Shown in pieces: positions 1-64,000 of a stretch of 64,000 bases of DNA. Each line of letters opens with the position of its first letter. Position 1 is the first letter of the stretch. Below the pieces are notes generated by a model. That model worked only from the letters and a program-made list of their open reading frames with translations. It ran no database searches and was not told where the DNA came from. The stretch is from Candidatus Peribacteria bacterium. Lineage in GTDB: Bacteria; Patescibacteriota; Gracilibacteria; UBA1369; UBA12463. The DNA is taken from the NCBI GenBank assembly GCA_943354965.1, contig CALRDN010000006.1:1-64000 (forward strand), written 5' to 3'. Both the position numbers and the translations under genes were made by a program.

Positions 1-261
1 AACCGAAGTCCATACACAACATATCAATTAGTTTATACTCGGGTCCCCGAAGGGCCCAGAGTTTATATTTTTGTGAAAAACAAAAAAACTTTGTTACCTA
101 GCTTCTCTACTACATTCTGAATGTTAAAGGACGCGAAGAAAAAAATGTGCGCTCCTTAAAGCCAAATAAGCTTCAAGAGCAGGGGTATTGTATTCAAAGA
201 AGTATACAGAGTCAAGGACATTTTTCAAAGTTGGTAAAATAGGGTATACTGGGGAAGAATT
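1..261. other. Non-coding start of window
   Basis: I see no credible gene here. The stretch is AT-rich except for a short GC-rich hairpin at about 37-63, where a six-pair stem (GGGTCC with GGGCCC, one G-U pair) encloses CCGAA and is followed by a T-rich run. It may be a weak terminator for a gene left of the window. The right end carries the probable promoter of the first gene. Confidence 0.4.
222..250 (+). promoter_or_regulatory. Candidate promoter of yggS
   Basis: A TATACT -10 element at 245-250 lies 17 bases after TTTTCA (222-227), a weak -35. A start site near 257 would leave only about five bases before the ATG at 262, so the message would be nearly leaderless. Confidence 0.35.
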
Positions 262-885
262 ATGAACATTCAAAGCTTAAATATCGCAAAAAACGTTACC
301 TTGGTTGCCGCCGTAAAAGGACATTCAATAAAGAAAATTAAAATTCTTTTGGAAAATGGAGTCCGGAATTTAGGCTGGAGTACCGTTCAGCACCTCCGAG
401 ATCTCTATCCGGATTTGAAAGATCTCACAAATGTACGACATCACTTCATAGGACACCTTCAGAGGAACAAGGTTCACCTCCTCCTCTCCTATCCTATAGA
501 GCTCATACATAGCGTGGACTCATTGGGACTTGCGAAGAAGATTAATGATACCGCATCTGAAATGAAGAAGAAGCAAAAGATCCTTCTCCAAATCAACGCC
601 GATGAGAAAAAAGAACATGGACTATCTATGGATGAGGTCCGTGAGATACTGAAAAATAGAAAAGAATTTCCAAATCTTGAGATCGAAGGACTGATGGTCA
701 TCCCGTCAAAGAACGGAAATAGTCGTTACATATATAAGGGGCTCCGAATGCAGAGAGATAAATTAGAAAACGAATTCAAGAATCCGATGTCGAGATTATC
801 GATGGGAATGAGTGATGATTATCTCATCGCCATAGAAGAAGGAGCAACGATGGTGCGATTAGGAAGAATACTTTTTCAAGAATAA
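262..885 (+). CDS. yggS: YggS/PLPBP-family pyridoxal phosphate-binding protein
   Basis: A cytoplasmic PLP-binding protein of the YggS (PROSC/PLPBP) family. The family has an alanine-racemase-like TIM barrel, no known catalytic activity, and buffers PLP and amino/keto-acid pools. Family marks seen are Lys19 in AAVKGH (the PLP Schiff-base lysine), HFIGHLQRNK, and the C-terminal phosphate-binding stretch LSMGMSDDYLIAIEEGATMVR. At 207 residues it is short: the lysine sits near residue 36 in the E. coli protein, so the first helix is largely missing. The usual GENYVQE segment reads GWSTVQH. No upstream in-frame ATG is visible. It stands alone ahead of clpP. Confidence 0.88.
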   Translation: MNIQSLNIAKNVTLVAAVKGHSIKKIKILLENGVRNLGWSTVQHLRDLYPDLKDLTNVRHHFIGHLQRNKVHLLLSYPIELIHSVDSLGLAKKINDTASEMKKKQKILLQINADEKKEHGLSMDEVREILKNRKEFPNLEIEGLMVIPSKNGNSRYIYKGLRMQRDKLENEFKNPMSRLSMGMSDDYLIAIEEGATMVRLGRILFQE

Positions 886-901
886 AGAAGGGTGATATAA
901 T
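873..901 (+). promoter_or_regulatory. Candidate promoter of clpP
   Basis: A perfect TATAAT at 896-901 preceded by TG plus one base (893-895) forms an extended -10. TTTTCA at 873-878 is the -35 candidate, with a 17-base spacer, the same weak -35 seen before yggS. It overlaps the end of yggS and leaves a leader of about 45 bases. Confidence 0.5.
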
Positions 902-951
902 AGGAGAAGAAAAATACTATTTTTCACCTCTCCTCTAACCCCACTCTTTAT

Positions 952-1578
952 ATGACGTTACTTGATCACCGATTCCAAAGAATCACAAATATGCTCGTGC
1001 CAACCGTTATTCAGAAAAGTAGCGACGGAGAACGCGCCTATGATATTTTTTCACTTCTATTAAAAGAACGAATCGTCTTCCTCGGAAGTGCGATTGATGA
1101 TGGAATAGCTAATATGATTATCGCGCAGCTCCTTTATCTCGAAAAGGAAAATCCAAAGAAAGACATCACGATGTACATCCAGAGTCCGGGCGGTCACGTC
1201 ACCGCGGGTCTCGCTATATATGACACGATGCAATCAATTGTTCCGGATGTTCAGACGGTATGCGTAGGTCTTGCCGCATCTATGGGATCTATCATGCTCG
1301 CAGGTGGGACAAAGGGAAAACGTTTTGCACTTCCAAACTCAGAAGTCATGATTCATCAGCCACTTGGCGGCACAGAGGGTCAGGCCAGCGATATCCGAAT
1401 TCATGCCGATCACATCATTCGCACAAAAGATCGTCTCAATGGTATTCTCGCAAAACACACGGGTCAGTCAATCAAGGTCATCGAAAAAGACACCGATAGA
1501 GATAACTTCATGACGGCCGAACAAGCCCTAGAATACGGACTGGTCGACCAAGTCGTAAAGAGTATGAAAAAGGCGTAG
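952..1578 (+). CDS. clpP: ATP-dependent Clp protease proteolytic subunit ClpP
   Basis: The serine peptidase core of the Clp protease, a tetradecameric barrel that degrades proteins fed to it by ClpX or ClpA/C ATPases. The catalytic triad is visible as Ser110 in GLAASMGS, His135 in MIHQPLGG and Asp184 in TDRDNFM, each one residue short of the E. coli precursor numbers. [17 protein letters not shown] is the usual oligomer and substrate-pocket segment. At 208 residues it is full length. No clpX or clpA/C gene lies in the window. It has its own extended -10 promoter and ends at a hairpin shared with the convergent rimK. Confidence 0.97.
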
Positions 1579-1603
1579 TACAAAAGCTTAACCATATAAA
1601 TAT

Positions 1604-1630
1604 AAAGGCTCTCAATTCCGAGGGCCTTTT
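1604..1630. terminator. Bidirectional terminator between clpP and rimK
   Basis: The ten-base arms at 1604-1613 and 1620-1629 pair with one G-U and a six-base loop (AATTCC). A short T run follows on the plus strand and an A-rich stretch precedes it, so it can serve both convergent genes. The right arm overlaps the stop codon of rimK. Confidence 0.6.
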
Positions 1631-2528
1631 ATGATGAAACCTTTGTGACAACGTACTCAATGATAGCCTTTGCAACATTAATGCCCGTTACCTCCTCAAG
1701 TTTCTTGAAGCCTGGATTTCCATTAACCTCCAACACAAGTGGTCCTGATTTAGAGCGAACGATATCTACTCCGCCCATATGCAATCCGAGAGCCTCCGTC
1801 GCCTGTATCGCAAGCGTCTCCTCTTCCGGCGTAATGTCCACCTTCTCTCCTGCGCCACCTAACTCTATATTAGAACGAAACTCCCCTCTTACTGCGGCAC
1901 GCATCATGGACGCGACCACTTTTCCTCCGACGACAAAAACTCGAATATCTTTGCCTTTTGACTCTTTAATAAACTCCTGAAGAAGAATAATACTAATATC
2001 CTGTGTGCCCCAAATGGCGTCGAGCGACGATGTCAGTGAACGTTTACTCTCGGAAATAACTACACCACTTCCATAGGTTCCAAATGGAGTTTTAATAATA
2101 ACTGGCAAACCACCAAGGTATTTCACCGCCCAATCCACCTCGCGCATACGACGTATAACGATCGTTCGAGGTATTCCAAGATCATGATGATTCAAAATCT
2201 GCATCGTGTTCAACTTGTTCTTCGCTCGATTAATAGGACGGAATCCATTAATTACCGGTACACCCATTAACTGGAACTGCTTCAAAAGAGCCGTCTGTAG
2301 CTCAATAGCACGAAGAAGGGTAACTCGTGGAATAATCACATCAAACTTTGGAAATGCCTTTCCCTCAAAAAGGACCGTAGGATTTTTCCCATCAAAAACC
2401 AGCTGACACTGAACAGCACGGATAATCCGAGCCTTGTGTCCAAGCGCCCTCGCCTCCTTCAATAATCGGAGCTCCTCTGGGGCTGCCCGCTTGCTCGTGT
2501 GATAATATGACAAGATACCAATCTTCAT
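1629..2528 (-). CDS. rimK: RimK-family ATP-grasp ligase (S6 glutamate ligase type)
   Basis: An ATP-grasp carboxylate-amine ligase of the RimK family. E. coli RimK adds glutamates to the C-terminus of ribosomal protein S6; other relatives make short peptides or modify other acceptors. The protein opens MKIGILSYY and carries the ATP-grasp marks PVIIKTPFGTYGSGV, LLQEFIKESKGKDIRVFVVGG and the metal-binding VLEVNGNPGFKKLE. I start at the ATG at 2526-2528 (299 residues), because the 13 residues upstream do not resemble the family. The target cannot be read from context, and no S6 gene is in the window. It is convergent with clpP. Confidence 0.85.
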   Translation of the reverse strand: MKIGILSYYHTSKRAAPEELRLLKEARALGHKARIIRAVQCQLVFDGKNPTVLFEGKAFPKFDVIIPRVTLLRAIELQTALLKQFQLMGVPVINGFRPINRAKNKLNTMQILNHHDLGIPRTIVIRRMREVDWAVKYLGGLPVIIKTPFGTYGSGVVISESKRSLTSSLDAIWGTQDISIILLQEFIKESKGKDIRVFVVGGKVVASMMRAAVRGEFRSNIELGGAGEKVDITPEEETLAIQATEALGLHMGGVDIVRSKSGPLVLEVNGNPGFKKLEEVTGINVAKAIIEYVVTKVSS

Positions 2529-2620
2529 AAGTAAAGGTATCTTATGGCCAAATCGCAAGGATGACAAGGTGAAACCAAAGGATTATAATAGGAGCAATAT
2601 ATACCTCCTCATACCTCACT

Positions 2621-3214
2621 ATGAAAAAAAGCAATCTCCTCAGCCTTTCAGCCTGCCTTATTGGACTCCTCGCCGTTTCAGGATGCTCTTTTGGAAGCAC
2701 AACCACGACCAGTACGGGAAATCCGGAAGCAGCCACCCTTCAAACATTCCAAGCCGACGATTATCAGATAACGGTACCAAAGGTCTGGGAAATTACTCGA
2801 AAAAATGAGTTCACAGGCGATATTCCAACAAATGTATCGGTAGTACTACAGGCAAATAGAAAAAATGAACTATTCGTCACGAACGTAAACGTAACAAAAA
2901 ATACACTCGGAGACACGATCTCTTCACTCGATTACGGAAAGGTGGTATTGGAAAATCAAAAAACAGTACTCCAAAACTTTACGGAAAAAAGCCGAGAGGA
3001 AGCCGATACAACAATTGGGGGCAAAAAAGAAAAAATACTTATTACAAAATTTGATGGAAAAAGAACAGCAACCGATCCCCTTCTAACATTCATGCAATCA
3101 TATTACGTCAAAGACCGAATGGGATACATTATCACAGCCGCCTTCGTATACAATGAAGACCCCTCAGTACAAAAAGAAGCCGAGCAAATTGTACGATCTC
3201 TAAGCATTAAGTAA
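2621..3214 (+). CDS. Lipoprotein with PsbP/DcrB-like domain
   Basis: A 197-residue secreted lipoprotein of unknown role. The N-terminus is a type II signal peptide with lipobox AVSGC, so Cys22 would be lipidated by the Lgt encoded at 56650. A Ser/Thr linker follows. The body, from DDYQITVPKVWEI to the end, has the pattern of PsbP/DcrB-like alpha/beta domains: a short peptide ending in a Trp-x-hydrophobic strand, then strands with TxxNVTK and a C-terminal QIVRSLSIK helix. That fold assignment is pattern-based. It begins a rightward run with the flavin reductase and DoxX genes (22- and 18-base gaps), suggesting an envelope or redox setting. Confidence 0.7.
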   Translation: MKKSNLLSLSACLIGLLAVSGCSFGSTTTTSTGNPEAATLQTFQADDYQITVPKVWEITRKNEFTGDIPTNVSVVLQANRKNELFVTNVNVTKNTLGDTISSLDYGKVVLENQKTVLQNFTEKSREEADTTIGGKKEKILITKFDGKRTATDPLLTFMQSYYVKDRMGYIITAAFVYNEDPSVQKEAEQIVRSLSIK

Positions 3215-3236
3215 TACCTAACGTTTTTCATTTCTC

Positions 3237-3950
3237 ATGCCACCACAAGCCATTATAGCTAAACTCGTACAAAGAATTCCGCTAACCGAGGATGTTTACG
3301 AACTACAATTTCGACTCATAAAACCTAAGAAAATAGCCTTCATCGGAGGACAGTTCGTAACCATAAAAGTCGAGGACGGAAATCCAAAATTATTTTTCCG
3401 CTCTTATTCGATTATGTCACCACCAAGCCAAAACAACATAATAACTACCTGCATCAAGCTCGTACCAACCGGACGCGCTACGCCTTGGCTCACCACCGTA
3501 GAGGAAGGAACCGACATGTCAATGATGGGACCATTAGGAAAATTTGTATTCCATGAGTCAAAGGAAAAAAGCTCTCTATTTGTCGCAACAGGCACGGGCA
3601 TCACCCCACTCCGATGCATGCTCGAAGATCAACTTGAAAAAGGAAACGCGACAAACATGCACCTCATTTGGGGATTTCGATTTGAAAAAGATATTTTTTA
3701 TACAGAAGAGCTCGATAAACTTCACGTCAAATATCCGAATTTCACATATACCGTTACTGTCTCGCGCCCTTCCGAAGAATGGAAAGGCAGTCACGGTCGT
3801 GTAACCGACTGGCTCAAGGAAAACGTGAAGACACCGGCACAAACGCAAGTTTACATATGTGGCGTCGGAGATATGGTCACCGATACCGCAACACTCTGCG
3901 AAGAAATCGGCATAGCCAGGGAAGATGTACATTTCGAAAAATACGCCTAA
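3237..3950 (+). CDS. Ferredoxin-NADP reductase-like FAD/NAD(P)-binding oxidoreductase
   Basis: A flavin-dependent electron-transfer enzyme of the ferredoxin-NADP+ reductase superfamily, 237 residues. The N-terminal half is an FAD-binding barrel with RSYSIMSPP (FAD phosphate contact). The C-terminal half is a Rossmann NAD(P)-binding domain with LFVATGTGITPLRCM, LIWGFRFEKDIFY and YICGVGDMV. There is no 2Fe-2S domain, so it must pass electrons to a separate partner such as ferredoxin, flavodoxin or a membrane protein. The gene 18 bases downstream encodes a DoxX-like membrane protein, a plausible partner by position only. Exact substrate is not decidable from sequence. Confidence 0.85.
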   Translation: MPPQAIIAKLVQRIPLTEDVYELQFRLIKPKKIAFIGGQFVTIKVEDGNPKLFFRSYSIMSPPSQNNIITTCIKLVPTGRATPWLTTVEEGTDMSMMGPLGKFVFHESKEKSSLFVATGTGITPLRCMLEDQLEKGNATNMHLIWGFRFEKDIFYTEELDKLHVKYPNFTYTVTVSRPSEEWKGSHGRVTDWLKENVKTPAQTQVYICGVGDMVTDTATLCEEIGIAREDVHFEKYA

Positions 3951-3968
3951 CCCTTAATTATATTTTCT

Positions 3969-4442
3969 ATGAGCAAATTTGAAAAAATATCATTATTTCT
4001 CGTACGATTCTCGCTGGGGTGGATATTCGTCTACTCAGGAATGACGAAAATATTGAATCCTCAATGGTCATCAGTAAAATATCTCCAAGGCGCAAAAATG
4101 TTCACGGGATTATTTACATGGATGACGCAGCCGGCCGTATTGCCGATCATAAATGCCATCAATGAGTGGGGTCAACTTTTACTCGGAATTTCACTCATTC
4201 TCGGAATTGCCGTTCGACTCTCAACCACGCTGGGCGCAATTCTCATGGCACTATATTACATCGTCCTCCCATTCCCCTATCCAAATCCTCAGAGCTTCAT
4301 CGTCGACCAACACATTATCTACGCTCTCGTAATGATTTATCTAGGCGCATCCAATAGCGGAAAAGCCTATGGGTTAGTAGGATGGTGCTCCAAACTTCCG
4401 ATATGCTCAAAATTTCCAAAGTTACGAAAACTCATAGGATAA
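3969..4442 (+). CDS. DoxX-family membrane protein
   Basis: A 157-residue integral membrane protein of the DoxX/DoxD family, whose members include the large subunit of thiosulfate:quinone oxidoreductase and many uncharacterised proteins. It shows four hydrophobic segments (about residues 8-27, 62-84, 86-104 and 112-126). The N-terminal motif LVRFSLGWIFVYSGMTKILNP and the INEWGQLLLGISLILGIAVRL segment are typical of the family. It follows the flavin reductase gene and is probably co-transcribed. A role in membrane redox homeostasis is inference. Confidence 0.8.
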   Translation: MSKFEKISLFLVRFSLGWIFVYSGMTKILNPQWSSVKYLQGAKMFTGLFTWMTQPAVLPIINAINEWGQLLLGISLILGIAVRLSTTLGAILMALYYIVLPFPYPNPQSFIVDQHIIYALVMIYLGASNSGKAYGLVGWCSKLPICSKFPKLRKLIG

Positions 4443-4463
4443 CTCTAAACATAATCTTATAAA

Positions 4464-4549
4464 TGGTGCCGAGGGTGGGACTCGAACCCACACACCCTTA
4501 CGGGTAAGAGATTTTAAGTCTCTCGTGTCTGCCATTTCACCACCCCGGC
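4464..4549 (-). tRNA. tRNA-Leu (anticodon TAA)
   Basis: Read on the minus strand it begins GCCGGGGTGG and ends CTCGGCACCA, with CCA encoded. The acceptor stem GCCGGGG pairs with CCTCGGC (one G-U). The anticodon stem AGAGA/TCTCT frames loop CTTAAAA, giving anticodon TAA. A long variable arm (ACCCGTAAGGGT) marks a class II tRNA, and the T arm has GGTTCGAGTCC. It is 19 bases downstream of tRNA-Lys and probably co-transcribed. Confidence 0.96.
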
Positions 4550-4568
4550 GGACTGAATTGTATATGTA

Positions 4569-4644
4569 TGGTGGGCCCGGCGCGATTCGAACGCGCGACC
4601 AATTGCTTAAGAGGCAACTGCTCTACCAACTGAGCTACGGACCC
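4569..4644 (-). tRNA. tRNA-Lys (anticodon CTT)
   Basis: The minus strand reads GGGTCCGTAGCTCAGTTGG at the 5' end and GGGCCCACCA at the 3' end, with CCA encoded. Anticodon stem GTTGC/GCAAT frames loop CTCTTAA, so the anticodon is CTT (codon AAG). The T loop is GTTCGAATC. It is 76 bases long and the first of the two tandem leftward tRNAs. Confidence 0.96.
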
Positions 4645-4659
4645 ATCTAAATTTCAAAA

Positions 4660-4676
4660 CGCTCTTAGATAGAGCG
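4660..4676. other. Perfect hairpin upstream of tRNA-Lys
   Basis: CGCTCT and AGAGCG form a perfect six-pair stem around a five-base loop, 15 bases upstream of the mature 5' end of tRNA-Lys. On the minus strand it is followed by TTTTGAAATTT and so resembles a small terminator facing into the tRNAs. It could also be part of the tRNA precursor leader. The role is unresolved. Confidence 0.4.
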
Positions 4677-4723
4677 CAGAAAAACTACCATTTTCTTCCT
4701 TCCGTTTCAAGTATTTCTCTACT

Positions 4724-5911
4724 ATGATGAAGACCATGGGGAACCATAAGTCTAAAATATTACTGTATACCGATACAAAACAGCTTGGTGGAGCCGAAAA
4801 CCACATGCTATCGATTTTGAAGTTTTATGACCGAATGCAGTTTAAAATTCAGCTTGCCTGTCCTGCCGACATCTCCCTGGACCCTTGGTGCAAGAAAATA
4901 GCCGACATGACGGTAACAATTCATCGAATACATGTAAACCACAAGCACGACCCTCGGCATTACATGGCATTAAGAAAGATTATAGAAAGGGAAAGAATCG
5001 ATCTTTTACATGTGCATGTTTGGAATCCCGCCAGCGGTAGATACGGACTCCTAGCCGCACAGAGACTGAATATTCCCTATATATTTACCGAGCATGACCC
5101 CTTCGAACTATCCCCTTTCAAAAATTGGATCAAGGAGAAGTTAATAAAAGATACAAAAGCCATAATTGCTATTTCGGAGAAAAATAAAGAGTTATTAGAA
5201 AAATTATATCCGGCATTAAAAAAACGAATTACTACTATCCACAACGGTATCGACACGACCTGGTTCACATCACAACTTCTTTCATTTTCACCTTTAGAAA
5301 AAGAAAAATATCGTGAACAGGTATTCGAAGTCGATGAACGAAGTCCAAAGGCCGGAACAGAGATGACAACTCCAATTATTACCACCATCGCGGAACTACA
5401 TCCAAGAAAAGGGCTTATGTATCTTCTGAAAGCTTGCGAAATTCTCGAGAAAAAAGATTTCAACTTTAAATGTATCATTATTGGAGAAGGAGAGCAGAGA
5501 AAAGAAATTGAAAGCTTTATCAAAACACATCAATTGGAAAAATATATCAAATTGCTCGGACGCCGCCATGAAATCCCCCACCTTCTCGCCGCATCGGACG
5601 TATTTGTCCTACCGAGTCTGAACGAAGCCTTCGGACTGGTACTACTGGAGGCGATGATGGCTGGATTACCAATCGTCGCTACAAACAATGGAGGAGTTCC
5701 TGAAATTATTAAAAACGGAGAAAATGGCATTCTTGTACCACCAAAAGATGTGCAGGCCATAATAGAAGCTATTGAGAAAATTCTTTCTTCTTCAAAACTT
5801 TGTGAAAAAATGTCAGAAAAGAATCAAGAAGATGTCAGAAATAAATTCGAGGTGAAAGATATGGTGAAAAAAACAGAAGAGGTGTACCGTTCGATACTAC
5901 TAGGTAACTAA
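4724..5911 (+). CDS. Glycosyltransferase family 4 (GT-B fold)
   Basis: A retaining GT-B glycosyltransferase of 395 residues. Seen: the N-terminal acceptor-domain motif LGGAENHMLSILKFY, EHDPFE, IHNGIDTTWF at the domain hinge, IGEGEQRKEIESF, LLGRRHEIPHLLAASDVFVLP, and the E-x7-E signature with Glu301 and Glu309 (NEAFGLVLLEAM) that binds the donor sugar nucleotide. It most likely acts at the inner face of the membrane in exopolysaccharide, glycolipid or lipoprotein glycan synthesis. Donor and acceptor cannot be read. Three candidate Met starts (1, 2 and 5) lie together and none has a Shine-Dalgarno motif. radA starts 7 bases after the stop. Confidence 0.88.
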   Translation: MMKTMGNHKSKILLYTDTKQLGGAENHMLSILKFYDRMQFKIQLACPADISLDPWCKKIADMTVTIHRIHVNHKHDPRHYMALRKIIERERIDLLHVHVWNPASGRYGLLAAQRLNIPYIFTEHDPFELSPFKNWIKEKLIKDTKAIIAISEKNKELLEKLYPALKKRITTIHNGIDTTWFTSQLLSFSPLEKEKYREQVFEVDERSPKAGTEMTTPIITTIAELHPRKGLMYLLKACEILEKKDFNFKCIIIGEGEQRKEIESFIKTHQLEKYIKLLGRRHEIPHLLAASDVFVLPSLNEAFGLVLLEAMMAGLPIVATNNGGVPEIIKNGENGILVPPKDVQAIIEAIEKILSSSKLCEKMSEKNQEDVRNKFEVKDMVKKTEEVYRSILLGN

Positions 5912-5918
5912 TATTTCT

Positions 5919-7253
5919 ATGAAGTTGCGCACCGTCTACATCTGCAAGAGCTGCCAGTATGAATCTGCAAAATGGCTCGGGAAATGTCCTGAATGTGAGT
6001 CGTGGGACAGTTTCGCGGAGGACGTCGTGAACGTAGGAAAACCAGAAAACGCAGCCAAAAATCCTGCAGGAAACATTAAACGCGGACTACCGGTAACAAA
6101 ACCACTCTCGCTCTCAGAGTTTTCACATCCAAAAATGCGACTCGCCACGAATATGAGCGAACTCGACTTGCTCTTAGGTGGAGGAATCGTGGAAGGAAGC
6201 CTCACGCTGCTTTCCGGTGAACCAGGTATTGGAAAATCCACACTTACCCTGCAAATCTGCGACAAGATCGCTCAGCAGAATAAGCAAGTACTCTACGTCT
6301 CAGGAGAAGAATCAGCAGAACAGATAGCTATCAGAGCACGAAGACTTGGTATTACCTCAACAAATATCAATATTATCACCGAGAATAACCTCGAGCATAT
6401 TCTTTCCATCATCGAGTCAGAAAAACCGGATCTGGTAATCATCGACTCCATCCAAGTTATCTCCTCAGAAGAACTCGCAGGAGCTTCCGGATCAGTAAGT
6501 CAGGTCAAGATTTGCGCCGAAGCATTCATGCATGCCGCAAAACTTCTCGGTCGTGCAATCCTCCTCATCGGACATGTTACCAAAGAAGGCACACTTGCCG
6601 GACCACGCACGCTGGAACACCTCGTAGATACTGTTTTGTATATTGAAGGAGACAGATACCACAACCTCCGACTTCTCCGCAGTACCAAGAATCGTTTTGG
6701 CTCAACCAACGAGGTAGCTGTCTTCGAGATGGAGGAAAAAGGGCTTATAGAGGTCACTAATCCTTCTGAATTATTCCTGAACGGACGCGCAACGGATGCT
6801 ATCGGATCATGTCTCACCTGCACCATCGAGGGAACTCGACCATTTATTATCGAGATACAGGCACTCACATCACTGACAAATTTCGGCTATCCGAAGCGAT
6901 CAAGCAATGGATATGATCTCAATCGACTTCAGATGATCATCGCCGTCCTCCAGGAACACGCGCACCTCAACCTCACCAACCAAGATGTCTTTGTAAATAT
7001 CGTAGGAGGCATGCGAATAGAAGAACCGGCGGCCGATCTCGCCGTCGCCCTCGCCATCGCCTCCGCCTACCGCAAGCGCGCCCTCGACCCCAACGCCGTC
7101 GCCATCGGCGAGATCGGCCTCAGCGGCGAGATTCGCCGCGTCACCCAATCCGACAAACGTGAAAAAGAAGCCAAAAAACTCGGATTCACCAAGCTCGCCA
7201 CTCCAGCGCTTTATAAGAAAATAGGACAGGCAATCGCCGCTCAGATAAAATAA
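5919..7253 (+). CDS. radA: DNA repair protein RadA (Sms)
   Basis: A RecA-like ATPase that promotes branch migration and processing of recombination intermediates. Domains in order: an N-terminal zinc finger (Cys9, Cys12, Cys23, Cys26), a RecA core with Walker A GEPGIGKST at 100-108, the RadA-specific KNRFG motif at 257-261, and a C-terminal Lon-protease-like domain (from about residue 335) with VNIVGGMRIEEPAADLAVAL. At 444 residues it is full length. Codons about 367-410 are strikingly rich in C- and G-ending triplets compared with the rest. It is convergent with tatD, with a gap of three bases. Confidence 0.97.
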   Translation: MKLRTVYICKSCQYESAKWLGKCPECESWDSFAEDVVNVGKPENAAKNPAGNIKRGLPVTKPLSLSEFSHPKMRLATNMSELDLLLGGGIVEGSLTLLSGEPGIGKSTLTLQICDKIAQQNKQVLYVSGEESAEQIAIRARRLGITSTNINIITENNLEHILSIIESEKPDLVIIDSIQVISSEELAGASGSVSQVKICAEAFMHAAKLLGRAILLIGHVTKEGTLAGPRTLEHLVDTVLYIEGDRYHNLRLLRSTKNRFGSTNEVAVFEMEEKGLIEVTNPSELFLNGRATDAIGSCLTCTIEGTRPFIIEIQALTSLTNFGYPKRSSNGYDLNRLQMIIAVLQEHAHLNLTNQDVFVNIVGGMRIEEPAADLAVALAIASAYRKRALDPNAVAIGEIGLSGEIRRVTQSDKREKEAKKLGFTKLATPALYKKIGQAIAAQIK

Positions 7254-7256
7254 AGC

Positions 7257-8087
7257 CTATATTCCAAAAAATCTCTCAGCCGTACCGCCCGTTAATTTCT
7301 CGATCTCACCTACCTCCACTCCCCTCACCTCCGCCAACACCTTCCCTGTTGCCACAACGAATGCCGGCTCATTTCGCTTGCCTCGAAAAGCTTGAGCCGT
7401 AAGGTACGGAGAATCTGTCTCTATGACAAAACGATCAGCAGGAACGTAACTGGCGATTTTCCTCAAAGCCTCTGAAGAAGGATAGGTTACTACTCCCCCG
7501 AAAGACAAAATATGCCCGCCTGGCATCGCCAAAACCGCATCGGCATATTCCTGATCTTGAACGAAGCAGTGCATCACGCAGCGAACTTTGGGAAATTCAG
7601 CCAAGATCTTCAACATATCCTTTCGCGCATCAAGTGAGTCTATGGCATCACGGCAATGGATAGAAACAGGAAGTCCAACCTCCTGTGCCAAGACCATGTG
7701 CTTTCGCAAAGACGACAACTGAACTTCCCTAGGCTGATTCATATAGAAATAATCCAGGCCCGTCTCCCCTATCGCTACTATGCGCCTATTAGAACGAATT
7801 ACCTTCTCGAAATCCCCCATCACCTCATCGGTCGTTTGATTAGAGTCATGAGGATGAATCCCCTGCGAGCCATAGATCTCAGGTAGGGTCACACTAGCTC
7901 CTAATAGCCCTCGTATCTCCTCTAGGTACTCGGGCCTACACATACGGTCAGACTCTCTCGACCCTTCCAAATGGCAGCCAATATTGAGTAGCTTTGAAAC
8001 TCCAGCCAAAGCTGAACGTTGCAAAACCAAAGCCACATCAGCTTTGAAATGGGCCTCCATCAGGTGACAATGGGTATCAATAAACAT
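7257..8087 (-). CDS. tatD: TatD-family metal-dependent deoxyribonuclease
   Basis: A TIM-barrel metal-dependent hydrolase of the TatD family; characterised members are 3'-5' DNA/RNA exonucleases and some act in DNA repair or proofreading of D-aminoacyl-tRNA. Metal ligands are visible as His6 and His8 in DTHCH, the Glu of IGETGLDYFY, His of VSIHCRDA, His of VMHCFV and Asp of ETDSPYL. Length (276) is usual. A 38-codon open frame ends five bases before its start codon. It is convergent with radA. Confidence 0.93.
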   Translation of the reverse strand: MFIDTHCHLMEAHFKADVALVLQRSALAGVSKLLNIGCHLEGSRESDRMCRPEYLEEIRGLLGASVTLPEIYGSQGIHPHDSNQTTDEVMGDFEKVIRSNRRIVAIGETGLDYFYMNQPREVQLSSLRKHMVLAQEVGLPVSIHCRDAIDSLDARKDMLKILAEFPKVRCVMHCFVQDQEYADAVLAMPGGHILSFGGVVTYPSSEALRKIASYVPADRFVIETDSPYLTAQAFRGKRNEPAFVVATGKVLAEVRGVEVGEIEKLTGGTAERFFGI

Positions 8088-8479
8088 AGCTTCAGGAGGT
8101 TATAGGTGTAAGCCAAATATAATACAAAACCCGACTGCGCAATAGACTTTCTTCTCCCTCAGGGCTATCATACAAGTCCTCACCACCCAAATATTTCTCA
8201 ACAATCATAACATGGATGACGGCGACGATTTCCAACTTTGGTGAGAGCTTACTGTCTCGGCAGACAACTCAAAAAAGCCTAGCAATAAAGCAAAAAACCA
8301 ACATTAGGAATAATACAATTAGGCAGTAGTGAATAAAAGTTTTATACATAATAATAATGAACATATTTATTGTTCTATTGTAATACTTGTATAAAAATAC
8401 TATACAAAGATAAAATCAATCTTTGAGCATACAAAAAAATTAGTACGAGTATACTCTCTGTCGTATAGATTATTTTTCC
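8088..8479. other. Longest gene-poor gap, between tatD and nadB
   Basis: About 390 bases between two divergent genes. The left half has ordinary base composition and holds a small leftward open frame (8092-8208). The right half, from about 8290, is very AT-rich with several TATA-like hexamers, for example TATACT at 8450-8455, and probably holds the nadB promoter, but none has a convincing -35 at the right spacing. I see no tRNA, riboswitch or repeat. Confidence 0.5.
8092..8208 (-). CDS. Possible small protein upstream of tatD
   Basis: A 38-codon frame opening at the ATG at 8206-8208 and ending with TGA four bases before the tatD start. The peptide starts MIVEKYLGGEDLYDSPEG and ends YYIWLTPITS. 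I recognise no family. In-frame codons continue upstream of the ATG to about residue -20, so it may also be the tail of a decayed gene. Its tight spacing to tatD would suit translational coupling in a genome that lacks Shine-Dalgarno motifs. A chance open frame is quite possible. Confidence 0.25.
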   Translation of the reverse strand: MIVEKYLGGEDLYDSPEGEESLLRSRVLYYIWLTPITS

Positions 8480-9940
8480 ATGACAAAAAATATTCAAACA
8501 GACGTACTCGTAATTGGATCCGGAATAGGTGGTCTTTTAACAGCACTACTCATAAGCAAAAATAAAAAAATAATAATCGTCACAAAATCTTCACTCTCGC
8601 AAACAGCAACACGCTTGGCGCAGGGAGGCATTGCGGCAGTACAAAATTTTGAACAAGATAGTTTTCGAGAACATGAGGCCGACACTATAAAGGCAGGACA
8701 CAGCATCAATAAGCCAAGAATCGTGAAAGAGGTAGTAGAAATGGGGCCGGAAATAATAGCATTACTGGAAAGCTTGCATATTCATTTCGATGAATCGCTT
8801 CATCTCGAGGGAGGCCACTCACATCATAGAGTTGTCCACATAAAGGACATGACAGGAAAAATAATTGAAGAAAAACTTATTCAGGCGGTAAGAAAAAGCA
8901 AAAACATTCATATATATGAGCACATGCTCGCTATTAATCTGCTCTACGGCAATAATATCTGTCATGGTGCCACCTTTTTTAAAAACAACACGATAGTAGG
9001 GATTCAAGCCAGCGAAACCGTCCTGGCAACTGGCGGAATAGGACAAGTTTACCTTCATACCACAAATCCGGGCGTGGCTACAGGGGATGGAATAGCTATG
9101 GCAAGTCGCGCAGGAGTCGAAATTGAAGGCATGGAGTTTATTCAATTCCATCCAACCGCGCTCGAAGAGAACAAGACCCCCCAATTACTTCTCAGTGAAG
9201 CCCTACGAGGAGCGGGTGCACGAATTCTCAACTCCAAGGGTGAGCATTTTATGAAAAAATACGACGAGCGAGGAGATCTAAGTTCAAGAGACATTGTAAC
9301 AAAAGCAATATTCGAGGAGCTCAAAAAAGGGCAAGTATATCTACAATTTGAGGTGTACAAAAAAAGTATACATAAAGATTTCCCAACGATTTCCGCAGCA
9401 ATTAAGCAAAAAAAGAATCTAGATCTCGCAAAAGATATGATTCCCATTACGCCTGTAGCGCATTATCTCTGCGGCGGCATAAAAACAGACGGTCATGGAA
9501 AGACATCAATGAAGCATCTCTACGCCGTAGGCGAGTGTGCCTCTACAGGGCTACACGGAGCTAATAGACTTGCATCAAACTCGCTTCTGGAAGCAGCCGC
9601 ATTCGCTGTAAAAACCGCAGAGCATGTACTAAAAAATTATACAAAGAATAAGACTATAAAAGCACAAGCCAAGTTCACTCCAGCAACGCAAACCTACAAA
9701 CTCAAAAGCCTGAGAAAAAAGATACAAACCATAATGTGGGAAAAAGTTGGAATACTGCGCACGACAGAGGGACTCAAAACTGCCGTGCAGGAGCTCACCT
9801 CAATCCGCAACCTTCTCCCTCCCCCGCATCTCATCAATCGAGAAATCAGTGATACAAAAAATATTCTCGACGTAAGTCTTATCATCGCAAAAGCAGCCAC
9901 TGCACGCAAAAAAAGCATCGGTTGCCACTGGCGAGTATGA
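8480..9940 (+). CDS. nadB: L-aspartate oxidase NadB
   Basis: An FAD-dependent oxidase that converts L-aspartate to iminoaspartate, the first step of de novo NAD synthesis. Seen: dinucleotide-binding VIGSGIGG (residues 11-18), RLAQGGIAAV, EFIQFHPTAL, SEALRGAGARI with the following dehydrogenase-type core, HYLCGGIKTDGHGKTS and YAVGECASTGLHGANRLASNSLLEA near the C-terminus. At 486 residues it is slightly short. The succinate dehydrogenase flavoprotein relative is excluded by the NadB-type start and the absence of partner subunits. No nadA or nadC lies in the window. It converges on prfA and ends with TGA, one base before the prfA stop. Confidence 0.93.
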   Translation: MTKNIQTDVLVIGSGIGGLLTALLISKNKKIIIVTKSSLSQTATRLAQGGIAAVQNFEQDSFREHEADTIKAGHSINKPRIVKEVVEMGPEIIALLESLHIHFDESLHLEGGHSHHRVVHIKDMTGKIIEEKLIQAVRKSKNIHIYEHMLAINLLYGNNICHGATFFKNNTIVGIQASETVLATGGIGQVYLHTTNPGVATGDGIAMASRAGVEIEGMEFIQFHPTALEENKTPQLLLSEALRGAGARILNSKGEHFMKKYDERGDLSSRDIVTKAIFEELKKGQVYLQFEVYKKSIHKDFPTISAAIKQKKNLDLAKDMIPITPVAHYLCGGIKTDGHGKTSMKHLYAVGECASTGLHGANRLASNSLLEAAAFAVKTAEHVLKNYTKNKTIKAQAKFTPATQTYKLKSLRKKIQTIMWEKVGILRTTEGLKTAVQELTSIRNLLPPPHLINREISDTKNILDVSLIIAKAATARKKSIGCHWRV

Positions 9941-9941
9941 C

Positions 9942-11015
9942 TTAATCGTCAACGTTAGAAGCGAGCATCTGAGCCTGATCGCTCGCGATCATGGCATCCA
10001 TAATGTGATCAATCTCCCCTATCATAATCATAGGGATATTACTCCAGCTCTCCTTGATACGGTGATCTGTTACGCGATCTTGAGGGAAGTTGTAGGTACG
10101 AATCTTGTCAGAACGCTCTCCACCACCAATCTGCGCCAGACGAGAAGCCCCCTCGGCTTTTTCACGTTTTTCCTGCTCGAAGGCATATAGTCTCGCTCTC
10201 AAAATAGACATAGCCTTGTGCCTGTTCTTCAGCTGTGAACGCTCATCCTGGCACGCTACGACGATTCCAGATGGCATATGGGTAATACGAACAGCGGAGT
10301 CAGTCGTATTCACGCTCTGTCCACCTGATCCACCGGAACGATAGACATCAATACGTAAATCCTGATCACGAACCTCGACATCGACCTCTTCGACCTCAGG
10401 AAAAACCGCTACTGATGCCGTAGACGTATGAATTCTTCCCTGCGATTCCGTAGCCGGTATTCGCTGAACACGATGAACGCCTGATTCGTACTTCATACGG
10501 CCATACACGCCCTTACCATTAATTTTAAAAATAAGCTCTCTTACTCCTCCAGCACTCGCTTCTGACTGACTCATAAGCTCAACGACAAAACTGCGATTTT
10601 CCGCCCACTTCATATACATTCTTCCAAGTTCTGCGGCAAAAAGAGCCGCTTCTTCGCCGCCTACGGCGGCTCGAATTTCAACGATACAGTTTTTCATATC
10701 ATTGGGATCCTTCGGCAAAAGCTCAATTTTCACCACCTCGAGAAGTTTATTCATTTTCTCCGTCGCCTCATCTAATTCACCCTGAGCAAACTCCTTCATA
10801 TCCGCATCAGACTCATGGGCAAGGATCTCCTTTGAATCTCGAATAACCTGATCAAGTCTCTGATGCTCTAGAAAAAGCGCACGAGGACGTTCTAGATGCG
10901 CTAATCTCTGACCGATACGCTTCAGCTCTACTGGCTGTGAGGCAATATTGGGATCCTCCAATTGCGATTGAAGTGTATCGTACTCCGCCGAAAGTTTTTT
11001 GAGCTTATCAATCAT
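9942..11015 (-). CDS. prfA: Peptide chain release factor 1
   Basis: Class I release factor that reads UAA and UAG and triggers peptidyl-tRNA hydrolysis. The GGQ catalytic motif is in [17 protein letters not shown] and the codon-reading PxT tripeptide appears as Pro-Ala-Thr in [17 protein letters not shown], which marks RF1 rather than RF2. Full length at 357 residues. It lies 23 bases downstream of prmC, whose product methylates the GGQ glutamine. Since TGA is used as a stop in this window, an RF2 gene should exist elsewhere. Confidence 0.97.
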
Positions 11016-11038
11016 AGCCTGCGAATTATAGAGGAATT

Positions 11039-11893
11039 TTACAAAAAAGAAACTACGAAAACACGATCAATGCCGGCAAGGTCCGGTTGTATCCGAATAG
11101 AAGATGCCTTATGTTCAAAAAAAGTATTCAATAAAGAAAATACATCATCACTTTGGCCAAAACCAAACTCCCCTATTACGCATTTTGGAAGAGACTTTCG
11201 TATCAAAATTTGCTGAAACAATTTTTTGTACAGAACAAGCCCATCGTCGCCACCATACAGTGCAAGTGAAGGTTCATACGCATCTACATCCACAGAAACT
11301 ACGTGATGGGTCTTCGTTCCTATATATGGAAGATTCGTCACAATGATATCAAATTCTTGATCTAATAAATTGATCAATAAATCACTCTCCAAAATTTTCA
11401 CCTTTTCGAGCACTCCTAACCTCTCGGCGTTCATGGTAGTAACCCCAAGAGCATCAGGAGAAATATCGACAAGGGTCACGTGAGAACCAGGGAGTTCAAG
11501 CGCTAAAGAAAGTCCGATACAGCCCGATCCACAGCCAATATCCAAGATCCTTGGTGATGCTAGTCCCAGCGCCCCAACATGCTCAACTGCCTGTTCTACA
11601 AGCATCTCTGTCTCCGGGCGAGGAATTAATACCCTCTCGTCTACATAAAAAATCCGACCAAAAAACTCTTTCGAACGAGTAATATAACTTACAGGCTTAC
11701 CGCTCTTAACCTGCTCCATAAAGTCAAAAAAACGTGAACTATAAGCCTCACCAACCTGTTTATCACATGAACAAAAAAGTTGCTCACGAGTTAAGCCCAT
11801 CATAGATCCCAGCACCAATTCAGCATCGAGTCTGGGGGTTGATCTACTTACCAGAACTTCTGCTCCCTGAATAAGAATCTCACCTATAGTCAT
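11039..11893 (-). CDS. prmC: Release factor glutamine methyltransferase PrmC (HemK)
   Basis: An S-adenosylmethionine-dependent methyltransferase that methylates the Gln of the GGQ loop of release factors. Seen: N-terminal helical release-factor-binding domain (about 1-80), [18 protein letters not shown]-binding [16 protein letters not shown], and the substrate-glutamine motif as NLPYI where most family members have NPPY. The pairing with prfA is usual, but the order here is prmC first. Length (284) is normal. It lies just past the bS21 terminator, so it needs its own promoter. Confidence 0.93.
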
Positions 11894-11914
11894 ACATACC
11901 AGATAAAACTATAC

Positions 11915-11946
11915 AAAAAAGGCCCCAATGACTTGAGGCCTTTTGC
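11915..11946. terminator. Terminator downstream of rpsU
   Basis: An inverted repeat of AAAAGGCC and GGCCTTTT (extended by a mismatch-tolerant pair) around a loop of about 12 bases. On the minus strand the stem is followed by TTTTTT, a classic intrinsic terminator for rpsU. It separates rpsU from the prmC-prfA pair. Confidence 0.8.
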
Positions 11947-11954
11947 TTTTGTTC

Positions 11955-12161
11955 CTAATAAAACTTCGACTTCTCCTTCAACTTTCGGTACTTCGTTCGC
12001 ATAAGAGCAGCGCTCTTAACTTTGCGATCGCTAGGCGGCTTAACGCGGTATCGTTTAGCTTTGAGAGCAACGATGACTCGGCTTTGCTGAACCTTCTTAT
12101 TAAAACGTCCAATAAGACGCTCTGGAGACTCTTTCGGATTTCGGACAATAGTAAGTGACAT
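11955..12161 (-). CDS. rpsU: 30S ribosomal protein bS21
   Basis: Small-subunit protein bS21, 68 residues, very basic, located at the platform near the 3' end of 16S rRNA. It has the usual start SLTIVRNPKESPERLIGRFNK and a C-terminal basic helix (KRYRVKPPSDRKVKSAALMR). In Bacteroidetes bS21 helps hide the anti-Shine-Dalgarno sequence; its presence here is notable because genes in this window lack Shine-Dalgarno motifs. It has a strong promoter and its own terminator, so it is a monocistronic unit. Confidence 0.95.
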   Translation of the reverse strand: MSLTIVRNPKESPERLIGRFNKKVQQSRVIVALKAKRYRVKPPSDRKVKSAALMRTKYRKLKEKSKFY

Positions 12162-12187
12162 GTAAATTGGTGTAATAAAGCTGGCTC

Positions 12188-12215
12188 AGTCTAGCAAAAC
12201 AAAAGGAAATGTCAA
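12188..12215 (-). promoter_or_regulatory. Promoter of rpsU
   Basis: On the minus strand a perfect TTGACA (12210-12215), a 16-base spacer and TAGACT (12188-12193) preceded by TG plus one base. The start site would fall near 12181, about 20 bases before the ATG. Confidence 0.7.
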
Positions 12216-12222
12216 GAACTAG

Positions 12223-14194
<1,972 letters not shown>

Positions 14195-14199
14195 GCAAA

Positions 14200-16695
14200 T
14201 TATTGTGGAACCCCCAGGTCACTTGCCACTTTTTGGTAGAAAGTTTTTTCGTAGAATACTTTCACGGCATCAGCAAAGCCATCTATCGGAAATTCTTCAG
14301 TCATCTTCTCGGACTGGCCTAAAACAGAGAGAGAGACAGATGATACCATGTTCGTTTTTAAATCGAGGGAAAAGCCAAGAACAATAGGATTTTCATCAAA
14401 AGGAAGCTCGACTCCGGTAAGCTGAAAAAGCTTGGAAGGATAATTAACCGTTGCAACCATATCGATAGTTACCTTAAAACCAAGATCAGTGAACTTCTTT
14501 ACAATGAAAAGCTTGGCAACCTTCTCGACAGAGTTGTCGGCAAAAGATCCAGCAAGAGCACTGCTTGTATCATTCGTAATGGCAAGAAGAGGAGAACTAT
14601 TAGCTGATGTTGGCTTGAAAATAGTTCTCAACTGACCAAGAGGAACAGCCGCAGAGAGAACAATCTCGTTATAGACCTTAACGTCGGATATGAGAGCACT
14701 ATCGCGATCATAGATGGCGCTAAATGGAATACCGTTATACTCGGCAGAAGTGATAAATACCTGCTTCTGATCTTTATCGAGAAGAGGACTCACTTGAAGT
14801 TTCGAAACGCCAAAGCCGGCGAATGTTCGCTGAACATCCAAAAGAGTCTGTCTCGACTCTTGAGAACTGAGAGGAATCGTTCCCAGTAGCCCTTTCTGAA
14901 GACTATCAATTTCCTGCTGCTCGGCAACATTCTTGGTGAATGCCACGAAACGATCCTTATGAGTCTGACCATGAACGGTTGAGTCAGCAAACTCACTACT
15001 ATTAAGATACTTCCAAAAACTCTGCTGCAACTTAAGAGCATCGCGGAAAAGCTGAACAGCTGCCACGTCTGCACTTGAATCAGTAGCAGCCGTAATATCA
15101 GAAAGAAGCATAAACATGACGGCTCGAGCATCAACTAACTCAATTTTTTCATCAAAGAAATAGGAACGAAGTTTTTTGATAAGATCAATCTTCGCAGCAA
15201 TAAGTGTTTGATTTTCTTCTCTCTTATCGACACCTTCCGGAAGGAGTTTGAGCCATTCCGACTCGAGCTTGAACTTTTGAGTAAAATACGACTCCTTATA
15301 AAAAAGCGGTGACCGTAGATAGAGCTGCGACAAGAGCTGATTTTCCTCGGCAAGTACCTGGGGATTCTTTGAAATATCGTCAGAATACAATGCAAAAAGC
15401 TCCTGCGTTCCATCAATATACTGTTTGAAAAGCTGGTTCGTAACGATAGAGTCAAAGTCAAGCGCGCTATAAACATCATAGAGACTTGACCGAATCAATC
15501 TCGACGCACGATCAAAAGACAAATGATATCCACTCTGATTCAATTGCAATAACACATCGCGCAAATTAGTTTTAAGAGCGAACAGAGAACCATCCTGCGG
15601 GATTAAAAGAGAAAACCGCTGAAATCGATCCCATAGGGCATCATCAATAGCACTAACAAAATCCTCATCCCCTGATCGACTCCCTACAAGTTCGGTAAAA
15701 TATTTCATACGATCACCGGCGGCAGTCGTCTGCGAAACCGTAAAGAGATAGATAGCATCATCCAAATAAGAGAGCGCTCGCGTAACGGAGTCCCGACGAC
15801 GAATCTGGGAATCAAGCGTAAGTACATTACGGAAACTATGGAAACCACCATAAAGAAACGAGAGAGGATTTGATGGATCAGGATTAACCGTACTGCGTTC
15901 TTTAACCATATCAACTAGCAGAGCCAATGCGGTATACCGATAACTGGCATCAAGCTGATAGTTAAACTGAAACCAATTATTTTTTTTGATATCCGCATCA
16001 AGAAGTGGTTGATACTGAAACTCCTTCACCAATTTAGAATAGAGAAGCTTCTCTAATTTTGGTTGAATCCTGGAAAGAAGGACGTCGAGCTGATTCCCCT
16101 CCGTTACGAGAATACTATTGAGAGGACGCACATTGGCCGTAGCGAATGTCGCTCCGCTAGCAGCATCCGCAGACGAAGGAAGAAAAAGAGCGGTACGTAC
16201 CGGATTCTTTGCAGCAAAAATACGTAATTCGCCATCTCGAGAAAATACATTAAAGGCGTTGTTATCAGAAGAAGCCACGGCCCCCTGAGGAACATACACT
16301 ATCAAAGAATGCGTTGAGCCTATCGAACTAATCCACACCTCTCCACTCTCCAAGAGAATCTCATATGGCGAACTGAGCGAGACGGAAAGAACCTTAAGTT
16401 GCGTTGAGGGAGCGAGACGGGCAGTAGATCCCCCGGGGAAAGAAAGACTTACTCCGGTTTTGTCTCCGGAAGTAATCTGATACTTCGAAGAGATTCTATC
16501 ACCAGACTTTCCATCACGCTTGAGCGCAGGCGCATTCAAAACGGTCGCCGTAGAACCTGAGTCAAGATGGAGTTGAACATAAGACTCATCCTGCTTCATA
16601 TAGGAAGTACCAGTCGGAGCAAACCAACCTAGGCTCAACGTCACAAATAGAGCGCTGAGAAGGGCTAAAACAAGTTGATGAGATATCTTTTTCAT
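14200..16695 (-). CDS. Large membrane-anchored protein with FecR domain
   Basis: An 831-residue protein with one N-terminal hydrophobic segment (about residues 7-25) that serves as signal or anchor. Residues about 40-170 look like a FecR domain: SGDKTGVSLSFPGGSTARL, LLESGEVWIS and VYVPQGAVASSDNNAFNVF follow the family pattern of beta strands with a Gly-rich turn. FecR proteins sense or bind at the envelope, but this one has no sigma factor beside it. The remaining 650 residues are helix-rich and unrecognised, ending in beta-like stretches. It has a strong promoter divergent from the SLH protease gene, so the two may be co-regulated envelope proteins. Function unknown. Confidence 0.7.
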   Translation of the reverse strand: MKKISHQLVLALLSALFVTLSLGWFAPTGTSYMKQDESYVQLHLDSGSTATVLNAPALKRDGKSGDRISSKYQITSGDKTGVSLSFPGGSTARLAPSTQLKVLSVSLSSPYEILLESGEVWISSIGSTHSLIVYVPQGAVASSDNNAFNVFSRDGELRIFAAKNPVRTALFLPSSADAASGATFATANVRPLNSILVTEGNQLDVLLSRIQPKLEKLLYSKLVKEFQYQPLLDADIKKNNWFQFNYQLDASYRYTALALLVDMVKERSTVNPDPSNPLSFLYGGFHSFRNVLTLDSQIRRRDSVTRALSYLDDAIYLFTVSQTTAAGDRMKYFTELVGSRSGDEDFVSAIDDALWDRFQRFSLLIPQDGSLFALKTNLRDVLLQLNQSGYHLSFDRASRLIRSSLYDVYSALDFDSIVTNQLFKQYIDGTQELFALYSDDISKNPQVLAEENQLLSQLYLRSPLFYKESYFTQKFKLESEWLKLLPEGVDKREENQTLIAAKIDLIKKLRSYFFDEKIELVDARAVMFMLLSDITAATDSSADVAAVQLFRDALKLQQSFWKYLNSSEFADSTVHGQTHKDRFVAFTKNVAEQQEIDSLQKGLLGTIPLSSQESRQTLLDVQRTFAGFGVSKLQVSPLLDKDQKQVFITSAEYNGIPFSAIYDRDSALISDVKVYNEIVLSAAVPLGQLRTIFKPTSANSSPLLAITNDTSSALAGSFADNSVEKVAKLFIVKKFTDLGFKVTIDMVATVNYPSKLFQLTGVELPFDENPIVLGFSLDLKTNMVSSVSLSVLGQSEKMTEEFPIDGFADAVKVFYEKTFYQKVASDLGVPQ

Positions 16696-16713
16696 GTGTT
16701 TTTTATTCCCCTA

Positions 16714-16743
16714 ATTATACCACATTTATAGGATTTTAGTCAA
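16714..16743 (-). promoter_or_regulatory. Promoter of the FecR-domain gene
   Basis: Minus strand: TTGACT (16738-16743), an 18-base spacer ending TGG, and perfect TATAAT (16714-16719). The leader would be about 12 bases. Confidence 0.7.
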
Positions 16744-16753
16744 TCAAGGTAGG

Positions 16754-16782
16754 TTGCCGAATCCAGCTTCAAATAGTAGAGT
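16754..16782 (+). promoter_or_regulatory. Candidate promoter of the SLH-S41 protease
   Basis: TTGCCG (16754-16759), 17-base spacer, TAGAGT (16777-16782). It faces away from the FecR-gene promoter, with the two -35 boxes ten bases apart. The same TAGAGT -10 is found before the purQ-purS fusion. Confidence 0.4.
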
Positions 16783-16823
16783 AACGGGGCTAATAGAAGA
16801 CCTATTTCATTACAAAGATCATC

Positions 16824-18578
16824 ATGAAAAAAATTCTAGCTTCCATACTGATAATCGGACTGCTCATTCCCCTATCTGTACAGGCGGCAAACGATGACGC
16901 ATCCTCAGGAGACTACACAGAGGCTATCAAGTACATTCACAGCCTAGGGGTAATAGAAAAAGAAATTGATAACTTTTCTCCCAGCAAAAAAATAAGCAAA
17001 GGTGAGCTCTACAAACTCATATGGGATAGCGCCGGATTCAAAGGTGAAAAAATCAGCAAAATTCCAACGGGATTCACCGACGTCTCCCCTACCTCAAAAT
17101 TTGCACCGTATGTGAGAAAAAGCGTTGAGAGCGGCATACTCAAAAAAGGCGGCATGTTCCTTCCAAATGCAAAAGTATCTCGCATAGAAGCGCTCGAAAC
17201 GGTATTCACCATCATGGGAATCGGCATCACTCGTGTTTTTGATAAGAAAGAAGTTATATTCAAAGATATCCAAAATAACAACAAGTGGGCCCCTCTTGGA
17301 AAAACCGCCATGGAGTTCGATATATGGAGTACGAAACAGATGTTCGATCCAAGACAAAAAATAACACAAGGCGAGCTAGCATATTTCATCTACAAAATTT
17401 CATCTCAATTACGGCAAGATATTCCGCAAATTCAAGTAATGCAAATTCCATATCCGGACTCACAAAGTACATTTGTATCCGACGATGAATTCAAAGTACT
17501 GGAAGAAGTATGGGGCAGAATTCACGACAAATTTGTTTTCCGAGACAGAATAAATGACAAAAAATTAATCCAAGGAGCCATAGACGGCATGGTAAAAAAA
17601 TTAGATGATAAGTACACCGTCTACCAAGAACCGTCCGATGCAAAAAATTTCAACGAAACATTAAGTGGAGAGTTCGACGGCATTGGAATTTCAATTGATT
17701 TAATAGAAGGTAAGGTAATCATCATAAGCCCGATAAAAGGAACACCTGCTAATGATGCAGGACTCAGGGCAAACGACATCATCCTCGAAATTGATAAAAA
17801 AAATATACAAGGACTCAAACTCTCCGAGGTCTCAAGCATGATAAAAGGACCGGCCGGAACGAGTGTTGAGCTAATTATCGAAAGAGAAGGAAAAAAGAAA
17901 ACATATACTATCGTCCGCAAGAGAATAAAATTGGATGCGGTAACGAGCGAGATGAAGGGAAATACCGGCTACATCATGATTCGTAATTTCACGGAAACAA
18001 GTGGAGCAGAATTTGGAAGGGAGGTAAAAAGCCTGCTCACAAAAAATCCAACATCTATCGTCATCGATCTCCGTGATAATCCAGGCGGATATCTCGATGC
18101 ATCTCTCCAGATGCTCGACTATATTCTTCCAGCCAAAACTCGTCTCGCATCACTCATATTTGCCAAAAGAGAAACGGCAGAGCAGTTCCTCCAAGAGTCA
18201 GCCGGAATGGTAGGAAGAGCGGAAGTAGACCCCATCAAGCCTGAGGTAATTTTTTATGCTATTGGAAATGGGGAGTTATCAAATCTCCCGATAAAGGTTC
18301 TCATCAATGGCGGAAGCGCCTCTGCATCCGAAATCATGGCCGCCTCTCTCAAGGAAAACAATCACGCCACACTCATCGGAGAAAAAAGCTTCGGCAAGGG
18401 CACCGTCCAAGAAATCTCCGACTTCACTGACGGTTCCATGTTCAAACAAACCATCGGCCGATGGCAGACCCCTAACGAAAATAACCTCACCGCCAATCCC
18501 ATCAATCCCGACGTTACGGTCGTCGATAATCCAAAAACATTGAAAGATGAAGTACTGGAATATGCATTAAGTCACTAA
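16824..18578 (+). CDS. S41-family C-terminal processing protease with SLH-type N-terminus
   Basis: An exported serine protease of the CtpA/Prc type, 584 residues. A signal peptide ends near residue 22 (SVQAAND). Residues about 30-195 hold SLH-like repeats (FTDVSPTSKFAPYVRKSVES, FLPNAKVSRIEALETVFTI, FDPRQKITQGELAYFIYKI), which in other bacteria bind cell-wall polymers. A PDZ domain (about 270-365; FDGIGISIDL, AGLRANDIILEID) precedes the catalytic domain with Ser500 in GSASASE and Lys525 in FGKGTVQ, Gln529 following, spaced as in plant D1 processing protease. It probably trims C-termini of envelope proteins while tethered to the wall. Confidence 0.88.
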   Translation: MKKILASILIIGLLIPLSVQAANDDASSGDYTEAIKYIHSLGVIEKEIDNFSPSKKISKGELYKLIWDSAGFKGEKISKIPTGFTDVSPTSKFAPYVRKSVESGILKKGGMFLPNAKVSRIEALETVFTIMGIGITRVFDKKEVIFKDIQNNNKWAPLGKTAMEFDIWSTKQMFDPRQKITQGELAYFIYKISSQLRQDIPQIQVMQIPYPDSQSTFVSDDEFKVLEEVWGRIHDKFVFRDRINDKKLIQGAIDGMVKKLDDKYTVYQEPSDAKNFNETLSGEFDGIGISIDLIEGKVIIISPIKGTPANDAGLRANDIILEIDKKNIQGLKLSEVSSMIKGPAGTSVELIIEREGKKKTYTIVRKRIKLDAVTSEMKGNTGYIMIRNFTETSGAEFGREVKSLLTKNPTSIVIDLRDNPGGYLDASLQMLDYILPAKTRLASLIFAKRETAEQFLQESAGMVGRAEVDPIKPEVIFYAIGNGELSNLPIKVLINGGSASASEIMAASLKENNHATLIGEKSFGKGTVQEISDFTDGSMFKQTIGRWQTPNENNLTANPINPDVTVVDNPKTLKDEVLEYALSH

Positions 18579-18599
18579 TGCAAGAGTCTAAAAGAGTTA

Positions 18600-20687
18600 T
18601 TATTCTTTCTGAACTCCGGTTGATTCAGTAGCAGGCGGTATACTGACTGTCGGAGCTGGAACTGGAGTTATGGTAGGAGTTGGCTCTGGAACTGGAGTTG
18701 CCACTGGTACAGCTGGAGGAATGACTTTCGCTTCTACGGGCGCTTCTTTGACTTCTGGCACTACCTTTGGGGCTTCAACTGGCTGTTGTTCAGACTCTCT
18801 TTTTGCCTTCGCCTCAGCCGCGTCTTTCTTAGCCAAAAGTTCTTGAGGATTTGTGGTAACAATTTGATCTTCTCCATAAGAGGCGATTACCTGAATAGCA
18901 GCGTGCTTATTGCCAGCAAAGAAAAGCCCCTGACCGATACCGCTGTTGAGGAGAATATAACGCTCACCTTCGGTGAGATTAAACACCTGTGCCAAATAAT
19001 CCATCGCAGCAGGAGCCTGCTTGAGAAGGAGCTGCATAGAGGAGTTCGTAATAATCGGCTTACCAAATTCAGACTTGAAGAAGTCTTCAACGTCCTGAGT
19101 AATAGTGGTAATACCGAGGTAGTACTTACGAGCACGCTTGACGAGTCCAAAGAGGAATCGAGCGGAATCCGGATGCTGCATAATTGACCAAGCCTCATCA
19201 ACCACGAGGATTCTTTTCTTCAACTCTCTACGAATCTGACTCCATATATAATTCAAAATAATGTACATCGCAATCGGCCGGAGAGACTCGTCGAGATCAC
19301 GGATAGAGAACACCATAAGACCGGTGCTCAAATTGACATTCGTTGGCTTGCTGAAGAGACCGGCATACGTACCTGAAGTATACTTCTGAAGACGTTGTGC
19401 GAGATTCGAGGCGCCATCCATCGTGGAAAGAACCTGATACAAATCTTCAAGTGTTGGAGGTGGAAGGGTCGAAGGATCAACCATCTCCATCGTAATACCC
19501 TTGAGAGAGTACACATCAATAAGTGCTCTATCCAGAATTCCTTCCTCTACAGGGGAAATTTCTCCCATCATAATTTTGAGGAGACCTAGAATAGAAATAA
19601 TATTTTGTCGTAAAATATCACCAGGTTGGCCAATCTCATCGGCCATTGGCGGCGGAAGGTCAAAAGGATTAATACGACGATCAGAGTTGAGGGAGAGGCG
19701 GAGGTAGGAGCCGCCGAGCGTTTCAGCGAGGCGTTCGTATTCGTTTTCTGGATCAATAATAATCACATCAGTACCAAGCATCATCAAACGAGTAACCTCT
19801 AATTTCACAGCATAGGATTTACCTGCACCAGATTTAGCGAAGACGACTGAGTTAGCATTTTCCAATCCAAAACGATCGAAGATAATCAAACTATCATTAT
19901 GTCGGTTAACACCATAAAGGATACCTTCATTCGAAGTAAGTGTAGATGAGGTGAACGGGAAGGTACTCGACAATGGTGAAGAGTTCATATTGCGAACCAC
20001 GTAGAGTTGATCCAAACAAAGAGGCAGTGTTGAATTAAAGCCCTGCTCGGACTGAATCTGAGCACGCTTCGTAAGTACCAATTTTCCCCCAAGAAGACTT
20101 TCTAACTGCTTAGCAGTATTCTTGATTTTCTTCTCGTCGTCGGAATAAATCGTGAAATACAGAGCAAACTGGAAGAACTTCTCCTGTCCTCGCTGAATCT
20201 CTGTTCGCAATCCCTCAGCATCCTCAAGTGCCGTCTCTAGGCCAGGATCTCGAATCTTTCCTTTTTCTTGATCCATATGAATAGAAGACTGCATTTGAGT
20301 AACCTTACGCTTCAACACCTTCATAATCTCCGCCGATTCAATAGGATAGATAAACTGCGAAATATCCATCGCCACCTGAAAGTTAATCAGCGGCGAGAGC
20401 CAGTTCATATCCAGATATCTCGGATAGGTAAACACATAAAAAGTCTGAGCATACAGACCATCCACTCGAATCATGTCATATCGAATTTCCATCGCAGAAG
20501 GAGCGATCAAATCGCGAATCGAAGCAATCCCCTCCTGATAAATTTTCTCTGCTGCCAGAAGCTCTTTTCTCTCGGCATCTGTCAATTTTCCACCGGCAAG
20601 CTGAGAAGCATCTGTCGTCGAAGGAACGGCAACAGTGGTATCCACCAAGTTCTGCGCTGTCGTAACGGTCTGATTAGTATCTGCCAT
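18600..20687 (-). CDS. VirB4-like type IV secretion/conjugation ATPase
   Basis: A cytoplasmic P-loop ATPase of the VirB4/TraC (DUF87, HerA-like) group, 695 residues. Walker A is FAKSGAGKS (about 283-291), followed by DVIIIDPENEYERL, and Walker B is ILVVDEAWSIMQHP (about 493-506); TTITQDVEDFFKSE carries the sensor Gln. The first 240 residues match the variable VirB4 N-terminal domain. From about residue 632 the tail is charged and then a Pro/Thr/Val-rich run that VirB4 proteins normally lack. No other type IV secretion component is near. It may power DNA uptake, a pilus or surface export. A strong promoter of its own precedes it. Confidence 0.8.
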   Translation of the reverse strand: MADTNQTVTTAQNLVDTTVAVPSTTDASQLAGGKLTDAERKELLAAEKIYQEGIASIRDLIAPSAMEIRYDMIRVDGLYAQTFYVFTYPRYLDMNWLSPLINFQVAMDISQFIYPIESAEIMKVLKRKVTQMQSSIHMDQEKGKIRDPGLETALEDAEGLRTEIQRGQEKFFQFALYFTIYSDDEKKIKNTAKQLESLLGGKLVLTKRAQIQSEQGFNSTLPLCLDQLYVVRNMNSSPLSSTFPFTSSTLTSNEGILYGVNRHNDSLIIFDRFGLENANSVVFAKSGAGKSYAVKLEVTRLMMLGTDVIIIDPENEYERLAETLGGSYLRLSLNSDRRINPFDLPPPMADEIGQPGDILRQNIISILGLLKIMMGEISPVEEGILDRALIDVYSLKGITMEMVDPSTLPPPTLEDLYQVLSTMDGASNLAQRLQKYTSGTYAGLFSKPTNVNLSTGLMVFSIRDLDESLRPIAMYIILNYIWSQIRRELKKRILVVDEAWSIMQHPDSARFLFGLVKRARKYYLGITTITQDVEDFFKSEFGKPIITNSSMQLLLKQAPAAMDYLAQVFNLTEGERYILLNSGIGQGLFFAGNKHAAIQVIASYGEDQIVTTNPQELLAKKDAAEAKAKRESEQQPVEAPKVVPEVKEAPVEAKVIPPAVPVATPVPEPTPTITPVPAPTVSIPPATESTGVQKE

Positions 20688-20708
20688 AGGTTTTTTTTAT
20701 TTCTCGTA

Positions 20709-20737
20709 ATTATACCACACAAAGCAGAAAAATTCAA
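20709..20737 (-). promoter_or_regulatory. Promoter of the VirB4-like gene
   Basis: Minus strand: TTGAAT (20732-20737), 17-base spacer ending TGG, perfect TATAAT (20709-20714). The leader would be about 15 bases. Confidence 0.7.
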
Positions 20738-20862
20738 CCGTCTCAAACAGATCGACATAAATACGTAAAATAAAGCTAAATAGCTTCAAAATGGACGATT
20801 AGTCTGGTCAACAGAAAAACGGTATGATAGAGTGACGCCGGTATTTTTAGACCCAATAAACG

Positions 20863-23421
20863 ATGGCTGATAACTCAAAAAAATCGAGCAAGGAGATCAA
20901 AAAAGAAGAATTACAGCAAATAATATCGACTGAAACAGAATCAATAAAACGAGAAATTTCCACAGAAATGGAGCAGAGCTACCTAGATTACGCGATGAGC
21001 GTTATCGTTTCTCGTGCTCTTCCGGACGTTCGTGACGGTCTCAAGCCGGTACATCGCAGAATTCTCTACTCTATGCATGACCTCGGCCTTTCCGCCGGAT
21101 CTTCCTTCCGTAAGTCAGCCTTTATCGTCGGTGATGTTCTTGGTAAGTACCATCCACACGGCGATAGCCCGGTATATGAGGCACTCGTACGTATGGCTCA
21201 AGACTTCGCTATGCGATATCCGCTCGTTCGCGGTCAGGGTAACTTCGGTTCGATTGATGGAGACTCCGCAGCTGCTATGCGTTATACCGAGGCAAAAATG
21301 GAAAAGGTTACCGAAGAAATTCTCCAGGATCTCGAAAAAGACACGGTCGACTGGCAGCCGAACTACGATGGACGACTCAAGGAGCCAAAAGTACTTCCTA
21401 CAAAACTTCCACAACTTCTCTTGAACGGAACTACCGGTATCGCGGTTGGTATGGCCACCTCAATTCCACCACATAATATGGGGGAAATTATTGATGGAAC
21501 CATTCACCTCGCCGATAACCCGGAGGCAACGATCGACGATCTCATGCAATTTATCAAAGGCCCTGACTTCCCTACCGGAGGTATTATTTACGATACAAGT
21601 GCGATTAAAACCGCATATACTACGGGTCGTGGAGGTATCGTTATGCGCGCAGTGGCCGAGATTGAAGAACGAAAAAATGGTAAATTTGCCATTATCGTTA
21701 CGGAAATCCCCTACCAGGTTAATAAAAAAACACTTGTTGAAAAAATTGCCGACCTCGTACGAGACAAAAAACTCATCGGAGTCAGCGATCTCCGCGATGA
21801 GTCTAACCGAGAAGGTATTCGTGTAGTAATTGAACTCAAAAAAGATTCCTATCCGAAAAAAGTTCTCAATCAGCTCTTCAAACAGACGGCCATGCAGTCA
21901 TCATTCAATATGAATATGATCGCTTTAGTGGACGTCGTGCAGCCAAGATTGCTCGACTTGAAACAAGTATTAGAAGAGTTCCTCAAGCATCGCAAAGAAG
22001 TCATTACTCGACGAACACAATTTGAATTACGCGTAGCACAAGATCGAGTTCATATATTAGAAGGTTTAAAAATCGCCCTCGATCATATCGATGAGGTCAT
22101 CGCAACTATTAGAAAATCCGATACAAAAGAACTTGCTCATGAGGCGTTGATGAAGAAGTTCACTCTCAGCGATCGGCAGGCAAAAGCTATTCTCGAGATG
22201 CGTCTCCAGACACTTGCCGGATTGGAACGAAAGAAAATTGACGATGAATACAAAGAATTAATGGGACTCATAGAAGAGCTCGAATCAATCCTGAAAGATC
22301 CAAAAAAGGTCATTAAAATGATCAAAAAAGAGCTCGCAGAAATCAAAGAGAAGTATACCGAGGGCCGAAGAACCAAAATTATCAACGAGGCGGTGGGACA
22401 AATTTCTCAGAAAGATACCATCCCTAATGAGGCGATGATCGTCGTACTTACTCAGGAAAATTACGTAAAGAGAATGCCACCAAGTACCTTCCGTGCACAA
22501 AACCGCGGAGGAAAAGGCATTATCGGAGCCACAACCAAAGAAGAAGATGAGATCAGAATCGTTCGAAGTGCTATGACACACGACGAAATTATGTTCTTCA
22601 CCAACACAGGTCGCGTCTTCCAGATCCCGGTATACGATATTCCCGTCGCATCACGCACCGCGCGAGGTCAGGCTATCGTTAACCTTCTCCAGCTCAAAGA
22701 TAACGAGTTTGTAACCGCCATGTTCACCGCAGGAAAAGGCATCAAAGGCGAGTTCCTCTTCATGGCAACCAAGAAGGGTCATGTGAAGAAGACAGAGTTA
22801 AAAGATTTCGCCAACGTCAGAAAAACAGGCCTCATAGCCATTAAATTGAGAGAGAATGACTCTCTTGAATGGGTACGTGAGACAAACAAGGGGCAAGAAG
22901 CGGTCATCGTCACAAGAAATGGCAAATCAATTCGATTCCACGAAAGCGACGTAAGACCTATGGGACGCGCATCAATGGGCGTACGAGGAATCTCACTCAA
23001 AGATAGCGATGTAGTTGTCGAGATGGATGTTATCCAAGATCCAAAGACCGCAGAACTTCTCGTCATTATGGAAAACGGTATTGGAAAATCAACAAACATG
23101 GAAGAATATCGTATCCAGAAGCGAGGTGGATCAGGAGTGAAAACAGCCAACGTCACCGAGAGAACTGGTCACATTATCGGAGCTCGCGTCATCAATGAAG
23201 ACACGAACGAAGATCTCCTCCTTATCTCAAAAGCAGGACAGGTCATCCGTGTAAATCTCAAACAGATTCCATCAAAGGGTCGTGCAACGCAGGGCGTTTA
23301 CCTGATGAGAATGGACGAAAAAGATAAAGTCGCATCCATGTCCACGCTCTACGCAGAAACACCGGAAGAGGCAGCAGCAGCCGATGCGGCAGCGGCAGCA
23401 CAGACAGAAATGATTGCATAA
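20863..23421 (+). CDS. gyrA: DNA gyrase subunit A
   Basis: DNA breakage-reunion subunit of gyrase, 852 residues. The catalytic tyrosine is Tyr141 in [11 protein letters not shown]. The quinolone-determining region reads [19 protein letters not shown] with Ser102 and Glu106 at the usual contact positions. The C-terminal beta-pinwheel holds the GyrA box as [11 protein letters not shown], which marks gyrase rather than ParC. The protein ends in an alanine-rich tail ([16 protein letters not shown]). Upstream lies a TATGAT -10-like hexamer (20823-20828) without a clear -35. Divergent from the VirB4-like gene. Confidence 0.97.
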
Positions 23422-23443
23422 AAAATCTTCTACAGCGAAATCA

Positions 23444-23472
23444 TTTTCGCAACGTAAAAAAAATGCTACGAT
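23444..23472 (+). promoter_or_regulatory. Candidate promoter of the TSP3-repeat gene
   Basis: TACGAT at 23467-23472 with TG one base upstream forms an extended -10; TTTTCG (23444-23449) is a weak -35 at 17 bases. The expected start site, about 23479, coincides with the ATG, so the message may be leaderless. Confidence 0.4.
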
Positions 23473-23478
23473 GGCGCC

Positions 23479-24807
23479 ATGAGAAAAGGCGTCATTGTTG
23501 CAATATGCTTAGCGCTGGGTACCATGCTCCCTATGGTCGCATTCGCCGCAAATGGTGATTTGGAATTACTCTCAGGAAGTGCGCGATTCGTACCGGAAAA
23601 TCCAACGCAAGGAAAATCAACACGCATCTATGCAACGATAAAAAACAACAGCAAGGATGACTTATATGGAACCGTAAAGTTTTTTAACAAAACAAAAAAT
23701 ACAAATATTGGAGACGACCAACCCGTATCAGTCATCGCCGGAAAAACAGATGATGTTTTTGTAAATTGGAACCCATACGCAGGAAAACAAACTATCGAGG
23801 TGACCATCATCCCATGGCAAAAAGGCGATAACTCAGCCAACAATGCCTATACCATTTCTGTAAATGTCGTAGGTGATCTCGATTTCGATGGAATACCGGA
23901 CGCAATCGATCCGGATATAGATGGTGATGGAACATCCAATGCAGAGGACGCCTTCCCGTTAGATCCGAAGGAGTGGAAGGATACTGATGGGGATGGAACG
24001 GGTGACAACACAGATACGGACATTGATGGAGACGGAGTAACGAACGATCAGGAAAAAAACATAGGAACCGATCCGGCAAATCCAGATACCGATGGTGACA
24101 AAATCTCTGACGGAAAAGACCCTTTTCCGCTCGACCCGAAAGAGTGGAAGGATACTGATGGGGATGGAACGGGTGACAACGCAGACGCGGACATTGATGG
24201 AGATGAACTATCAAACGATCAGGAAAAAAACATAGGAACCGATCCGGCTAATCCGGATACCGATGGTGACAAAATCTCTGACGGAAAAGACCCTTTTCCG
24301 CTCGACCCAAAGGAGTGGAAAGACTCAAACCGCAATGGTATCGGCGATAATTCCGACCCCGACAAAGACGGTGACGGTATTCCAAACACGCAAGACCCGT
24401 TTCCGAGTAACATTACGCCCGTTGCTACGTTACAAAATAATCAGATCACCCCGCTTATAGTATCGATAGATAAGCCCTTTAAACTCAATGCCGGCCCGAG
24501 CTATGACCCGGATGGGAAAATCACGGAAATCAGCTGGACCATCGATGGAAAGAATAAATATGAAGGAATATCCCCTACTATCACGATTGATGAGCCTGGA
24601 AACCACGTAATCGAGCTAAGCGTGAAGGATAATAGTGGCGAAGTAACCAAAAAATCATGGAACATCTTCGGTTCAGCTTCAGTTTTCTCTTCGCAGGGTG
24701 GAATTGCGACTGTTTTAATTGCCCTTGCGCTTTTGGCAGTCCTTTATTATAGTACCAAGGCCTTTAGAAAGGACTCTTCGAAAGGAGAACAAAGCCAAAA
24801 ACACTAA
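23479..24807 (+). CDS. Surface protein with thrombospondin type 3 calcium-binding repeats and PKD-like domain
   Basis: A 442-residue exported, membrane-anchored protein. It has a signal peptide (about 1-23, ending VAFAAN), an Ig/CARDB-like beta domain (about 30-130), then a run of Asp-rich repeats of the thrombospondin type 3/dockerin-like kind ([47 protein letters not shown]) that bind calcium, a PKD-like domain (about 330-395; [19 protein letters not shown]) and a C-terminal membrane segment ([13 protein letters not shown]) followed by basic residues. The repeat block contains a near-perfect 171-base DNA duplication. It is likely a calcium-stiffened surface stalk. The ligand is unknown. Confidence 0.82.
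23971..24312 (+). repeat. Two tandem copies of a 171-base coding repeat
   Basis: Copy one runs from 23971 (GAGTGGAAGG) to 24141 and copy two from 24142 to 24312, and a third partial copy starts at 24313. The copies differ at only a handful of positions, mostly around 24180-24215. Each encodes 57 residues. Such near identity points to a recent duplication or continuing homogenisation. Confidence 0.85.
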
Positions 24808-24845
24808 GGACAAAGCTGAATTACATCTCTCTCAACCCCATTATT

Positions 24846-25103
24846 ATGAAATCAGGCACCCACCCAAATTACTTCTCCGATGTAAAGATCACCTGCGCAT
24901 GCGGAAATATCATCGTCACCGGATCAACGAAAAAAGAGCTTAAAACAGAACTTTGTTCAGCTTGCCACCCATTCTTCACTGGAAAACAGCGTCTCGTAGA
25001 TACCGCTGGACGTGTTGAGAAGTTCAGAGCACGAGCAAAAGCTACTGAGGAGAAAGCATCCGTCGCTAAGTCCAAAAAGAAGAAGACTGAGGACGAAGAA
25101 TAA
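24846..25103 (+). CDS. rpmE: 50S ribosomal protein bL31
   Basis: Large-subunit protein bL31 of the zinc-binding (C+) type: Cys17, Cys19, Cys37 and Cys40 form the ribbon, and the family motif [20 protein letters not shown] is present. At 85 residues it has a lysine- and glutamate-rich C-terminal extension (about 63-85) beyond the usual end. No Shine-Dalgarno motif precedes it. It follows the TSP3 protein gene by 38 bases and is followed by the ABC exporter operon after 32 bases. Confidence 0.95.
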
Positions 25104-25135
25104 AGCTTTTCAGGTGGAAGACACCCTTCCCATCC

Positions 25136-25930
25136 ATGAATAAGTTCAAAGCCTACATCAAGATTGGAGTCATAGATGCGCTGGAAATGCGCTTCCAGCT
25201 TGTATATTGGCTCTATGTAAATATGGCACCTATCGTTCTGATGGCCTATCTTTGGTCGAACGTATACTCCAAAAAAGACCTCATCGGTGGCTTTTCACTG
25301 AATATGATGGTGACCTACTACATACTCACCCGACTTTTTAACCGTATCGTCTCCACCTACAGCGAGGAACGAATCGCGAAAGATATCAAAGACGGACAGC
25401 TCAACCAGTTTATCACCCGTCCTATCAGCTATCTCGCCTTCAAGTTTGGCGAACGCATCGGCATCCGCATCATCAATCTCGCCATCGTCATCCCGATCTA
25501 CGCCATTATGATACTTTTTTTGAAAAAATATTTCATATGGCAGATGTCTCTTTTGAATTTCACTATTATCAGTGTCAATCTCTTTCTCTCGCTTACATCT
25601 TTCTTTCTTCTCGCTTTCATTATAGGACTCATGGCCTTTTTTATGATAGAAACGCATTCGCTGAACGGCCTGAAAGAGCAAGTTACCGGACTTATGTCAG
25701 GATATATCTTTCCCCTAAGCCTCCTGCCGCCGGAACTCCAACATATATTTAAATACCTCCCATTCGCCTATTACTATGACTTCCCTATGCAGGTATATTT
25801 CAATCGGATTTCAGTACATGAAATGCTCCTAGGACTCATAATTCAAAGCATCTGGATCATCATACTTTACATAATCTGCAAACTGATGTGGAAAAAAGGA
25901 ACCAAAAATTACGAAGCCACCGGAATCTAA
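25136..25930 (+). CDS. ABC-2 type transporter permease (first of pair)
   Basis: A 264-residue integral membrane protein with about six hydrophobic segments, of the ABC-2 permease group (DUF990 type). The N-terminal amphipathic stretch MRFQLVYWLYVNMAPIVLMA and the middle RPISYLAFKFGERIGIRI are typical. It pairs with the next permease and the ATPase in a three-gene unit (gap of 7 bases, then a 4-base overlap). This gene order is common for exporters of drugs, lipids or peptides. The substrate is unknown. Confidence 0.85.
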   Translation: MNKFKAYIKIGVIDALEMRFQLVYWLYVNMAPIVLMAYLWSNVYSKKDLIGGFSLNMMVTYYILTRLFNRIVSTYSEERIAKDIKDGQLNQFITRPISYLAFKFGERIGIRIINLAIVIPIYAIMILFLKKYFIWQMSLLNFTIISVNLFLSLTSFFLLAFIIGLMAFFMIETHSLNGLKEQVTGLMSGYIFPLSLLPPELQHIFKYLPFAYYYDFPMQVYFNRISVHEMLLGLIIQSIWIIILYIICKLMWKKGTKNYEATGI

Positions 25931-25937
25931 ATCATCT

Positions 25938-26735
25938 ATGAAAATACTCATCCGCTACATCAAACTCTACCTTCACTTCGTCTCAAACTGCATCACCAGG
26001 GAGCTACTCTTTCGTACCCACCTCATACTGTCATTCTGTGCCCGTCTCATGCTCTTTGGGCTCTATATCATGATGTACGACGTCATCTACAAAAACGCCG
26101 CCTCCATAGGGTCATTAAACTACGATCAAGCGTTATTGTACTTGAGTATATTCTTTTTGGTAGATACTATCGGCTTCACATTTTTCATAAAAAACTTCTC
26201 AACATTTCCAGAATATATATCGGAAGGAAAACTCGACATCGTTCTGACAAAACCGGTCGACAGTCAGTTCTTCGTATCAGTGCGGTATTTTTCCCTCACA
26301 TCACTGTTCTCAATGCTCCCACCTCTTGGGCTTTTCATACGACAAGTTGATCGACTTCATATCGCACTAGATCCCTATCATGTATTTCTATTTGGATTAT
26401 TTTTGGTATGTACCCTTATTGTCTATTATGCAATCTGGTTCATTACGAATTTAATTCTCTTTTGGGTCAATAGGATCGACGCGCTGCATGAATTTTTTGT
26501 TACCATATGGAGATTTATGCAGTTCCCACCTGATATATTTCAAAATGTTATACGATTATTTTTTCTCTTCATCGTTCCAATTCTTCTCACGATAGAGGTT
26601 CCAATGCAGGCCCTGACGGGCTCAACGATCAAGATATCCCACATATTTCTGCTGGTCGGAGCTAGTGTTTTGAGCTTGTTAATCAGTAGAATATTGTGGA
26701 AAATGGGCCTACGTCGTTACCAAAGCACCGGATGA
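25938..26735 (+). CDS. ABC-2 type transporter permease (second of pair)
   Basis: A 265-residue membrane protein, also about six transmembrane segments, with the matching signature EGKLDIVLTKPVDSQFFVS (compare DGQLNQFITRPIS in its neighbour), so the two are likely paralogues forming a heterodimeric pore. The stop codon TGA overlaps the ATG of the ATPase gene in the sequence ATGA, implying translational coupling. Confidence 0.85.
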   Translation: MKILIRYIKLYLHFVSNCITRELLFRTHLILSFCARLMLFGLYIMMYDVIYKNAASIGSLNYDQALLYLSIFFLVDTIGFTFFIKNFSTFPEYISEGKLDIVLTKPVDSQFFVSVRYFSLTSLFSMLPPLGLFIRQVDRLHIALDPYHVFLFGLFLVCTLIVYYAIWFITNLILFWVNRIDALHEFFVTIWRFMQFPPDIFQNVIRLFFLFIVPILLTIEVPMQALTGSTIKISHIFLLVGASVLSLLISRILWKMGLRRYQSTG

Positions 26736-27721
26736 AACCAATAATACATCTCGAAAATCTCAGAAAGCAGTACTCCTATTACAAGAAGCAACCAGGGCTT
26801 TGGGGCTCAATCAAGGGGTTATTTCATAGAGAGGAGCTATTTGTAGACGCCGTAAAAGGCATAAGTTTCGACATCCAGCCTGGTGAATTCGTGGGCTTCG
26901 TGGGACCAAATGGAGCTGGAAAAACAACAACGCTCAAAATGCTCTCGGGAATCCTCTACCCCGCAAGTGGCGATGTTGACGTCCTGGGATTCAAACCATT
27001 CGAGCGAAAAACAGCATTTCAGAAACAGTTCGCTCTCGTAATGGGTCAGAAAAACCAACTCTGGTGGGATCTGCCTCCTATGGAAAGTTTTCTTTTGAAC
27101 AAGGCGATTTATGAAATTCCCGATGATCTTTTCAAAAAAAATCTGGAGGAGTTAAGCGAGTTACTCGATATCAAAGACATTCTCAATGTACAAGTTCGCA
27201 AGCTTTCTCTCGGTCAGCGCATGAAGTGTGAGTTAGTCGCAGCGTTATTGCACAGCCCAAAAGTCCTCTTTCTCGATGAGCCAACGATTGGTCTGGATGT
27301 GGTTTCTCAAAATGCCATCCGTGAATTTCTCAAAAAATATAATCAAGAAAAAGGAGCGACCATTATTCTCACTTCGCACTACATGCAGGATATTCGCAGA
27401 CTCTGCAATCGTGTAATTATTATTCATCATGGAGAACTGCTCTATGACGGAACCTACGACGCACTTCATACGAAATATTCCGACTCGAAAACACTTGAAT
27501 TTACAGCGGTAGAAGAAATTCCCGAAAGTGAACTCCTCAAATTCGGAACAGAAATTAAGATCAAGAATAAAACCTATAGCGTAGAAGTTCCACGAGAAAA
27601 AACCGCAGAGATTACAGGAAAACTCCTAGAAAAATACACCGTTGATGATATCATTATTCACGAACGAGACATCGAAGAAATTATTGGAGAAATTTTTATT
27701 TCTAAAAAAATGAGAGATTAG
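26732..27721 (+). CDS. ABC transporter ATP-binding protein
   Basis: The ATPase of the exporter, 329 residues. Walker A is GPNGAGKTTTLKMLSG, the Q loop is MGQKNQLWWDLP, the signature is KLSLGQRMKCELVAAL (SLGQR in place of SGGQ), Walker B is VLFLDEPTIGLD and the switch His is in ILTSHYMQDI. An extended C-terminal regulatory part (about 245-329) is usual for this subgroup. I start at the ATG at 26732, which overlaps the upstream stop. A 12-codon longer in-frame start exists but would lie within the permease gene. Confidence 0.93.
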   Translation: MKPIIHLENLRKQYSYYKKQPGLWGSIKGLFHREELFVDAVKGISFDIQPGEFVGFVGPNGAGKTTTLKMLSGILYPASGDVDVLGFKPFERKTAFQKQFALVMGQKNQLWWDLPPMESFLLNKAIYEIPDDLFKKNLEELSELLDIKDILNVQVRKLSLGQRMKCELVAALLHSPKVLFLDEPTIGLDVVSQNAIREFLKKYNQEKGATIILTSHYMQDIRRLCNRVIIIHHGELLYDGTYDALHTKYSDSKTLEFTAVEEIPESELLKFGTEIKIKNKTYSVEVPREKTAEITGKLLEKYTVDDIIIHERDIEEIIGEIFISKKMRD

Positions 27722-27771
27722 ACGAGCGAAGACGAGTCTGTACCCGTTCCCGATTTACTAATACTATACAC

Positions 27772-28956
27772 ATGTTCACTATTCTCAAAAAACAGCCAGG
27801 CTCCGGTGCACGAACGGGAATTATCACCACTCCTCACGGACAGATTCATACACCGGCATTTATGCCCGTAGGCACAAAAGGCACCGTGAAAGCCATTAAA
27901 CCAGAGGAGCTCGTAGAGATGGGCGCAGAAATTATTCTGGGCAATACCTATCATTTACACTTACGGCCCGGCGAAGAATTAATAGAAAAAATGGGTGGCC
28001 TACAAAAATGGACCAACTGGAATCGACCGATGCTTACAGACTCCGGCGGGTTCCAAGTATTCTCACTCGGCTCAGAAAAAGACTATACCGGCGGCGAAGA
28101 CGAGGCGACAAAAACAGGTGTAAAAATTACCGACGAAGGTGTTGAGTTCAAGTCGCATCTCGACGGAACAAAACACTTTTTCACTCCGGAAAAAGTAATG
28201 CATATCGAGGCCAAGCTTGGTGCGGATATTATCATGGCCTTCGATGAGTGTGCGCCAGGAACATCAGACAAGGCCTATGCAAAGGGAGCAATGGATCGTA
28301 CGCACAACTGGGTACTAAAGTGCAAAAAAGAGCATGAACTCATTCAAAAAGATCGACCGGAAAATGCCCAGCAGATGCTTTTCCCGATTGCCCAGGGAGT
28401 AATCTATGACGATTTACGCGTTGAATCAGCCAAATTCATGGCAGACCTCGATCTCCCGGGAATCGCGATCGGTGGCCTCTCTGTTGGAGAATCAAAAACC
28501 GAAATGTACCACACACTTGATATTCTTCAGCCCCACCTACCGGAAAACAAACCCCGCTACCTCATGGGCGTCGGCACTCCCGAAGACATGCTCGAGGCCG
28601 TTGACCGTGGCGTAGACATGTTCGACTGCGTCCTCCCTACCCGGATAGCACGCCACGGCACCTTCTGGACCGAATTTGGCCGCTTCCACATCAAAAACGC
28701 CGAGTACCGAGAATCAGCGCTCCCGCTCTCCCCTACCTGCACATGCTACGCCTGTCGTAACTACTCACTCAGCTACATCCGCCATATCTTCTTCGAAAAA
28801 GAAATCCTCGCGGCAATGCTCCTCTCTATTCACAATCTTCACTTCCTCCTCAACCTCGCCAAAGAAATGCGAGAGCACATCAACGCGGGAACATTTCCAA
28901 CATTCAAGAAAGACTTCCTGGCAAAATTTATCATCCCTTCTGGGAATAAGTCCTAA
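27772..28956 (+). CDS. tgt: tRNA-guanine (queuine) transglycosylase Tgt
   Basis: Exchanges guanine 34 of GUN-anticodon tRNAs (Asp, Asn, His, Tyr) for a 7-deazaguanine on the way to queuosine. Seen: MLTDSGGFQVFSLG with the active-site Asp, the substrate-pocket IAIGGLSVGE, FDCVLPTRIARHG with the nucleophilic Asp, and the zinc site CTCYAC plus a downstream His. At 394 residues it is full length. No queC, queD, queE or queF lies in the window, so the base may be made elsewhere or scavenged. The C-terminal half has unusually many C-ending codons. Confidence 0.96.
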   Translation: MFTILKKQPGSGARTGIITTPHGQIHTPAFMPVGTKGTVKAIKPEELVEMGAEIILGNTYHLHLRPGEELIEKMGGLQKWTNWNRPMLTDSGGFQVFSLGSEKDYTGGEDEATKTGVKITDEGVEFKSHLDGTKHFFTPEKVMHIEAKLGADIIMAFDECAPGTSDKAYAKGAMDRTHNWVLKCKKEHELIQKDRPENAQQMLFPIAQGVIYDDLRVESAKFMADLDLPGIAIGGLSVGESKTEMYHTLDILQPHLPENKPRYLMGVGTPEDMLEAVDRGVDMFDCVLPTRIARHGTFWTEFGRFHIKNAEYRESALPLSPTCTCYACRNYSLSYIRHIFFEKEILAAMLLSIHNLHFLLNLAKEMREHINAGTFPTFKKDFLAKFIIPSGNKS

Positions 28957-28998
28957 AAAGAGTATTGACTTATATCGTCACAGTTTCATAAACAAGTA

Positions 28999-29014
28999 AT
29001 TTCGCCGGCGAAAT
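28999..29014. repeat. Perfect 16-base palindrome upstream of ruvA
   Basis: ATTTCGCCGGCGAAAT reads the same on both strands, a GC core inside AT-rich intergenic DNA between tgt and ruvA. With no loop it is a poor RNA hairpin and a better candidate for a dimeric regulator's operator. The rest of the 200-base gap shows nothing else I can name. Confidence 0.55.
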
Positions 29015-29157
29015 ATTGAGCTTTAGAAATGCCATTTTTCTAAGCATAAGACTATGCCAAACCTTCAGTAAGAAATGTCAATTCACCATTTTTGTTAAAA
29101 ACGAGAATATATTTAAAAGAAAAATATGGTACGCTGAAAAAGCTTAATTACCTATGT

Positions 29158-29736
29158 ATGATCGCCTACCTCTCCGGAACCATTCAGAAAATACTCGAGA
29201 AGAAAATTATCCTTAACGTATCGGGAGTCGGTTATCTCGTGACCATTCCGGCGAGTATGATCTTTACGCTTGAGGAAGGCAAATCTCTCGAACTCTATAT
29301 CCATACGGCCGTTCGCGAAGATGACATTAGCCTCTATGGATTACCTTCGGCAGACTCAATTAAATTTTTCAATCAACTCATCTCCGTCCAAGGTATCGGT
29401 CCAAAAATGGCCACGGACATGATGTCCCTTCCAAGTGACTCTATTAAAAATGCCATCGTACAAGGCGATACCGCTACACTCACTGGCATTCCCGGCGTCG
29501 GCAAAAAGATCGCTGAGCGTCTCGCCACCGAACTCAAAGACAAGATCGAAATGGTCTCTACTGGTGCCTTCCCTCAGCACGCCAAGGGCAGCCTTAAAAA
29601 AGAAAATGACGAAGCGATCGACGCCCTCCTGGGTCTGGGCTACCAGCGAAACGAAATCGTCCGACGACTCAAAGAGGTTCCGGAAAAGATTCAAAAAACA
29701 GAGGATATTATTCGATACTTTTTACAGAACTCATAA
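29158..29736 (+). CDS. ruvA: Holliday junction branch-migration protein RuvA
   Basis: Tetrameric Holliday junction binding protein that loads the RuvB motor. Order: OB-fold N-terminal domain (MIAYLSGTIQKI, GVGYLVTIP), helix-hairpin-helix motifs (VQGIGPKMATDM and IPGVGKKIAERLATEL), and a C-terminal RuvB-binding domain (EAIDALLGLGYQRNEIVRRL). I use the ATG at 29158 (192 residues), because codons further upstream do not match the family. ruvC lies 7.4 kb to the right and ruvB is not in the window. The next gene begins at the base after the stop. Confidence 0.95.
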   Translation: MIAYLSGTIQKILEKKIILNVSGVGYLVTIPASMIFTLEEGKSLELYIHTAVREDDISLYGLPSADSIKFFNQLISVQGIGPKMATDMMSLPSDSIKNAIVQGDTATLTGIPGVGKKIAERLATELKDKIEMVSTGAFPQHAKGSLKKENDEAIDALLGLGYQRNEIVRRLKEVPEKIQKTEDIIRYFLQNS

Positions 29737-30828
29737 ATGTACCGACTCAAAAAACTCAACCCCATTTTCAAAAAAGAGCATGTAGATGCTATAATTATCA
29801 AAAATCTCATTAATGTTCGTTACCTCACAGAGTTCACAGGAACGACAGGATTTCTCATTATCACACCAAAAAAGAATTTTTTCTTCACCGACTTCCGCTA
29901 CAAAGGCTACGTCGAAATGCACCTCCCTCCGTTCTATACCTTCATCGATACGGCAACACTCAGGGGCACGGGTTTCAATGACTTTCTTAAAAAGGAAAAG
30001 ATAAAAAAGCTCGGATTTGAGAGCGAGCACATGATGGTCAATCAATACATCAGTTGGGGAAAGAACTTAAAAGCCTCCCTCAAACCTCTGAGTAATATCG
30101 ACTCCATGCTTCGAATAGCGAAGACCGACGAAGAGATTGATCGCATCACCCTAGCGCAACGCTGTGCTGAAGATGCCCTTCTAAAAATTATGAAGAAATT
30201 GAAATCCGGAAAAACAGAACAGCAAATTTCCGACGAAATAGAGATGGCCGCATTCACGTACGGAGGAGAAAATGAAGTTCGAATTTCTTTCAAGCCGATC
30301 GTGGGATTTGGACCTAATAGCGCCATTCCTCACCACCAGAACACCAATAAAAAGTTCAAAAAAGGCGACATCGTCCTTGTCGACATGGGGTTCAGTCACG
30401 GCGGATACTGCTCTGACATGACCCGAACATTTTTCACCAAACCACCTACTGACTTTGAGGCAAAAATATATAATACCGTTTTAAAAGCTCAAACAGAAGC
30501 CATTAAGCACATGAAGATTGGAAACACCGGCGGGGACTGCGACAAGATCGCACGCGACATCATCACCAAAGCTGGATACAAAAATAACTTCGGTCACTCA
30601 CTCGGCCACGGCATCGGCCTGGAAGTCCACGAAGCTCCCGGCGTCAGCGCAGGCAACAAGAACAAACTCGTAGAAAACTGCGTCATCACCTCCGAACCCG
30701 GCATCTACCTCGAAGGCCAATTCGGCGTCAGAATCGAGGACATGATTCACGTCACCAAGAAGGGTCCCGTGAATCTAGCCAAGTATCCAAAAAAATTGGA
30801 GGAGGTAATCTTGAAAATTAACCAATAA
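29737..30828 (+). CDS. M24-family aminopeptidase (Xaa-Pro dipeptidase/aminopeptidase type)
   Basis: A 363-residue metallopeptidase of the pita-bread fold. A creatinase-like N-terminal domain (about 1-125) precedes a catalytic domain with the five metal ligands in place: Asp of VDMGFSHGG, Asp of SDMTRTFF, His of SLGHGIGLEVHEAPG, Glu of ITSEPGIYLEG and Glu of VRIEDMI. It releases N-terminal residues ahead of proline, or cleaves X-Pro dipeptides, in the cytoplasm. It directly abuts ruvA and overlaps the convergent unknown gene by 11 bases. Confidence 0.92.
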   Translation: MYRLKKLNPIFKKEHVDAIIIKNLINVRYLTEFTGTTGFLIITPKKNFFFTDFRYKGYVEMHLPPFYTFIDTATLRGTGFNDFLKKEKIKKLGFESEHMMVNQYISWGKNLKASLKPLSNIDSMLRIAKTDEEIDRITLAQRCAEDALLKIMKKLKSGKTEQQISDEIEMAAFTYGGENEVRISFKPIVGFGPNSAIPHHQNTNKKFKKGDIVLVDMGFSHGGYCSDMTRTFFTKPPTDFEAKIYNTVLKAQTEAIKHMKIGNTGGDCDKIARDIITKAGYKNNFGHSLGHGIGLEVHEAPGVSAGNKNKLVENCVITSEPGIYLEGQFGVRIEDMIHVTKKGPVNLAKYPKKLEEVILKINQ

Positions 30829-32248
30829 ATCGCTCAATAATTAATCCCTGCAGAAAGAGCTCTTCCTCGGGAAGAAGTACGCCATCTTCATCGAATACAC
30901 CAACCGGAAAATCATTAAGATAGAAAACAGGTCCGCTCGTCGGAAAAATTTGTACATAACCCTGAGACTTAAGTGGCAATTCAGTACCGGTATGTTTTTC
31001 GTATCGAGTAGCGAACAACTCAATATTTCCCTTCGCATACTCTACAGCGGCCAGACCGGCAGCTTCTTTTCGTTCATCAAATTCAGGACCATTTTGAGCA
31101 GCAGGAGGAATATATGCCGCAACTTGAGTACCCGGACGCAATCCGGCAACTACTTGTTCCAAAGCATTTGCACTACCTGAATAAACTCGAACACGCATCC
31201 CTGAGCTAGGCAACCTAATGGTACCTAACAAACGAGCACCCTTAGGTAACACTTCTTCTCTTCTCTTTGCTTGAGTACGAACAGGAGCTTTTTTTACGGC
31301 GGCCGGAGGACGAACCGTTGAAGTTTCCAATGATACCGCCTCAGCCTTTTTAACCTTCGGCAATTCAACCGCAAATGAGAGTGAAGGGTTTCCGGAAAGC
31401 TTCGATAACTCCTTAGGAGAAACTCTACTAGCTACCGTAGGAACATCGCGAACGGCCTGTATGAATCCATCAACCGTTGCTGAAAGATTTTCAGGCTGAT
31501 AGTGAACATTCAAAATTTTTCCTGCAGCTACAGCAATGTCAGCCACTCGCTTATCTAACTTGGCAATCTGATCTTCAGTGGCTGTAATCTGCGGACTCAT
31601 GCGGGAGATATCGAGCTCAAGCGAACTGCGAATCGCGCGATTTTCTACCGTATCAGCTGGAATCATTATAAGTTTCGCCTCAAGCTGAACTTGATCTCTC
31701 TTAATACCATCAATCTTCGCTACATATAATTTACGCTGATTTGCCTCTTCAAGAGTCACATTACTAATTTTCTCAATAATCTGGAGCAACTTCATCATCA
31801 TTCTCGGTGTAGATAAGTTCTCCGTAGCCCGAGGATTCAGACCAAGAGATACCTGAGCAGAAGTCGCATCAGCAGAGGCAACATTGGCCATCGAGTGTGA
31901 TCGAAGTGCCATACCGATAATCTCAAGAGCGTCCTGAAGAAAGTTCTCGAGAGGGAAACGCTGCGGGCCGACGGTATGTAACTCACCAAAAGACTGAACC
32001 ATAGTCGCCTGAAGCGCGCTCCAATTCTGAACAGCCTGGTCAAGAAGTGTCTCCTCAAGGCTATTTCGAATATGATCAGAGACGCCTACAAGTTTAGCTT
32101 GTAGCTGATCCGGAATAGAGACCGTAACAGACGGGCGATTAAAAACCTCCGGTGTCATCAACTGATCCTCGGGGCTTCCGGCAGCAGCTAGCATTGCCTG
32201 AGCCTCATCGTACTGAGAAGAAAAATTAACAGTATTTGTAGTAGTCAT
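30818..32248 (-). CDS. Unknown 476-residue protein
   Basis: I do not recognise the family. There is no signal peptide and no membrane segment. Residues about 1-140 are helical. About 150-235 has a coiled-coil look (EKISNVTLEEANQRKLYVAK, QITATEDQIAKLDKRVADIA). About 295-330 is a basic, Pro/Ala-rich linker, and the C-terminal 130 residues form a separate mixed alpha/beta module (TIRLPSSGMRVRVYSGSA to the end). It has its own promoter divergent from the purQ-purS fusion and overlaps the M24 peptidase gene end by 11 bases. A cytoplasmic structural or scaffold role would fit but is speculation. Confidence 0.75.
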   Translation of the reverse strand: MTTTNTVNFSSQYDEAQAMLAAAGSPEDQLMTPEVFNRPSVTVSIPDQLQAKLVGVSDHIRNSLEETLLDQAVQNWSALQATMVQSFGELHTVGPQRFPLENFLQDALEIIGMALRSHSMANVASADATSAQVSLGLNPRATENLSTPRMMMKLLQIIEKISNVTLEEANQRKLYVAKIDGIKRDQVQLEAKLIMIPADTVENRAIRSSLELDISRMSPQITATEDQIAKLDKRVADIAVAAGKILNVHYQPENLSATVDGFIQAVRDVPTVASRVSPKELSKLSGNPSLSFAVELPKVKKAEAVSLETSTVRPPAAVKKAPVRTQAKRREEVLPKGARLLGTIRLPSSGMRVRVYSGSANALEQVVAGLRPGTQVAAYIPPAAQNGPEFDERKEAAGLAAVEYAKGNIELFATRYEKHTGTELPLKSQGYVQIFPTSGPVFYLNDFPVGVFDEDGVLLPEEELFLQGLIIERFIG

Positions 32249-32281
32249 AAGTAAGTTTTACGTAAAGATTAAAGGATCCGC

Positions 32282-32309
32282 ATTATACGTAAAATATTTA
32301 TTTTAGCAA
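32282..32309 (-). promoter_or_regulatory. Promoter of the unknown 476-residue gene
   Basis: Minus strand: TTGCTA (32304-32309), 16-base spacer, perfect TATAAT (32282-32287). Confidence 0.5.
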
Positions 32310-32313
32310 GGAC

Positions 32314-32342
32314 TTGTTCCACGAAAGCAAAGCTGCTAGAGT
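32314..32342 (+). promoter_or_regulatory. Candidate promoter of the purQ-purS fusion
   Basis: TTGTTC (32314-32319), 17-base spacer, TAGAGT (32337-32342). The start site would fall within two bases of the ATG at 32351, so a leaderless message is predicted. Confidence 0.4.
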
Positions 32343-32350
32343 ACGGCCAC

Positions 32351-33673
32351 ATGGCAAACATCGCTGTTCTCCTCTTTCCGGGTTCGAATTGTGAGCTAGA
32401 AGCGCTCAGGGCCTGCAAACGAGTTGGGATGAACACAAAATTAGTACGATGGAATGAGAATGAAGCTGATTTAAGCGCATTTGACGGTTTCATATTGCCT
32501 GGAGGCTTCTCCTATGAAGACCGTGGACGAAGTGGAATTATAGCCTCAAAAGAGCCTATTTTTGGAAAAATTCTCGAGGAAGCAAACAAAGGAAAACCGC
32601 TTATTGGCATATGTAATGGAGCCCAGATGCTCGTAGAGCTGGGAGTAATTCCTGGTGTTTCTATTCGCAAACTCGACATGGCCCTAGCCTGGAATGAGCG
32701 AATCAAGGACGGCAAAATCCTCGGAACTGGCTTCTATAACGACTGGATCACGATCAAAAACGATGTAACTCCCGGACGATGCGCCTTCAATAACTTCCCC
32801 AAGGGAACCACTATTAGGATTCCAATTGCTCATGGCGAAGGACGATACACTACGCAAATTCCCGAACTACTCGAAGAGATGATTAAGGGCGAGCAGACGG
32901 TCTTCCGCTACTCTGATGAACAAGGAAATTGTACAAACGAATTCCCCGTAAATCCAAACAATTCCGCCCATAATTTGGCTGGAGTTTGCAACACGAATGG
33001 CAATATTATGGCTCTCATGCCTCATCCTGAGCGAACAGAGATTGGAGATCCTATCTTCGCCTCCATGAAAGAATACATTGAACAAAAAAAGTATACACAT
33101 ATCGAAAGACCAAAGATGGTGACTGGGTGGAATGAAAAATCTGTCACGCCCTACGAAGAAAAACCCGACTACACCTTCCTCATCTCACTCATTATTACCG
33201 ACAATGAAGAACGAACGATCGAGCAAGCTTTTCATCGAATCGGATTTGACGATCTCAAATTAAAAAAATCAGTGTATGTAGGCATGAATCTTGAAAAAAC
33301 TCCGGAAGGTATCGACATAGAGAAGTCTCTTCTCGAAACCATTATCCGAAGTAATGAAATTATGAACAGTAACAAGGAAATGGTCAGTATTACCACGAAG
33401 GATGGCAGGAAGTTCCGCTATGACAATGCAAAAGGAATAGTGCCAGATACAGCCGAGGCATCAGGAACAAAGACAAACCTTCTCGTCCTCGATCCGGATA
33501 ACTACACCGGAAAAGGCATCGCCCAATCACTCAAGAAGCGTTATCCGACACTTGGAGTAAAGGAAATTCGAAGAGGATTACAGTGGAATGTGACGAGCAG
33601 CAAGCCCCTTGCGGAAATTATTGACGCACACTTGCTCCACAACCCTCATTCCGCAGAGGTTTATTCACGATAA
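32351..33673 (+). CDS. PurQ-PurS fusion (FGAM synthase glutaminase with PurS-like repeats)
   Basis: Formylglycinamidine ribonucleotide synthase needs a glutaminase (PurQ), a small bridging protein (PurS) and a synthetase (PurL). Residues 1-250 here are PurQ: LLFPGSNCELE, the nucleophile Cys88 in GICNGAQML, and His225/Glu227 in MPHPERTE. The C-terminal part has two PurS-like units, about 274-345 (ERTIEQAFHRIGFDDLKLKK, then LLETIIRSNEIMN) and about 375-440 (DNYTGKGIAQSLKKRYP, then a final helix and NPHSAEVYSR). Separate PurS proteins are about 80 residues. No purL is in the window. The fusion order and the double PurS unit are inference from sequence pattern. Confidence 0.8.
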   Translation: MANIAVLLFPGSNCELEALRACKRVGMNTKLVRWNENEADLSAFDGFILPGGFSYEDRGRSGIIASKEPIFGKILEEANKGKPLIGICNGAQMLVELGVIPGVSIRKLDMALAWNERIKDGKILGTGFYNDWITIKNDVTPGRCAFNNFPKGTTIRIPIAHGEGRYTTQIPELLEEMIKGEQTVFRYSDEQGNCTNEFPVNPNNSAHNLAGVCNTNGNIMALMPHPERTEIGDPIFASMKEYIEQKKYTHIERPKMVTGWNEKSVTPYEEKPDYTFLISLIITDNEERTIEQAFHRIGFDDLKLKKSVYVGMNLEKTPEGIDIEKSLLETIIRSNEIMNSNKEMVSITTKDGRKFRYDNAKGIVPDTAEASGTKTNLLVLDPDNYTGKGIAQSLKKRYPTLGVKEIRRGLQWNVTSSKPLAEIIDAHLLHNPHSAEVYSR

Positions 33674-33683
33674 TATACTATAT

Positions 33684-35465
33684 ATGTGCGGTATTTTTGG
33701 ATATTTCGGACCGAAAAAGAATGCGACAGAAATCGTTATTGATGGCTTAAAGAAGCTAGAATATCGTGGTTATGACTCATGGGGAGTCGCCTACAAGACA
33801 AAAGATGATATCAAAATTCACAGACAGATTGGAAAAATCGGTGAGGCCCATTTGGTCGTCGAAGACGTCGAGGGTATCGAAGAGTCCATTGCTATCGGAC
33901 ACTCACGTTGGGCGACGCACGGAGGTGTGACGCAGGCAAACGCGCATCCACATACTACCGAAAATCGTGAGATCGTATTGGCACACAATGGTATTATTGA
34001 AAATTACCTCGAGCTAAAAGAAGTTCTCGTGCAAAAAGGACACATCTTCACCTCCGAAACAGACTCTGAAGTTTTAGCGCATCTTATCGAGGAAGAAATG
34101 AAAAATGATAGCTTCCTCAACGCAACCAAGAAAGCACTACATCAGGTAGAAGGTCGCTACGCCGCCCTCGTCATTAGTAAAAAAGAAAACAAAATTATCG
34201 CATCCCGAAGAGGATCCCCTCTTATCATTGGCATCGGAGAAGACGGCGAACGATTCATCGCATCCGACATCCCAGCATTTCTCAAGCACACGAAAAAAGT
34301 GCAGTACTTAGATGATAACGAACTCGTAATTATCGACGCGCAGGCGACAACATTCTACAATCTCGAGACAGACCAAGAGGTAGAAAAAAGAACCATCGAA
34401 ATTGAGTGGACTGAAGAAAGTGCGGAAAAAGGAGACTTCAAGCACTTCATGTTAAAGGAAATTATGGAGCAGAAAGAAACGCTCTATAGGGCCATAAATC
34501 AAGATGCCGGACTTATCGAGCAGGTAGCCGATGCCATAAAAAATGCTTTTGGAACATACCTCATCGGTTGCGGAACAGCGGGGAAAGTATGCATGACAGC
34601 CGAGTATATGTTTTCATCCATCGCGAAAAAACATGTAAATACCGCCTTTGGCTCAGAGTTCCCGAACTACCATCACTTTCTCACCAACAAATCGCTCATC
34701 ATCGCCGTATCGCAATCAGGAGAAACGGCCGATACATTAGAGGCACTAGAAATAGCAAAAGCAAAAGGCGCAAAAATCATCTCGATCGTAAACGTCGAAA
34801 CATCCACAATGGCACGCATGTCAGACATCGTAATTCCCATCAAGGCCGGCCCGGAAAAGGCGGTAGCATCAACAAAGGCGACCACATCGCAATTAGCAAT
34901 CCTCATGCTCATCGCCTACGCCACAGCAGACAGATTATATAAAGGCAAAGAAATACTCGTCAACGCCGCAGGCCAGATTAATGACATGCTTAACCCGCGT
35001 TACGAGGAACACATTCAGCAATTGGCGGAAAAAATTCAGCATGCGGAAAGTATGTATATCATCGGCCGCGCCTCAAACTATCCAATGGCACTCGAAGCAG
35101 CCATCAAACTTCAGGAAGTCTCATACATTCATGCTGAAGGATTCGCCGGTGGAGAGTTAAAGCATGGACCAATTGCACTTATTAGTCAGGGAACTCCATG
35201 TGTTGTACTTGTTGGTCCAGATGAAACGAGAAAGGCGATCCTCAGCAATGCCATGGAGATCAGGGCTCGCGGTGGATACATTATTGGCGTGTCTCCTCAA
35301 AAAGAAGAGGTCTTCGACTACTGGATTCGTGTCCCCGACTGCGAAACCGCCTCCCCTATCGTCAACATCATTCCTGTTCAAATCCTCGCATATCAACTGG
35401 CGTTGCTACGCAAAAACGACCCGGATATGCCAAGAAATCTGGCCAAGAGTGTGACGGTGAAGTAA
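33684..35465 (+). CDS. glmS: Glutamine--fructose-6-phosphate aminotransferase (isomerizing)
   Basis: Makes glucosamine-6-phosphate from fructose-6-phosphate and glutamine, the entry to UDP-GlcNAc and peptidoglycan. I start at MCGIFGYFG so that Cys2 becomes the N-terminal nucleophile (593 residues). Glutaminase marks are HSRWATHGGVTQANAHPH and NGIIENY. Two SIS sugar-isomerase domains follow with IGCGTAGKVC, VSQSGETADTLEAL and EGFAGGELKHGPIALI, and the C-terminal MPRNLAKSVTVK is conserved. It follows the PurQ-PurS gene by ten bases. No glmS ribozyme-like structure can sit in so short a gap. Confidence 0.97.
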   Translation: MCGIFGYFGPKKNATEIVIDGLKKLEYRGYDSWGVAYKTKDDIKIHRQIGKIGEAHLVVEDVEGIEESIAIGHSRWATHGGVTQANAHPHTTENREIVLAHNGIIENYLELKEVLVQKGHIFTSETDSEVLAHLIEEEMKNDSFLNATKKALHQVEGRYAALVISKKENKIIASRRGSPLIIGIGEDGERFIASDIPAFLKHTKKVQYLDDNELVIIDAQATTFYNLETDQEVEKRTIEIEWTEESAEKGDFKHFMLKEIMEQKETLYRAINQDAGLIEQVADAIKNAFGTYLIGCGTAGKVCMTAEYMFSSIAKKHVNTAFGSEFPNYHHFLTNKSLIIAVSQSGETADTLEALEIAKAKGAKIISIVNVETSTMARMSDIVIPIKAGPEKAVASTKATTSQLAILMLIAYATADRLYKGKEILVNAAGQINDMLNPRYEEHIQQLAEKIQHAESMYIIGRASNYPMALEAAIKLQEVSYIHAEGFAGGELKHGPIALISQGTPCVVLVGPDETRKAILSNAMEIRARGGYIIGVSPQKEEVFDYWIRVPDCETASPIVNIIPVQILAYQLALLRKNDPDMPRNLAKSVTVK

Positions 35466-35564
35466 ATTAGGTATGCGCACGCGGTCTAGCAAGACTGTCC
35501 TCGGGGCACACTTTTAGCTTTATCTCAATATTGCAAAATTTGGATATAATTTCATAAATTAATT

Positions 35565-35578
35565 TCTGCGCGCGCAGA
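35565..35578. repeat. Perfect 14-base palindrome upstream of pyk
   Basis: TCTGCGCGCGCAGA lies in the AT-rich 210-base gap between glmS and pyk, about 70 bases upstream of the pyk -10. It is alternating GC in the core and could be an operator or a short cruciform. Nothing else in the gap is recognisable except the pyk promoter. Confidence 0.5.
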
Positions 35579-35643
35579 GATTGATATTAGAAATCAAAAT
35601 ATAAATCAAACAACTAGACGTACTCCCATTCAAAGCTAAATTA

Positions 35644-35652
35644 TGGTATAAT
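35644..35652 (+). promoter_or_regulatory. Extended -10 promoter of pyk
   Basis: TGGTATAAT, a perfect TATAAT (35647-35652) with the TG of an extended -10. No good -35 is present at 16-18 bases. A start near 35659 leaves a 17-base leader. Confidence 0.45.
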
Positions 35653-35675
35653 ACTCTCGAAAACAAAATCTCATT

Positions 35676-37094
35676 ATGCTCCACAAAAGAACAAAAATCG
35701 TCTGCACCTTAGGGCCGGCATCGTCCGATCTCGTAACGCTCGAAAAAATGATTCGCGCCGGTATGAACGTGGCACGATTAAATTTCTCACATGGAACCTA
35801 TCCGCAGTTTGAAAAAATTATAAAAAACATTCGACAACTTTCCAAAAAACTTGATACCCCAATTGCCATCCTTCAGGACCTACAGGGTCCAAAAATCCGC
35901 ATCGGCGAGATGCCGGAAAACGGAGTAGAGATCAAAGCAAATGAAGAAATTATTCTCTCGACGAATCATGACAAGTTCAGCTCAAAAAATGGGGTGAAAA
36001 TATTCCCCGTACAGTATAAGGAACTTCATAAAGATGTTACAAAAAACGACCTCATTCTCATCGACGATGGGCTTATTGAGGTAAAAGTGACAAAGGTAGA
36101 AGGCACAAGCATTCACGCCATCGTACAGACAGACGGGGTTATCAAGTCACGCAAAGGCATCAACGTTCCAACGGCATCTCTTGCAGCAGATCCACTCACC
36201 TCAAAAGATCTGGAGGATCTCGCATTCGGCATGAAACATGATGTGGATTACGTAGCGCTGTCATTCGTAAGAGAAGCATCGGACATCATTCGTCTGAAAA
36301 AAATTCTACGCGACAAAAAATGCGCCGCAAAAGTCATGGCCAAAATCGAACGCCATGAGGCGGTAAAAAACCTCGAAGAGATCGTAAAAGTCTCCGATGC
36401 CCTGATGGTAGCTAGAGGCGATCTCGGAATAGAAATTCCCGCAGAAAACGTACCAATTGTACAGAAAAGAACTATTCTATTAGCCAACATATATGGAAAA
36501 CCGGTAATCACCGCAACGCATATGTTAAACTCGATGATAGAGAATCCGCGAGCAACGCGAGCGGAGATTTCTGATGCAGCCAACGCTGTATTCGATCACT
36601 CCGACGCCCTCATGCTTTCGAACGAAACAGCCGTAGGAAAATACCCCGTAGAAGCCGTAGAAACACTCGCGAGAGTAGCTCACGCTACTGAAGAAAATCT
36701 GGAAAAGTACGAGCACCTCCTTCCTTTTAAAATCAAAAAATTCGACCTTCCTATCTCAAGCGCAACGTGTCTCAATGCAACAAAACTCGCAGTAGATATC
36801 AATGCCGATTTCATCGTGGCCATATCCCTCAGTGGCTACACGGCTCAGCACATCGCCAAGCATCGGATCTACAAACCAATCATTACGTTCACAAATAGCG
36901 AGAAGGTACGCAATCAACTCGCGCTCGTCTGGGGCCTCAACCACATCTTCGTCAAAAAAATGAACTTCAAAAATGCCTCACAAGAAGTAGCGCAATTTCT
37001 ACGCACAGAAAAAATCGCAAAGAAAGGCCAGGAAGTCGTTACGGTCATCAACGCAAGTAAGGACGAAAATATCATTACAACAACAATTATTTAG
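35676..37094 (+). CDS. pyk: Pyruvate kinase
   Basis: Final glycolytic step, phosphoenolpyruvate plus ADP to pyruvate plus ATP. Seen: RTKIVCTLGPASSDLVTLEK, MNVARLNFSHGTY, LQDLQGPKIRIGEM, the catalytic-lysine segment VMAKIERHEAVKNLEEI, metal-binding ARGDLGIEIPAENV, and HMLNSMIENPRATRAEISD followed by ALMLSNETAVGKYP. The B domain (about 70-170) and the C-terminal allosteric domain are both present. Length is 472. With GpmI in the same window it covers two steps of lower glycolysis. It is the only gene here with a TATAAT extended -10 and a palindrome upstream, so it may be regulated. Confidence 0.97.
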   Translation: MLHKRTKIVCTLGPASSDLVTLEKMIRAGMNVARLNFSHGTYPQFEKIIKNIRQLSKKLDTPIAILQDLQGPKIRIGEMPENGVEIKANEEIILSTNHDKFSSKNGVKIFPVQYKELHKDVTKNDLILIDDGLIEVKVTKVEGTSIHAIVQTDGVIKSRKGINVPTASLAADPLTSKDLEDLAFGMKHDVDYVALSFVREASDIIRLKKILRDKKCAAKVMAKIERHEAVKNLEEIVKVSDALMVARGDLGIEIPAENVPIVQKRTILLANIYGKPVITATHMLNSMIENPRATRAEISDAANAVFDHSDALMLSNETAVGKYPVEAVETLARVAHATEENLEKYEHLLPFKIKKFDLPISSATCLNATKLAVDINADFIVAISLSGYTAQHIAKHRIYKPIITFTNSEKVRNQLALVWGLNHIFVKKMNFKNASQEVAQFLRTEKIAKKGQEVVTVINASKDENIITTTII

Positions 37095-37159
37095 CAGCAA
37101 TCCCAATTTGCAGCTTCTTCAATTTACGGTATACTTGCGGCGTATAAAACCTCACCTTT

Positions 37160-37651
37160 ATGCGCATAATTGGAATAGATCCGGGGACAGCAAGAACGGG
37201 GTACGCGATTGTAGAAATACGCGGACGAGACTCCCATGTACTCGATCTCGGATGTATCACTACGGAGAAAACCCAGACACAAGCCGAAAAACTCCTAGAG
37301 ATAGCAAGCAATATTGAAGAATTGATTGAAAAATGGCATCCGGATCAGGCCGCGATCGAACGACTTTTTTTCTCGCAAAATGTGACAACAGCAGTAACAG
37401 TAGCACAGGCTCGCGGGGTAATCTTGGAGACAATCGCACGCCGAGGAATCGCCCATAGTGAGTATCTTCCACGCGAAATTAAATTATCTGTATGCGGAAA
37501 CGGTGGAGCTGATAAAAAAGCAGTGCAAAAAATGGTTCAAATACTATGTAATCTCAAGGCGATACCGCAAATTGACGACGCGGCCGATGCCATAGCGGTC
37601 GCACTCTGCCACGCTCAGCACAGCGCATACCAACAACTACTCCGAACATAA
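37160..37651 (+). CDS. ruvC: Holliday junction resolvase RuvC
   Basis: A dimeric RNase H-fold nuclease that cuts Holliday junctions with RuvAB. Seen: first acidic residue Asp7 in RIIGIDPGTARTGYAIVE, second in AAIERLFFSQN, and the C-terminal acidic pair in QIDDAADAIAVALCHAQ. At 163 residues it is standard. It is separated from ruvA by 7.4 kb, unlike the ruvCAB operons of many bacteria. It lies four bases before the TPR gene. Confidence 0.95.
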   Translation: MRIIGIDPGTARTGYAIVEIRGRDSHVLDLGCITTEKTQTQAEKLLEIASNIEELIEKWHPDQAAIERLFFSQNVTTAVTVAQARGVILETIARRGIAHSEYLPREIKLSVCGNGGADKKAVQKMVQILCNLKAIPQIDDAADAIAVALCHAQHSAYQQLLRT

Positions 37652-37655
37652 TTTC

Positions 37656-39260
37656 ATGAAAAAATACACTCCAATAATTGCCGCAACCGCCATCAGTGGA
37701 TTAATCATTACCGGATTATTCGCTACTGGAATTTTGCAGTACAAAGAAAATGTAGCTCCGAAAAAAACAATCACACTCGACCAGGTTACAAAAGACACCT
37801 CCTCGAAACCTGACTCCCTGACATACCTGCAACACATGCAGCAAGGAGATGACTATGCGAAAAAGAATATGACAACCCTAGCTATAAATGAATATATCGC
37901 CGCAAATCAGCAGCAAACAGAAAATGCGGAGCCCTACTTAAAAATAGGAAGACTTCTTTTAGCGGAAAAAAACTACACAAAAGCTCAAGAAATCTACCAG
38001 CAACTCCTCATGAAGGAAAAAGATAATCAGGAGGCAAATCTCTACCTGGTGAAAACGTACATCATGCTTCGGAATATAGAAAAAGCGCGCGACCTCCTGC
38101 AAACATTACCAGAGAGCCAAACAAAACTATATTACACGGGAATAATAGCAGCCTATTTCGGACAATATGATGCAGCGAAGGCAAGCCTCAATGCAGCATC
38201 AACCATAGTAGGAGGATCCCCTGACATCATCTCTAAGGCAAAAAATGTATTATCGGTATTTGATGAATATGGCACCAACCAAGGAAGCCCTGAAATCTTC
38301 CTCAAGACATTATTAGCAAAAAGTTTCAATCAAGTTGGCGAGTACACACTCACGATTCCCCTACTCTTCAATGTGGTAAAAGAAAAAAAAGACTATCGTG
38401 ATGCATGGATTCTCTTGGGCTACGCCTATCTCAATACCGACGATAACAAAAACGCCATCGACGCCCTCGAAGAAGCGAAAAAATTAGATAAAAATAAACC
38501 GGAAACACTCTTCTTCCTCGGACTGAGTTATAGCGCTAACAATCAAAAAGATCTCGCCGCTCAATACATAGCAGAGGCGATAGACAAAGGATTTGAGCCA
38601 AAAATTCAAGCACAGCAAAAACTAGCAGAAATATATATGGAGTTAAAAGATTACGAAAAAGCAGCACTCAGATACGAAGCGGTAGTAGCTCTCAACGACA
38701 CCAACATCAACTACTATGTGCGACCAATGTGGCTGTATATTGAAAAACTGAATCGACCGGAAAAAGCCCTCGCACTCGCCAAAAAAGCGATCGAAAAACA
38801 TCCGAATAGTGGAATGGCCTACAATTTAGTAGGATGGGCACAAATCAATTTGAAAGATTACGATCAGGCAAAGCAATTCCTAACAAAAGCCGTAGAACTC
38901 GACCCAAGTCTCGCTGCGGCATACCTCAATCTCGGAACCTTACACGAAAAACTCGCCAACATCGACGTCGCAAAAGAATACTATCGAACCGCATTCCGAC
39001 TGGGAGAAGGAAGCTCCATAGGCGATTCTGCCGCAGATTCATATAATCGATTAATCGCGCTTAAAAATCCTACACCAGTAATCAGCACATTAGGGCAAGC
39101 AAACGTCCTACAGCCACTCTCTACAGCACCCGCAATAACTCCAATGTCAAAACCTGCATCACTATCCCCTTCCGATTTTGTTCCAAAATTCAAACTTCCA
39201 GAAAACGAAAATACTCCTGTACTTACTCCAAAACTTCAGCCCCTAAATACTACACCTTAA
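37656..39260 (+). CDS. Membrane-anchored TPR protein
   Basis: A 534-residue protein with one N-terminal hydrophobic segment (about 7-27) that anchors it, the bulk facing outward by the positive-inside rule. From about residue 55 to 460 there are multiple tetratricopeptide repeats; clear units are AEPYLKIGRLLLAEKNYTKA, DAWILLGYAYLNTDDNKNAI and AAYLNLGTLHEKLANIDVAK. A Pro/Ser/Thr-rich tail ends the protein. TPRs are protein-docking scaffolds. The next gene is prepilin peptidase, so assembly of pili or another envelope complex is a possible setting, by proximity only. Confidence 0.85.
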   Translation: MKKYTPIIAATAISGLIITGLFATGILQYKENVAPKKTITLDQVTKDTSSKPDSLTYLQHMQQGDDYAKKNMTTLAINEYIAANQQQTENAEPYLKIGRLLLAEKNYTKAQEIYQQLLMKEKDNQEANLYLVKTYIMLRNIEKARDLLQTLPESQTKLYYTGIIAAYFGQYDAAKASLNAASTIVGGSPDIISKAKNVLSVFDEYGTNQGSPEIFLKTLLAKSFNQVGEYTLTIPLLFNVVKEKKDYRDAWILLGYAYLNTDDNKNAIDALEEAKKLDKNKPETLFFLGLSYSANNQKDLAAQYIAEAIDKGFEPKIQAQQKLAEIYMELKDYEKAALRYEAVVALNDTNINYYVRPMWLYIEKLNRPEKALALAKKAIEKHPNSGMAYNLVGWAQINLKDYDQAKQFLTKAVELDPSLAAAYLNLGTLHEKLANIDVAKEYYRTAFRLGEGSSIGDSAADSYNRLIALKNPTPVISTLGQANVLQPLSTAPAITPMSKPASLSPSDFVPKFKLPENENTPVLTPKLQPLNTTP

Positions 39261-39269
39261 ATAATTATC

Positions 39270-40085
39270 ATGGATATTTTTATAGGAGTTATATTGTTCT
39301 ACTTAGGCGCCGGACTTGGAAGTTTTCTCAGCGTCGTTATATACCGCACTCGCCATGAGATAGCGGGAATTTTCCTAGGAAGATCGCAATGCACTCATTG
39401 CAAAAAACCGCTCGTCGCCATCGATCTTTTGCCAATCATTAGCTATGTCGGACTTCAGGGAAGATGCCGCTACTGCAAAAACAAAATATCACCACTCTAC
39501 GTCTGGATTGAGATAATTTCAGGCCTCGTATGTACACTCCTTTATTTCAAATATCCGTTCCTGAATGTCGAACTATCAACCATACTTCCGATAATCAATG
39601 GACCCCTCTTTCTCGAATTCATTCGCTACGAACTAATATCTCTTTCACTCATCGCCATATTTTTCTATGACCTCCTCTATCAGGAAATACCCGATATTTT
39701 TACCTACACAGGAATCGTACTCGCACTAATCGGTAACTTGATTAGCGGAAATCCCCTGCCCCAAAACTACATTACGGGCGCTGCATTCGGAGCTATCTTC
39801 TTTGAGATACAAATTCTCGTATCGAGAGGAAAGTGGGTAGGAACAGGAGATGTAATTCTGGGACTCCTGATGGGTATCGTACTCGGCTGGGAGAAGCTCA
39901 TCGTAGCACTTTTTCTGGCATATCTCATTGGCGCCATATTCTCAATTGGCCTACTCATCGCCAAAAAAGCCTCCGCAGGATCAAAAATACCCTTTGCTCC
40001 CTTTCTGGTTACAGGTACAATCCTGAGCGTACTTTTCGGCTCACAGCTGATCGATTGGTACATAAAGATACTTTTTCAGGGCTAA
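39270..40085 (+). CDS. pilD: Prepilin peptidase (type IV leader peptidase)
   Basis: An aspartic membrane protease that removes the leader peptide of type IV pilins and pseudopilins and, in many species, N-methylates the new end. Seen: LGAGLGSFLSVVIYR, the two-CxxC cytoplasmic zinc segment (CTHCKKPL and CRYCKNKIS), and the two catalytic aspartates in FFYDLLYQEIPD and GTGDVILGLLMG. About seven or eight hydrophobic segments, 271 residues. No pilin is visible in the window, so the substrates are encoded elsewhere. It is followed by gpmI after six bases. Confidence 0.95.
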   Translation: MDIFIGVILFYLGAGLGSFLSVVIYRTRHEIAGIFLGRSQCTHCKKPLVAIDLLPIISYVGLQGRCRYCKNKISPLYVWIEIISGLVCTLLYFKYPFLNVELSTILPIINGPLFLEFIRYELISLSLIAIFFYDLLYQEIPDIFTYTGIVLALIGNLISGNPLPQNYITGAAFGAIFFEIQILVSRGKWVGTGDVILGLLMGIVLGWEKLIVALFLAYLIGAIFSIGLLIAKKASAGSKIPFAPFLVTGTILSVLFGSQLIDWYIKILFQG

Positions 40086-40091
40086 TCTCAT

Positions 40092-41693
40092 ATGGAACAA
40101 CCGAAACACAAAGCGCTACTCATTATCCTCGATGGTTTTGGTGAGGGGAAAGATTATGAAGGGAACGCTATCACTCGAGCAAAAACTCCAAACATCGATA
40201 GGCTGCGAAGTGATTACCCCTTCTCGTTATTAAAATGTCACGGCAATGCCGTTGGCCTACCGGAAAAGACTCAAGGAGGATCCGAGGTCGGCCACTTCAC
40301 GATGGGCGCCGGAAGAATCGTCTATCAGTCGCTAGAAACTATAAATCACTCAATCAAAGATAAAACTTTTTTTGAAAAGAAACCGCTTCTCGATGCTTGT
40401 GAATATGTGAAGAAAACGCCGAAAGCTGCACTCCAGCAGGAGCGTCCCTTGGGGGCACTACATCTACTCGGAATGATTTCCGACCAGGGTGTTCATGCAA
40501 CGATAGAGCATCTCTACACTCTCCTCAAATTAGCAAAAGACCAAGGCATTACCAAAACCTATATCCATGCCATTACCGACGGAAGAGACGTACCAGAGAG
40601 AAGTGCGCAAACATACATCAAAGCCCTACAAGAAAAAATCGCCGAGCTCGGCATGGGAAAGGGATCTACAACAGAAGCCGTAATTGCAACTATTTGCGGA
40701 CGTTACTTCGCCATGGATCGAGACAATAACTGGGACCGTACAGAACAGGCATACAACCTAATCGTCAGCGGAAAAGGAATACACGAAGAAGATCCAATTG
40801 AGGCCATAAAAAATGCCTATAGCCGAGGAGTAAAAACTGACTACTATATGGATCCAATTATCATCGATGAATATGCTGAGCACGCAACCATTCGAGATAA
40901 AGACGCCGTAATATTTTTCAATTTCAGAACAGACAGAACGCGACAATTAACATATAGCTTCACGCGCGAAGAGGAAATAGGTTTCACTCCTGAAAAAACA
41001 GTGAATCCATTTTTCATATGTATGGGGAACTACTCCAAAAAAGCCCCGGTAGTGTTTGGAACGCAAGTAGTGCCAAACAATCTCGGAAAAGTAATTTCTG
41101 ATAATGGCCTTCATCAGCTACGAATCGGGGAAACAGAAAAATATGCGCATGTGACCTACTTCTTTAATAATCAAATTCAAGAACCCTTCGCGAATGAAGA
41201 CCGAATTCTCATAGACTCAAAAAAAGCTCCATCATATGCACAGGTACCCGAGATGAGTGCCCATGAAATAACTGAAAGACTTATCAAAGAAATGGAATCA
41301 GGAAAATATGAAGTCATTGTTGTTAACTTTGCCAATGGCGATTTGGTGGGACATTCAGGCGATTTCACCGCCTCCGTGAAGGCGGTGGAAGTTCTCGATG
41401 AGTGTATAGGAAAAATCACAACAGCCGGACTCAAAGAAAATTATGACACACTCATTACAGGAGATCATGGCAATGTCGAATACATGATATATGACGAAGG
41501 CGCTGAAAAAGGCCAACCTTGCCCTTCCCATACGCGCAATCCCGTTCCTCTCTTTCTCATATCTAATACATACAAAACCTCAAAATTGAATAACGGCGAG
41601 CTGAAAGACGTCGCAACAACACTTCTCGCTTTGCTTGAAATTCCAAAACCCGCAGAAATGACCGGAGAAAACCTCATTACCCCACACGCATGA
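40092..41693 (+). CDS. gpmI: 2,3-bisphosphoglycerate-independent phosphoglycerate mutase
   Basis: Interconverts 3- and 2-phosphoglycerate, using two manganese ions and a phosphoserine intermediate. Seen: ALLIILDGFGEGKD, the phosphorylated serine in TQGGSEVGHFTMGAGRIVYQ, AITDGRDVPERSAQTYI, metal ligands in FANGDLVGHSGDF and ITGDHGNVEYM, and SHTRNPVP. Full length at 533. The TGA stop overlaps the ATG of manC in ATGA, so manC is probably translationally coupled to this glycolytic gene. Confidence 0.96.
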   Translation: MEQPKHKALLIILDGFGEGKDYEGNAITRAKTPNIDRLRSDYPFSLLKCHGNAVGLPEKTQGGSEVGHFTMGAGRIVYQSLETINHSIKDKTFFEKKPLLDACEYVKKTPKAALQQERPLGALHLLGMISDQGVHATIEHLYTLLKLAKDQGITKTYIHAITDGRDVPERSAQTYIKALQEKIAELGMGKGSTTEAVIATICGRYFAMDRDNNWDRTEQAYNLIVSGKGIHEEDPIEAIKNAYSRGVKTDYYMDPIIIDEYAEHATIRDKDAVIFFNFRTDRTRQLTYSFTREEEIGFTPEKTVNPFFICMGNYSKKAPVVFGTQVVPNNLGKVISDNGLHQLRIGETEKYAHVTYFFNNQIQEPFANEDRILIDSKKAPSYAQVPEMSAHEITERLIKEMESGKYEVIVVNFANGDLVGHSGDFTASVKAVEVLDECIGKITTAGLKENYDTLITGDHGNVEYMIYDEGAEKGQPCPSHTRNPVPLFLISNTYKTSKLNNGELKDVATTLLALLEIPKPAEMTGENLITPHA

Positions 41694-42775
41694 AAATCGT
41701 CATTCTCGCCGGAGGTACCGGCACGCGTCTCTGGCCGCTTTCACGACAAAAAAAACCGAAACAGCTCCAAAGCTTCGTGAGCAATGCAACATTGTTACAA
41801 GAAACGCTCAAGCGGGTAAATTTCGTCAAACCATCAGATATATATATCGCTACCAACGAAAACTTTCTCAAGGAGGTGAAGATACAAGCAAAAGCATTCC
41901 GCATTCCACAAAAAAACTTCATTATCGAACCAGCCCTCAGGGACACCGCTCCATGTATTGGGCTTGCTGCAACCTATTTGAAAAAACATGGATTTGGAGA
42001 AGAAGTGATGGCAATCATCTATGCCGACCATATGGTCCAGAACAAAAAAGAATTTGAAAAACTTCTCAAAATAGCAGAAAAAATAGCAAAAACAGAAAAC
42101 ACGCTCAACATCATCGAGGTGAAAGCAAAGTTTCCAAGCGTACATCTAGGCTATGTAAAAATAGGAAAAATCCTCAAGCAAGTAGACGGAATCGACATCT
42201 ACCAATTCGAAAAATTTACCGAAAAGCCAAATCTGGAAACAGCGAAAAAATTCCTCTCTTCCTATAAGTACCTCTGGAATACCGGATTTTATGTCTGGAA
42301 GGTAAATACAATTTTACATAAATATGCCGAATATCTTCCTGCAACCAAAGCTCGACTGGATATCATTAGCAAAACCATAGGGACGTCAAAAGAAAAGGCA
42401 ACACTCAAGACCCAATATCCTCTCTGTGAAAAAATCTCTATCGATTATGGTATTATGGAGAAGGTAGATCCAAAAGAAGTCAGGATCGTTCCCGGAGACC
42501 TGGGGTGGAGCGATATTGGAACGTGGGAGGCTATATATGACGAGCTCACTATTGAATCAAAGGATAACCTCATCAAAGCTGATCATATCGGCATAGATAC
42601 CCAAAGCAGCCTGATTTACGGAAATGGCTCAAAGCTGATTGTTACCATAGGACTCAAAGACCTCGTCATCGTAGACACCTCCGACGCACTTCTCATCTGC
42701 CAAAAAGGACGAAGTCAGGATGTGAAGAAAATAGTCGAGCAGCTTCAAAAAGAAGGAAAAAAGAGCTTATTATAA
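41690..42775 (+). CDS. manC: Mannose-1-phosphate guanylyltransferase
   Basis: Makes GDP-mannose from mannose-1-phosphate and GTP. Seen: nucleotide-binding AGGTGTRLWPLSRQKKPKQL, FIIEPALRDTAPCIGLAA, VHLGYVKIG, FTEKPNLETAKKFL, YLWNTGFYVWK and PGDLGWSDIGTWEAIYD. At 361 residues it is the single-domain form without the C-terminal cupin isomerase of type II enzymes. A separate cupin matching that missing part is encoded 0.8 kb downstream. Start overlaps gpmI stop by 4 bases. A sugar supply for a surface glycan is the likely role. Confidence 0.94.
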   Translation: MKIVILAGGTGTRLWPLSRQKKPKQLQSFVSNATLLQETLKRVNFVKPSDIYIATNENFLKEVKIQAKAFRIPQKNFIIEPALRDTAPCIGLAATYLKKHGFGEEVMAIIYADHMVQNKKEFEKLLKIAEKIAKTENTLNIIEVKAKFPSVHLGYVKIGKILKQVDGIDIYQFEKFTEKPNLETAKKFLSSYKYLWNTGFYVWKVNTILHKYAEYLPATKARLDIISKTIGTSKEKATLKTQYPLCEKISIDYGIMEKVDPKEVRIVPGDLGWSDIGTWEAIYDELTIESKDNLIKADHIGIDTQSSLIYGNGSKLIVTIGLKDLVIVDTSDALLICQKGRSQDVKKIVEQLQKEGKKSLL

Positions 42776-42793
42776 AAAACGCAAGGACAACCC

Positions 42794-42822
42794 TTGACAA
42801 GATAGGCAAAACAATAGATAAT
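42794..42822 (+). promoter_or_regulatory. Strong promoter of the Thr/Ser-rich lipoprotein
   Basis: Perfect TTGACA (42794-42799), 17-base spacer and GATAAT (42817-42822), one base from consensus. Leader about 27 bases. Confidence 0.75.
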
Positions 42823-42855
42823 TGTGCCTCCTATTTTCAATAACACAAGAATCAT

Positions 42856-43512
42856 ATGGAAAAAGCATTAAACAAAGGGACATCAGCAGAAGGAATCAGC
42901 CGCGCACCACGTTCGCTTCGTTCAACAGTCGTTGCGAGACTTCTCGCCGGCACCATGGCTCTTTCAGCAGCCGCCTTGGCAGCTTGCAGCAGCGATGAAA
43001 TCGTAAATCCTGAATTGGTAGGAGGATTCGGAGATAGCGGAGCAGATGGAATTAATTTATCAAACGATTCAACATCGACAGTAGGCGCTGCATCCGATAC
43101 AACAGCCACAACAGACGGAGGAGTGGACATAGCAGAAGACGCGACTACAGTAACAGCCGACGCATCGTCCGACACATCATCTGACGCATTAGCTAGCGAC
43201 ACTTCCAATACAGGAGCAGAAACAGCCAGCTCGACCGACGCATCAACTGGCTCAACCGCAGCCGATACGATCTCTACAACAGATACATCAACTCCAGTAG
43301 ACACCTCAAATAATGGTACCGATATTATCGCAAAAGCCGACACAACACCTAGTGGACCTAAGCAAATCTGCGAAGCGGCAAAGGCAAAGATGATCTCAGC
43401 ACTCAAGCCAGGAGCACCAGAGTGCACAGAAACAATCCCTGGCGTAGGAAAAATAGCCGGGAAGTTGGTTTGTGACGGAACAAACCTCGAAGCGAACTGT
43501 GTGATTAACTAA
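42856..43512 (+). CDS. Thr/Ser/Asp-rich lipoprotein with C-terminal cysteine domain
   Basis: A 218-residue predicted lipoprotein. An unusual 22-residue basic N-terminus precedes the hydrophobic segment; the lipobox is ALAAC with Cys44. Residues about 55-160 are a low-complexity, mucin-like run of Thr, Ser, Ala and Asp with no regular repeat. The last 50 residues form a small domain with four cysteines (QICEAAKAKM, PECTE, LVCDG, ANCVIN), likely two disulfides. It sits between manC and the PMI-like cupin under a near-consensus promoter and its own terminator, so it is probably abundant. Glycosylation of the Thr/Ser stalk is inference. No family recognised. Confidence 0.75.
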   Translation: MEKALNKGTSAEGISRAPRSLRSTVVARLLAGTMALSAAALAACSSDEIVNPELVGGFGDSGADGINLSNDSTSTVGAASDTTATTDGGVDIAEDATTVTADASSDTSSDALASDTSNTGAETASSTDASTGSTAADTISTTDTSTPVDTSNNGTDIIAKADTTPSGPKQICEAAKAKMISALKPGAPECTETIPGVGKIAGKLVCDGTNLEANCVIN

Positions 43513-43535
43513 AGCTGAAAGTAAGCTAAAAAAAC

Positions 43536-43564
43536 TTGGAGACCAATATGAAATCATGTATAGT
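43536..43564 (+). promoter_or_regulatory. Candidate promoter of the cupin gene, overlapping a terminator arm
   Basis: TTGGAG (43536-43541), 17-base spacer, TATAGT (43559-43564). The -10 overlaps the left arm of the terminator hairpin at 43562-43572. A start site near 43571 would leave that arm out of the transcript. Confidence 0.5.
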
Positions 43565-43598
43565 GCGCTAGAATTATAGTCTCTAGCGCACTTTTTTT
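43562..43598 (+). terminator. Intrinsic terminator of the lipoprotein gene
   Basis: A perfect 11-base stem (AGTGCGCTAGA with TCTAGCGCACT), nine-base loop and seven T residues (43592-43598). The next three bases are the ATG of the cupin gene. Confidence 0.88.
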
Positions 43599-44006
43599 AT
43601 GCAGGAGGTAATCATCAAGCCAAAACCATGGGGTCGTGAAGTGTGGTTTGCTCACACGCAGCACTATGCAGGGAAAATCCTAGAAGTGACAAAGGGACAC
43701 CGTCTCTCACTCCAAATCCATGATAAAAAAATGGAAACACAGTACCTCTACAAAGGAAAAGTGAAACTCTTTATCGGACAAGATCAAAACGGATTAAAAG
43801 AAGTTATCCTCAATCCTGGTGATAAAATCGACATTCCCCCGCATACTATTCATAGAATTGAGGCACTTGAAGATAGTGAAATTTTTGAAGTATCCACTCC
43901 TGAGCTTGACGATGTGATAAAACTCGCGGATGATTACGGCCGCACGGGAACTGGAAACAATGAAGCCGTAGATCAGTCCCTCCATGCACAACACCATACA
44001 ACTTAA
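43599..44006 (+). CDS. Cupin protein, mannose-6-phosphate isomerase (type II C-terminal domain) like
   Basis: A 135-residue single-domain cupin. The pattern KPWGREVWFAHTQHYAGKIL, the HRLSLQIHDKKMETQYLYKG metal-site strand, LNPGDKIDIPPHTIHRIEA and the DDYGRTG end match the isomerase domain that type II phosphomannose isomerase/GDP-mannose pyrophosphorylases carry fused behind ManC. Metal-binding His residues are present. It would interconvert fructose-6-phosphate and mannose-6-phosphate to feed the manC product upstream. The ATG directly abuts a terminator T run, and an AGGAGGT lies just inside the frame at 43603-43609, which is odd and leaves the true start slightly uncertain. Confidence 0.82.
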   Translation: MQEVIIKPKPWGREVWFAHTQHYAGKILEVTKGHRLSLQIHDKKMETQYLYKGKVKLFIGQDQNGLKEVILNPGDKIDIPPHTIHRIEALEDSEIFEVSTPELDDVIKLADDYGRTGTGNNEAVDQSLHAQHHTT

Positions 44007-44028
44007 TTCTTATTCTTTATCTTTCCGT

Positions 44029-47000
44029 ATGAAAAAAATACTTTCCTGGCAGCTCGTCGTTACGCTCGTCGTTGCCGTACTTCTTGGTTTTTTTGATCTC
44101 CCTAATACGATCCAAACAAGGATCTTTCCATGGACACCAAAAGCAATTCAAAATCAGAAGATTCCACTTGGTCTCGACCTTCAGGGAGGTTCACAGCTTG
44201 ATTACAAAATCGATCTCAGAAAAGTACCGGTTGCCGATCAGGCAGCTATCGTAAACGGTGTACAGGAAGTAATTGAGAAACGTGTAAACGGACTTGGTGT
44301 TTCGGAACCAAGCATCTACCTCTCAAAATTTGGAGATGAACAGCACATCATCGTAGAGCTCGCCGCCATCAAGGATCTTGAAGAGGCAAAAAACACCGTA
44401 GGAAAGACTATCCAGTTAGAATTCAAGGAGAAGAAAGATGCTCCGGATCCTGCAGAAAAAGAGAAACAGACACAATACGCCAAGGAAGTATTAGGAAAAG
44501 TAACAGCAGCAAACGCAAATTTTGAAATCATCGGACAAGAAGAAGAAAAATTAAATCCTGGAAAAGCCGTATACACAAAAAGCACTGATTTCTCTTTTGT
44601 ATCAGACCTTCCAGCGACCGTGAAGGATGCTGTAACAAAAATGAATCCAAATGAAATCAACAAAGATCTCGTCATGGTTAACGACGAATATGTATATGAT
44701 TCTTCCGGTCAGTTACAGAAATCTAATGGTGCCTATATATTGAAATTGGTTGAAAAAGGACAGGCCGTAAAGAATAAAAAAGAGGTAAACGTAGAGCATA
44801 TTCTCATTAGTTACAAAGACGCCGCCGACAAAAACGGAATCCAAGGAGTAACTCGTACAGAAGAAGAAGCCAAAAAACTTGCAAATGAATTGAAATCAAA
44901 AATCAAGACACAGGCAGACTTCGAGAAAATTGCTAAAGAGCAGTCCGACGACGCAGGATCAAAAGTAAACGGCGGAAAACTCGATAGTCCAGTAAACGAA
45001 TCCGCATCATACGTTCAAGAATTTAAAGATGCAGCGCTCAAACTCAACGCCGCAGGCGAAATGAGTGAACCTACAAAATCAGCATTTGGATTCCATATCA
45101 TTCGCGCCATTGATGTAAAAAATGATGCCAAAGAAGACCAGGTAAAACTTGAGAAGATCTTCATCTCACTCATGCCTGATCCGTGGAAAGAAACCGGGCT
45201 CACAGGAGAACAGTTCGCTCGAGCTGACGTCCAGGTAAATCCAATCGGAGAACCATACGTATCTATCAGCTTCAACGAAAAGGGTGCAAAACTATTCGAA
45301 GATATTACCGCTCGTAACGTACAAAAGCCAATAGCCATCTTCGTAGGAGGCACACTGATTTCCGCTCCAAACGTAAGTGAAAAAATCTCAGGAGGTACAG
45401 CGCAAATCTCGGGCTCATTCACATTCGATCAGGCCAAGACACTCGCAAGAGATCTCAATACAGGTGCTATTCCAGCTCCAATCACACTCGTAGGACAGCA
45501 CACTATCGGCTCAACGCTCGGCGCAGATGCACTTCAGAAAAGCATGAAGGCAGGTATCATCGGTCTTCTGCTTCTCGCGATTGCCATGATCCTCTATTAC
45601 CGTCTCCCTGGTTTAATTGCCGTGGTAGCACTTTCTATTTATACGATTCTCCTCCTCTTTCTCATCAAGAGCGCCCTACCAATTGCTGCCGCACTGCTTA
45701 TCTCATTGATTATATTCGGCATACTGACGTACAAAATTCTCAACAACAAAGACCCAGGATGGGAAAAACTTCTCTCCTTCCTCCTTGCGGTAGTAGTACT
45801 CATCTTCCTCACATCACTCCTCCAGTCTCCTATTACACTTACGCTCGCAGGTGTTGCTGGTGTTATTCTCTCAATCGGAATGGCTGTTGATGCCAACATC
45901 TTGATCTTTGAGCGCGTCAAGGAAGAGCTTGGAGACGGACATACACTTTCTGCGGCCATCGAAAACGGATTCGAACGTGCTTGGAGCTCTATCCGAGATT
46001 CAAACTTCTCATCACTTATTACGTGTGTCGTTCTCTTCTATTTTGGTAGCTCAATGATCCGAGGATTTGCCCTCAATCTCGCAGCAGGTATTTTGATCTC
46101 CATGTTCTCAGCCATCACACTTACTCGCACATTCCTCAGAGCAACAGCCAAGACGAAGATTGGACAGAACCTGAGCCTCTATGGCGTACGCAACCGAAAC
46201 AAGACACCATACAAAATCATCGAGAAGTCGAAATACATGTTCATCTTCTCAGGCACACTTATCGCCATAAGTCTTATTGGCACGGTTGTATTCGGTGTTA
46301 GACTTGGTCTCGACTTTACCGGAGGAACATTGATGACGGTAAAATTTGATAAGACCGTATCTGTCGAAGCAATCAAAGCCGAGTTTCCAGCTATTCAACA
46401 GCAGATCAATGGTTCATTGATGACGCCGGTAACCGCACCCGCCGCTAACGGAACTACACCGGTATCAGTACTGGATACTACGGTAGTTACTCCGGCAATA
46501 GGAGAAAAAATCGACCTCACAACCGCTCAGGTTATCTCGAAGGAAGGAAATGTATTCGAACTCAAGACGAAAAATCTCACAAACGCTCAGCACGACGTTT
46601 TCGTTAACGGATTGAAGAGTAAGTTTGGAACGATTGAAGAACTAAGTTATGTCTCCGTTGGTCCAACTATCGGCGATTCCATGAGACAGAAGGCACTCTT
46701 TGCCATCTTCCTCGCTTCATTCATGATCATCCTTTACCTCGCATTCTCCTTCCGAAAGGTTCCAAAGGAGGTAAGCTCATGGAGATTCGGTATTTGTGCC
46801 GTAGTCGCCCTCCTACATGATCTATTTATCACATTCGGTCTCTTTGTCTTCCTTGGATACTTCTTCGGAGTAGAAATTGATGCTCTCTTCATTACGGCTA
46901 TGTTGACCGTATTGGGCTTCTCCGTTCACGATACGATCGTCGTCTTTGATAGACTTCGAGAGCACCTCAACCGAGGAGAAAAAGGCACACTCGCAGAGAT

Positions 47001-47211
47001 TTCCAACCGATCTCTTACGGAGACAATGGCTCGATCAATCAATACATCCCTCTCTACATTGATCACGCTCAGCGCACTTCTCGTCTTCGGAAGCGAATCA
47101 ATCTTCTACTTCATCCTCGCACTCTTCGTTGGTATCATCATTGGTACCTACTCATCGATCGGTGTCGCCTCTGCTCTCCTCGTCTGGTGGCAGAAAAAGT
47201 CTCAGTCTTAA
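44029..47211 (+). CDS. secDF: SecDF fusion with parvulin-type PPIase domain inserted in SecD
   Basis: The accessory motor of the Sec translocon: SecD and SecF in one chain of 1060 residues, drawing proteins across the membrane using the proton gradient. SecD marks are IPLGLDLQGGSQLDY, GEPYVSISFNEKGAKLFEDI and GMAVDANILIFERVKEEL; SecF marks are GVRLGLDFTGGTLMTV, VGPTIGDSMRQKA and FSVHDTIVVFDRLREH. Inserted in the SecD periplasmic head (about 251-363) is a parvulin prolyl isomerase domain (VNVEHILISYKDA, EEEAKKLANELKSKI, AFGFHIIRAIDV), and about 150-243 resembles a second, degenerate one. SecD also has an extra membrane hairpin near residues 545-600. I start at the ATG at 44029, since an earlier in-frame ATG lies inside the cupin gene. 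Confidence 0.93.
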   Translation: MKKILSWQLVVTLVVAVLLGFFDLPNTIQTRIFPWTPKAIQNQKIPLGLDLQGGSQLDYKIDLRKVPVADQAAIVNGVQEVIEKRVNGLGVSEPSIYLSKFGDEQHIIVELAAIKDLEEAKNTVGKTIQLEFKEKKDAPDPAEKEKQTQYAKEVLGKVTAANANFEIIGQEEEKLNPGKAVYTKSTDFSFVSDLPATVKDAVTKMNPNEINKDLVMVNDEYVYDSSGQLQKSNGAYILKLVEKGQAVKNKKEVNVEHILISYKDAADKNGIQGVTRTEEEAKKLANELKSKIKTQADFEKIAKEQSDDAGSKVNGGKLDSPVNESASYVQEFKDAALKLNAAGEMSEPTKSAFGFHIIRAIDVKNDAKEDQVKLEKIFISLMPDPWKETGLTGEQFARADVQVNPIGEPYVSISFNEKGAKLFEDITARNVQKPIAIFVGGTLISAPNVSEKISGGTAQISGSFTFDQAKTLARDLNTGAIPAPITLVGQHTIGSTLGADALQKSMKAGIIGLLLLAIAMILYYRLPGLIAVVALSIYTILLLFLIKSALPIAAALLISLIIFGILTYKILNNKDPGWEKLLSFLLAVVVLIFLTSLLQSPITLTLAGVAGVILSIGMAVDANILIFERVKEELGDGHTLSAAIENGFERAWSSIRDSNFSSLITCVVLFYFGSSMIRGFALNLAAGILISMFSAITLTRTFLRATAKTKIGQNLSLYGVRNRNKTPYKIIEKSKYMFIFSGTLIAISLIGTVVFGVRLGLDFTGGTLMTVKFDKTVSVEAIKAEFPAIQQQINGSLMTPVTAPAANGTTPVSVLDTTVVTPAIGEKIDLTTAQVISKEGNVFELKTKNLTNAQHDVFVNGLKSKFGTIEELSYVSVGPTIGDSMRQKALFAIFLASFMIILYLAFSFRKVPKEVSSWRFGICAVVALLHDLFITFGLFVFLGYFFGVEIDALFITAMLTVLGFSVHDTIVVFDRLREHLNRGEKGTLAEISNRSLTETMARSINTSLSTLITLSALLVFGSESIFYFILALFVGIIIGTYSSIGVASALLVWWQKKSQS

Positions 47212-47227
47212 ACAAAGCTAAAATAGC

Positions 47228-47265
47228 AATGGAGTGGCCTCATATACGGGGGTCACTCCATTTTT
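47228..47265 (+). terminator. Intrinsic terminator of secDF
   Basis: A 12-pair stem (AATGGAGTGGCC with GGTCACTCCATT, one G-U), an 11-base loop and five T residues. Confidence 0.85.
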
Positions 47266-47331
47266 GCATAAGAATCCCCTACCAAGATCAAAAAAAGTGA
47301 GTATAATAAGCCCGTCCTAATAAGTCCACAC

Positions 47332-47407
47332 GCACCAGTAGCTCAGGGGATAGAGCATTTGTCTTCGGAACAAAGGGTCGGGGGTTCGAATCCCTCCTGG
47401 TGCACCA
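47332..47407 (+). tRNA. tRNA-Arg (anticodon TCG)
   Basis: Begins GCACCAGTAGCTCAGGGG and ends CTGGTGCACCA with CCA encoded. Anticodon stem TTTGT/ACAAA frames loop CTTCGGA, giving anticodon TCG (codon CGA). The T arm has GGGGGTTCGAATCCCTC. A TATAAT at 47302-47307 is a likely -10 for it, without a clear -35. Confidence 0.96.
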
Positions 47408-47443
47408 GATTAGCCAAGATAGCTTCCCAAAAGCTATTTTTTG

Positions 47444-47452
47444 TGTTATAAT
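47444..47452 (+). promoter_or_regulatory. Extended -10 promoter of the DMT transporter
   Basis: TGT followed by perfect TATAAT (47447-47452). No good -35. The leader would be about 25 bases. Confidence 0.45.
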
Positions 47453-47484
47453 ACAAAAGTAAGGCAAAACAAATAAAACAAAAA

Positions 47485-48441
47485 ATGGACCTCGAAAAGC
47501 TCAAAGATCCGGGAACGCTAGGCTCACTCGCCTCAATCGTGTCTAAATTCACCGCACGAACAGACGTCGTATTTGGAAAAATGCTCCTCGGAAGCGCCAC
47601 ACCAATCCTCGTCGCCTTCGTGGAAATCGCCTCCGCATGGTTGCTTCTCTTCCTCTATATTGGAATAAAACCTTTCTTCCAAAAAATGCGTGAGTTAGAA
47701 AGAACTGAATTTCTCTCCATTACCATTTCCGCCATACTCTCCAGCGTGCTTGGACCACTCTTCTTCCTCAATGGACTAAAAGCTACGAGCGCTATCAATA
47801 CGAGTCTTCTCGTTAATTTAAATCCCCTCTTTTTGAGTATCGTCGCCGTGTTTGTATTCAAAGAAGAGCTCACAAAAAAACTTCTCGTAGGAGTATCATT
47901 CATGGCACTCGGCACACTCTATCTCTCTACGAAAGGTTTCACAGAAGGCATGACGCTCAACAACGGCGACTTCCTGATTATTCTCTCCGCGATGAGCTTT
48001 TCACTCGGAACACTTATCTTCAAAAAATATGTTCATACGCCAAATATCAGCCTTTTAGTGGCATATAGAGCCATGGTTGGAACAATTATTCTCGGAGGCA
48101 TCCTGCTCTTTTCTTCACAAAATGAATTTAGTAAGATTATGCACCTTCAGCCAATTCTCCACATCCTATTGGCATACGCTCTCATCGGAGTTATCGCAAC
48201 GTATGTACTCCACTACTACGCTCTAGAAAACACAACGATGACCAACAACGCATTATTCACTCTCTCTTCGCCAATCATCGGTGTGGTATACGCCAGCGCC
48301 TTCCTAGGGGAAAAAATCGAGTTCGTCCACGTCATTTCCATGATCATCATGATCTGCGGACTATTGGTAACAAAATTCGATATGATTCAAAAAGCGCTCA
48401 TTCTTACAAAGATGAGATTCAAGCACTTGCACAATAATTAA
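47485..48441 (+). CDS. DMT-superfamily (EamA-type) transporter
   Basis: A 318-residue drug/metabolite transporter with two EamA repeats. Repeat one is about 20-145 (GPLFFLNGLKATSAINTSLL, then NPLFLSIVAVFVFKEELTKK) and repeat two about 160-300 (YALENTTMTNNALFTLSSPI, then GVVYASAFLGEKIEFVHVIS). About nine hydrophobic segments are visible, the first being shorter than usual. The role is probably export or uptake of a small metabolite such as an amino acid or nucleotide-linked compound; substrate is not predictable. Convergent with the following unknown gene, with a 4-base overlap. Confidence 0.87.
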   Translation: MDLEKLKDPGTLGSLASIVSKFTARTDVVFGKMLLGSATPILVAFVEIASAWLLLFLYIGIKPFFQKMRELERTEFLSITISAILSSVLGPLFFLNGLKATSAINTSLLVNLNPLFLSIVAVFVFKEELTKKLLVGVSFMALGTLYLSTKGFTEGMTLNNGDFLIILSAMSFSLGTLIFKKYVHTPNISLLVAYRAMVGTIILGGILLFSSQNEFSKIMHLQPILHILLAYALIGVIATYVLHYYALENTTMTNNALFTLSSPIIGVVYASAFLGEKIEFVHVISMIIMICGLLVTKFDMIQKALILTKMRFKHLHNN

Positions 48442-48869
48442 AATCCGCCTAGCTCACCTCGTAGGATATCCCTCAACCCTACAAAGAAAGATCCGAAGTG
48501 GCTTTTTCGACGTGAATGATACAAACCTTTCACGGTAGACTCCAGTCGATTATCGAGAAGCGAACCCCATATTCTCGCCACAAGGAGATCAAAATCCTTA
48601 TGCTCAATAGCAAACACCTCGCGGAACGTCTCGACCCCTCTCTCAAAAATCAGCTCAGACATAAAAGGCTGATACTTCTGGCATAATCGCCCCAGGAAGT
48701 TATATTCATCAAGAATTGCCACATAAAGCGCAGTCCACTGAGTAGAGGTTCCCCGAAAGCCAAGAAACTCCCTCAAACCCTGCGGTCCGGCATGTTCAAA
48801 CACTTCATATGCAGCCTCATCATTACCATCAAGATAGTAGGCGCAAAGCTGAGATGGGGTAGTTTTCAT
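48438..48869 (-). CDS. Unknown 143-residue protein
   Basis: No family recognised. The sequence is soluble, mostly helical and rich in aromatic residues (SQLCAYYLDGNDEAAYEVFE, TQWTALYVAILDEYNFLG, LYHSRRKSHFGSFFVGLRD), with two cysteines. It has a near-consensus promoter of its own, so it is likely well expressed for an orphan gene. It overlaps the DMT gene end by four bases. A small all-helical cytoplasmic protein, function unknown. Confidence 0.65.
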   Translation of the reverse strand: MKTTPSQLCAYYLDGNDEAAYEVFEHAGPQGLREFLGFRGTSTQWTALYVAILDEYNFLGRLCQKYQPFMSELIFERGVETFREVFAIEHKDFDLLVARIWGSLLDNRLESTVKGLYHSRRKSHFGSFFVGLRDILRGELGGF

Positions 48870-48891
48870 ACTATATTCAAAAAGAGTTGTG

Positions 48892-48919
48892 ATTATACCA
48901 CTACTACAGAAGCTGTCAA
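48892..48919 (-). promoter_or_regulatory. Strong promoter of the unknown 143-residue gene
   Basis: Minus strand: perfect TTGACA (48914-48919), 16-base spacer ending TGG, perfect TATAAT (48892-48897). It has the best promoter match in the window, with a leader of about 16 bases. Confidence 0.78.
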
Positions 48920-48987
48920 TATAGATAAAGGACTATAATAAGCAGAGAAATAGTACACTCAATTACATTTTGCGCTACAATTCAGCC

Positions 48988-50841
48988 ATGTTTGCACGCG
49001 TATTACTATTTCAGAAGACGGGATTAAACACCGACACGCTTACCTATGGCATTCCTGAAGAAATGGAATCAGTAGAGGTCGGCGCACTTGTTGAAGTGCC
49101 TCTACGCAATAATAAAATTAAAGGCATTCTTTTAGAAAAAACTGACGTTGGAATTACAAAAGGAAAAATCAAACCAATTACTCGGATCGTCCATCCGAAT
49201 ATTTTAACCGGTTGGCAGATGGATACGCTCAATTGGCTCTCGCAGGAGTACCTTGCTCCCCAGTGGAAGATCGCACGGCAGATGATTCCGGAGCAGATTG
49301 CAGAGGAGAAAATAAAACTTGAGGAAGAAGCAATAGTGGATACAAAACAGGAAAAAGAAAAAAATCCTATCCTCTATCTCCTCGCCCAAGACCGAGAAAC
49401 AATCCTTCTCTCGCTAAAAGCCCAACTACAAAAACACTCAACAGGACAGACAATTATTGTCACGCCAGCTATTAACATCGAACCATTTTGGATCAAAGAA
49501 ATAGAAAAAGAATTCAATGCCATTAATCTTGCAAAGGCGACAACACCAAAGAGGAAAGCAATCGCATGGAAAGAAATTTTTGAAGGAAAATATTCCGTAA
49601 TTATCGGATCCAGAAGCGCGCTCTACGCACCCGCCAGAAATCTAAAAAATATCATCATTATCAACGAACACGACATCGGCCACAAGGAAGATCAACGTCC
49701 GAAGTTTCATACCAGAGAACTGGCAGGATATATTTCACAGCAAGCCGGAGCCAATCTCACGCACATCAGTACCTCTATTTCTTTGGCGACATGGCATCAA
49801 GGAGTAACGCAAAAATACATAATCATTCCCACACCGCAACGACGAGCGGATACCTCAATCAAGTGGGTCGACATGCGAGATGAACGCAAGAAACATAACT
49901 ACTCCCCTATCAGCGAAGATCTCCTCGAGGTACTTCAGGCGACCATGAATCACGAGTCACAGGCAATTTTATTTCTCAATAAAAAAGGAAGCGCAAACTG
50001 TCTCTTCTGCAAAGACTGCGGATACATCCCTAAGTGCGACGTCTGTGAAAGAAATCTCATCGTAAAACAGCAACACAGTGGCCACGACATCCTCCAGTGC
50101 ATCGCCGGAGACCGAGCAAGAGACATGCTCATCGCCTGCCCAAAGTGCGGCGGGTTAGATTTAAAAGCTGTTGGGACCGGACAAGAAAAAATAGAATCCA
50201 TTCTCCAAAAAGCGCTACCGGACGCAAATATTATGCGTTACTCCTCGGACACATTTACGACACCAAAAGAGCAGAAAAAAATTCTCAAAGATTTTTCTGA
50301 TAAAAAAATAGATATTTTAATTACCTCTCAACTCCTCTACAGTCTCGCCCCCGTGCCGCAGGTACCCGTAGTCTGCGCGCTCAATATCGACACCTCACTC
50401 ATCATTCCAAACTTTCAATCTGCCGAAAAAGCACTCCACCAACTTCAGGAAATGCACACGCACCTTAAGCCAAAAGGACTCTTTATTATTCAAAGCTATC
50501 TCCCCGAAACTCCTCTTCTCAAATCATATGCCAATAACACGCTCCAGGAGTGGTACGATGGGGAGTTAGCCAGTCGCAAAACCTTCAACTATCCACCATG
50601 GAGCCGTATTATTTTTCTCACCAGTTTCAAGAAAGACCGCATCAAAGAAACGCTCGACCAAACGATGCAATATTTGGCGACCACACGCCCTCATCTCAAG
50701 ATACAACACGCCGTGAAGATGATGGGGCACATCGCGAAGCACTATTTAATTATCCGCGGCGCAGAATCTATCGAAGACATCGACACGATCAAGAAAATGC
50801 CGGATATTATTCTGGATTTCGATTCGCCGTATCTAACATAA
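48988..50841 (+). CDS. priA: PriA-like primosomal protein with degenerate helicase motifs
   Basis: Related to PriA, the helicase that restarts stalled replication forks. The 3'-DNA-binding N-terminus (FARVLLFQKTGLNTDTLTYG, GALVEVPLRNNKIKGILL) and the zinc-ribbon block (CKDCGYIPKCDVCERNL, CPKCGG) are present, with seven of the usual eight cysteines. But the Walker A site reads YLLAQDRETILLS with no GxGKT, the DEEH box reads IINEHDIGHKED, and the C-terminal QxxGRAGR motif is absent (ALHQLQEMHTHLKPKG). It is probably a structural primosome factor that cannot hydrolyse ATP, as reported for actinobacterial PriA. I start at the ATG at 48988 (617 residues). Confidence 0.85.
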   Translation: MFARVLLFQKTGLNTDTLTYGIPEEMESVEVGALVEVPLRNNKIKGILLEKTDVGITKGKIKPITRIVHPNILTGWQMDTLNWLSQEYLAPQWKIARQMIPEQIAEEKIKLEEEAIVDTKQEKEKNPILYLLAQDRETILLSLKAQLQKHSTGQTIIVTPAINIEPFWIKEIEKEFNAINLAKATTPKRKAIAWKEIFEGKYSVIIGSRSALYAPARNLKNIIIINEHDIGHKEDQRPKFHTRELAGYISQQAGANLTHISTSISLATWHQGVTQKYIIIPTPQRRADTSIKWVDMRDERKKHNYSPISEDLLEVLQATMNHESQAILFLNKKGSANCLFCKDCGYIPKCDVCERNLIVKQQHSGHDILQCIAGDRARDMLIACPKCGGLDLKAVGTGQEKIESILQKALPDANIMRYSSDTFTTPKEQKKILKDFSDKKIDILITSQLLYSLAPVPQVPVVCALNIDTSLIIPNFQSAEKALHQLQEMHTHLKPKGLFIIQSYLPETPLLKSYANNTLQEWYDGELASRKTFNYPPWSRIIFLTSFKKDRIKETLDQTMQYLATTRPHLKIQHAVKMMGHIAKHYLIIRGAESIEDIDTIKKMPDIILDFDSPYLT

Positions 50842-50862
50842 AGGTAATTTTAAAGCTAAAAT

Positions 50863-50890
50863 TTGACAAATAATATCAAAATGGTAGAAT
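50863..50890 (+). promoter_or_regulatory. Strong promoter of the unknown 189-residue gene
   Basis: Perfect TTGACA (50863-50868), 16-base spacer, TAGAAT (50885-50890) with TG one base upstream. Leader about 15 bases. Confidence 0.75.
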
Positions 50891-50911
50891 AAGAACTCAA
50901 TAATATATACT

Positions 50912-51481
50912 ATGACTGAATCAACCAAGGCACCGGAAGCACGAGAAGCAGAGCAACAATTAATGCAACAGCTCGCTGATGTCATCGGCTCGCTAGGTAT
51001 AAGCAACATTGATCCCGTAAGCAAAATTCCCACAACGGGCATACACAGTGAAAAAAGAGTAACCATAGAAGGAAGCACCATAGCAGTTCATGTGGACTGC
51101 CGCGATAAAAGTAAACATTACCAATATCCTGGCGAGTCAGGAATTATAAAAGTAATTGAAGTTGAAATCGCGGGCAAAGATGGAAGTATAGCCATAAGCG
51201 CACGAAAAAACAGAGAAAAAACAACTATTCATGTAGTTGAAATGTTATCGGGCATAAAAAATACGGGCATACCTCCAACAAGAATGCAATTGTATGAAGC
51301 ATACCTTGATGGAGAAGTGAGACAACATAACGACGGATTAGACGAGACGGCTCTCGCAGGAGCCATACGCAAACTACGTCAGTTTGATACGGCACGGGTG
51401 AAAAAAGCACCATCACTGCGCGAGGAAAGAGCAGCTATACAGGTGGCTGTCGCAAGGATGGTAAGGAGCACGCTGGCGTAA
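50912..51481 (+). CDS. Unknown 189-residue protein
   Basis: I do not recognise it. It is soluble, with no signal peptide. An N-terminal helix (about 8-30) is followed by a beta-rich middle (RVTIEGSTIAVHVDCRDKS, IIKVIEVEIAGKDGSIAI) and a helical basic C-terminus (ETALAGAIRKLRQFDTARV, EERAAIQVAVARMVRSTLA). The strand-loop-strand look of the middle resembles nucleic-acid or ligand-binding small folds, but this is weak. A near-consensus promoter of its own suggests an independent, well-expressed gene. Confidence 0.65.
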   Translation: MTESTKAPEAREAEQQLMQQLADVIGSLGISNIDPVSKIPTTGIHSEKRVTIEGSTIAVHVDCRDKSKHYQYPGESGIIKVIEVEIAGKDGSIAISARKNREKTTIHVVEMLSGIKNTGIPPTRMQLYEAYLDGEVRQHNDGLDETALAGAIRKLRQFDTARVKKAPSLREERAAIQVAVARMVRSTLA

Positions 51482-51520
51482 TTTGAGATACGCCCATAAT
51501 ATAACGAGAAGTTGACAAGC

Positions 51521-52438
51521 TTACCTCAGCCTCCGGTATCTCTGCACCATCTGATCAATTTCATACTTCGGATCATCCTTGTCAGCATCTTTTGTCATGT
51601 TCCACTCTTTTGGTCGGATATGTTCATCCTCAATAAGTCCCAGATGTACCATCCTTTCATGTGGCTTGCACAAGGCTATAATTCTGACAGGATCATGTAT
51701 TTTTTCTAGGGCAAATCGTTGGATATGATGGAGAATTTCATACTGCTTCGTACATGTACGGAACTCGCACACTCCCCTCGCCCTCTCGACGACATATCTT
51801 TCTATAGCAACCGGAATATGCCTTGATTCGGTTATTTTTTCTTCAGGTTTTTCTTGGGCTAACATTTTTTCTCGTATCTCGAGGAGTTCTTTCATAAGCG
51901 TATTCCAATCTCCATCTTTTCCTTTTAATTTTTCCAATGCCGATGCAACTTCCGGATCCACATCAAGAGCAATAATCTTTTTTGTGATGGCTTGATCCTG
52001 AGGAAATTCGATGTTTTCCAACGTCCTAGGAAGGTCTGAGCTTGCGGCAATATCTGTCTGACTTTTTAATTCGCGTACATACATTTCCAATGTATTTTTA
52101 CTCATCACCCTCGCCTTCTCTGCCAAAAAATCCTGATTCGCCATATTCAAAATAGTCATAATAGGCTTCACGCTATTGATTCCTTTTTCCTGAATAACTT
52201 TCAAAATAGAGGGCATACCCTCTGCCTTTTCTAAAACACGTAAGGCATCATTCACCGCATCACGACTCATTCCTGCCAGCACACGAGCATAGGTATACAC
52301 GGAATCAAAACCTTTTTGTTCCCAAACTCTCTCGCGAACAATCTCCGGCAGTAACAATGCACACTTGCGCGTCCATTCGCGGGCGTTGCGACCGTAGGTT
52401 TGGAATTGAAAATGCAAATCTTGAATATGTTTTTGCAT
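51521..52438 (-). CDS. HNH-endonuclease-domain protein
   Basis: A 305-residue protein with a C-terminal HNH-type nuclease domain (about 230-275): CEFRTCTKQ gives one cysteine pair, EILHHIQRFAL the central His-His, and ALCKPHERMVH the second metal pair. The long N-terminal helical part (about 1-210; VWEQKGFDSVYTYARVLAGM, GMSRDAVNDALRVLEKAEG) is typical of a class of stand-alone HNH proteins in small-genome bacteria. It could be a mobile or defence nuclease, or a host repair factor. I see no flanking repeats or target scar. I start at the ATG at 52436-52438; a longer frame upstream needs a TTG start. Confidence 0.75.
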   Translation of the reverse strand: MQKHIQDLHFQFQTYGRNAREWTRKCALLLPEIVRERVWEQKGFDSVYTYARVLAGMSRDAVNDALRVLEKAEGMPSILKVIQEKGINSVKPIMTILNMANQDFLAEKARVMSKNTLEMYVRELKSQTDIAASSDLPRTLENIEFPQDQAITKKIIALDVDPEVASALEKLKGKDGDWNTLMKELLEIREKMLAQEKPEEKITESRHIPVAIERYVVERARGVCEFRTCTKQYEILHHIQRFALEKIHDPVRIIALCKPHERMVHLGLIEDEHIRPKEWNMTKDADKDDPKYEIDQMVQRYRRLR

Positions 52439-52635
52439 AGTAAATTGATGAAGGAATATAGAAAATAGTAGCTCAAATAAGCCATAAATTCCATACAACT
52501 CACAAATTTTCCCAAGACAAAACGGAGCAACATTCTATGGGTGAACAAATACTCACCTTTATACAAAATGCAAACAGAAAAACACCAAATGAGCTCTCTA
52601 TCGACAACGCAACCAAAATCCATTACACTCACAAC

Positions 52636-53613
52636 ATGAAAAAACGTGTTCTTTCAGGAGTACAGCCCAGCGGAGCCATTCATCTCGGAAATTATCTAGG
52701 CGCTATCAAGCAGCACATTGAAATGCAAGATAATCCCGATTTCGAATGTTTCATCTTTATCGCAGATCTCCATGCGCTCACGACCGTTCGTGATGCGAAA
52801 AAATTAAAAGAGTTAACGCTCGAAGTGGCACTCACCTACCTCGCATTCGGTCTCGATCCGAAGAAAGCCGTATTCTTCAAACAAAGCGATATCGCCGAGC
52901 ACTGCGAACTAGCATGGATTCTAAGCTGCGTTACACCATTCGGGCTCCTTGAACGTGCTCATGCCTGGAAGGATGCCGTTGAAAAAAACAAGAAAGAAAA
53001 AACGGTTGGACTCTTCACCTATCCTGCGCTTATGGCAGCCGATATTTTAATATACAAACCAAATCTGATACCGGTCGGAAAAGATCAAAAACAGCATGTA
53101 GAAATTACCCGAGATATCGCAACATCCTTCAACTCGCATTTCGGCGATACGCTCACTCTCCCGGAAGACTTCATCAAAGAAGATGTCGCCGTGGTTCCCG
53201 GGACAGATGGCCAAAAAATGAGCAAGAGTTACGGCAACACGATTGATATTTTCGCACCCGAGGCGACGCTCAAAAAGCAGATAATGGGAATCATTACGGA
53301 CTCCACGCCCGTCGAGGATCCAAAAGACCCATCGAAGTGCCACGTCTTCACGCTCTACAAACTCCTCGCAAACAAGGAGGAAATCAAGGACCTTGAAAAT
53401 AAATACAAAAAAGGTGGTTTTGGATATGGGGAAGCCAAGAAAATCCTCCTTGCCAAGATCCTCGAAATATTCGCTCCTGCGAGGAAAAAAAGAATTGAAC
53501 TTGAGGGCGATCTAAGCTATGTTAACAGTGTGCTCCAAGAAGGAGCAAGTCGAGCAAAAAAGGTCGCAAGCGAGACCCTCGATGAGGTCCGAAAACGAAT
53601 CGGCACACGATAA
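52636..53613 (+). CDS. trpS: Tryptophan--tRNA ligase
   Basis: Class I aminoacyl-tRNA synthetase, 325 residues. Seen: RVLSGVQPSGAIHLGNYLGAI (HIGH-type HLGN), IADLHALTTVRDAK, the tryptophan-pocket segment FTYPALMAADILIY, VGKDQKQHVEITRDIA, and the KMSKS loop as KMSKSYGNTIDIF. I start at ATG 52636; the upstream frame (from 52537) includes the divergent promoter region and does not match the family. pyrG follows 28 bases after the stop. Confidence 0.96.
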   Translation: MKKRVLSGVQPSGAIHLGNYLGAIKQHIEMQDNPDFECFIFIADLHALTTVRDAKKLKELTLEVALTYLAFGLDPKKAVFFKQSDIAEHCELAWILSCVTPFGLLERAHAWKDAVEKNKKEKTVGLFTYPALMAADILIYKPNLIPVGKDQKQHVEITRDIATSFNSHFGDTLTLPEDFIKEDVAVVPGTDGQKMSKSYGNTIDIFAPEATLKKQIMGIITDSTPVEDPKDPSKCHVFTLYKLLANKEEIKDLENKYKKGGFGYGEAKKILLAKILEIFAPARKKRIELEGDLSYVNSVLQEGASRAKKVASETLDEVRKRIGTR

Positions 53614-53641
53614 GAGAGTGTCTTTTTTCTTTAATTACTTT

Positions 53642-55267
53642 ATGCAGACGAAATACATATTTGTCACAGGTGGCGTATGTTCTTCCCTCGGGAAGGGTAT
53701 TGCCGCCTCTTCTATCGGTACTCTCCTGAAGGCTTCAGGATTCAAAGTTTTCATGCAAAAACTTGATCCGTACCTCAACGTCGATCCAGGAACCATGAGT
53801 CCATTTCAGCATGGCGAGGTTTTCGTAACGAACGATGGCGCGGAAACGGACCTAGACCTAGGTCACTACGAACGTTTTATTGATGAAAATCTCTCAAAAT
53901 ACTCATCTGTCACGACAGGAAAAATTTATGCAGATATTATTTCACGCGAGCGTAAAGGTGAATTTCTCGGAGGAACCATTCAGATCGTACCGCATATCAC
54001 TAATGCTATTCAGGAACGAATCAAAATAGCCGCAAAAGATTCCGAGGCGGAAATCATGATCATAGAGATCGGTGGAACCGTTGGAGATATCGAGGGTCTA
54101 CCATTCCTCGAGGCGATCAGGCAGATGCGTCACAAGTTAGGAAGTGAGAACACATTATTTGTTCATCTAACGCTTCTACCTCATCTACAAGCCACAAAAG
54201 AGCTTAAGACAAAACCAACACAAGCATCGGTACGAGAATTACGCGCGATCGGTATTCAGCCGGATATCATTATCGCACGTGCCGACCTTCCCATTACCAA
54301 AGATCTTCTTCAGAAAATATCACTCTTCTGTGATGTACCGCTTGAGGCTGTTATCTCTGCCCCGACACTCTCTTCTATCTACGAAGTTCCGCTTCGCTTC
54401 AAGGAACAAAACGTCTCGGCGCTCATTCAGAAAAAACTCAATCTTCCAAGCACCAAGCCAAAACTAAAAGAATGGGAAACGCTCGTCGCCAAAATTAAGA
54501 AGGAAAGGAAACCACTGAATATCGCTCTTGTCGGAAAATACACAGGATTAGAAGACGCCTACCTCAGCGTCATCGAATCACTCAAAATCGCTTGTTACCA
54601 CCAGGAAAGACAGCTCGTCACGCACTGGATCGATGCGACAAACCTAGAAAAAAACGATAAGCATACACAAGAAGTGCTCAAATCTGTCGACGGTATCGTC
54701 GTGCCGGGAGGGTTCGGAACACGAGGCACAGAAGGCAAAATCATGAGCGCGACCTATGCGAGAACAAACGCAGTTCCCTATCTCGGACTTTGTTTGGGCA
54801 TGCAACTCATGACGATCGAGTTCGCACGACACTGCCTCAAGAATCCAAAGATTACCTCAGAAGAATTCGATGAAGACGGAAAGATAGGAAAAGAAAACCA
54901 CATCATTCACTTCCTGCCCGGCCAATCAAAAGAAAGAGAAAAAGGAGGCACACTTCGTTTAGGTGCATATGAATGCCAAGTCAGCAAAGGGACAAAAACG
55001 TATGATGCCTACAAAAAGACGACTATTGAAGAGCGACACAGGCATCGTTACGAATTCAACAACGCTTTCAAAGAGAAGTTAGAAAAAGCCGGAATGATCT
55101 TCCCGGGAATGAATATAAAACAAAATCTCGTAGAAATCGCCGAGCTAAAAGACCATCCATTTATGGTAGGATCGCAATTTCATCCTGAATTTCTCTCGCG
55201 ACCAAACAAACCGCATCCCCTCTTTGCAGCCTTCATTAGCGCCGCCATTAAACATGCCAAAGTATAG
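53642..55267 (+). CDS. pyrG: CTP synthase
   Basis: Makes CTP from UTP, ATP and glutamine. N-terminal synthetase domain: YIFVTGGVCSSLGKGIAASS, LDPYLNVDPGTMSPFQHGEV, ETDLDLGHYERF. C-terminal glutaminase domain: VPGGFGTRGTEGKI, the nucleophile Cys in LGLCLGMQLMTIEFA, and the His/Glu pair in GSQFHPEFLSRP. Full length at 541 from the ATG at 53642; an earlier in-frame start would lie inside trpS. Its 3' end overlaps the next gene by 14 bases. Confidence 0.97.
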   Translation: MQTKYIFVTGGVCSSLGKGIAASSIGTLLKASGFKVFMQKLDPYLNVDPGTMSPFQHGEVFVTNDGAETDLDLGHYERFIDENLSKYSSVTTGKIYADIISRERKGEFLGGTIQIVPHITNAIQERIKIAAKDSEAEIMIIEIGGTVGDIEGLPFLEAIRQMRHKLGSENTLFVHLTLLPHLQATKELKTKPTQASVRELRAIGIQPDIIIARADLPITKDLLQKISLFCDVPLEAVISAPTLSSIYEVPLRFKEQNVSALIQKKLNLPSTKPKLKEWETLVAKIKKERKPLNIALVGKYTGLEDAYLSVIESLKIACYHQERQLVTHWIDATNLEKNDKHTQEVLKSVDGIVVPGGFGTRGTEGKIMSATYARTNAVPYLGLCLGMQLMTIEFARHCLKNPKITSEEFDEDGKIGKENHIIHFLPGQSKEREKGGTLRLGAYECQVSKGTKTYDAYKKTTIEERHRHRYEFNNAFKEKLEKAGMIFPGMNIKQNLVEIAELKDHPFMVGSQFHPEFLSRPNKPHPLFAAFISAAIKHAKV

Positions 55268-56645
55268 CTATACCGTTATTAATCAGGAGGGCCAAAAACT
55301 CACCGGGACTATCGCGGCGGATACAGAAAAACTTGCAAAAGAAAACCTAAGTAAGTTGGGTTTTCCTATTTTAGATATAACAGAAATTCCCGAAGAAAAA
55401 GTTGCAGAACTCACAAGTGAATCACAAAAATTCGAGTTTCATGCCGTAGATCAAAATGGAAGAAAGGTAGTGGGAAGCATAGGTGCCGAAGATAAATATG
55501 CCGCCTTCAAAAGACTCATTACTGAGTATCACTTTGCCGTAGAATTTCTCTACCTCTCATCTCTTTCTACGGAAGCAAAAGAAGAAGAGAAAAAACGAGG
55601 CGTCGTGGATCTCTATGGAAAACTCAAGGTAGACCAACAAAAAGCCGAAGCTATAAAAGGAGTTGATAGAGAAGTTATCAACGAAGAAGAGGAAACCCTC
55701 TTCATATCAAAACAAATCGATATTGTTTTGGGGAAAATAAAAGAAACATCAGAGGAATTCAAGGAAATTATCAAACCGGAAGATCAAAGAGCGATTGAGA
55801 AAAAAGCTGACAGGCTATCAAGAATGCGCACCAGCAAAAATATAGAATATGTAAAACATCTCGCCGAAGATTTGTTACTCTACGTACAAAACGAAGAAAT
55901 TTTCCTCCTCAAAGAACAAAACGACAAAAAAATCCAATCATTCCGACTGGATATGAAAAAGCTCCTCAATCAGCTACATAGCGACAAATTACGTGTTGGA
56001 CTTCGTCAGGACACTCTCAATAACATCAATGCTTGGCTCGAAAAACACATAACAAGCAATGATACACCTGCTATGTGGGAAAAAGTCATCGGAGGGATGC
56101 TGGGTTTTATAGCGAATATCATTACCGAACCACCGGAAATATCCGCCCTTAAGGAAAAAATTCGAGTCATCAACAAGCAAGTATGGGACTATTATATTAT
56201 TTACATAAAAGAAAATACCATTGAAGGACGCAATGAAATCAAAGAGAGTCTTCATGGGTTAAAAGAGAGGAAAACTGAGCTCAAGCTCGAATTAACCAAT
56301 ACGGAACGACGTCTTGCCAAGGAAGTTCAACTCGTGGAACAAGAGACCGTCAGGGCAAAAGTATCCAGTGAACTAACGTCGATAACCGGATGGCTCTTTG
56401 CGATATATTTTATAATTCATACTTACTACATCTACACATCCACCAGGGAGTTACCCGTAGATATGAGCATATCGGCGTTACACATTTCCGAAGCGCGAAG
56501 CTATCTCATAACGATGCTCGTGTTGCTTATTATCCACGCTTATTTCCAACTTCGATCGATAATTGTGCTACGACGAGCAATCGCAAACTTCATTCTCATA
56601 CCAACATGCAGCCTATCTATCCTCCTCATAGTTTTTAATCTGTAG
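55254..56645 (+). CDS. Membrane protein with two GspF-N-like repeats and coiled coil
   Basis: A 463-residue protein of unknown function. The N-terminus has two copies of a roughly 55-residue alpha/beta unit, KYSYTVINQEGQKLTGTIAA and then FEFHAVDQNGRKVVGSIGA, each followed by a helix; this resembles the opening of type II secretion/type IV pilus platform proteins (GspF/PilC), but no PilC membrane core follows. The middle (about 130-370) is charged and coiled-coil-like. Three hydrophobic segments close the protein (about 380-400, 420-440, 445-463). It starts within pyrG at an ATG 14 bases before the pyrG stop. lgt starts four bases after it. Confidence 0.7.
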   Translation: MPKYSYTVINQEGQKLTGTIAADTEKLAKENLSKLGFPILDITEIPEEKVAELTSESQKFEFHAVDQNGRKVVGSIGAEDKYAAFKRLITEYHFAVEFLYLSSLSTEAKEEEKKRGVVDLYGKLKVDQQKAEAIKGVDREVINEEEETLFISKQIDIVLGKIKETSEEFKEIIKPEDQRAIEKKADRLSRMRTSKNIEYVKHLAEDLLLYVQNEEIFLLKEQNDKKIQSFRLDMKKLLNQLHSDKLRVGLRQDTLNNINAWLEKHITSNDTPAMWEKVIGGMLGFIANIITEPPEISALKEKIRVINKQVWDYYIIYIKENTIEGRNEIKESLHGLKERKTELKLELTNTERRLAKEVQLVEQETVRAKVSSELTSITGWLFAIYFIIHTYYIYTSTRELPVDMSISALHISEARSYLITMLVLLIIHAYFQLRSIIVLRRAIANFILIPTCSLSILLIVFNL

Positions 56646-56649
56646 TTCC

Positions 56650-57462
56650 ATGTATCCAGTCCTCTTTGAACTTGGCTCTATTTTCGTATCATCCATCTGG
56701 ATTCTCGTAAGTTTGGGATTTCTCACGAGCGGAATCATTCTCGTCCAACTAACGGAAATCAAGAGTATGAAAATGGCCTTCCTCGTAAAAAATTTCTTTC
56801 CACTGCTTATTTGGGGCATCGTTTCAGGCCGAGTATTTTACATTCTCATGAATACTCAAGAGATCTTTGCCGACCCTATTCAGTACATTCCCATACGAAT
56901 GCTCGGGATTTGGGATAGGGGCTTCGAGTTTTGGGGAGTGACGGCAGGCATCATAATCTATCTGTATTTTGCTGCGAAAAAAGCCGGAGAAAATACATGG
57001 CGCTGGATAGACATCCTCTCGATATCAATTTTAGCCGGTATTCCATTCGGTCATCTAGGGGCGCTACTCGAGGGTCTTAATTTCGGACGCGAGACGGATC
57101 TTCCCTGGGGAATTATTTTTGAAACTTCCAGCGTTCCCTACACGGTACCGATTCATCCGACACAAATATATGCACTCGTCTACTCAATAATTATATGCCT
57201 CGTTTTGGGCTTTATCTTTCTAAAAAAACCACTAAAACATAATGGCGATATTGCATTAACCGCAACAGTAAGCTATGGAGTGATGCGATTCCTCGAAGAG
57301 TTTTTCCGGGGAGATGAGTCAATAACCGTCTTCGATATCAGCATTATTTACCCTCTCATACTGATCATCGTCGCAATCGCTGGTATTTCACTTGCTATTC
57401 GATATAATAGGCTCAATTTTCTTACCAAATACTATCATGAACGTCATTCTAAATCTCATTAG
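56650..57462 (+). CDS. lgt: Prolipoprotein diacylglyceryl transferase, divergent
   Basis: Membrane enzyme that moves diacylglyceryl from phosphatidylglycerol to the lipobox cysteine, needed by the lipoproteins at 2621 and 42856. Family marks are seven hydrophobic segments, ILVSLGFLTSGIIL, GIVSGRVFYIL, GFEFWGVTAG, HPTQIYALVYS and the C-terminal GVMRFLEEFFRGDES. The signature loop reads FGHLGALLEGLNFGRE where most enzymes have GRIGNFINGE. So the positions matching E. coli Arg143, Asn146 and Glu151 are His135, Ala138 and Leu143, while Gly154 and the C-terminal Arg/Glu pair are kept. Either activity uses a modified mechanism or this is an Lgt-like protein with another job. Confidence 0.82.
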   Translation: MYPVLFELGSIFVSSIWILVSLGFLTSGIILVQLTEIKSMKMAFLVKNFFPLLIWGIVSGRVFYILMNTQEIFADPIQYIPIRMLGIWDRGFEFWGVTAGIIIYLYFAAKKAGENTWRWIDILSISILAGIPFGHLGALLEGLNFGRETDLPWGIIFETSSVPYTVPIHPTQIYALVYSIIICLVLGFIFLKKPLKHNGDIALTATVSYGVMRFLEEFFRGDESITVFDISIIYPLILIIVAIAGISLAIRYNRLNFLTKYYHERHSKSH

Positions 57463-57856
57463 ATATTTCTTTCATCCAATCCCTGGAAGTCCATTCGACT
57501 TCTACATACCGCTCATAATTGTAGCGATACTTCTCGTCTTGCTAGGAGTCGGTATCCGATACTACATCAAGAGCAGAGGAAAAGAAGACAAAGCCTTCAA
57601 GAAACTATTTCACAATCTCCCCTTCTCTCTCTATTGGTTTGCGGCACTTATTTTGGGAAATCTCTTCGGACGATATGAAAGATTCCCCCTCCTCGGAGCT
57701 CGATTCGTTCTCTACGGAACAATCATATTAGCCGTATACACACTAGGAAAAGCCATCTATCAGTACAAGAAAGTATATCCTACACACATCGCGCACCACG
57801 TTACAGGGACACCTGTTCAGAAAAAATATACGACAGAAAAGTACTCTCGGCGCTAA
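57437..57856 (+). CDS. Unknown small membrane protein
   Basis: A 139-residue protein with three hydrophobic segments (about 21-41, 62-76 and 86-106) and a basic, Tyr/Thr-rich C-terminus ending EKYSRR. No family recognised. Starting at ATG 57437 it overlaps lgt by 26 bases, and its last 56 bases overlap the convergent PEGA gene, a long overlap for bacteria. It probably belongs to the lgt transcription unit. Confidence 0.6.
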   Translation: MNVILNLIRYFFHPIPGSPFDFYIPLIIVAILLVLLGVGIRYYIKSRGKEDKAFKKLFHNLPFSLYWFAALILGNLFGRYERFPLLGARFVLYGTIILAVYTLGKAIYQYKKVYPTHIAHHVTGTPVQKKYTTEKYSRR

Positions 57857-58841
57857 AAAGCTTGAAGTAAATAACCTTCTTTTCTTTGGATTGATAGAGA
57901 TATATTCCCTCAGTATCCAGGGCAAAACTGTCGTTTTCCGCTAAAGCATGCAGTTCATAGCAGTTCATAAACGACTCATCACAAAACTGAACCTGTTTCG
58001 CAAGAGCCACAACAAAGTGATTCGTATCATAAAACCATGACAACTTCCGAATCGTCTGGGCAAATCGAGTAATGAAATCTACCTTATCATTTTCGCTACG
58101 GGTAATGCTGACAATCTCACTATTCAACATAAAGAGAAACTGTTGATAGTTAGGCGTAAACTGGAGAAAAGAAAGACCATCCCGAGTATAAGGAAACTCT
58201 TCTTCATGATCGAGCTGAATCTTGCCATTGCGTAGTGAGAAGGCTCGCAAGAGACTGCCGGCAAAACCATAGAGGCGTTGCGTATCAGGCTCCACGACAA
58301 CATCGGTCATATTCTTAGGAACATCAATACGGGTCTTCTTCTTCGTGAGAGGATTAACATTCCAAAAGAGATCGCCCTGCTTGAATACGAGATTCTCCTT
58401 TGATGCACCCGCAAGCGAAACCTTGCCGGCGGTAGACTGGAAAACGCCAGCCATATCAGCAAAAGGTGTAAACCGATCAGAGGGTTTTTCCGGAACCAAG
58501 AGCACAAAAGGAACTCGACTTACCGAGCCATTCACAACATTCACATCGAGACGGAAAGGCAAGAAGCCAGTCTTCGCAATTTGCAACGAGTGAAATCCCT
58601 CCTTGACGCTCAGAATTCGTGTCGGAAGCGCCTTCGCAATCTCCTGCCCATCCAGAATCACCTGAAGGCCGGTATTACTTCCATTAACGATAATGATGCC
58701 TGTTTGCTCAATCTTTTTATCCAATGGATTGTAGGTGTATCCAAAGGCCATGAAGACGATGACCGTTGCCGAAAAAACAAAGGCCAGCACGGTCACGATA
58801 CGATACAGAGAAACAAGGATAGTACGAAGTGAAATTCGCAT
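57801..58841 (-). CDS. Membrane-anchored PEGA-domain protein
   Basis: A 346-residue protein with an N-terminal hydrophobic anchor (about 15-35). Residues about 45-115 match the PEGA domain, a small beta fold of surface proteins (GIIIVNGSNTGLQVILDGQE, LSVKEGFHSLQIAKTGFLPF, NVVNGSVSRVPFVLLVP). The rest (about 120-346) has repeated beta motifs (LVFKQGDLFWNVNPLTKKK, FLQFTPNYQQFLFMLNSEI, DSFALDTEGIYLYQSKEKK) that suggest a propeller-like module. It is the last gene of the leftward truB to greA cluster, 19 bases after greA, and its tail overlaps the facing small membrane protein gene by 56 bases. Confidence 0.72.
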   Translation of the reverse strand: MRISLRTILVSLYRIVTVLAFVFSATVIVFMAFGYTYNPLDKKIEQTGIIIVNGSNTGLQVILDGQEIAKALPTRILSVKEGFHSLQIAKTGFLPFRLDVNVVNGSVSRVPFVLLVPEKPSDRFTPFADMAGVFQSTAGKVSLAGASKENLVFKQGDLFWNVNPLTKKKTRIDVPKNMTDVVVEPDTQRLYGFAGSLLRAFSLRNGKIQLDHEEEFPYTRDGLSFLQFTPNYQQFLFMLNSEIVSITRSENDKVDFITRFAQTIRKLSWFYDTNHFVVALAKQVQFCDESFMNCYELHALAENDSFALDTEGIYLYQSKEKKVIYFKLFSAESTFLSYIFSEQVSL

Positions 58842-58860
58842 AGGTTAGAAAGAAAACCTA

Positions 58861-59391
58861 TTATTGAATCTTCATGATTTCGTACTCAATAAGACCTGAT
58901 GGAGCGTGAACAGTCACGACCTCACCAACATGCTTATCGAGAAGGGATGAACCCACAGGAGAAACATTGGAAATTTTTCCCTTGAGTGGATCTGCCTCCG
59001 TAGAACCAACGACGACAAATTCTGTCTCTACTTTCGTCTTTGTATTCTTGATCTTTACGGTGCTTCCTAGCTGAACAGAAGCCGTTTTTTTGTGATCCTC
59101 AATAATCTGAACGTACTTCACCTTCTCCTCGAGTTCCAAAATACGTCCCTCGACGAATGCCTGTTCATTTTTTGAATCCTCATACTCAGAGTTCTCAGAA
59201 AGATCGCCGTAAGAGATAGCCTCACGAATTCTCTCTGCAACCTCACGTCGCTTCACATTCTTGAGATAATCAAGTTCCGTAACGAGCTTGTCGTAACCCT
59301 CCTTGGTAAGAATAAAAACTTTTGGCTCTGCTGCTGCGGAACCATCAACGATCGATGAACTCTTTGTTGATTTCTTAGTAATTTTTGCCAT
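58861..59391 (-). CDS. greA: Transcription elongation factor GreA
   Basis: Rescues backtracked RNA polymerase by stimulating transcript cleavage. N-terminal coiled coil with acidic tip: LKNVKRREVAERIREAISYG, DLSENSEYEDSKNEQAFVEG. C-terminal FKBP-like domain: VGSTEADPLKGKISNVSPVG, LLDKHVGEVVTVHAP. At 176 residues it has a 20-residue Lys/Ser-rich N-terminal extension before the usual start (TKEGYDKLVTELDYL). It follows rpoD in the leftward cluster. Confidence 0.95.
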   Translation of the reverse strand: MAKITKKSTKSSSIVDGSAAAEPKVFILTKEGYDKLVTELDYLKNVKRREVAERIREAISYGDLSENSEYEDSKNEQAFVEGRILELEEKVKYVQIIEDHKKTASVQLGSTVKIKNTKTKVETEFVVVGSTEADPLKGKISNVSPVGSSLLDKHVGEVVTVHAPSGLIEYEIMKIQ

Positions 59392-59432
59392 AGCAATTGA
59401 AAATAAAAAATAAGTAGATAATACAATAAAAC

Positions 59433-60587
59433 TTACGGTCGAATACGAATACTCGTTGGGTGCTCCTTGAGCTTCTGAAGAACTTTCGCCTCGATCTGAC
59501 GAATACGCTCACGAGTAACATTGAACTCTTTTCCAACCTCCTCGAGCGTATGACCTACACCATCGATAAGACCAAAACGCATCTCGATAATTTTGCGCTC
59601 ACGTGGAGTGAGATACTGAAGCATTTCACGAATATTCTCCTTGAGAAGCTGTCTATTAGTCGCTTCCGCAGGGCTAAGAGCATCATCATCCTCGATAAAG
59701 TCGCCAAGCTTACTATCCTCCTCAGTTCCAACCGGAGCCTCGAGAGAGACGATATCCTGGGAGATTTTGAGAATATGACGAACCTTCTTCACATCCATAT
59801 CCATTTCAGCAGCGATTTCTTCTACAAGTGGCTCACGGCCAAGTTCCTGAACGAGACGTCGTTGTGCATGCGTAAGCTTGTTAATCGTCTCAACCATATG
59901 CACCGGAATACGAATCGTACGAGCCTGATCGGCAATAGCACGAGTGATAGCCTGACGAATCCACCATGTAGCATAGGTAGAAAATTTAAATCCACGATCC
60001 GGATCAAACTTCTCAACCGCTCGGAACAAGCCAATATTTCCCTCCTGAATCAAGTCCAAGAAAGAAAGTCCACGTCCGATATACTTCTTCGCGATACTGA
60101 CAACGAGACGAAGATTGGCCTCAGCTAAACGAGATTTAGCCGTCTGGTCACCCTTACGGATACGTCGTGCGAGATCAATTTCCTCTTTACCGGTAAGAAG
60201 CGCAACCTTACCAATCTCACAAAGATAGAGACGAATAGAGTCATTCGCAATCTCCTTCATGTCGGTCTGCTGCTGAACTTTTGCCTTTTTAGGCTCCACA
60301 CTCTTGAGCGCCGCATCAACAACTTTTGCCTCCTCATCCTTTTTCCAGATAAGTGAGTCAGACTCCTTTGGGTCCATTACGTCAATGCCAAGATCGAGGA
60401 ACAAAGCATAGATTTCATCCAGAAGGACGAGGTCCTCTTCAATCTTCGGCATAGCCTTTAGGAGCTCGGGCTGAGTAATGAAACCCTGCTGTCGACCCTT
60501 TTGGACCAATTCTTGTACCTCTTTTGAAAATTGGGCGAGACGATCGTCAGTAGGCTGAACAATGAATTTTCTGGTTCGTGATGCCAT
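59433..60587 (-). CDS. rpoD: RNA polymerase primary sigma factor (sigma 70, RpoD)
   Basis: Primary sigma factor, 384 residues, short in region 1.1. Seen: region 1.2 ([20 protein letters not shown]), region 2 ([76 protein letters not shown]), region 3 and region 4.2 helix-turn-helix ([20 protein letters not shown]). The promoters I find in the window (TTGACA/TATAAT with frequent TGn) fit this factor. It lies between dnaG and greA, the classic macromolecular-synthesis neighbourhood, here without rpsU, which is 47 kb away. Confidence 0.97.
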
Positions 60588-60617
60588 TCTTTGAGATAAA
60601 AAAATAAAAAACCAACA

Positions 60618-62438
60618 TTAATTTTTCAGTTTTTCCCGGAGCTGCGCGAGCGCCTCTATCAACTCCGATTTTTTGCCTTCTTGCTGGTAACTTTTAATAA
60701 TTCTCTTCAAGGCTTCTAGCTGGACATTTTTACGATTTTGAAGCAGCTTGTCAAGAGCGGTTTGAACATCTTTTTCAAATATTTCAAGTGACACCTCGCT
60801 ATACATCGCCTCCCCGTACACGCAGTAGAATGAAATTTTCGCCATGAGTTGGGGTTCAAGCTGTTCTGCGAGATGAGAAATGGTCAGATCCTGGCTCTTC
60901 ATCACAACCTCACGCATAGCAACGAAAATCTCACGAAGATCATCCGGAAAGTCAGACTCATGGAGCTCGCGGAAGAAGTCCGGAACTTTTGTAGGCGGCC
61001 CAGCAGGGTTGTCCCTTGGGGGAGCCTGCAATGCGCAGACGAGGATAAGCTCCTCGGGCCGAAGCCTACGAAGTTGATTACTGGTATTATTCGAGATGGA
61101 CTCGCGCTGCTGCTCGATAGCGCGCTTGTCGAGGGGTTTGAATTTTTGCTGCTGGGCAACGCGCTTGAGTTCATCATAAATTACTACCTCCTTTACGCCG
61201 AGACGACCAGCTAATGCTCGAATAGCGATATCCTGGAGAATTTTATTCTGCACCGCACGAATATACGAAAGTGACTCGGTCAAAATCAAAAGCGTTCGCT
61301 CGGGAGTAAGGGTAACCGCGGAAATTTCACGATCTAGATATACATCAAAAAACGGTCGAGCTCCGGCAATCGCCGCAACGAAAGGTTCCTTCGAAATCTT
61401 CAGTGTATCGGCCGGATCCTTGCCATCGGGAATCGTAACGACACGTACATTTGCCTCCACCGCCTGCAAAACGAGATACGCCCGCTTCGTCGCCTCCCAT
61501 CCCGCATTATCATTATCGAAACAAAGATAAAACGTATCCGTAAGTCGCTTAAGAATCTTGGCATGCTCGCTCGTGAGCGCCGTTCCCGATGTCGCTACCG
61601 CCTCACAAATTCCCGCTTGGTGGCAAGCAATCAAGTCCATATAACCCTCCACCATAATGACATGATGCTCGGCGCGAATAGCATTTTTTGCCTGAAACAA
61701 GCCATAAAGAATCTCGCTTTTTTTGTAGGCAGCCGTTTCCGGAGAGTTCAAATATTTCGGCTCCATGCCTTTCTTGAGCGCACGTCCACCAAAAGCTACT
61801 ACACGTCCCAACCCGTCTTGAATTGGAAACATCAGACGCATTCGGAAACGATCAAAGACATTCGTGCCATCCATGTCCTTCATGATCACAATGCCCGAAG
61901 CAATCAGATCCGTCTTGTTCACACCCTCCTGGAGAGCCGTTCGATAAAACTCATCCGGAAAGTCAGGAGAGAAGCCGACATTCCATGCTCTTATCGTCTC
62001 ATCACTCATTCCCCTCCCTCGCAGATAATCCAGAACCTTCGCACCCTCCTCACTATCCCACAAGTTATTTTTGAAAAACGTAACGGCGATATCATGCACA
62101 TCCGCAAGCTTGCGAATCTCATCTTTGGTCGCACCCTGACGCTGAGTCGTGGCGTGATACTGGGTATAGTCCAAACCAGCCTTCTCGGCCAAAGCCTTGA
62201 GCGCAGTAGGAAAATCCGCATTCTCTACCTCTTGAAAAAATTGAAAAAGATCCCCACCCTTCTGACAACCAAAACAGTAGGCGATCTGCTTCTCCACGCT
62301 TATATAAAAACTCGGCGTCTTCTCGCTATGAAAAGGACACAAAGCCTTGAAATTACGACCGGACTTACGTAAGACGACGTACTGACCAACGAGGTCCTCA
62401 ACACTGAGTCGTTGTTTGATGTCGGCTACGAGATCCAT
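60618..62438 (-). CDS. dnaG: DNA primase DnaG
   Basis: Makes RNA primers at the replication fork. The N-terminal zinc ribbon is CPFHSEKTPSF with CFGCQKGGD (Cys-His-Cys-Cys). The central polymerase domain has AFGGRALKKGMEPKYLNS, and the TOPRIM metal site is in VIMVEGYMDLIACHQAG and FYLCFDNDNAGWEATKRAY. The C-terminal helicase-binding domain (about 440-606) is present but divergent. Full length at 606. Starts 11 bases after the end of the WecA/TagO-like gene; rpoD follows 30 bases later. Confidence 0.97.
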   Translation of the reverse strand: MDLVADIKQRLSVEDLVGQYVVLRKSGRNFKALCPFHSEKTPSFYISVEKQIAYCFGCQKGGDLFQFFQEVENADFPTALKALAEKAGLDYTQYHATTQRQGATKDEIRKLADVHDIAVTFFKNNLWDSEEGAKVLDYLRGRGMSDETIRAWNVGFSPDFPDEFYRTALQEGVNKTDLIASGIVIMKDMDGTNVFDRFRMRLMFPIQDGLGRVVAFGGRALKKGMEPKYLNSPETAAYKKSEILYGLFQAKNAIRAEHHVIMVEGYMDLIACHQAGICEAVATSGTALTSEHAKILKRLTDTFYLCFDNDNAGWEATKRAYLVLQAVEANVRVVTIPDGKDPADTLKISKEPFVAAIAGARPFFDVYLDREISAVTLTPERTLLILTESLSYIRAVQNKILQDIAIRALAGRLGVKEVVIYDELKRVAQQQKFKPLDKRAIEQQRESISNNTSNQLRRLRPEELILVCALQAPPRDNPAGPPTKVPDFFRELHESDFPDDLREIFVAMREVVMKSQDLTISHLAEQLEPQLMAKISFYCVYGEAMYSEVSLEIFEKDVQTALDKLLQNRKNVQLEALKRIIKSYQQEGKKSELIEALAQLREKLKN

Positions 62439-62449
62439 GGAGGAAAGAG

Positions 62450-63520
62450 TTACACGCTACTTCGTTTGCGGCGAAAAAATAGCAGAATACTGAGCAAAAT
62501 CATAGAAAAGACTATTGCGCCAATGGCAATCATCTTTTGAAATGAGGTGAGGAAGAGTGCCAATCCTCCGAAAAAGGCTGAAATCGCATACATAATAAGC
62601 ACAACCTGCCGCTCGCTGTAGCCACTTTTCAGGAAACGATGATGGAGATGGTTGAGATCCCCTTTGAAAGGTGACTGTCCGCTCAATATTCGTCGCATAA
62701 TCGACCAAAGCGCATCCAGAAGAGGAAAACCAAGAACAATCAGCACCGTCGCCACCTTTCCTCCAGAAAAAATAGCCGAAACAGCCAGAAGGAAGCCAAG
62801 AAACATGCTTCCCGTATCCCCCATGAGAATTTTGGGCATAGGAAAATCAAAAACGAGGAAAGCTCCGGCAATTCCAGCCAAAATTAAACTCATATAGACG
62901 AGCTGCGTCTGATCAATCACCTGACCCGTTCGTAGACTCAGGAGACAAAGAACAAAAAAGGCGAGACACGACACTCCGCTCAAAAGCCCAGGAACTCCAT
63001 CAAAAAAATTCATACTATTTACCACAAACACGATCCAGAGAATCGTGAATATCGCTCCCAAAACCAAAATCTCACTTCCAAAAAGATGGAACTGAATCTG
63101 ATCCAAAAGCACAACTCCACCAAACGGATTCGTAAATGATCGGATACCTATGCCAAATGCGACCACAATAAGACCTGCAAAAACCTGCCCCATCAAACGA
63201 AACTTCGGCGGTAGCATCCAACGATCATCAGCAAAACTCATACCGACAATGAGCGTTAGAGCCACCAAAACTCCAATAAAAGGTTTGGTAAGAGGAATAA
63301 AAAGAAAGACACAAATCAAAAAAGATACAAACATCATAATGCCTCCATAATATGGAATAGCCTTACGCGTAAGCCCATATCGCTCCGGTCGATCCATCAG
63401 TTTCAACTTGGGGAAAAGCCACAGCGCGAGAAGCACCAACACAAACGTCAAAATAAATGCCGTGAATCCGGCGAGCAAAAAAGATGAAGTAAGAAGAGAA
63501 GAAAAATTCATAATACGCAT
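62450..63520 (-). CDS. WecA/TagO/MraY-family phosphoglycosyltransferase
   Basis: A polytopic membrane enzyme that transfers a sugar-1-phosphate from UDP-sugar to undecaprenyl phosphate, the first step of a surface glycan. About ten hydrophobic segments. Motifs: PERYGLTRKAIPYYGGIMMF, catalytic aspartates in GMSFADDRWMLPP, NSMNFFDGVPGLLSGVS, ILMGDTGSMFLGFLLAVSA, and the soluble HLHHRFLKSGYSERQ loop. This loop favours WecA/TagO (GlcNAc-1-P) over MraY. Its ATG overlaps the truB stop by one base (TAATG). A second in-frame ATG at 63511 is possible. 356 residues. Confidence 0.88.
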   Translation of the reverse strand: MRIMNFSSLLTSSFLLAGFTAFILTFVLVLLALWLFPKLKLMDRPERYGLTRKAIPYYGGIMMFVSFLICVFLFIPLTKPFIGVLVALTLIVGMSFADDRWMLPPKFRLMGQVFAGLIVVAFGIGIRSFTNPFGGVVLLDQIQFHLFGSEILVLGAIFTILWIVFVVNSMNFFDGVPGLLSGVSCLAFFVLCLLSLRTGQVIDQTQLVYMSLILAGIAGAFLVFDFPMPKILMGDTGSMFLGFLLAVSAIFSGGKVATVLIVLGFPLLDALWSIMRRILSGQSPFKGDLNHLHHRFLKSGYSERQVVLIMYAISAFFGGLALFLTSFQKMIAIGAIVFSMILLSILLFFRRKRSSV

Positions 63521-64000
63521 TAAATCCGATGAAGTAACTTCCTGAACTTTAGCGCATTATTACGGGAAACTTCAAGTACTCCTACACACTGAGAATCCAA
63601 AAAAGCTGCGTACACATCCTGCGCAAGATCAATATCAGACGGGAGAGCAATCTCCAATCCATTCGAAAGTCGTCTGTGCTCGTCTTGTGAAATATCGATT
63701 CGCACAAGCTCCGAAACGCCCGCCTCAAGCGGAAGGAGGAAGGCGGTGACATTCGCCTCCAGCTGCGAAAGTTCCTCAGCCGTATGCGCATCAGCAACGG
63801 AAAAAGGCCCAATCGACTCACGTCTCAAACTTCCCACAAAAGCACCAACTCCAAGTAGCGACCCAAGAGTATCAATCAAGCTTCGCACATAGGTTCCCGA
63901 ACCAACCGAGCACTCAAAGGTAAAGTTCGGAGGATCAAAACTCGGAATATCAAAAGAAAAAACTTCTGTCGCACGTGGCTTCATAATCACCTCTTCCCCT
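63520..64000 (-). CDS. truB: tRNA pseudouridine synthase B, C-terminal part (cut by window edge)
   Basis: The C-terminal 160 or so residues of TruB, which makes pseudouridine 55 in the T arm of tRNAs. Seen: VGSGTYVRSLIDTLGSLLGV (the typical SGTYIRSL segment), GAFVGSLRRESIGPFSVADA and the C-terminal PUA-like part. The frame stays open to the right edge of the window, so the catalytic domain with the active-site Asp is outside. The TAA stop is shared with the ATG of the next gene. Confidence 0.9.
   Translation of the reverse strand, partial: GEEVIMKPRATEVFSFDIPSFDPPNFTFECSVGSGTYVRSLIDTLGSLLGVGAFVGSLRRESIGPFSVADAHTAEELSQLEANVTAFLLPLEAGVSELVRIDISQDEHRRLSNGLEIALPSDIDLAQDVYAAFLDSQCVGVLEVSRNNALKFRKLLHRI

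Follow-up and report, generated by a model that had tools for sequence, protein, structure and literature searches.

Does this locus encode an export motor with a foldase built into it? The SecDF pump draws proteins to the outside of the cell, and how an exported chain gets from the translocon to the foldases of the periplasm is still unsettled in the field. The window analysed here is a stretch of 64,000 nucleotides from a member of the Patescibacteria, which are tiny, mostly uncultured bacteria. It holds a gene that the initial annotation had read as a SecDF fusion with a parvulin prolyl isomerase domain, and a degenerate second copy of this domain, built into SecD.

Judged from its sequence, the open reading frame (Table 1) is a complete SecDF. 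P1 base and P1 head are present together with the membrane parts of both SecD and SecF, and the Pfam family SecD_SecF_C was matched twice in the protein. At residue 16, the point where most relatives start, lies an ATG (44029) that is probably the true start codon. Upon alignment to the SecDF of T. thermophilus (3AQP), D636, D983 and R1017 correspond to D340, D637 and R671, the proton-relay (motor) residues. All three were observed to be invariant across 18 SecDFs of the order. The closest named relatives are MAGs of Candidatus Peribacteria and Peregrinibacteria. Two genes upstream of SecDF lies a lipoprotein-like ORF (42856-43512, + strand) with an LAAC lipobox and a sequence rich in Ser, Thr, Asp and Ala.

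SecD contains an insert of ~230 residues between the P1 base and the P1 head. The alignment to 3AQP stops at residue 153 (T. thermophilus 121) and restarts at residue 388 (T. thermophilus 144); this gap places the insert at the P1 base/P1 head junction. About 28 residues occupy the same site in an insert-free SecD (L090).

Table 1. Features of the SecDF gene and of the parvulin insert, in window coordinates.
Feature	Position	Strand	Evidence
SecDF fusion gene	43984..47211	+	1075 codons, uninterrupted frame
SecD P1 base, N-terminal part (Pfam SecD_1st, residues 92-151)	44257..44436	+	E=9e-15
Copy A, degenerate parvulin, residues about 155-262	44446..44769	+	hhalign to copy B; Rotamase matches at the same place in relatives
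Copy B, parvulin PPIase domain, residues 263-382	44770..45129	+	Pfam, PDB sequence search, AlphaFold2 and Foldseek, conservation
Catalytic His272 (Pin1 His59 position)	44797..44799	+	H in 64/64 non-eroded SecDs
Asp323 (Pin1 Cys113 position; Asp in SurA)	44950..44952	+	D or E in 34/34 order sequences
Catalytic His371 (Pin1 His157 position)	45094..45096	+	H in 64/64 non-eroded SecDs
QVKLEKIFIS, residues 386-395, likely the decayed first strand of copy A, behind copy B	45139..45168	+	motif scan p=0.002
SecD P1 head (Pfam SecDF_P1_head, residues 403-498)	45190..45477	+	E=2.6e-26
SecD membrane part and SecF, with proton-relay residues D636, D983 and R1017	45490..47208	+	alignment to 3AQP

The second half of the insert (copy B) was matched in Pfam by Rotamase_3 (residues 252-378, E=2.5e-25) and Rotamase (residues 272-376, E=6.7e-19), with a Rotamase score of 69.1 bits that passes the curated cut-off of 21.7. 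A sequence search of the PDB returned SurA, PrsA and Pin1, SurA (1M5Y) being the best match. An AlphaFold2 model of residues 16-502 was built from four close sequences. Within it, copy B reached pLDDT values mostly of 74-91, and Foldseek matched it to the Pin1 PPIase domain with a probability of 1.00 and a target TM-score of 0.78-0.80; PrsA and SurA ranked behind Pin1. On the combined evidence of sequence comparison and predicted fold, residues 263-382 are a parvulin domain, in agreement with the initial annotation, and the nucleotides it had assigned to the complete domain (44779-45117) encode residues 266-378. Structure prediction supported the parvulin fold of copy B but left copy A and the P1 base without a confident model. 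The model outside copy B being mostly poor, the arrangement of the insert relative to SecD is unresolved. A model of the insert alone was discarded (mean pLDDT 43).

Alignment to Pin1 pairs the active-site positions H59, C113, L122, F134 and H157 with H272, D323, L333, F347 and H371. Copy B thus possesses both active-site histidines (H272 and H371) and the Cys/Asp residue (D323). Among 67 aligned SecDs, namely those with two or more parvulin copies, H272, G331, G369 and H371 do not vary in 64, and the remaining three have an eroded insert. Apart from these four invariant residues the insert drifts, and the domain overall shows lower conservation than either the P1 base or the P1 head. The Pin1 M130 position is occupied by Tyr343 in the window and by Tyr in 27 of the 34 order sequences. 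Outside the order, the Asp323 position is variable (D, E, C or G).

The first half of the insert (copy A) gave no Pfam match in residues 144-271, missing the Rotamase cut-off in the window protein. Its first strand, with the N-terminal histidine, is missing, and neither catalytic histidine is present. Yet comparison of the order-level profiles of copy A and copy B by hhalign yielded a probability of 94% (E 1.5e-7, score 44.5). In 60 column-shuffled runs the score was no higher than 15.1, and control comparisons with the P1 base, the P1 head and a SecF segment gave probabilities of at most 8.3%. The possibility that copy A is an unrelated domain was ruled out by the score of 44.5 as compared to the shuffled and same-protein controls. 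Weak Rotamase matches to the copy A region also occur within the order. Outside the class, both insert halves score as Rotamase within one SecD frame in 11 genomes, with the match to the copy A region usually starting past the histidine strand of the profile. By these profile comparisons copy A is homologous to copy B, and the degenerate second copy, formerly a reading by eye, is borne out. Certain SecDs of about 780-900 aa (L060, L061, L070, L072-L075) have an extra unit of roughly 65-70 residues between both parvulin copies, which is perhaps a third degenerate copy.

The SecD-parvulin fusion is old and widespread in the phylum and not unique to the window genome. Close relatives at 95, 87 and 74% identity have the same SecDF architecture, and whole-chain matches to the window SecDF cover most of the order. 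A Rotamase domain is carried by 87 of 145 sampled genomes of the class; in about 85 of these it resides in a frame of SecD length, and in 76-77 nowhere else. Note that these class counts were read from frame lengths, with several dozen frames confirmed as SecD. Phylum-wide, a parvulin in SecD was observed in about 36 of 240 sampled genomes, among them members of no fewer than eight families from outside the class (f74, f82, f93, f108, f120, f123, f129 and f136). The survey thus traces the insert through the order, the class sample and these further families. SecD in other families is insert-free and about 440-500 residues long (L090-L095). In families f17 and f30 (L058, L065 and L066) the insert is still in place in SecD and the parvulin motifs are gone, indicating that isomerase activity is dispensable in some lineages. 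No relatives were found on viral contigs; a SecDF on a phage-labelled faecal contig, used as an outside comparison, has 716 aa, in which the insert cannot fit. One genus relative rated 100% complete (G002) yielded no SecDF and no Rotamase domain, reflecting either an assembly gap or true loss.

The domain pair was also found outside SecDF. A 309-codon secreted protein (L002:1429-2358, - strand, on contig C1 of genome G000) consists of a signal peptide and both insert halves, and is 49% identical to SecDF residues 163-401. In a tree of the parvulin domain (94 columns, few forks resolved), SecD copies and free parvulins are mostly apart, and the L002 copy falls among the copies from SecDFs of the genus (SH-aLRT 93). 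This nesting suggests that the L002 protein was derived from SecDF, and it is likely a domain pair that escaped from the motor; the converse, that the free copy was the source of the insert, is disfavoured by the same grouping. No stand-alone copy of this type was detected in the three genus relatives that have SecDF. The window genome also encodes a cyclophilin (L097) whose N-terminus forms a membrane anchor. Together, L097 and L002 rule out that the insert is the sole extracytoplasmic isomerase of the genome. Family f8 has lipoprotein-like proteins (L041:1750-3168, L042, L043 and L044) with a P1 head and two parvulin copies and no membrane part, and G166 has an additional second copy adjoining its SecD.

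How the two copies are arranged was inferred from the position of the first strand, HILI. Single-parvulin SecDs (L087, L088 and L099) miss this strand before the domain and have it intact after the domain, from which we infer that copy A is a circular permutant, with copy B lodged between the final strand of copy A and the first one, now displaced. The first strand of copy A would then follow copy B, where the window protein has QVKLEKIFIS, with lysine in place of the HILI histidine. We consider this nested topology probable. A plain tandem of two copies, in which the HILI-like tail is part of SecD itself, cannot be dismissed and retains a fair claim to attention: the hhalign score was no higher when copy A was extended by the tail (386-395), and the tails of many SecDs from the order and class fail to score as a HILI strand. 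The plain tandem does not account, however, for the intact strand being only behind the domain in the single-copy SecDs, or for L086, in which both copies are present, copy B is complete and the segment behind it still reads SHILIK.

Strand order also varies among free parvulins. Roughly half of those examined have HILI after the domain, and the two strand orders are mutually exclusive. L106, L107, L109, L111, L112 and L115, with the histidine strand behind and not ahead of the domain, are apparent circular permutants of a kind that seems common in the phylum. Permuted parvulins turned up in none of the open-access papers searched.

Taken together, we judge it likely that the window encodes a working SecDF motor carrying a covalent foldase at the P1 base-to-head junction; no activity data exist, and catalysis is inferred. 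The P1 head would grip the chain as it leaves SecYEG. Copy B, its parvulin active site kept, would most likely isomerise prolyl bonds of the emerging chain, and copy A, having lost catalysis, would probably bind unfolded chain or hold and space copy B. Hand-over of the substrate and proton-driven pulling in the window protein are likewise inferences. In SurA, the first parvulin domain is inactive and is thought to bind unfolded chain or to position its partner. SurA binds the SecYEG-SecDF-YidC complex in E. coli, and AlphaFold models with T. thermophilus SecDF place both SurA parvulin domains on the P1 head (PMC9987972). In light of these models the SecD fusion constitutes Rosetta-stone evidence, and the most fitting interpretation of a tandem parvulin fused at the predicted SurA site is a covalent version of this partnership.

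The data suggest isomerase activity, with counterpoints in the Tyr at the Pin1 Met130 position, the variable Asp and the eroded f17 and f30 inserts. The prevalence of this Tyr in most of the order and the retention of an eroded insert by both families, along with the loss of catalysis in copy A, would also fit a non-catalytic holdase, with an isomerase pocket that is merely vestigial and two copies that serve to bind the emerging chain. We nevertheless regard a pure holdase as unlikely, because His272, His371, G331 and G369 are fixed in 64 SecDs even though the domain is less conserved than its P1 surroundings. At its location (T. thermophilus SecDF 121-144) the insert necessarily either travels with the head or restrains it, which would also suit a docking or regulatory role in steering the P1 head swing without substrate contact; conservation centred on residues of the substrate cleft makes this quite improbable. 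An assembly error, or two genes joined by chance, is practically excluded. No supporting point was found, and the survey recovered the same architecture in many independently assembled genomes, including other families of the phylum, so that the single-frame fusion proposed in the initial annotation stands. Returning to the covalent foldase, a more far-reaching version can be put forward only tentatively. It envisages a proton-powered foldase, with an active parvulin nested in a permuted dead one at the P1 hinge, in which the strokes of the SecDF head couple pulling and isomerisation and which is the cell's only parvulin in most parvulin-bearing members of the class.

SecDF and parvulin are known families. 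That their covalent fusion is undescribed, as had been supposed, is consistent with the open-access literature, in which none was found; subscription journals, preprints and architecture databases were mostly outside the scope of this search, and some resource may already list the fusion among its domain architectures. Its spread across the phylum, the probable position of the first strand of copy A behind copy B and the secreted L002 offshoot go beyond the earlier reading. E. coli has SurA and PpiD as separate polypeptides, and only in that form do they reach SecDF. A fusion at the predicted contact site supports the SurA-SecDF contact and offers a stable single-chain object for structure determination and assay. 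It also indicates how reduced cells can get by on a single parvulin that has become part of the export motor.

The window SecDF has the P1 base and head, membrane part, proton-relay residues and SecD-SecF order in common with T. thermophilus SecDF (3AQP) and E. coli SecD/SecF, but about 230 residues where the T. thermophilus protein has only about 20-40. Free patescibacterial parvulins (L103-L117) contain the same domain, about half of them with the permuted strand order proposed for copy A, but are unfused to SecD and separate mostly from the SecD copies in the domain tree. SurA (1M5Y) resembles the insert in having two parvulin domains, one active and one not. Whereas the window pair sits inside SecD, SurA exists free in the periplasm and has a chaperone domain of its own; Pfam detected no SurA_N-type domain in the window SecDF, which is therefore not a free chaperone in the style of SurA or PrsA. 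PrsA and PpiD, like the insert, have a parvulin domain at the translocon exit, and PpiD contacts the periplasmic part of SecD in E. coli (PMC9643414). However, both are separate membrane-anchored proteins, whereas the insert is covalently part of SecD.
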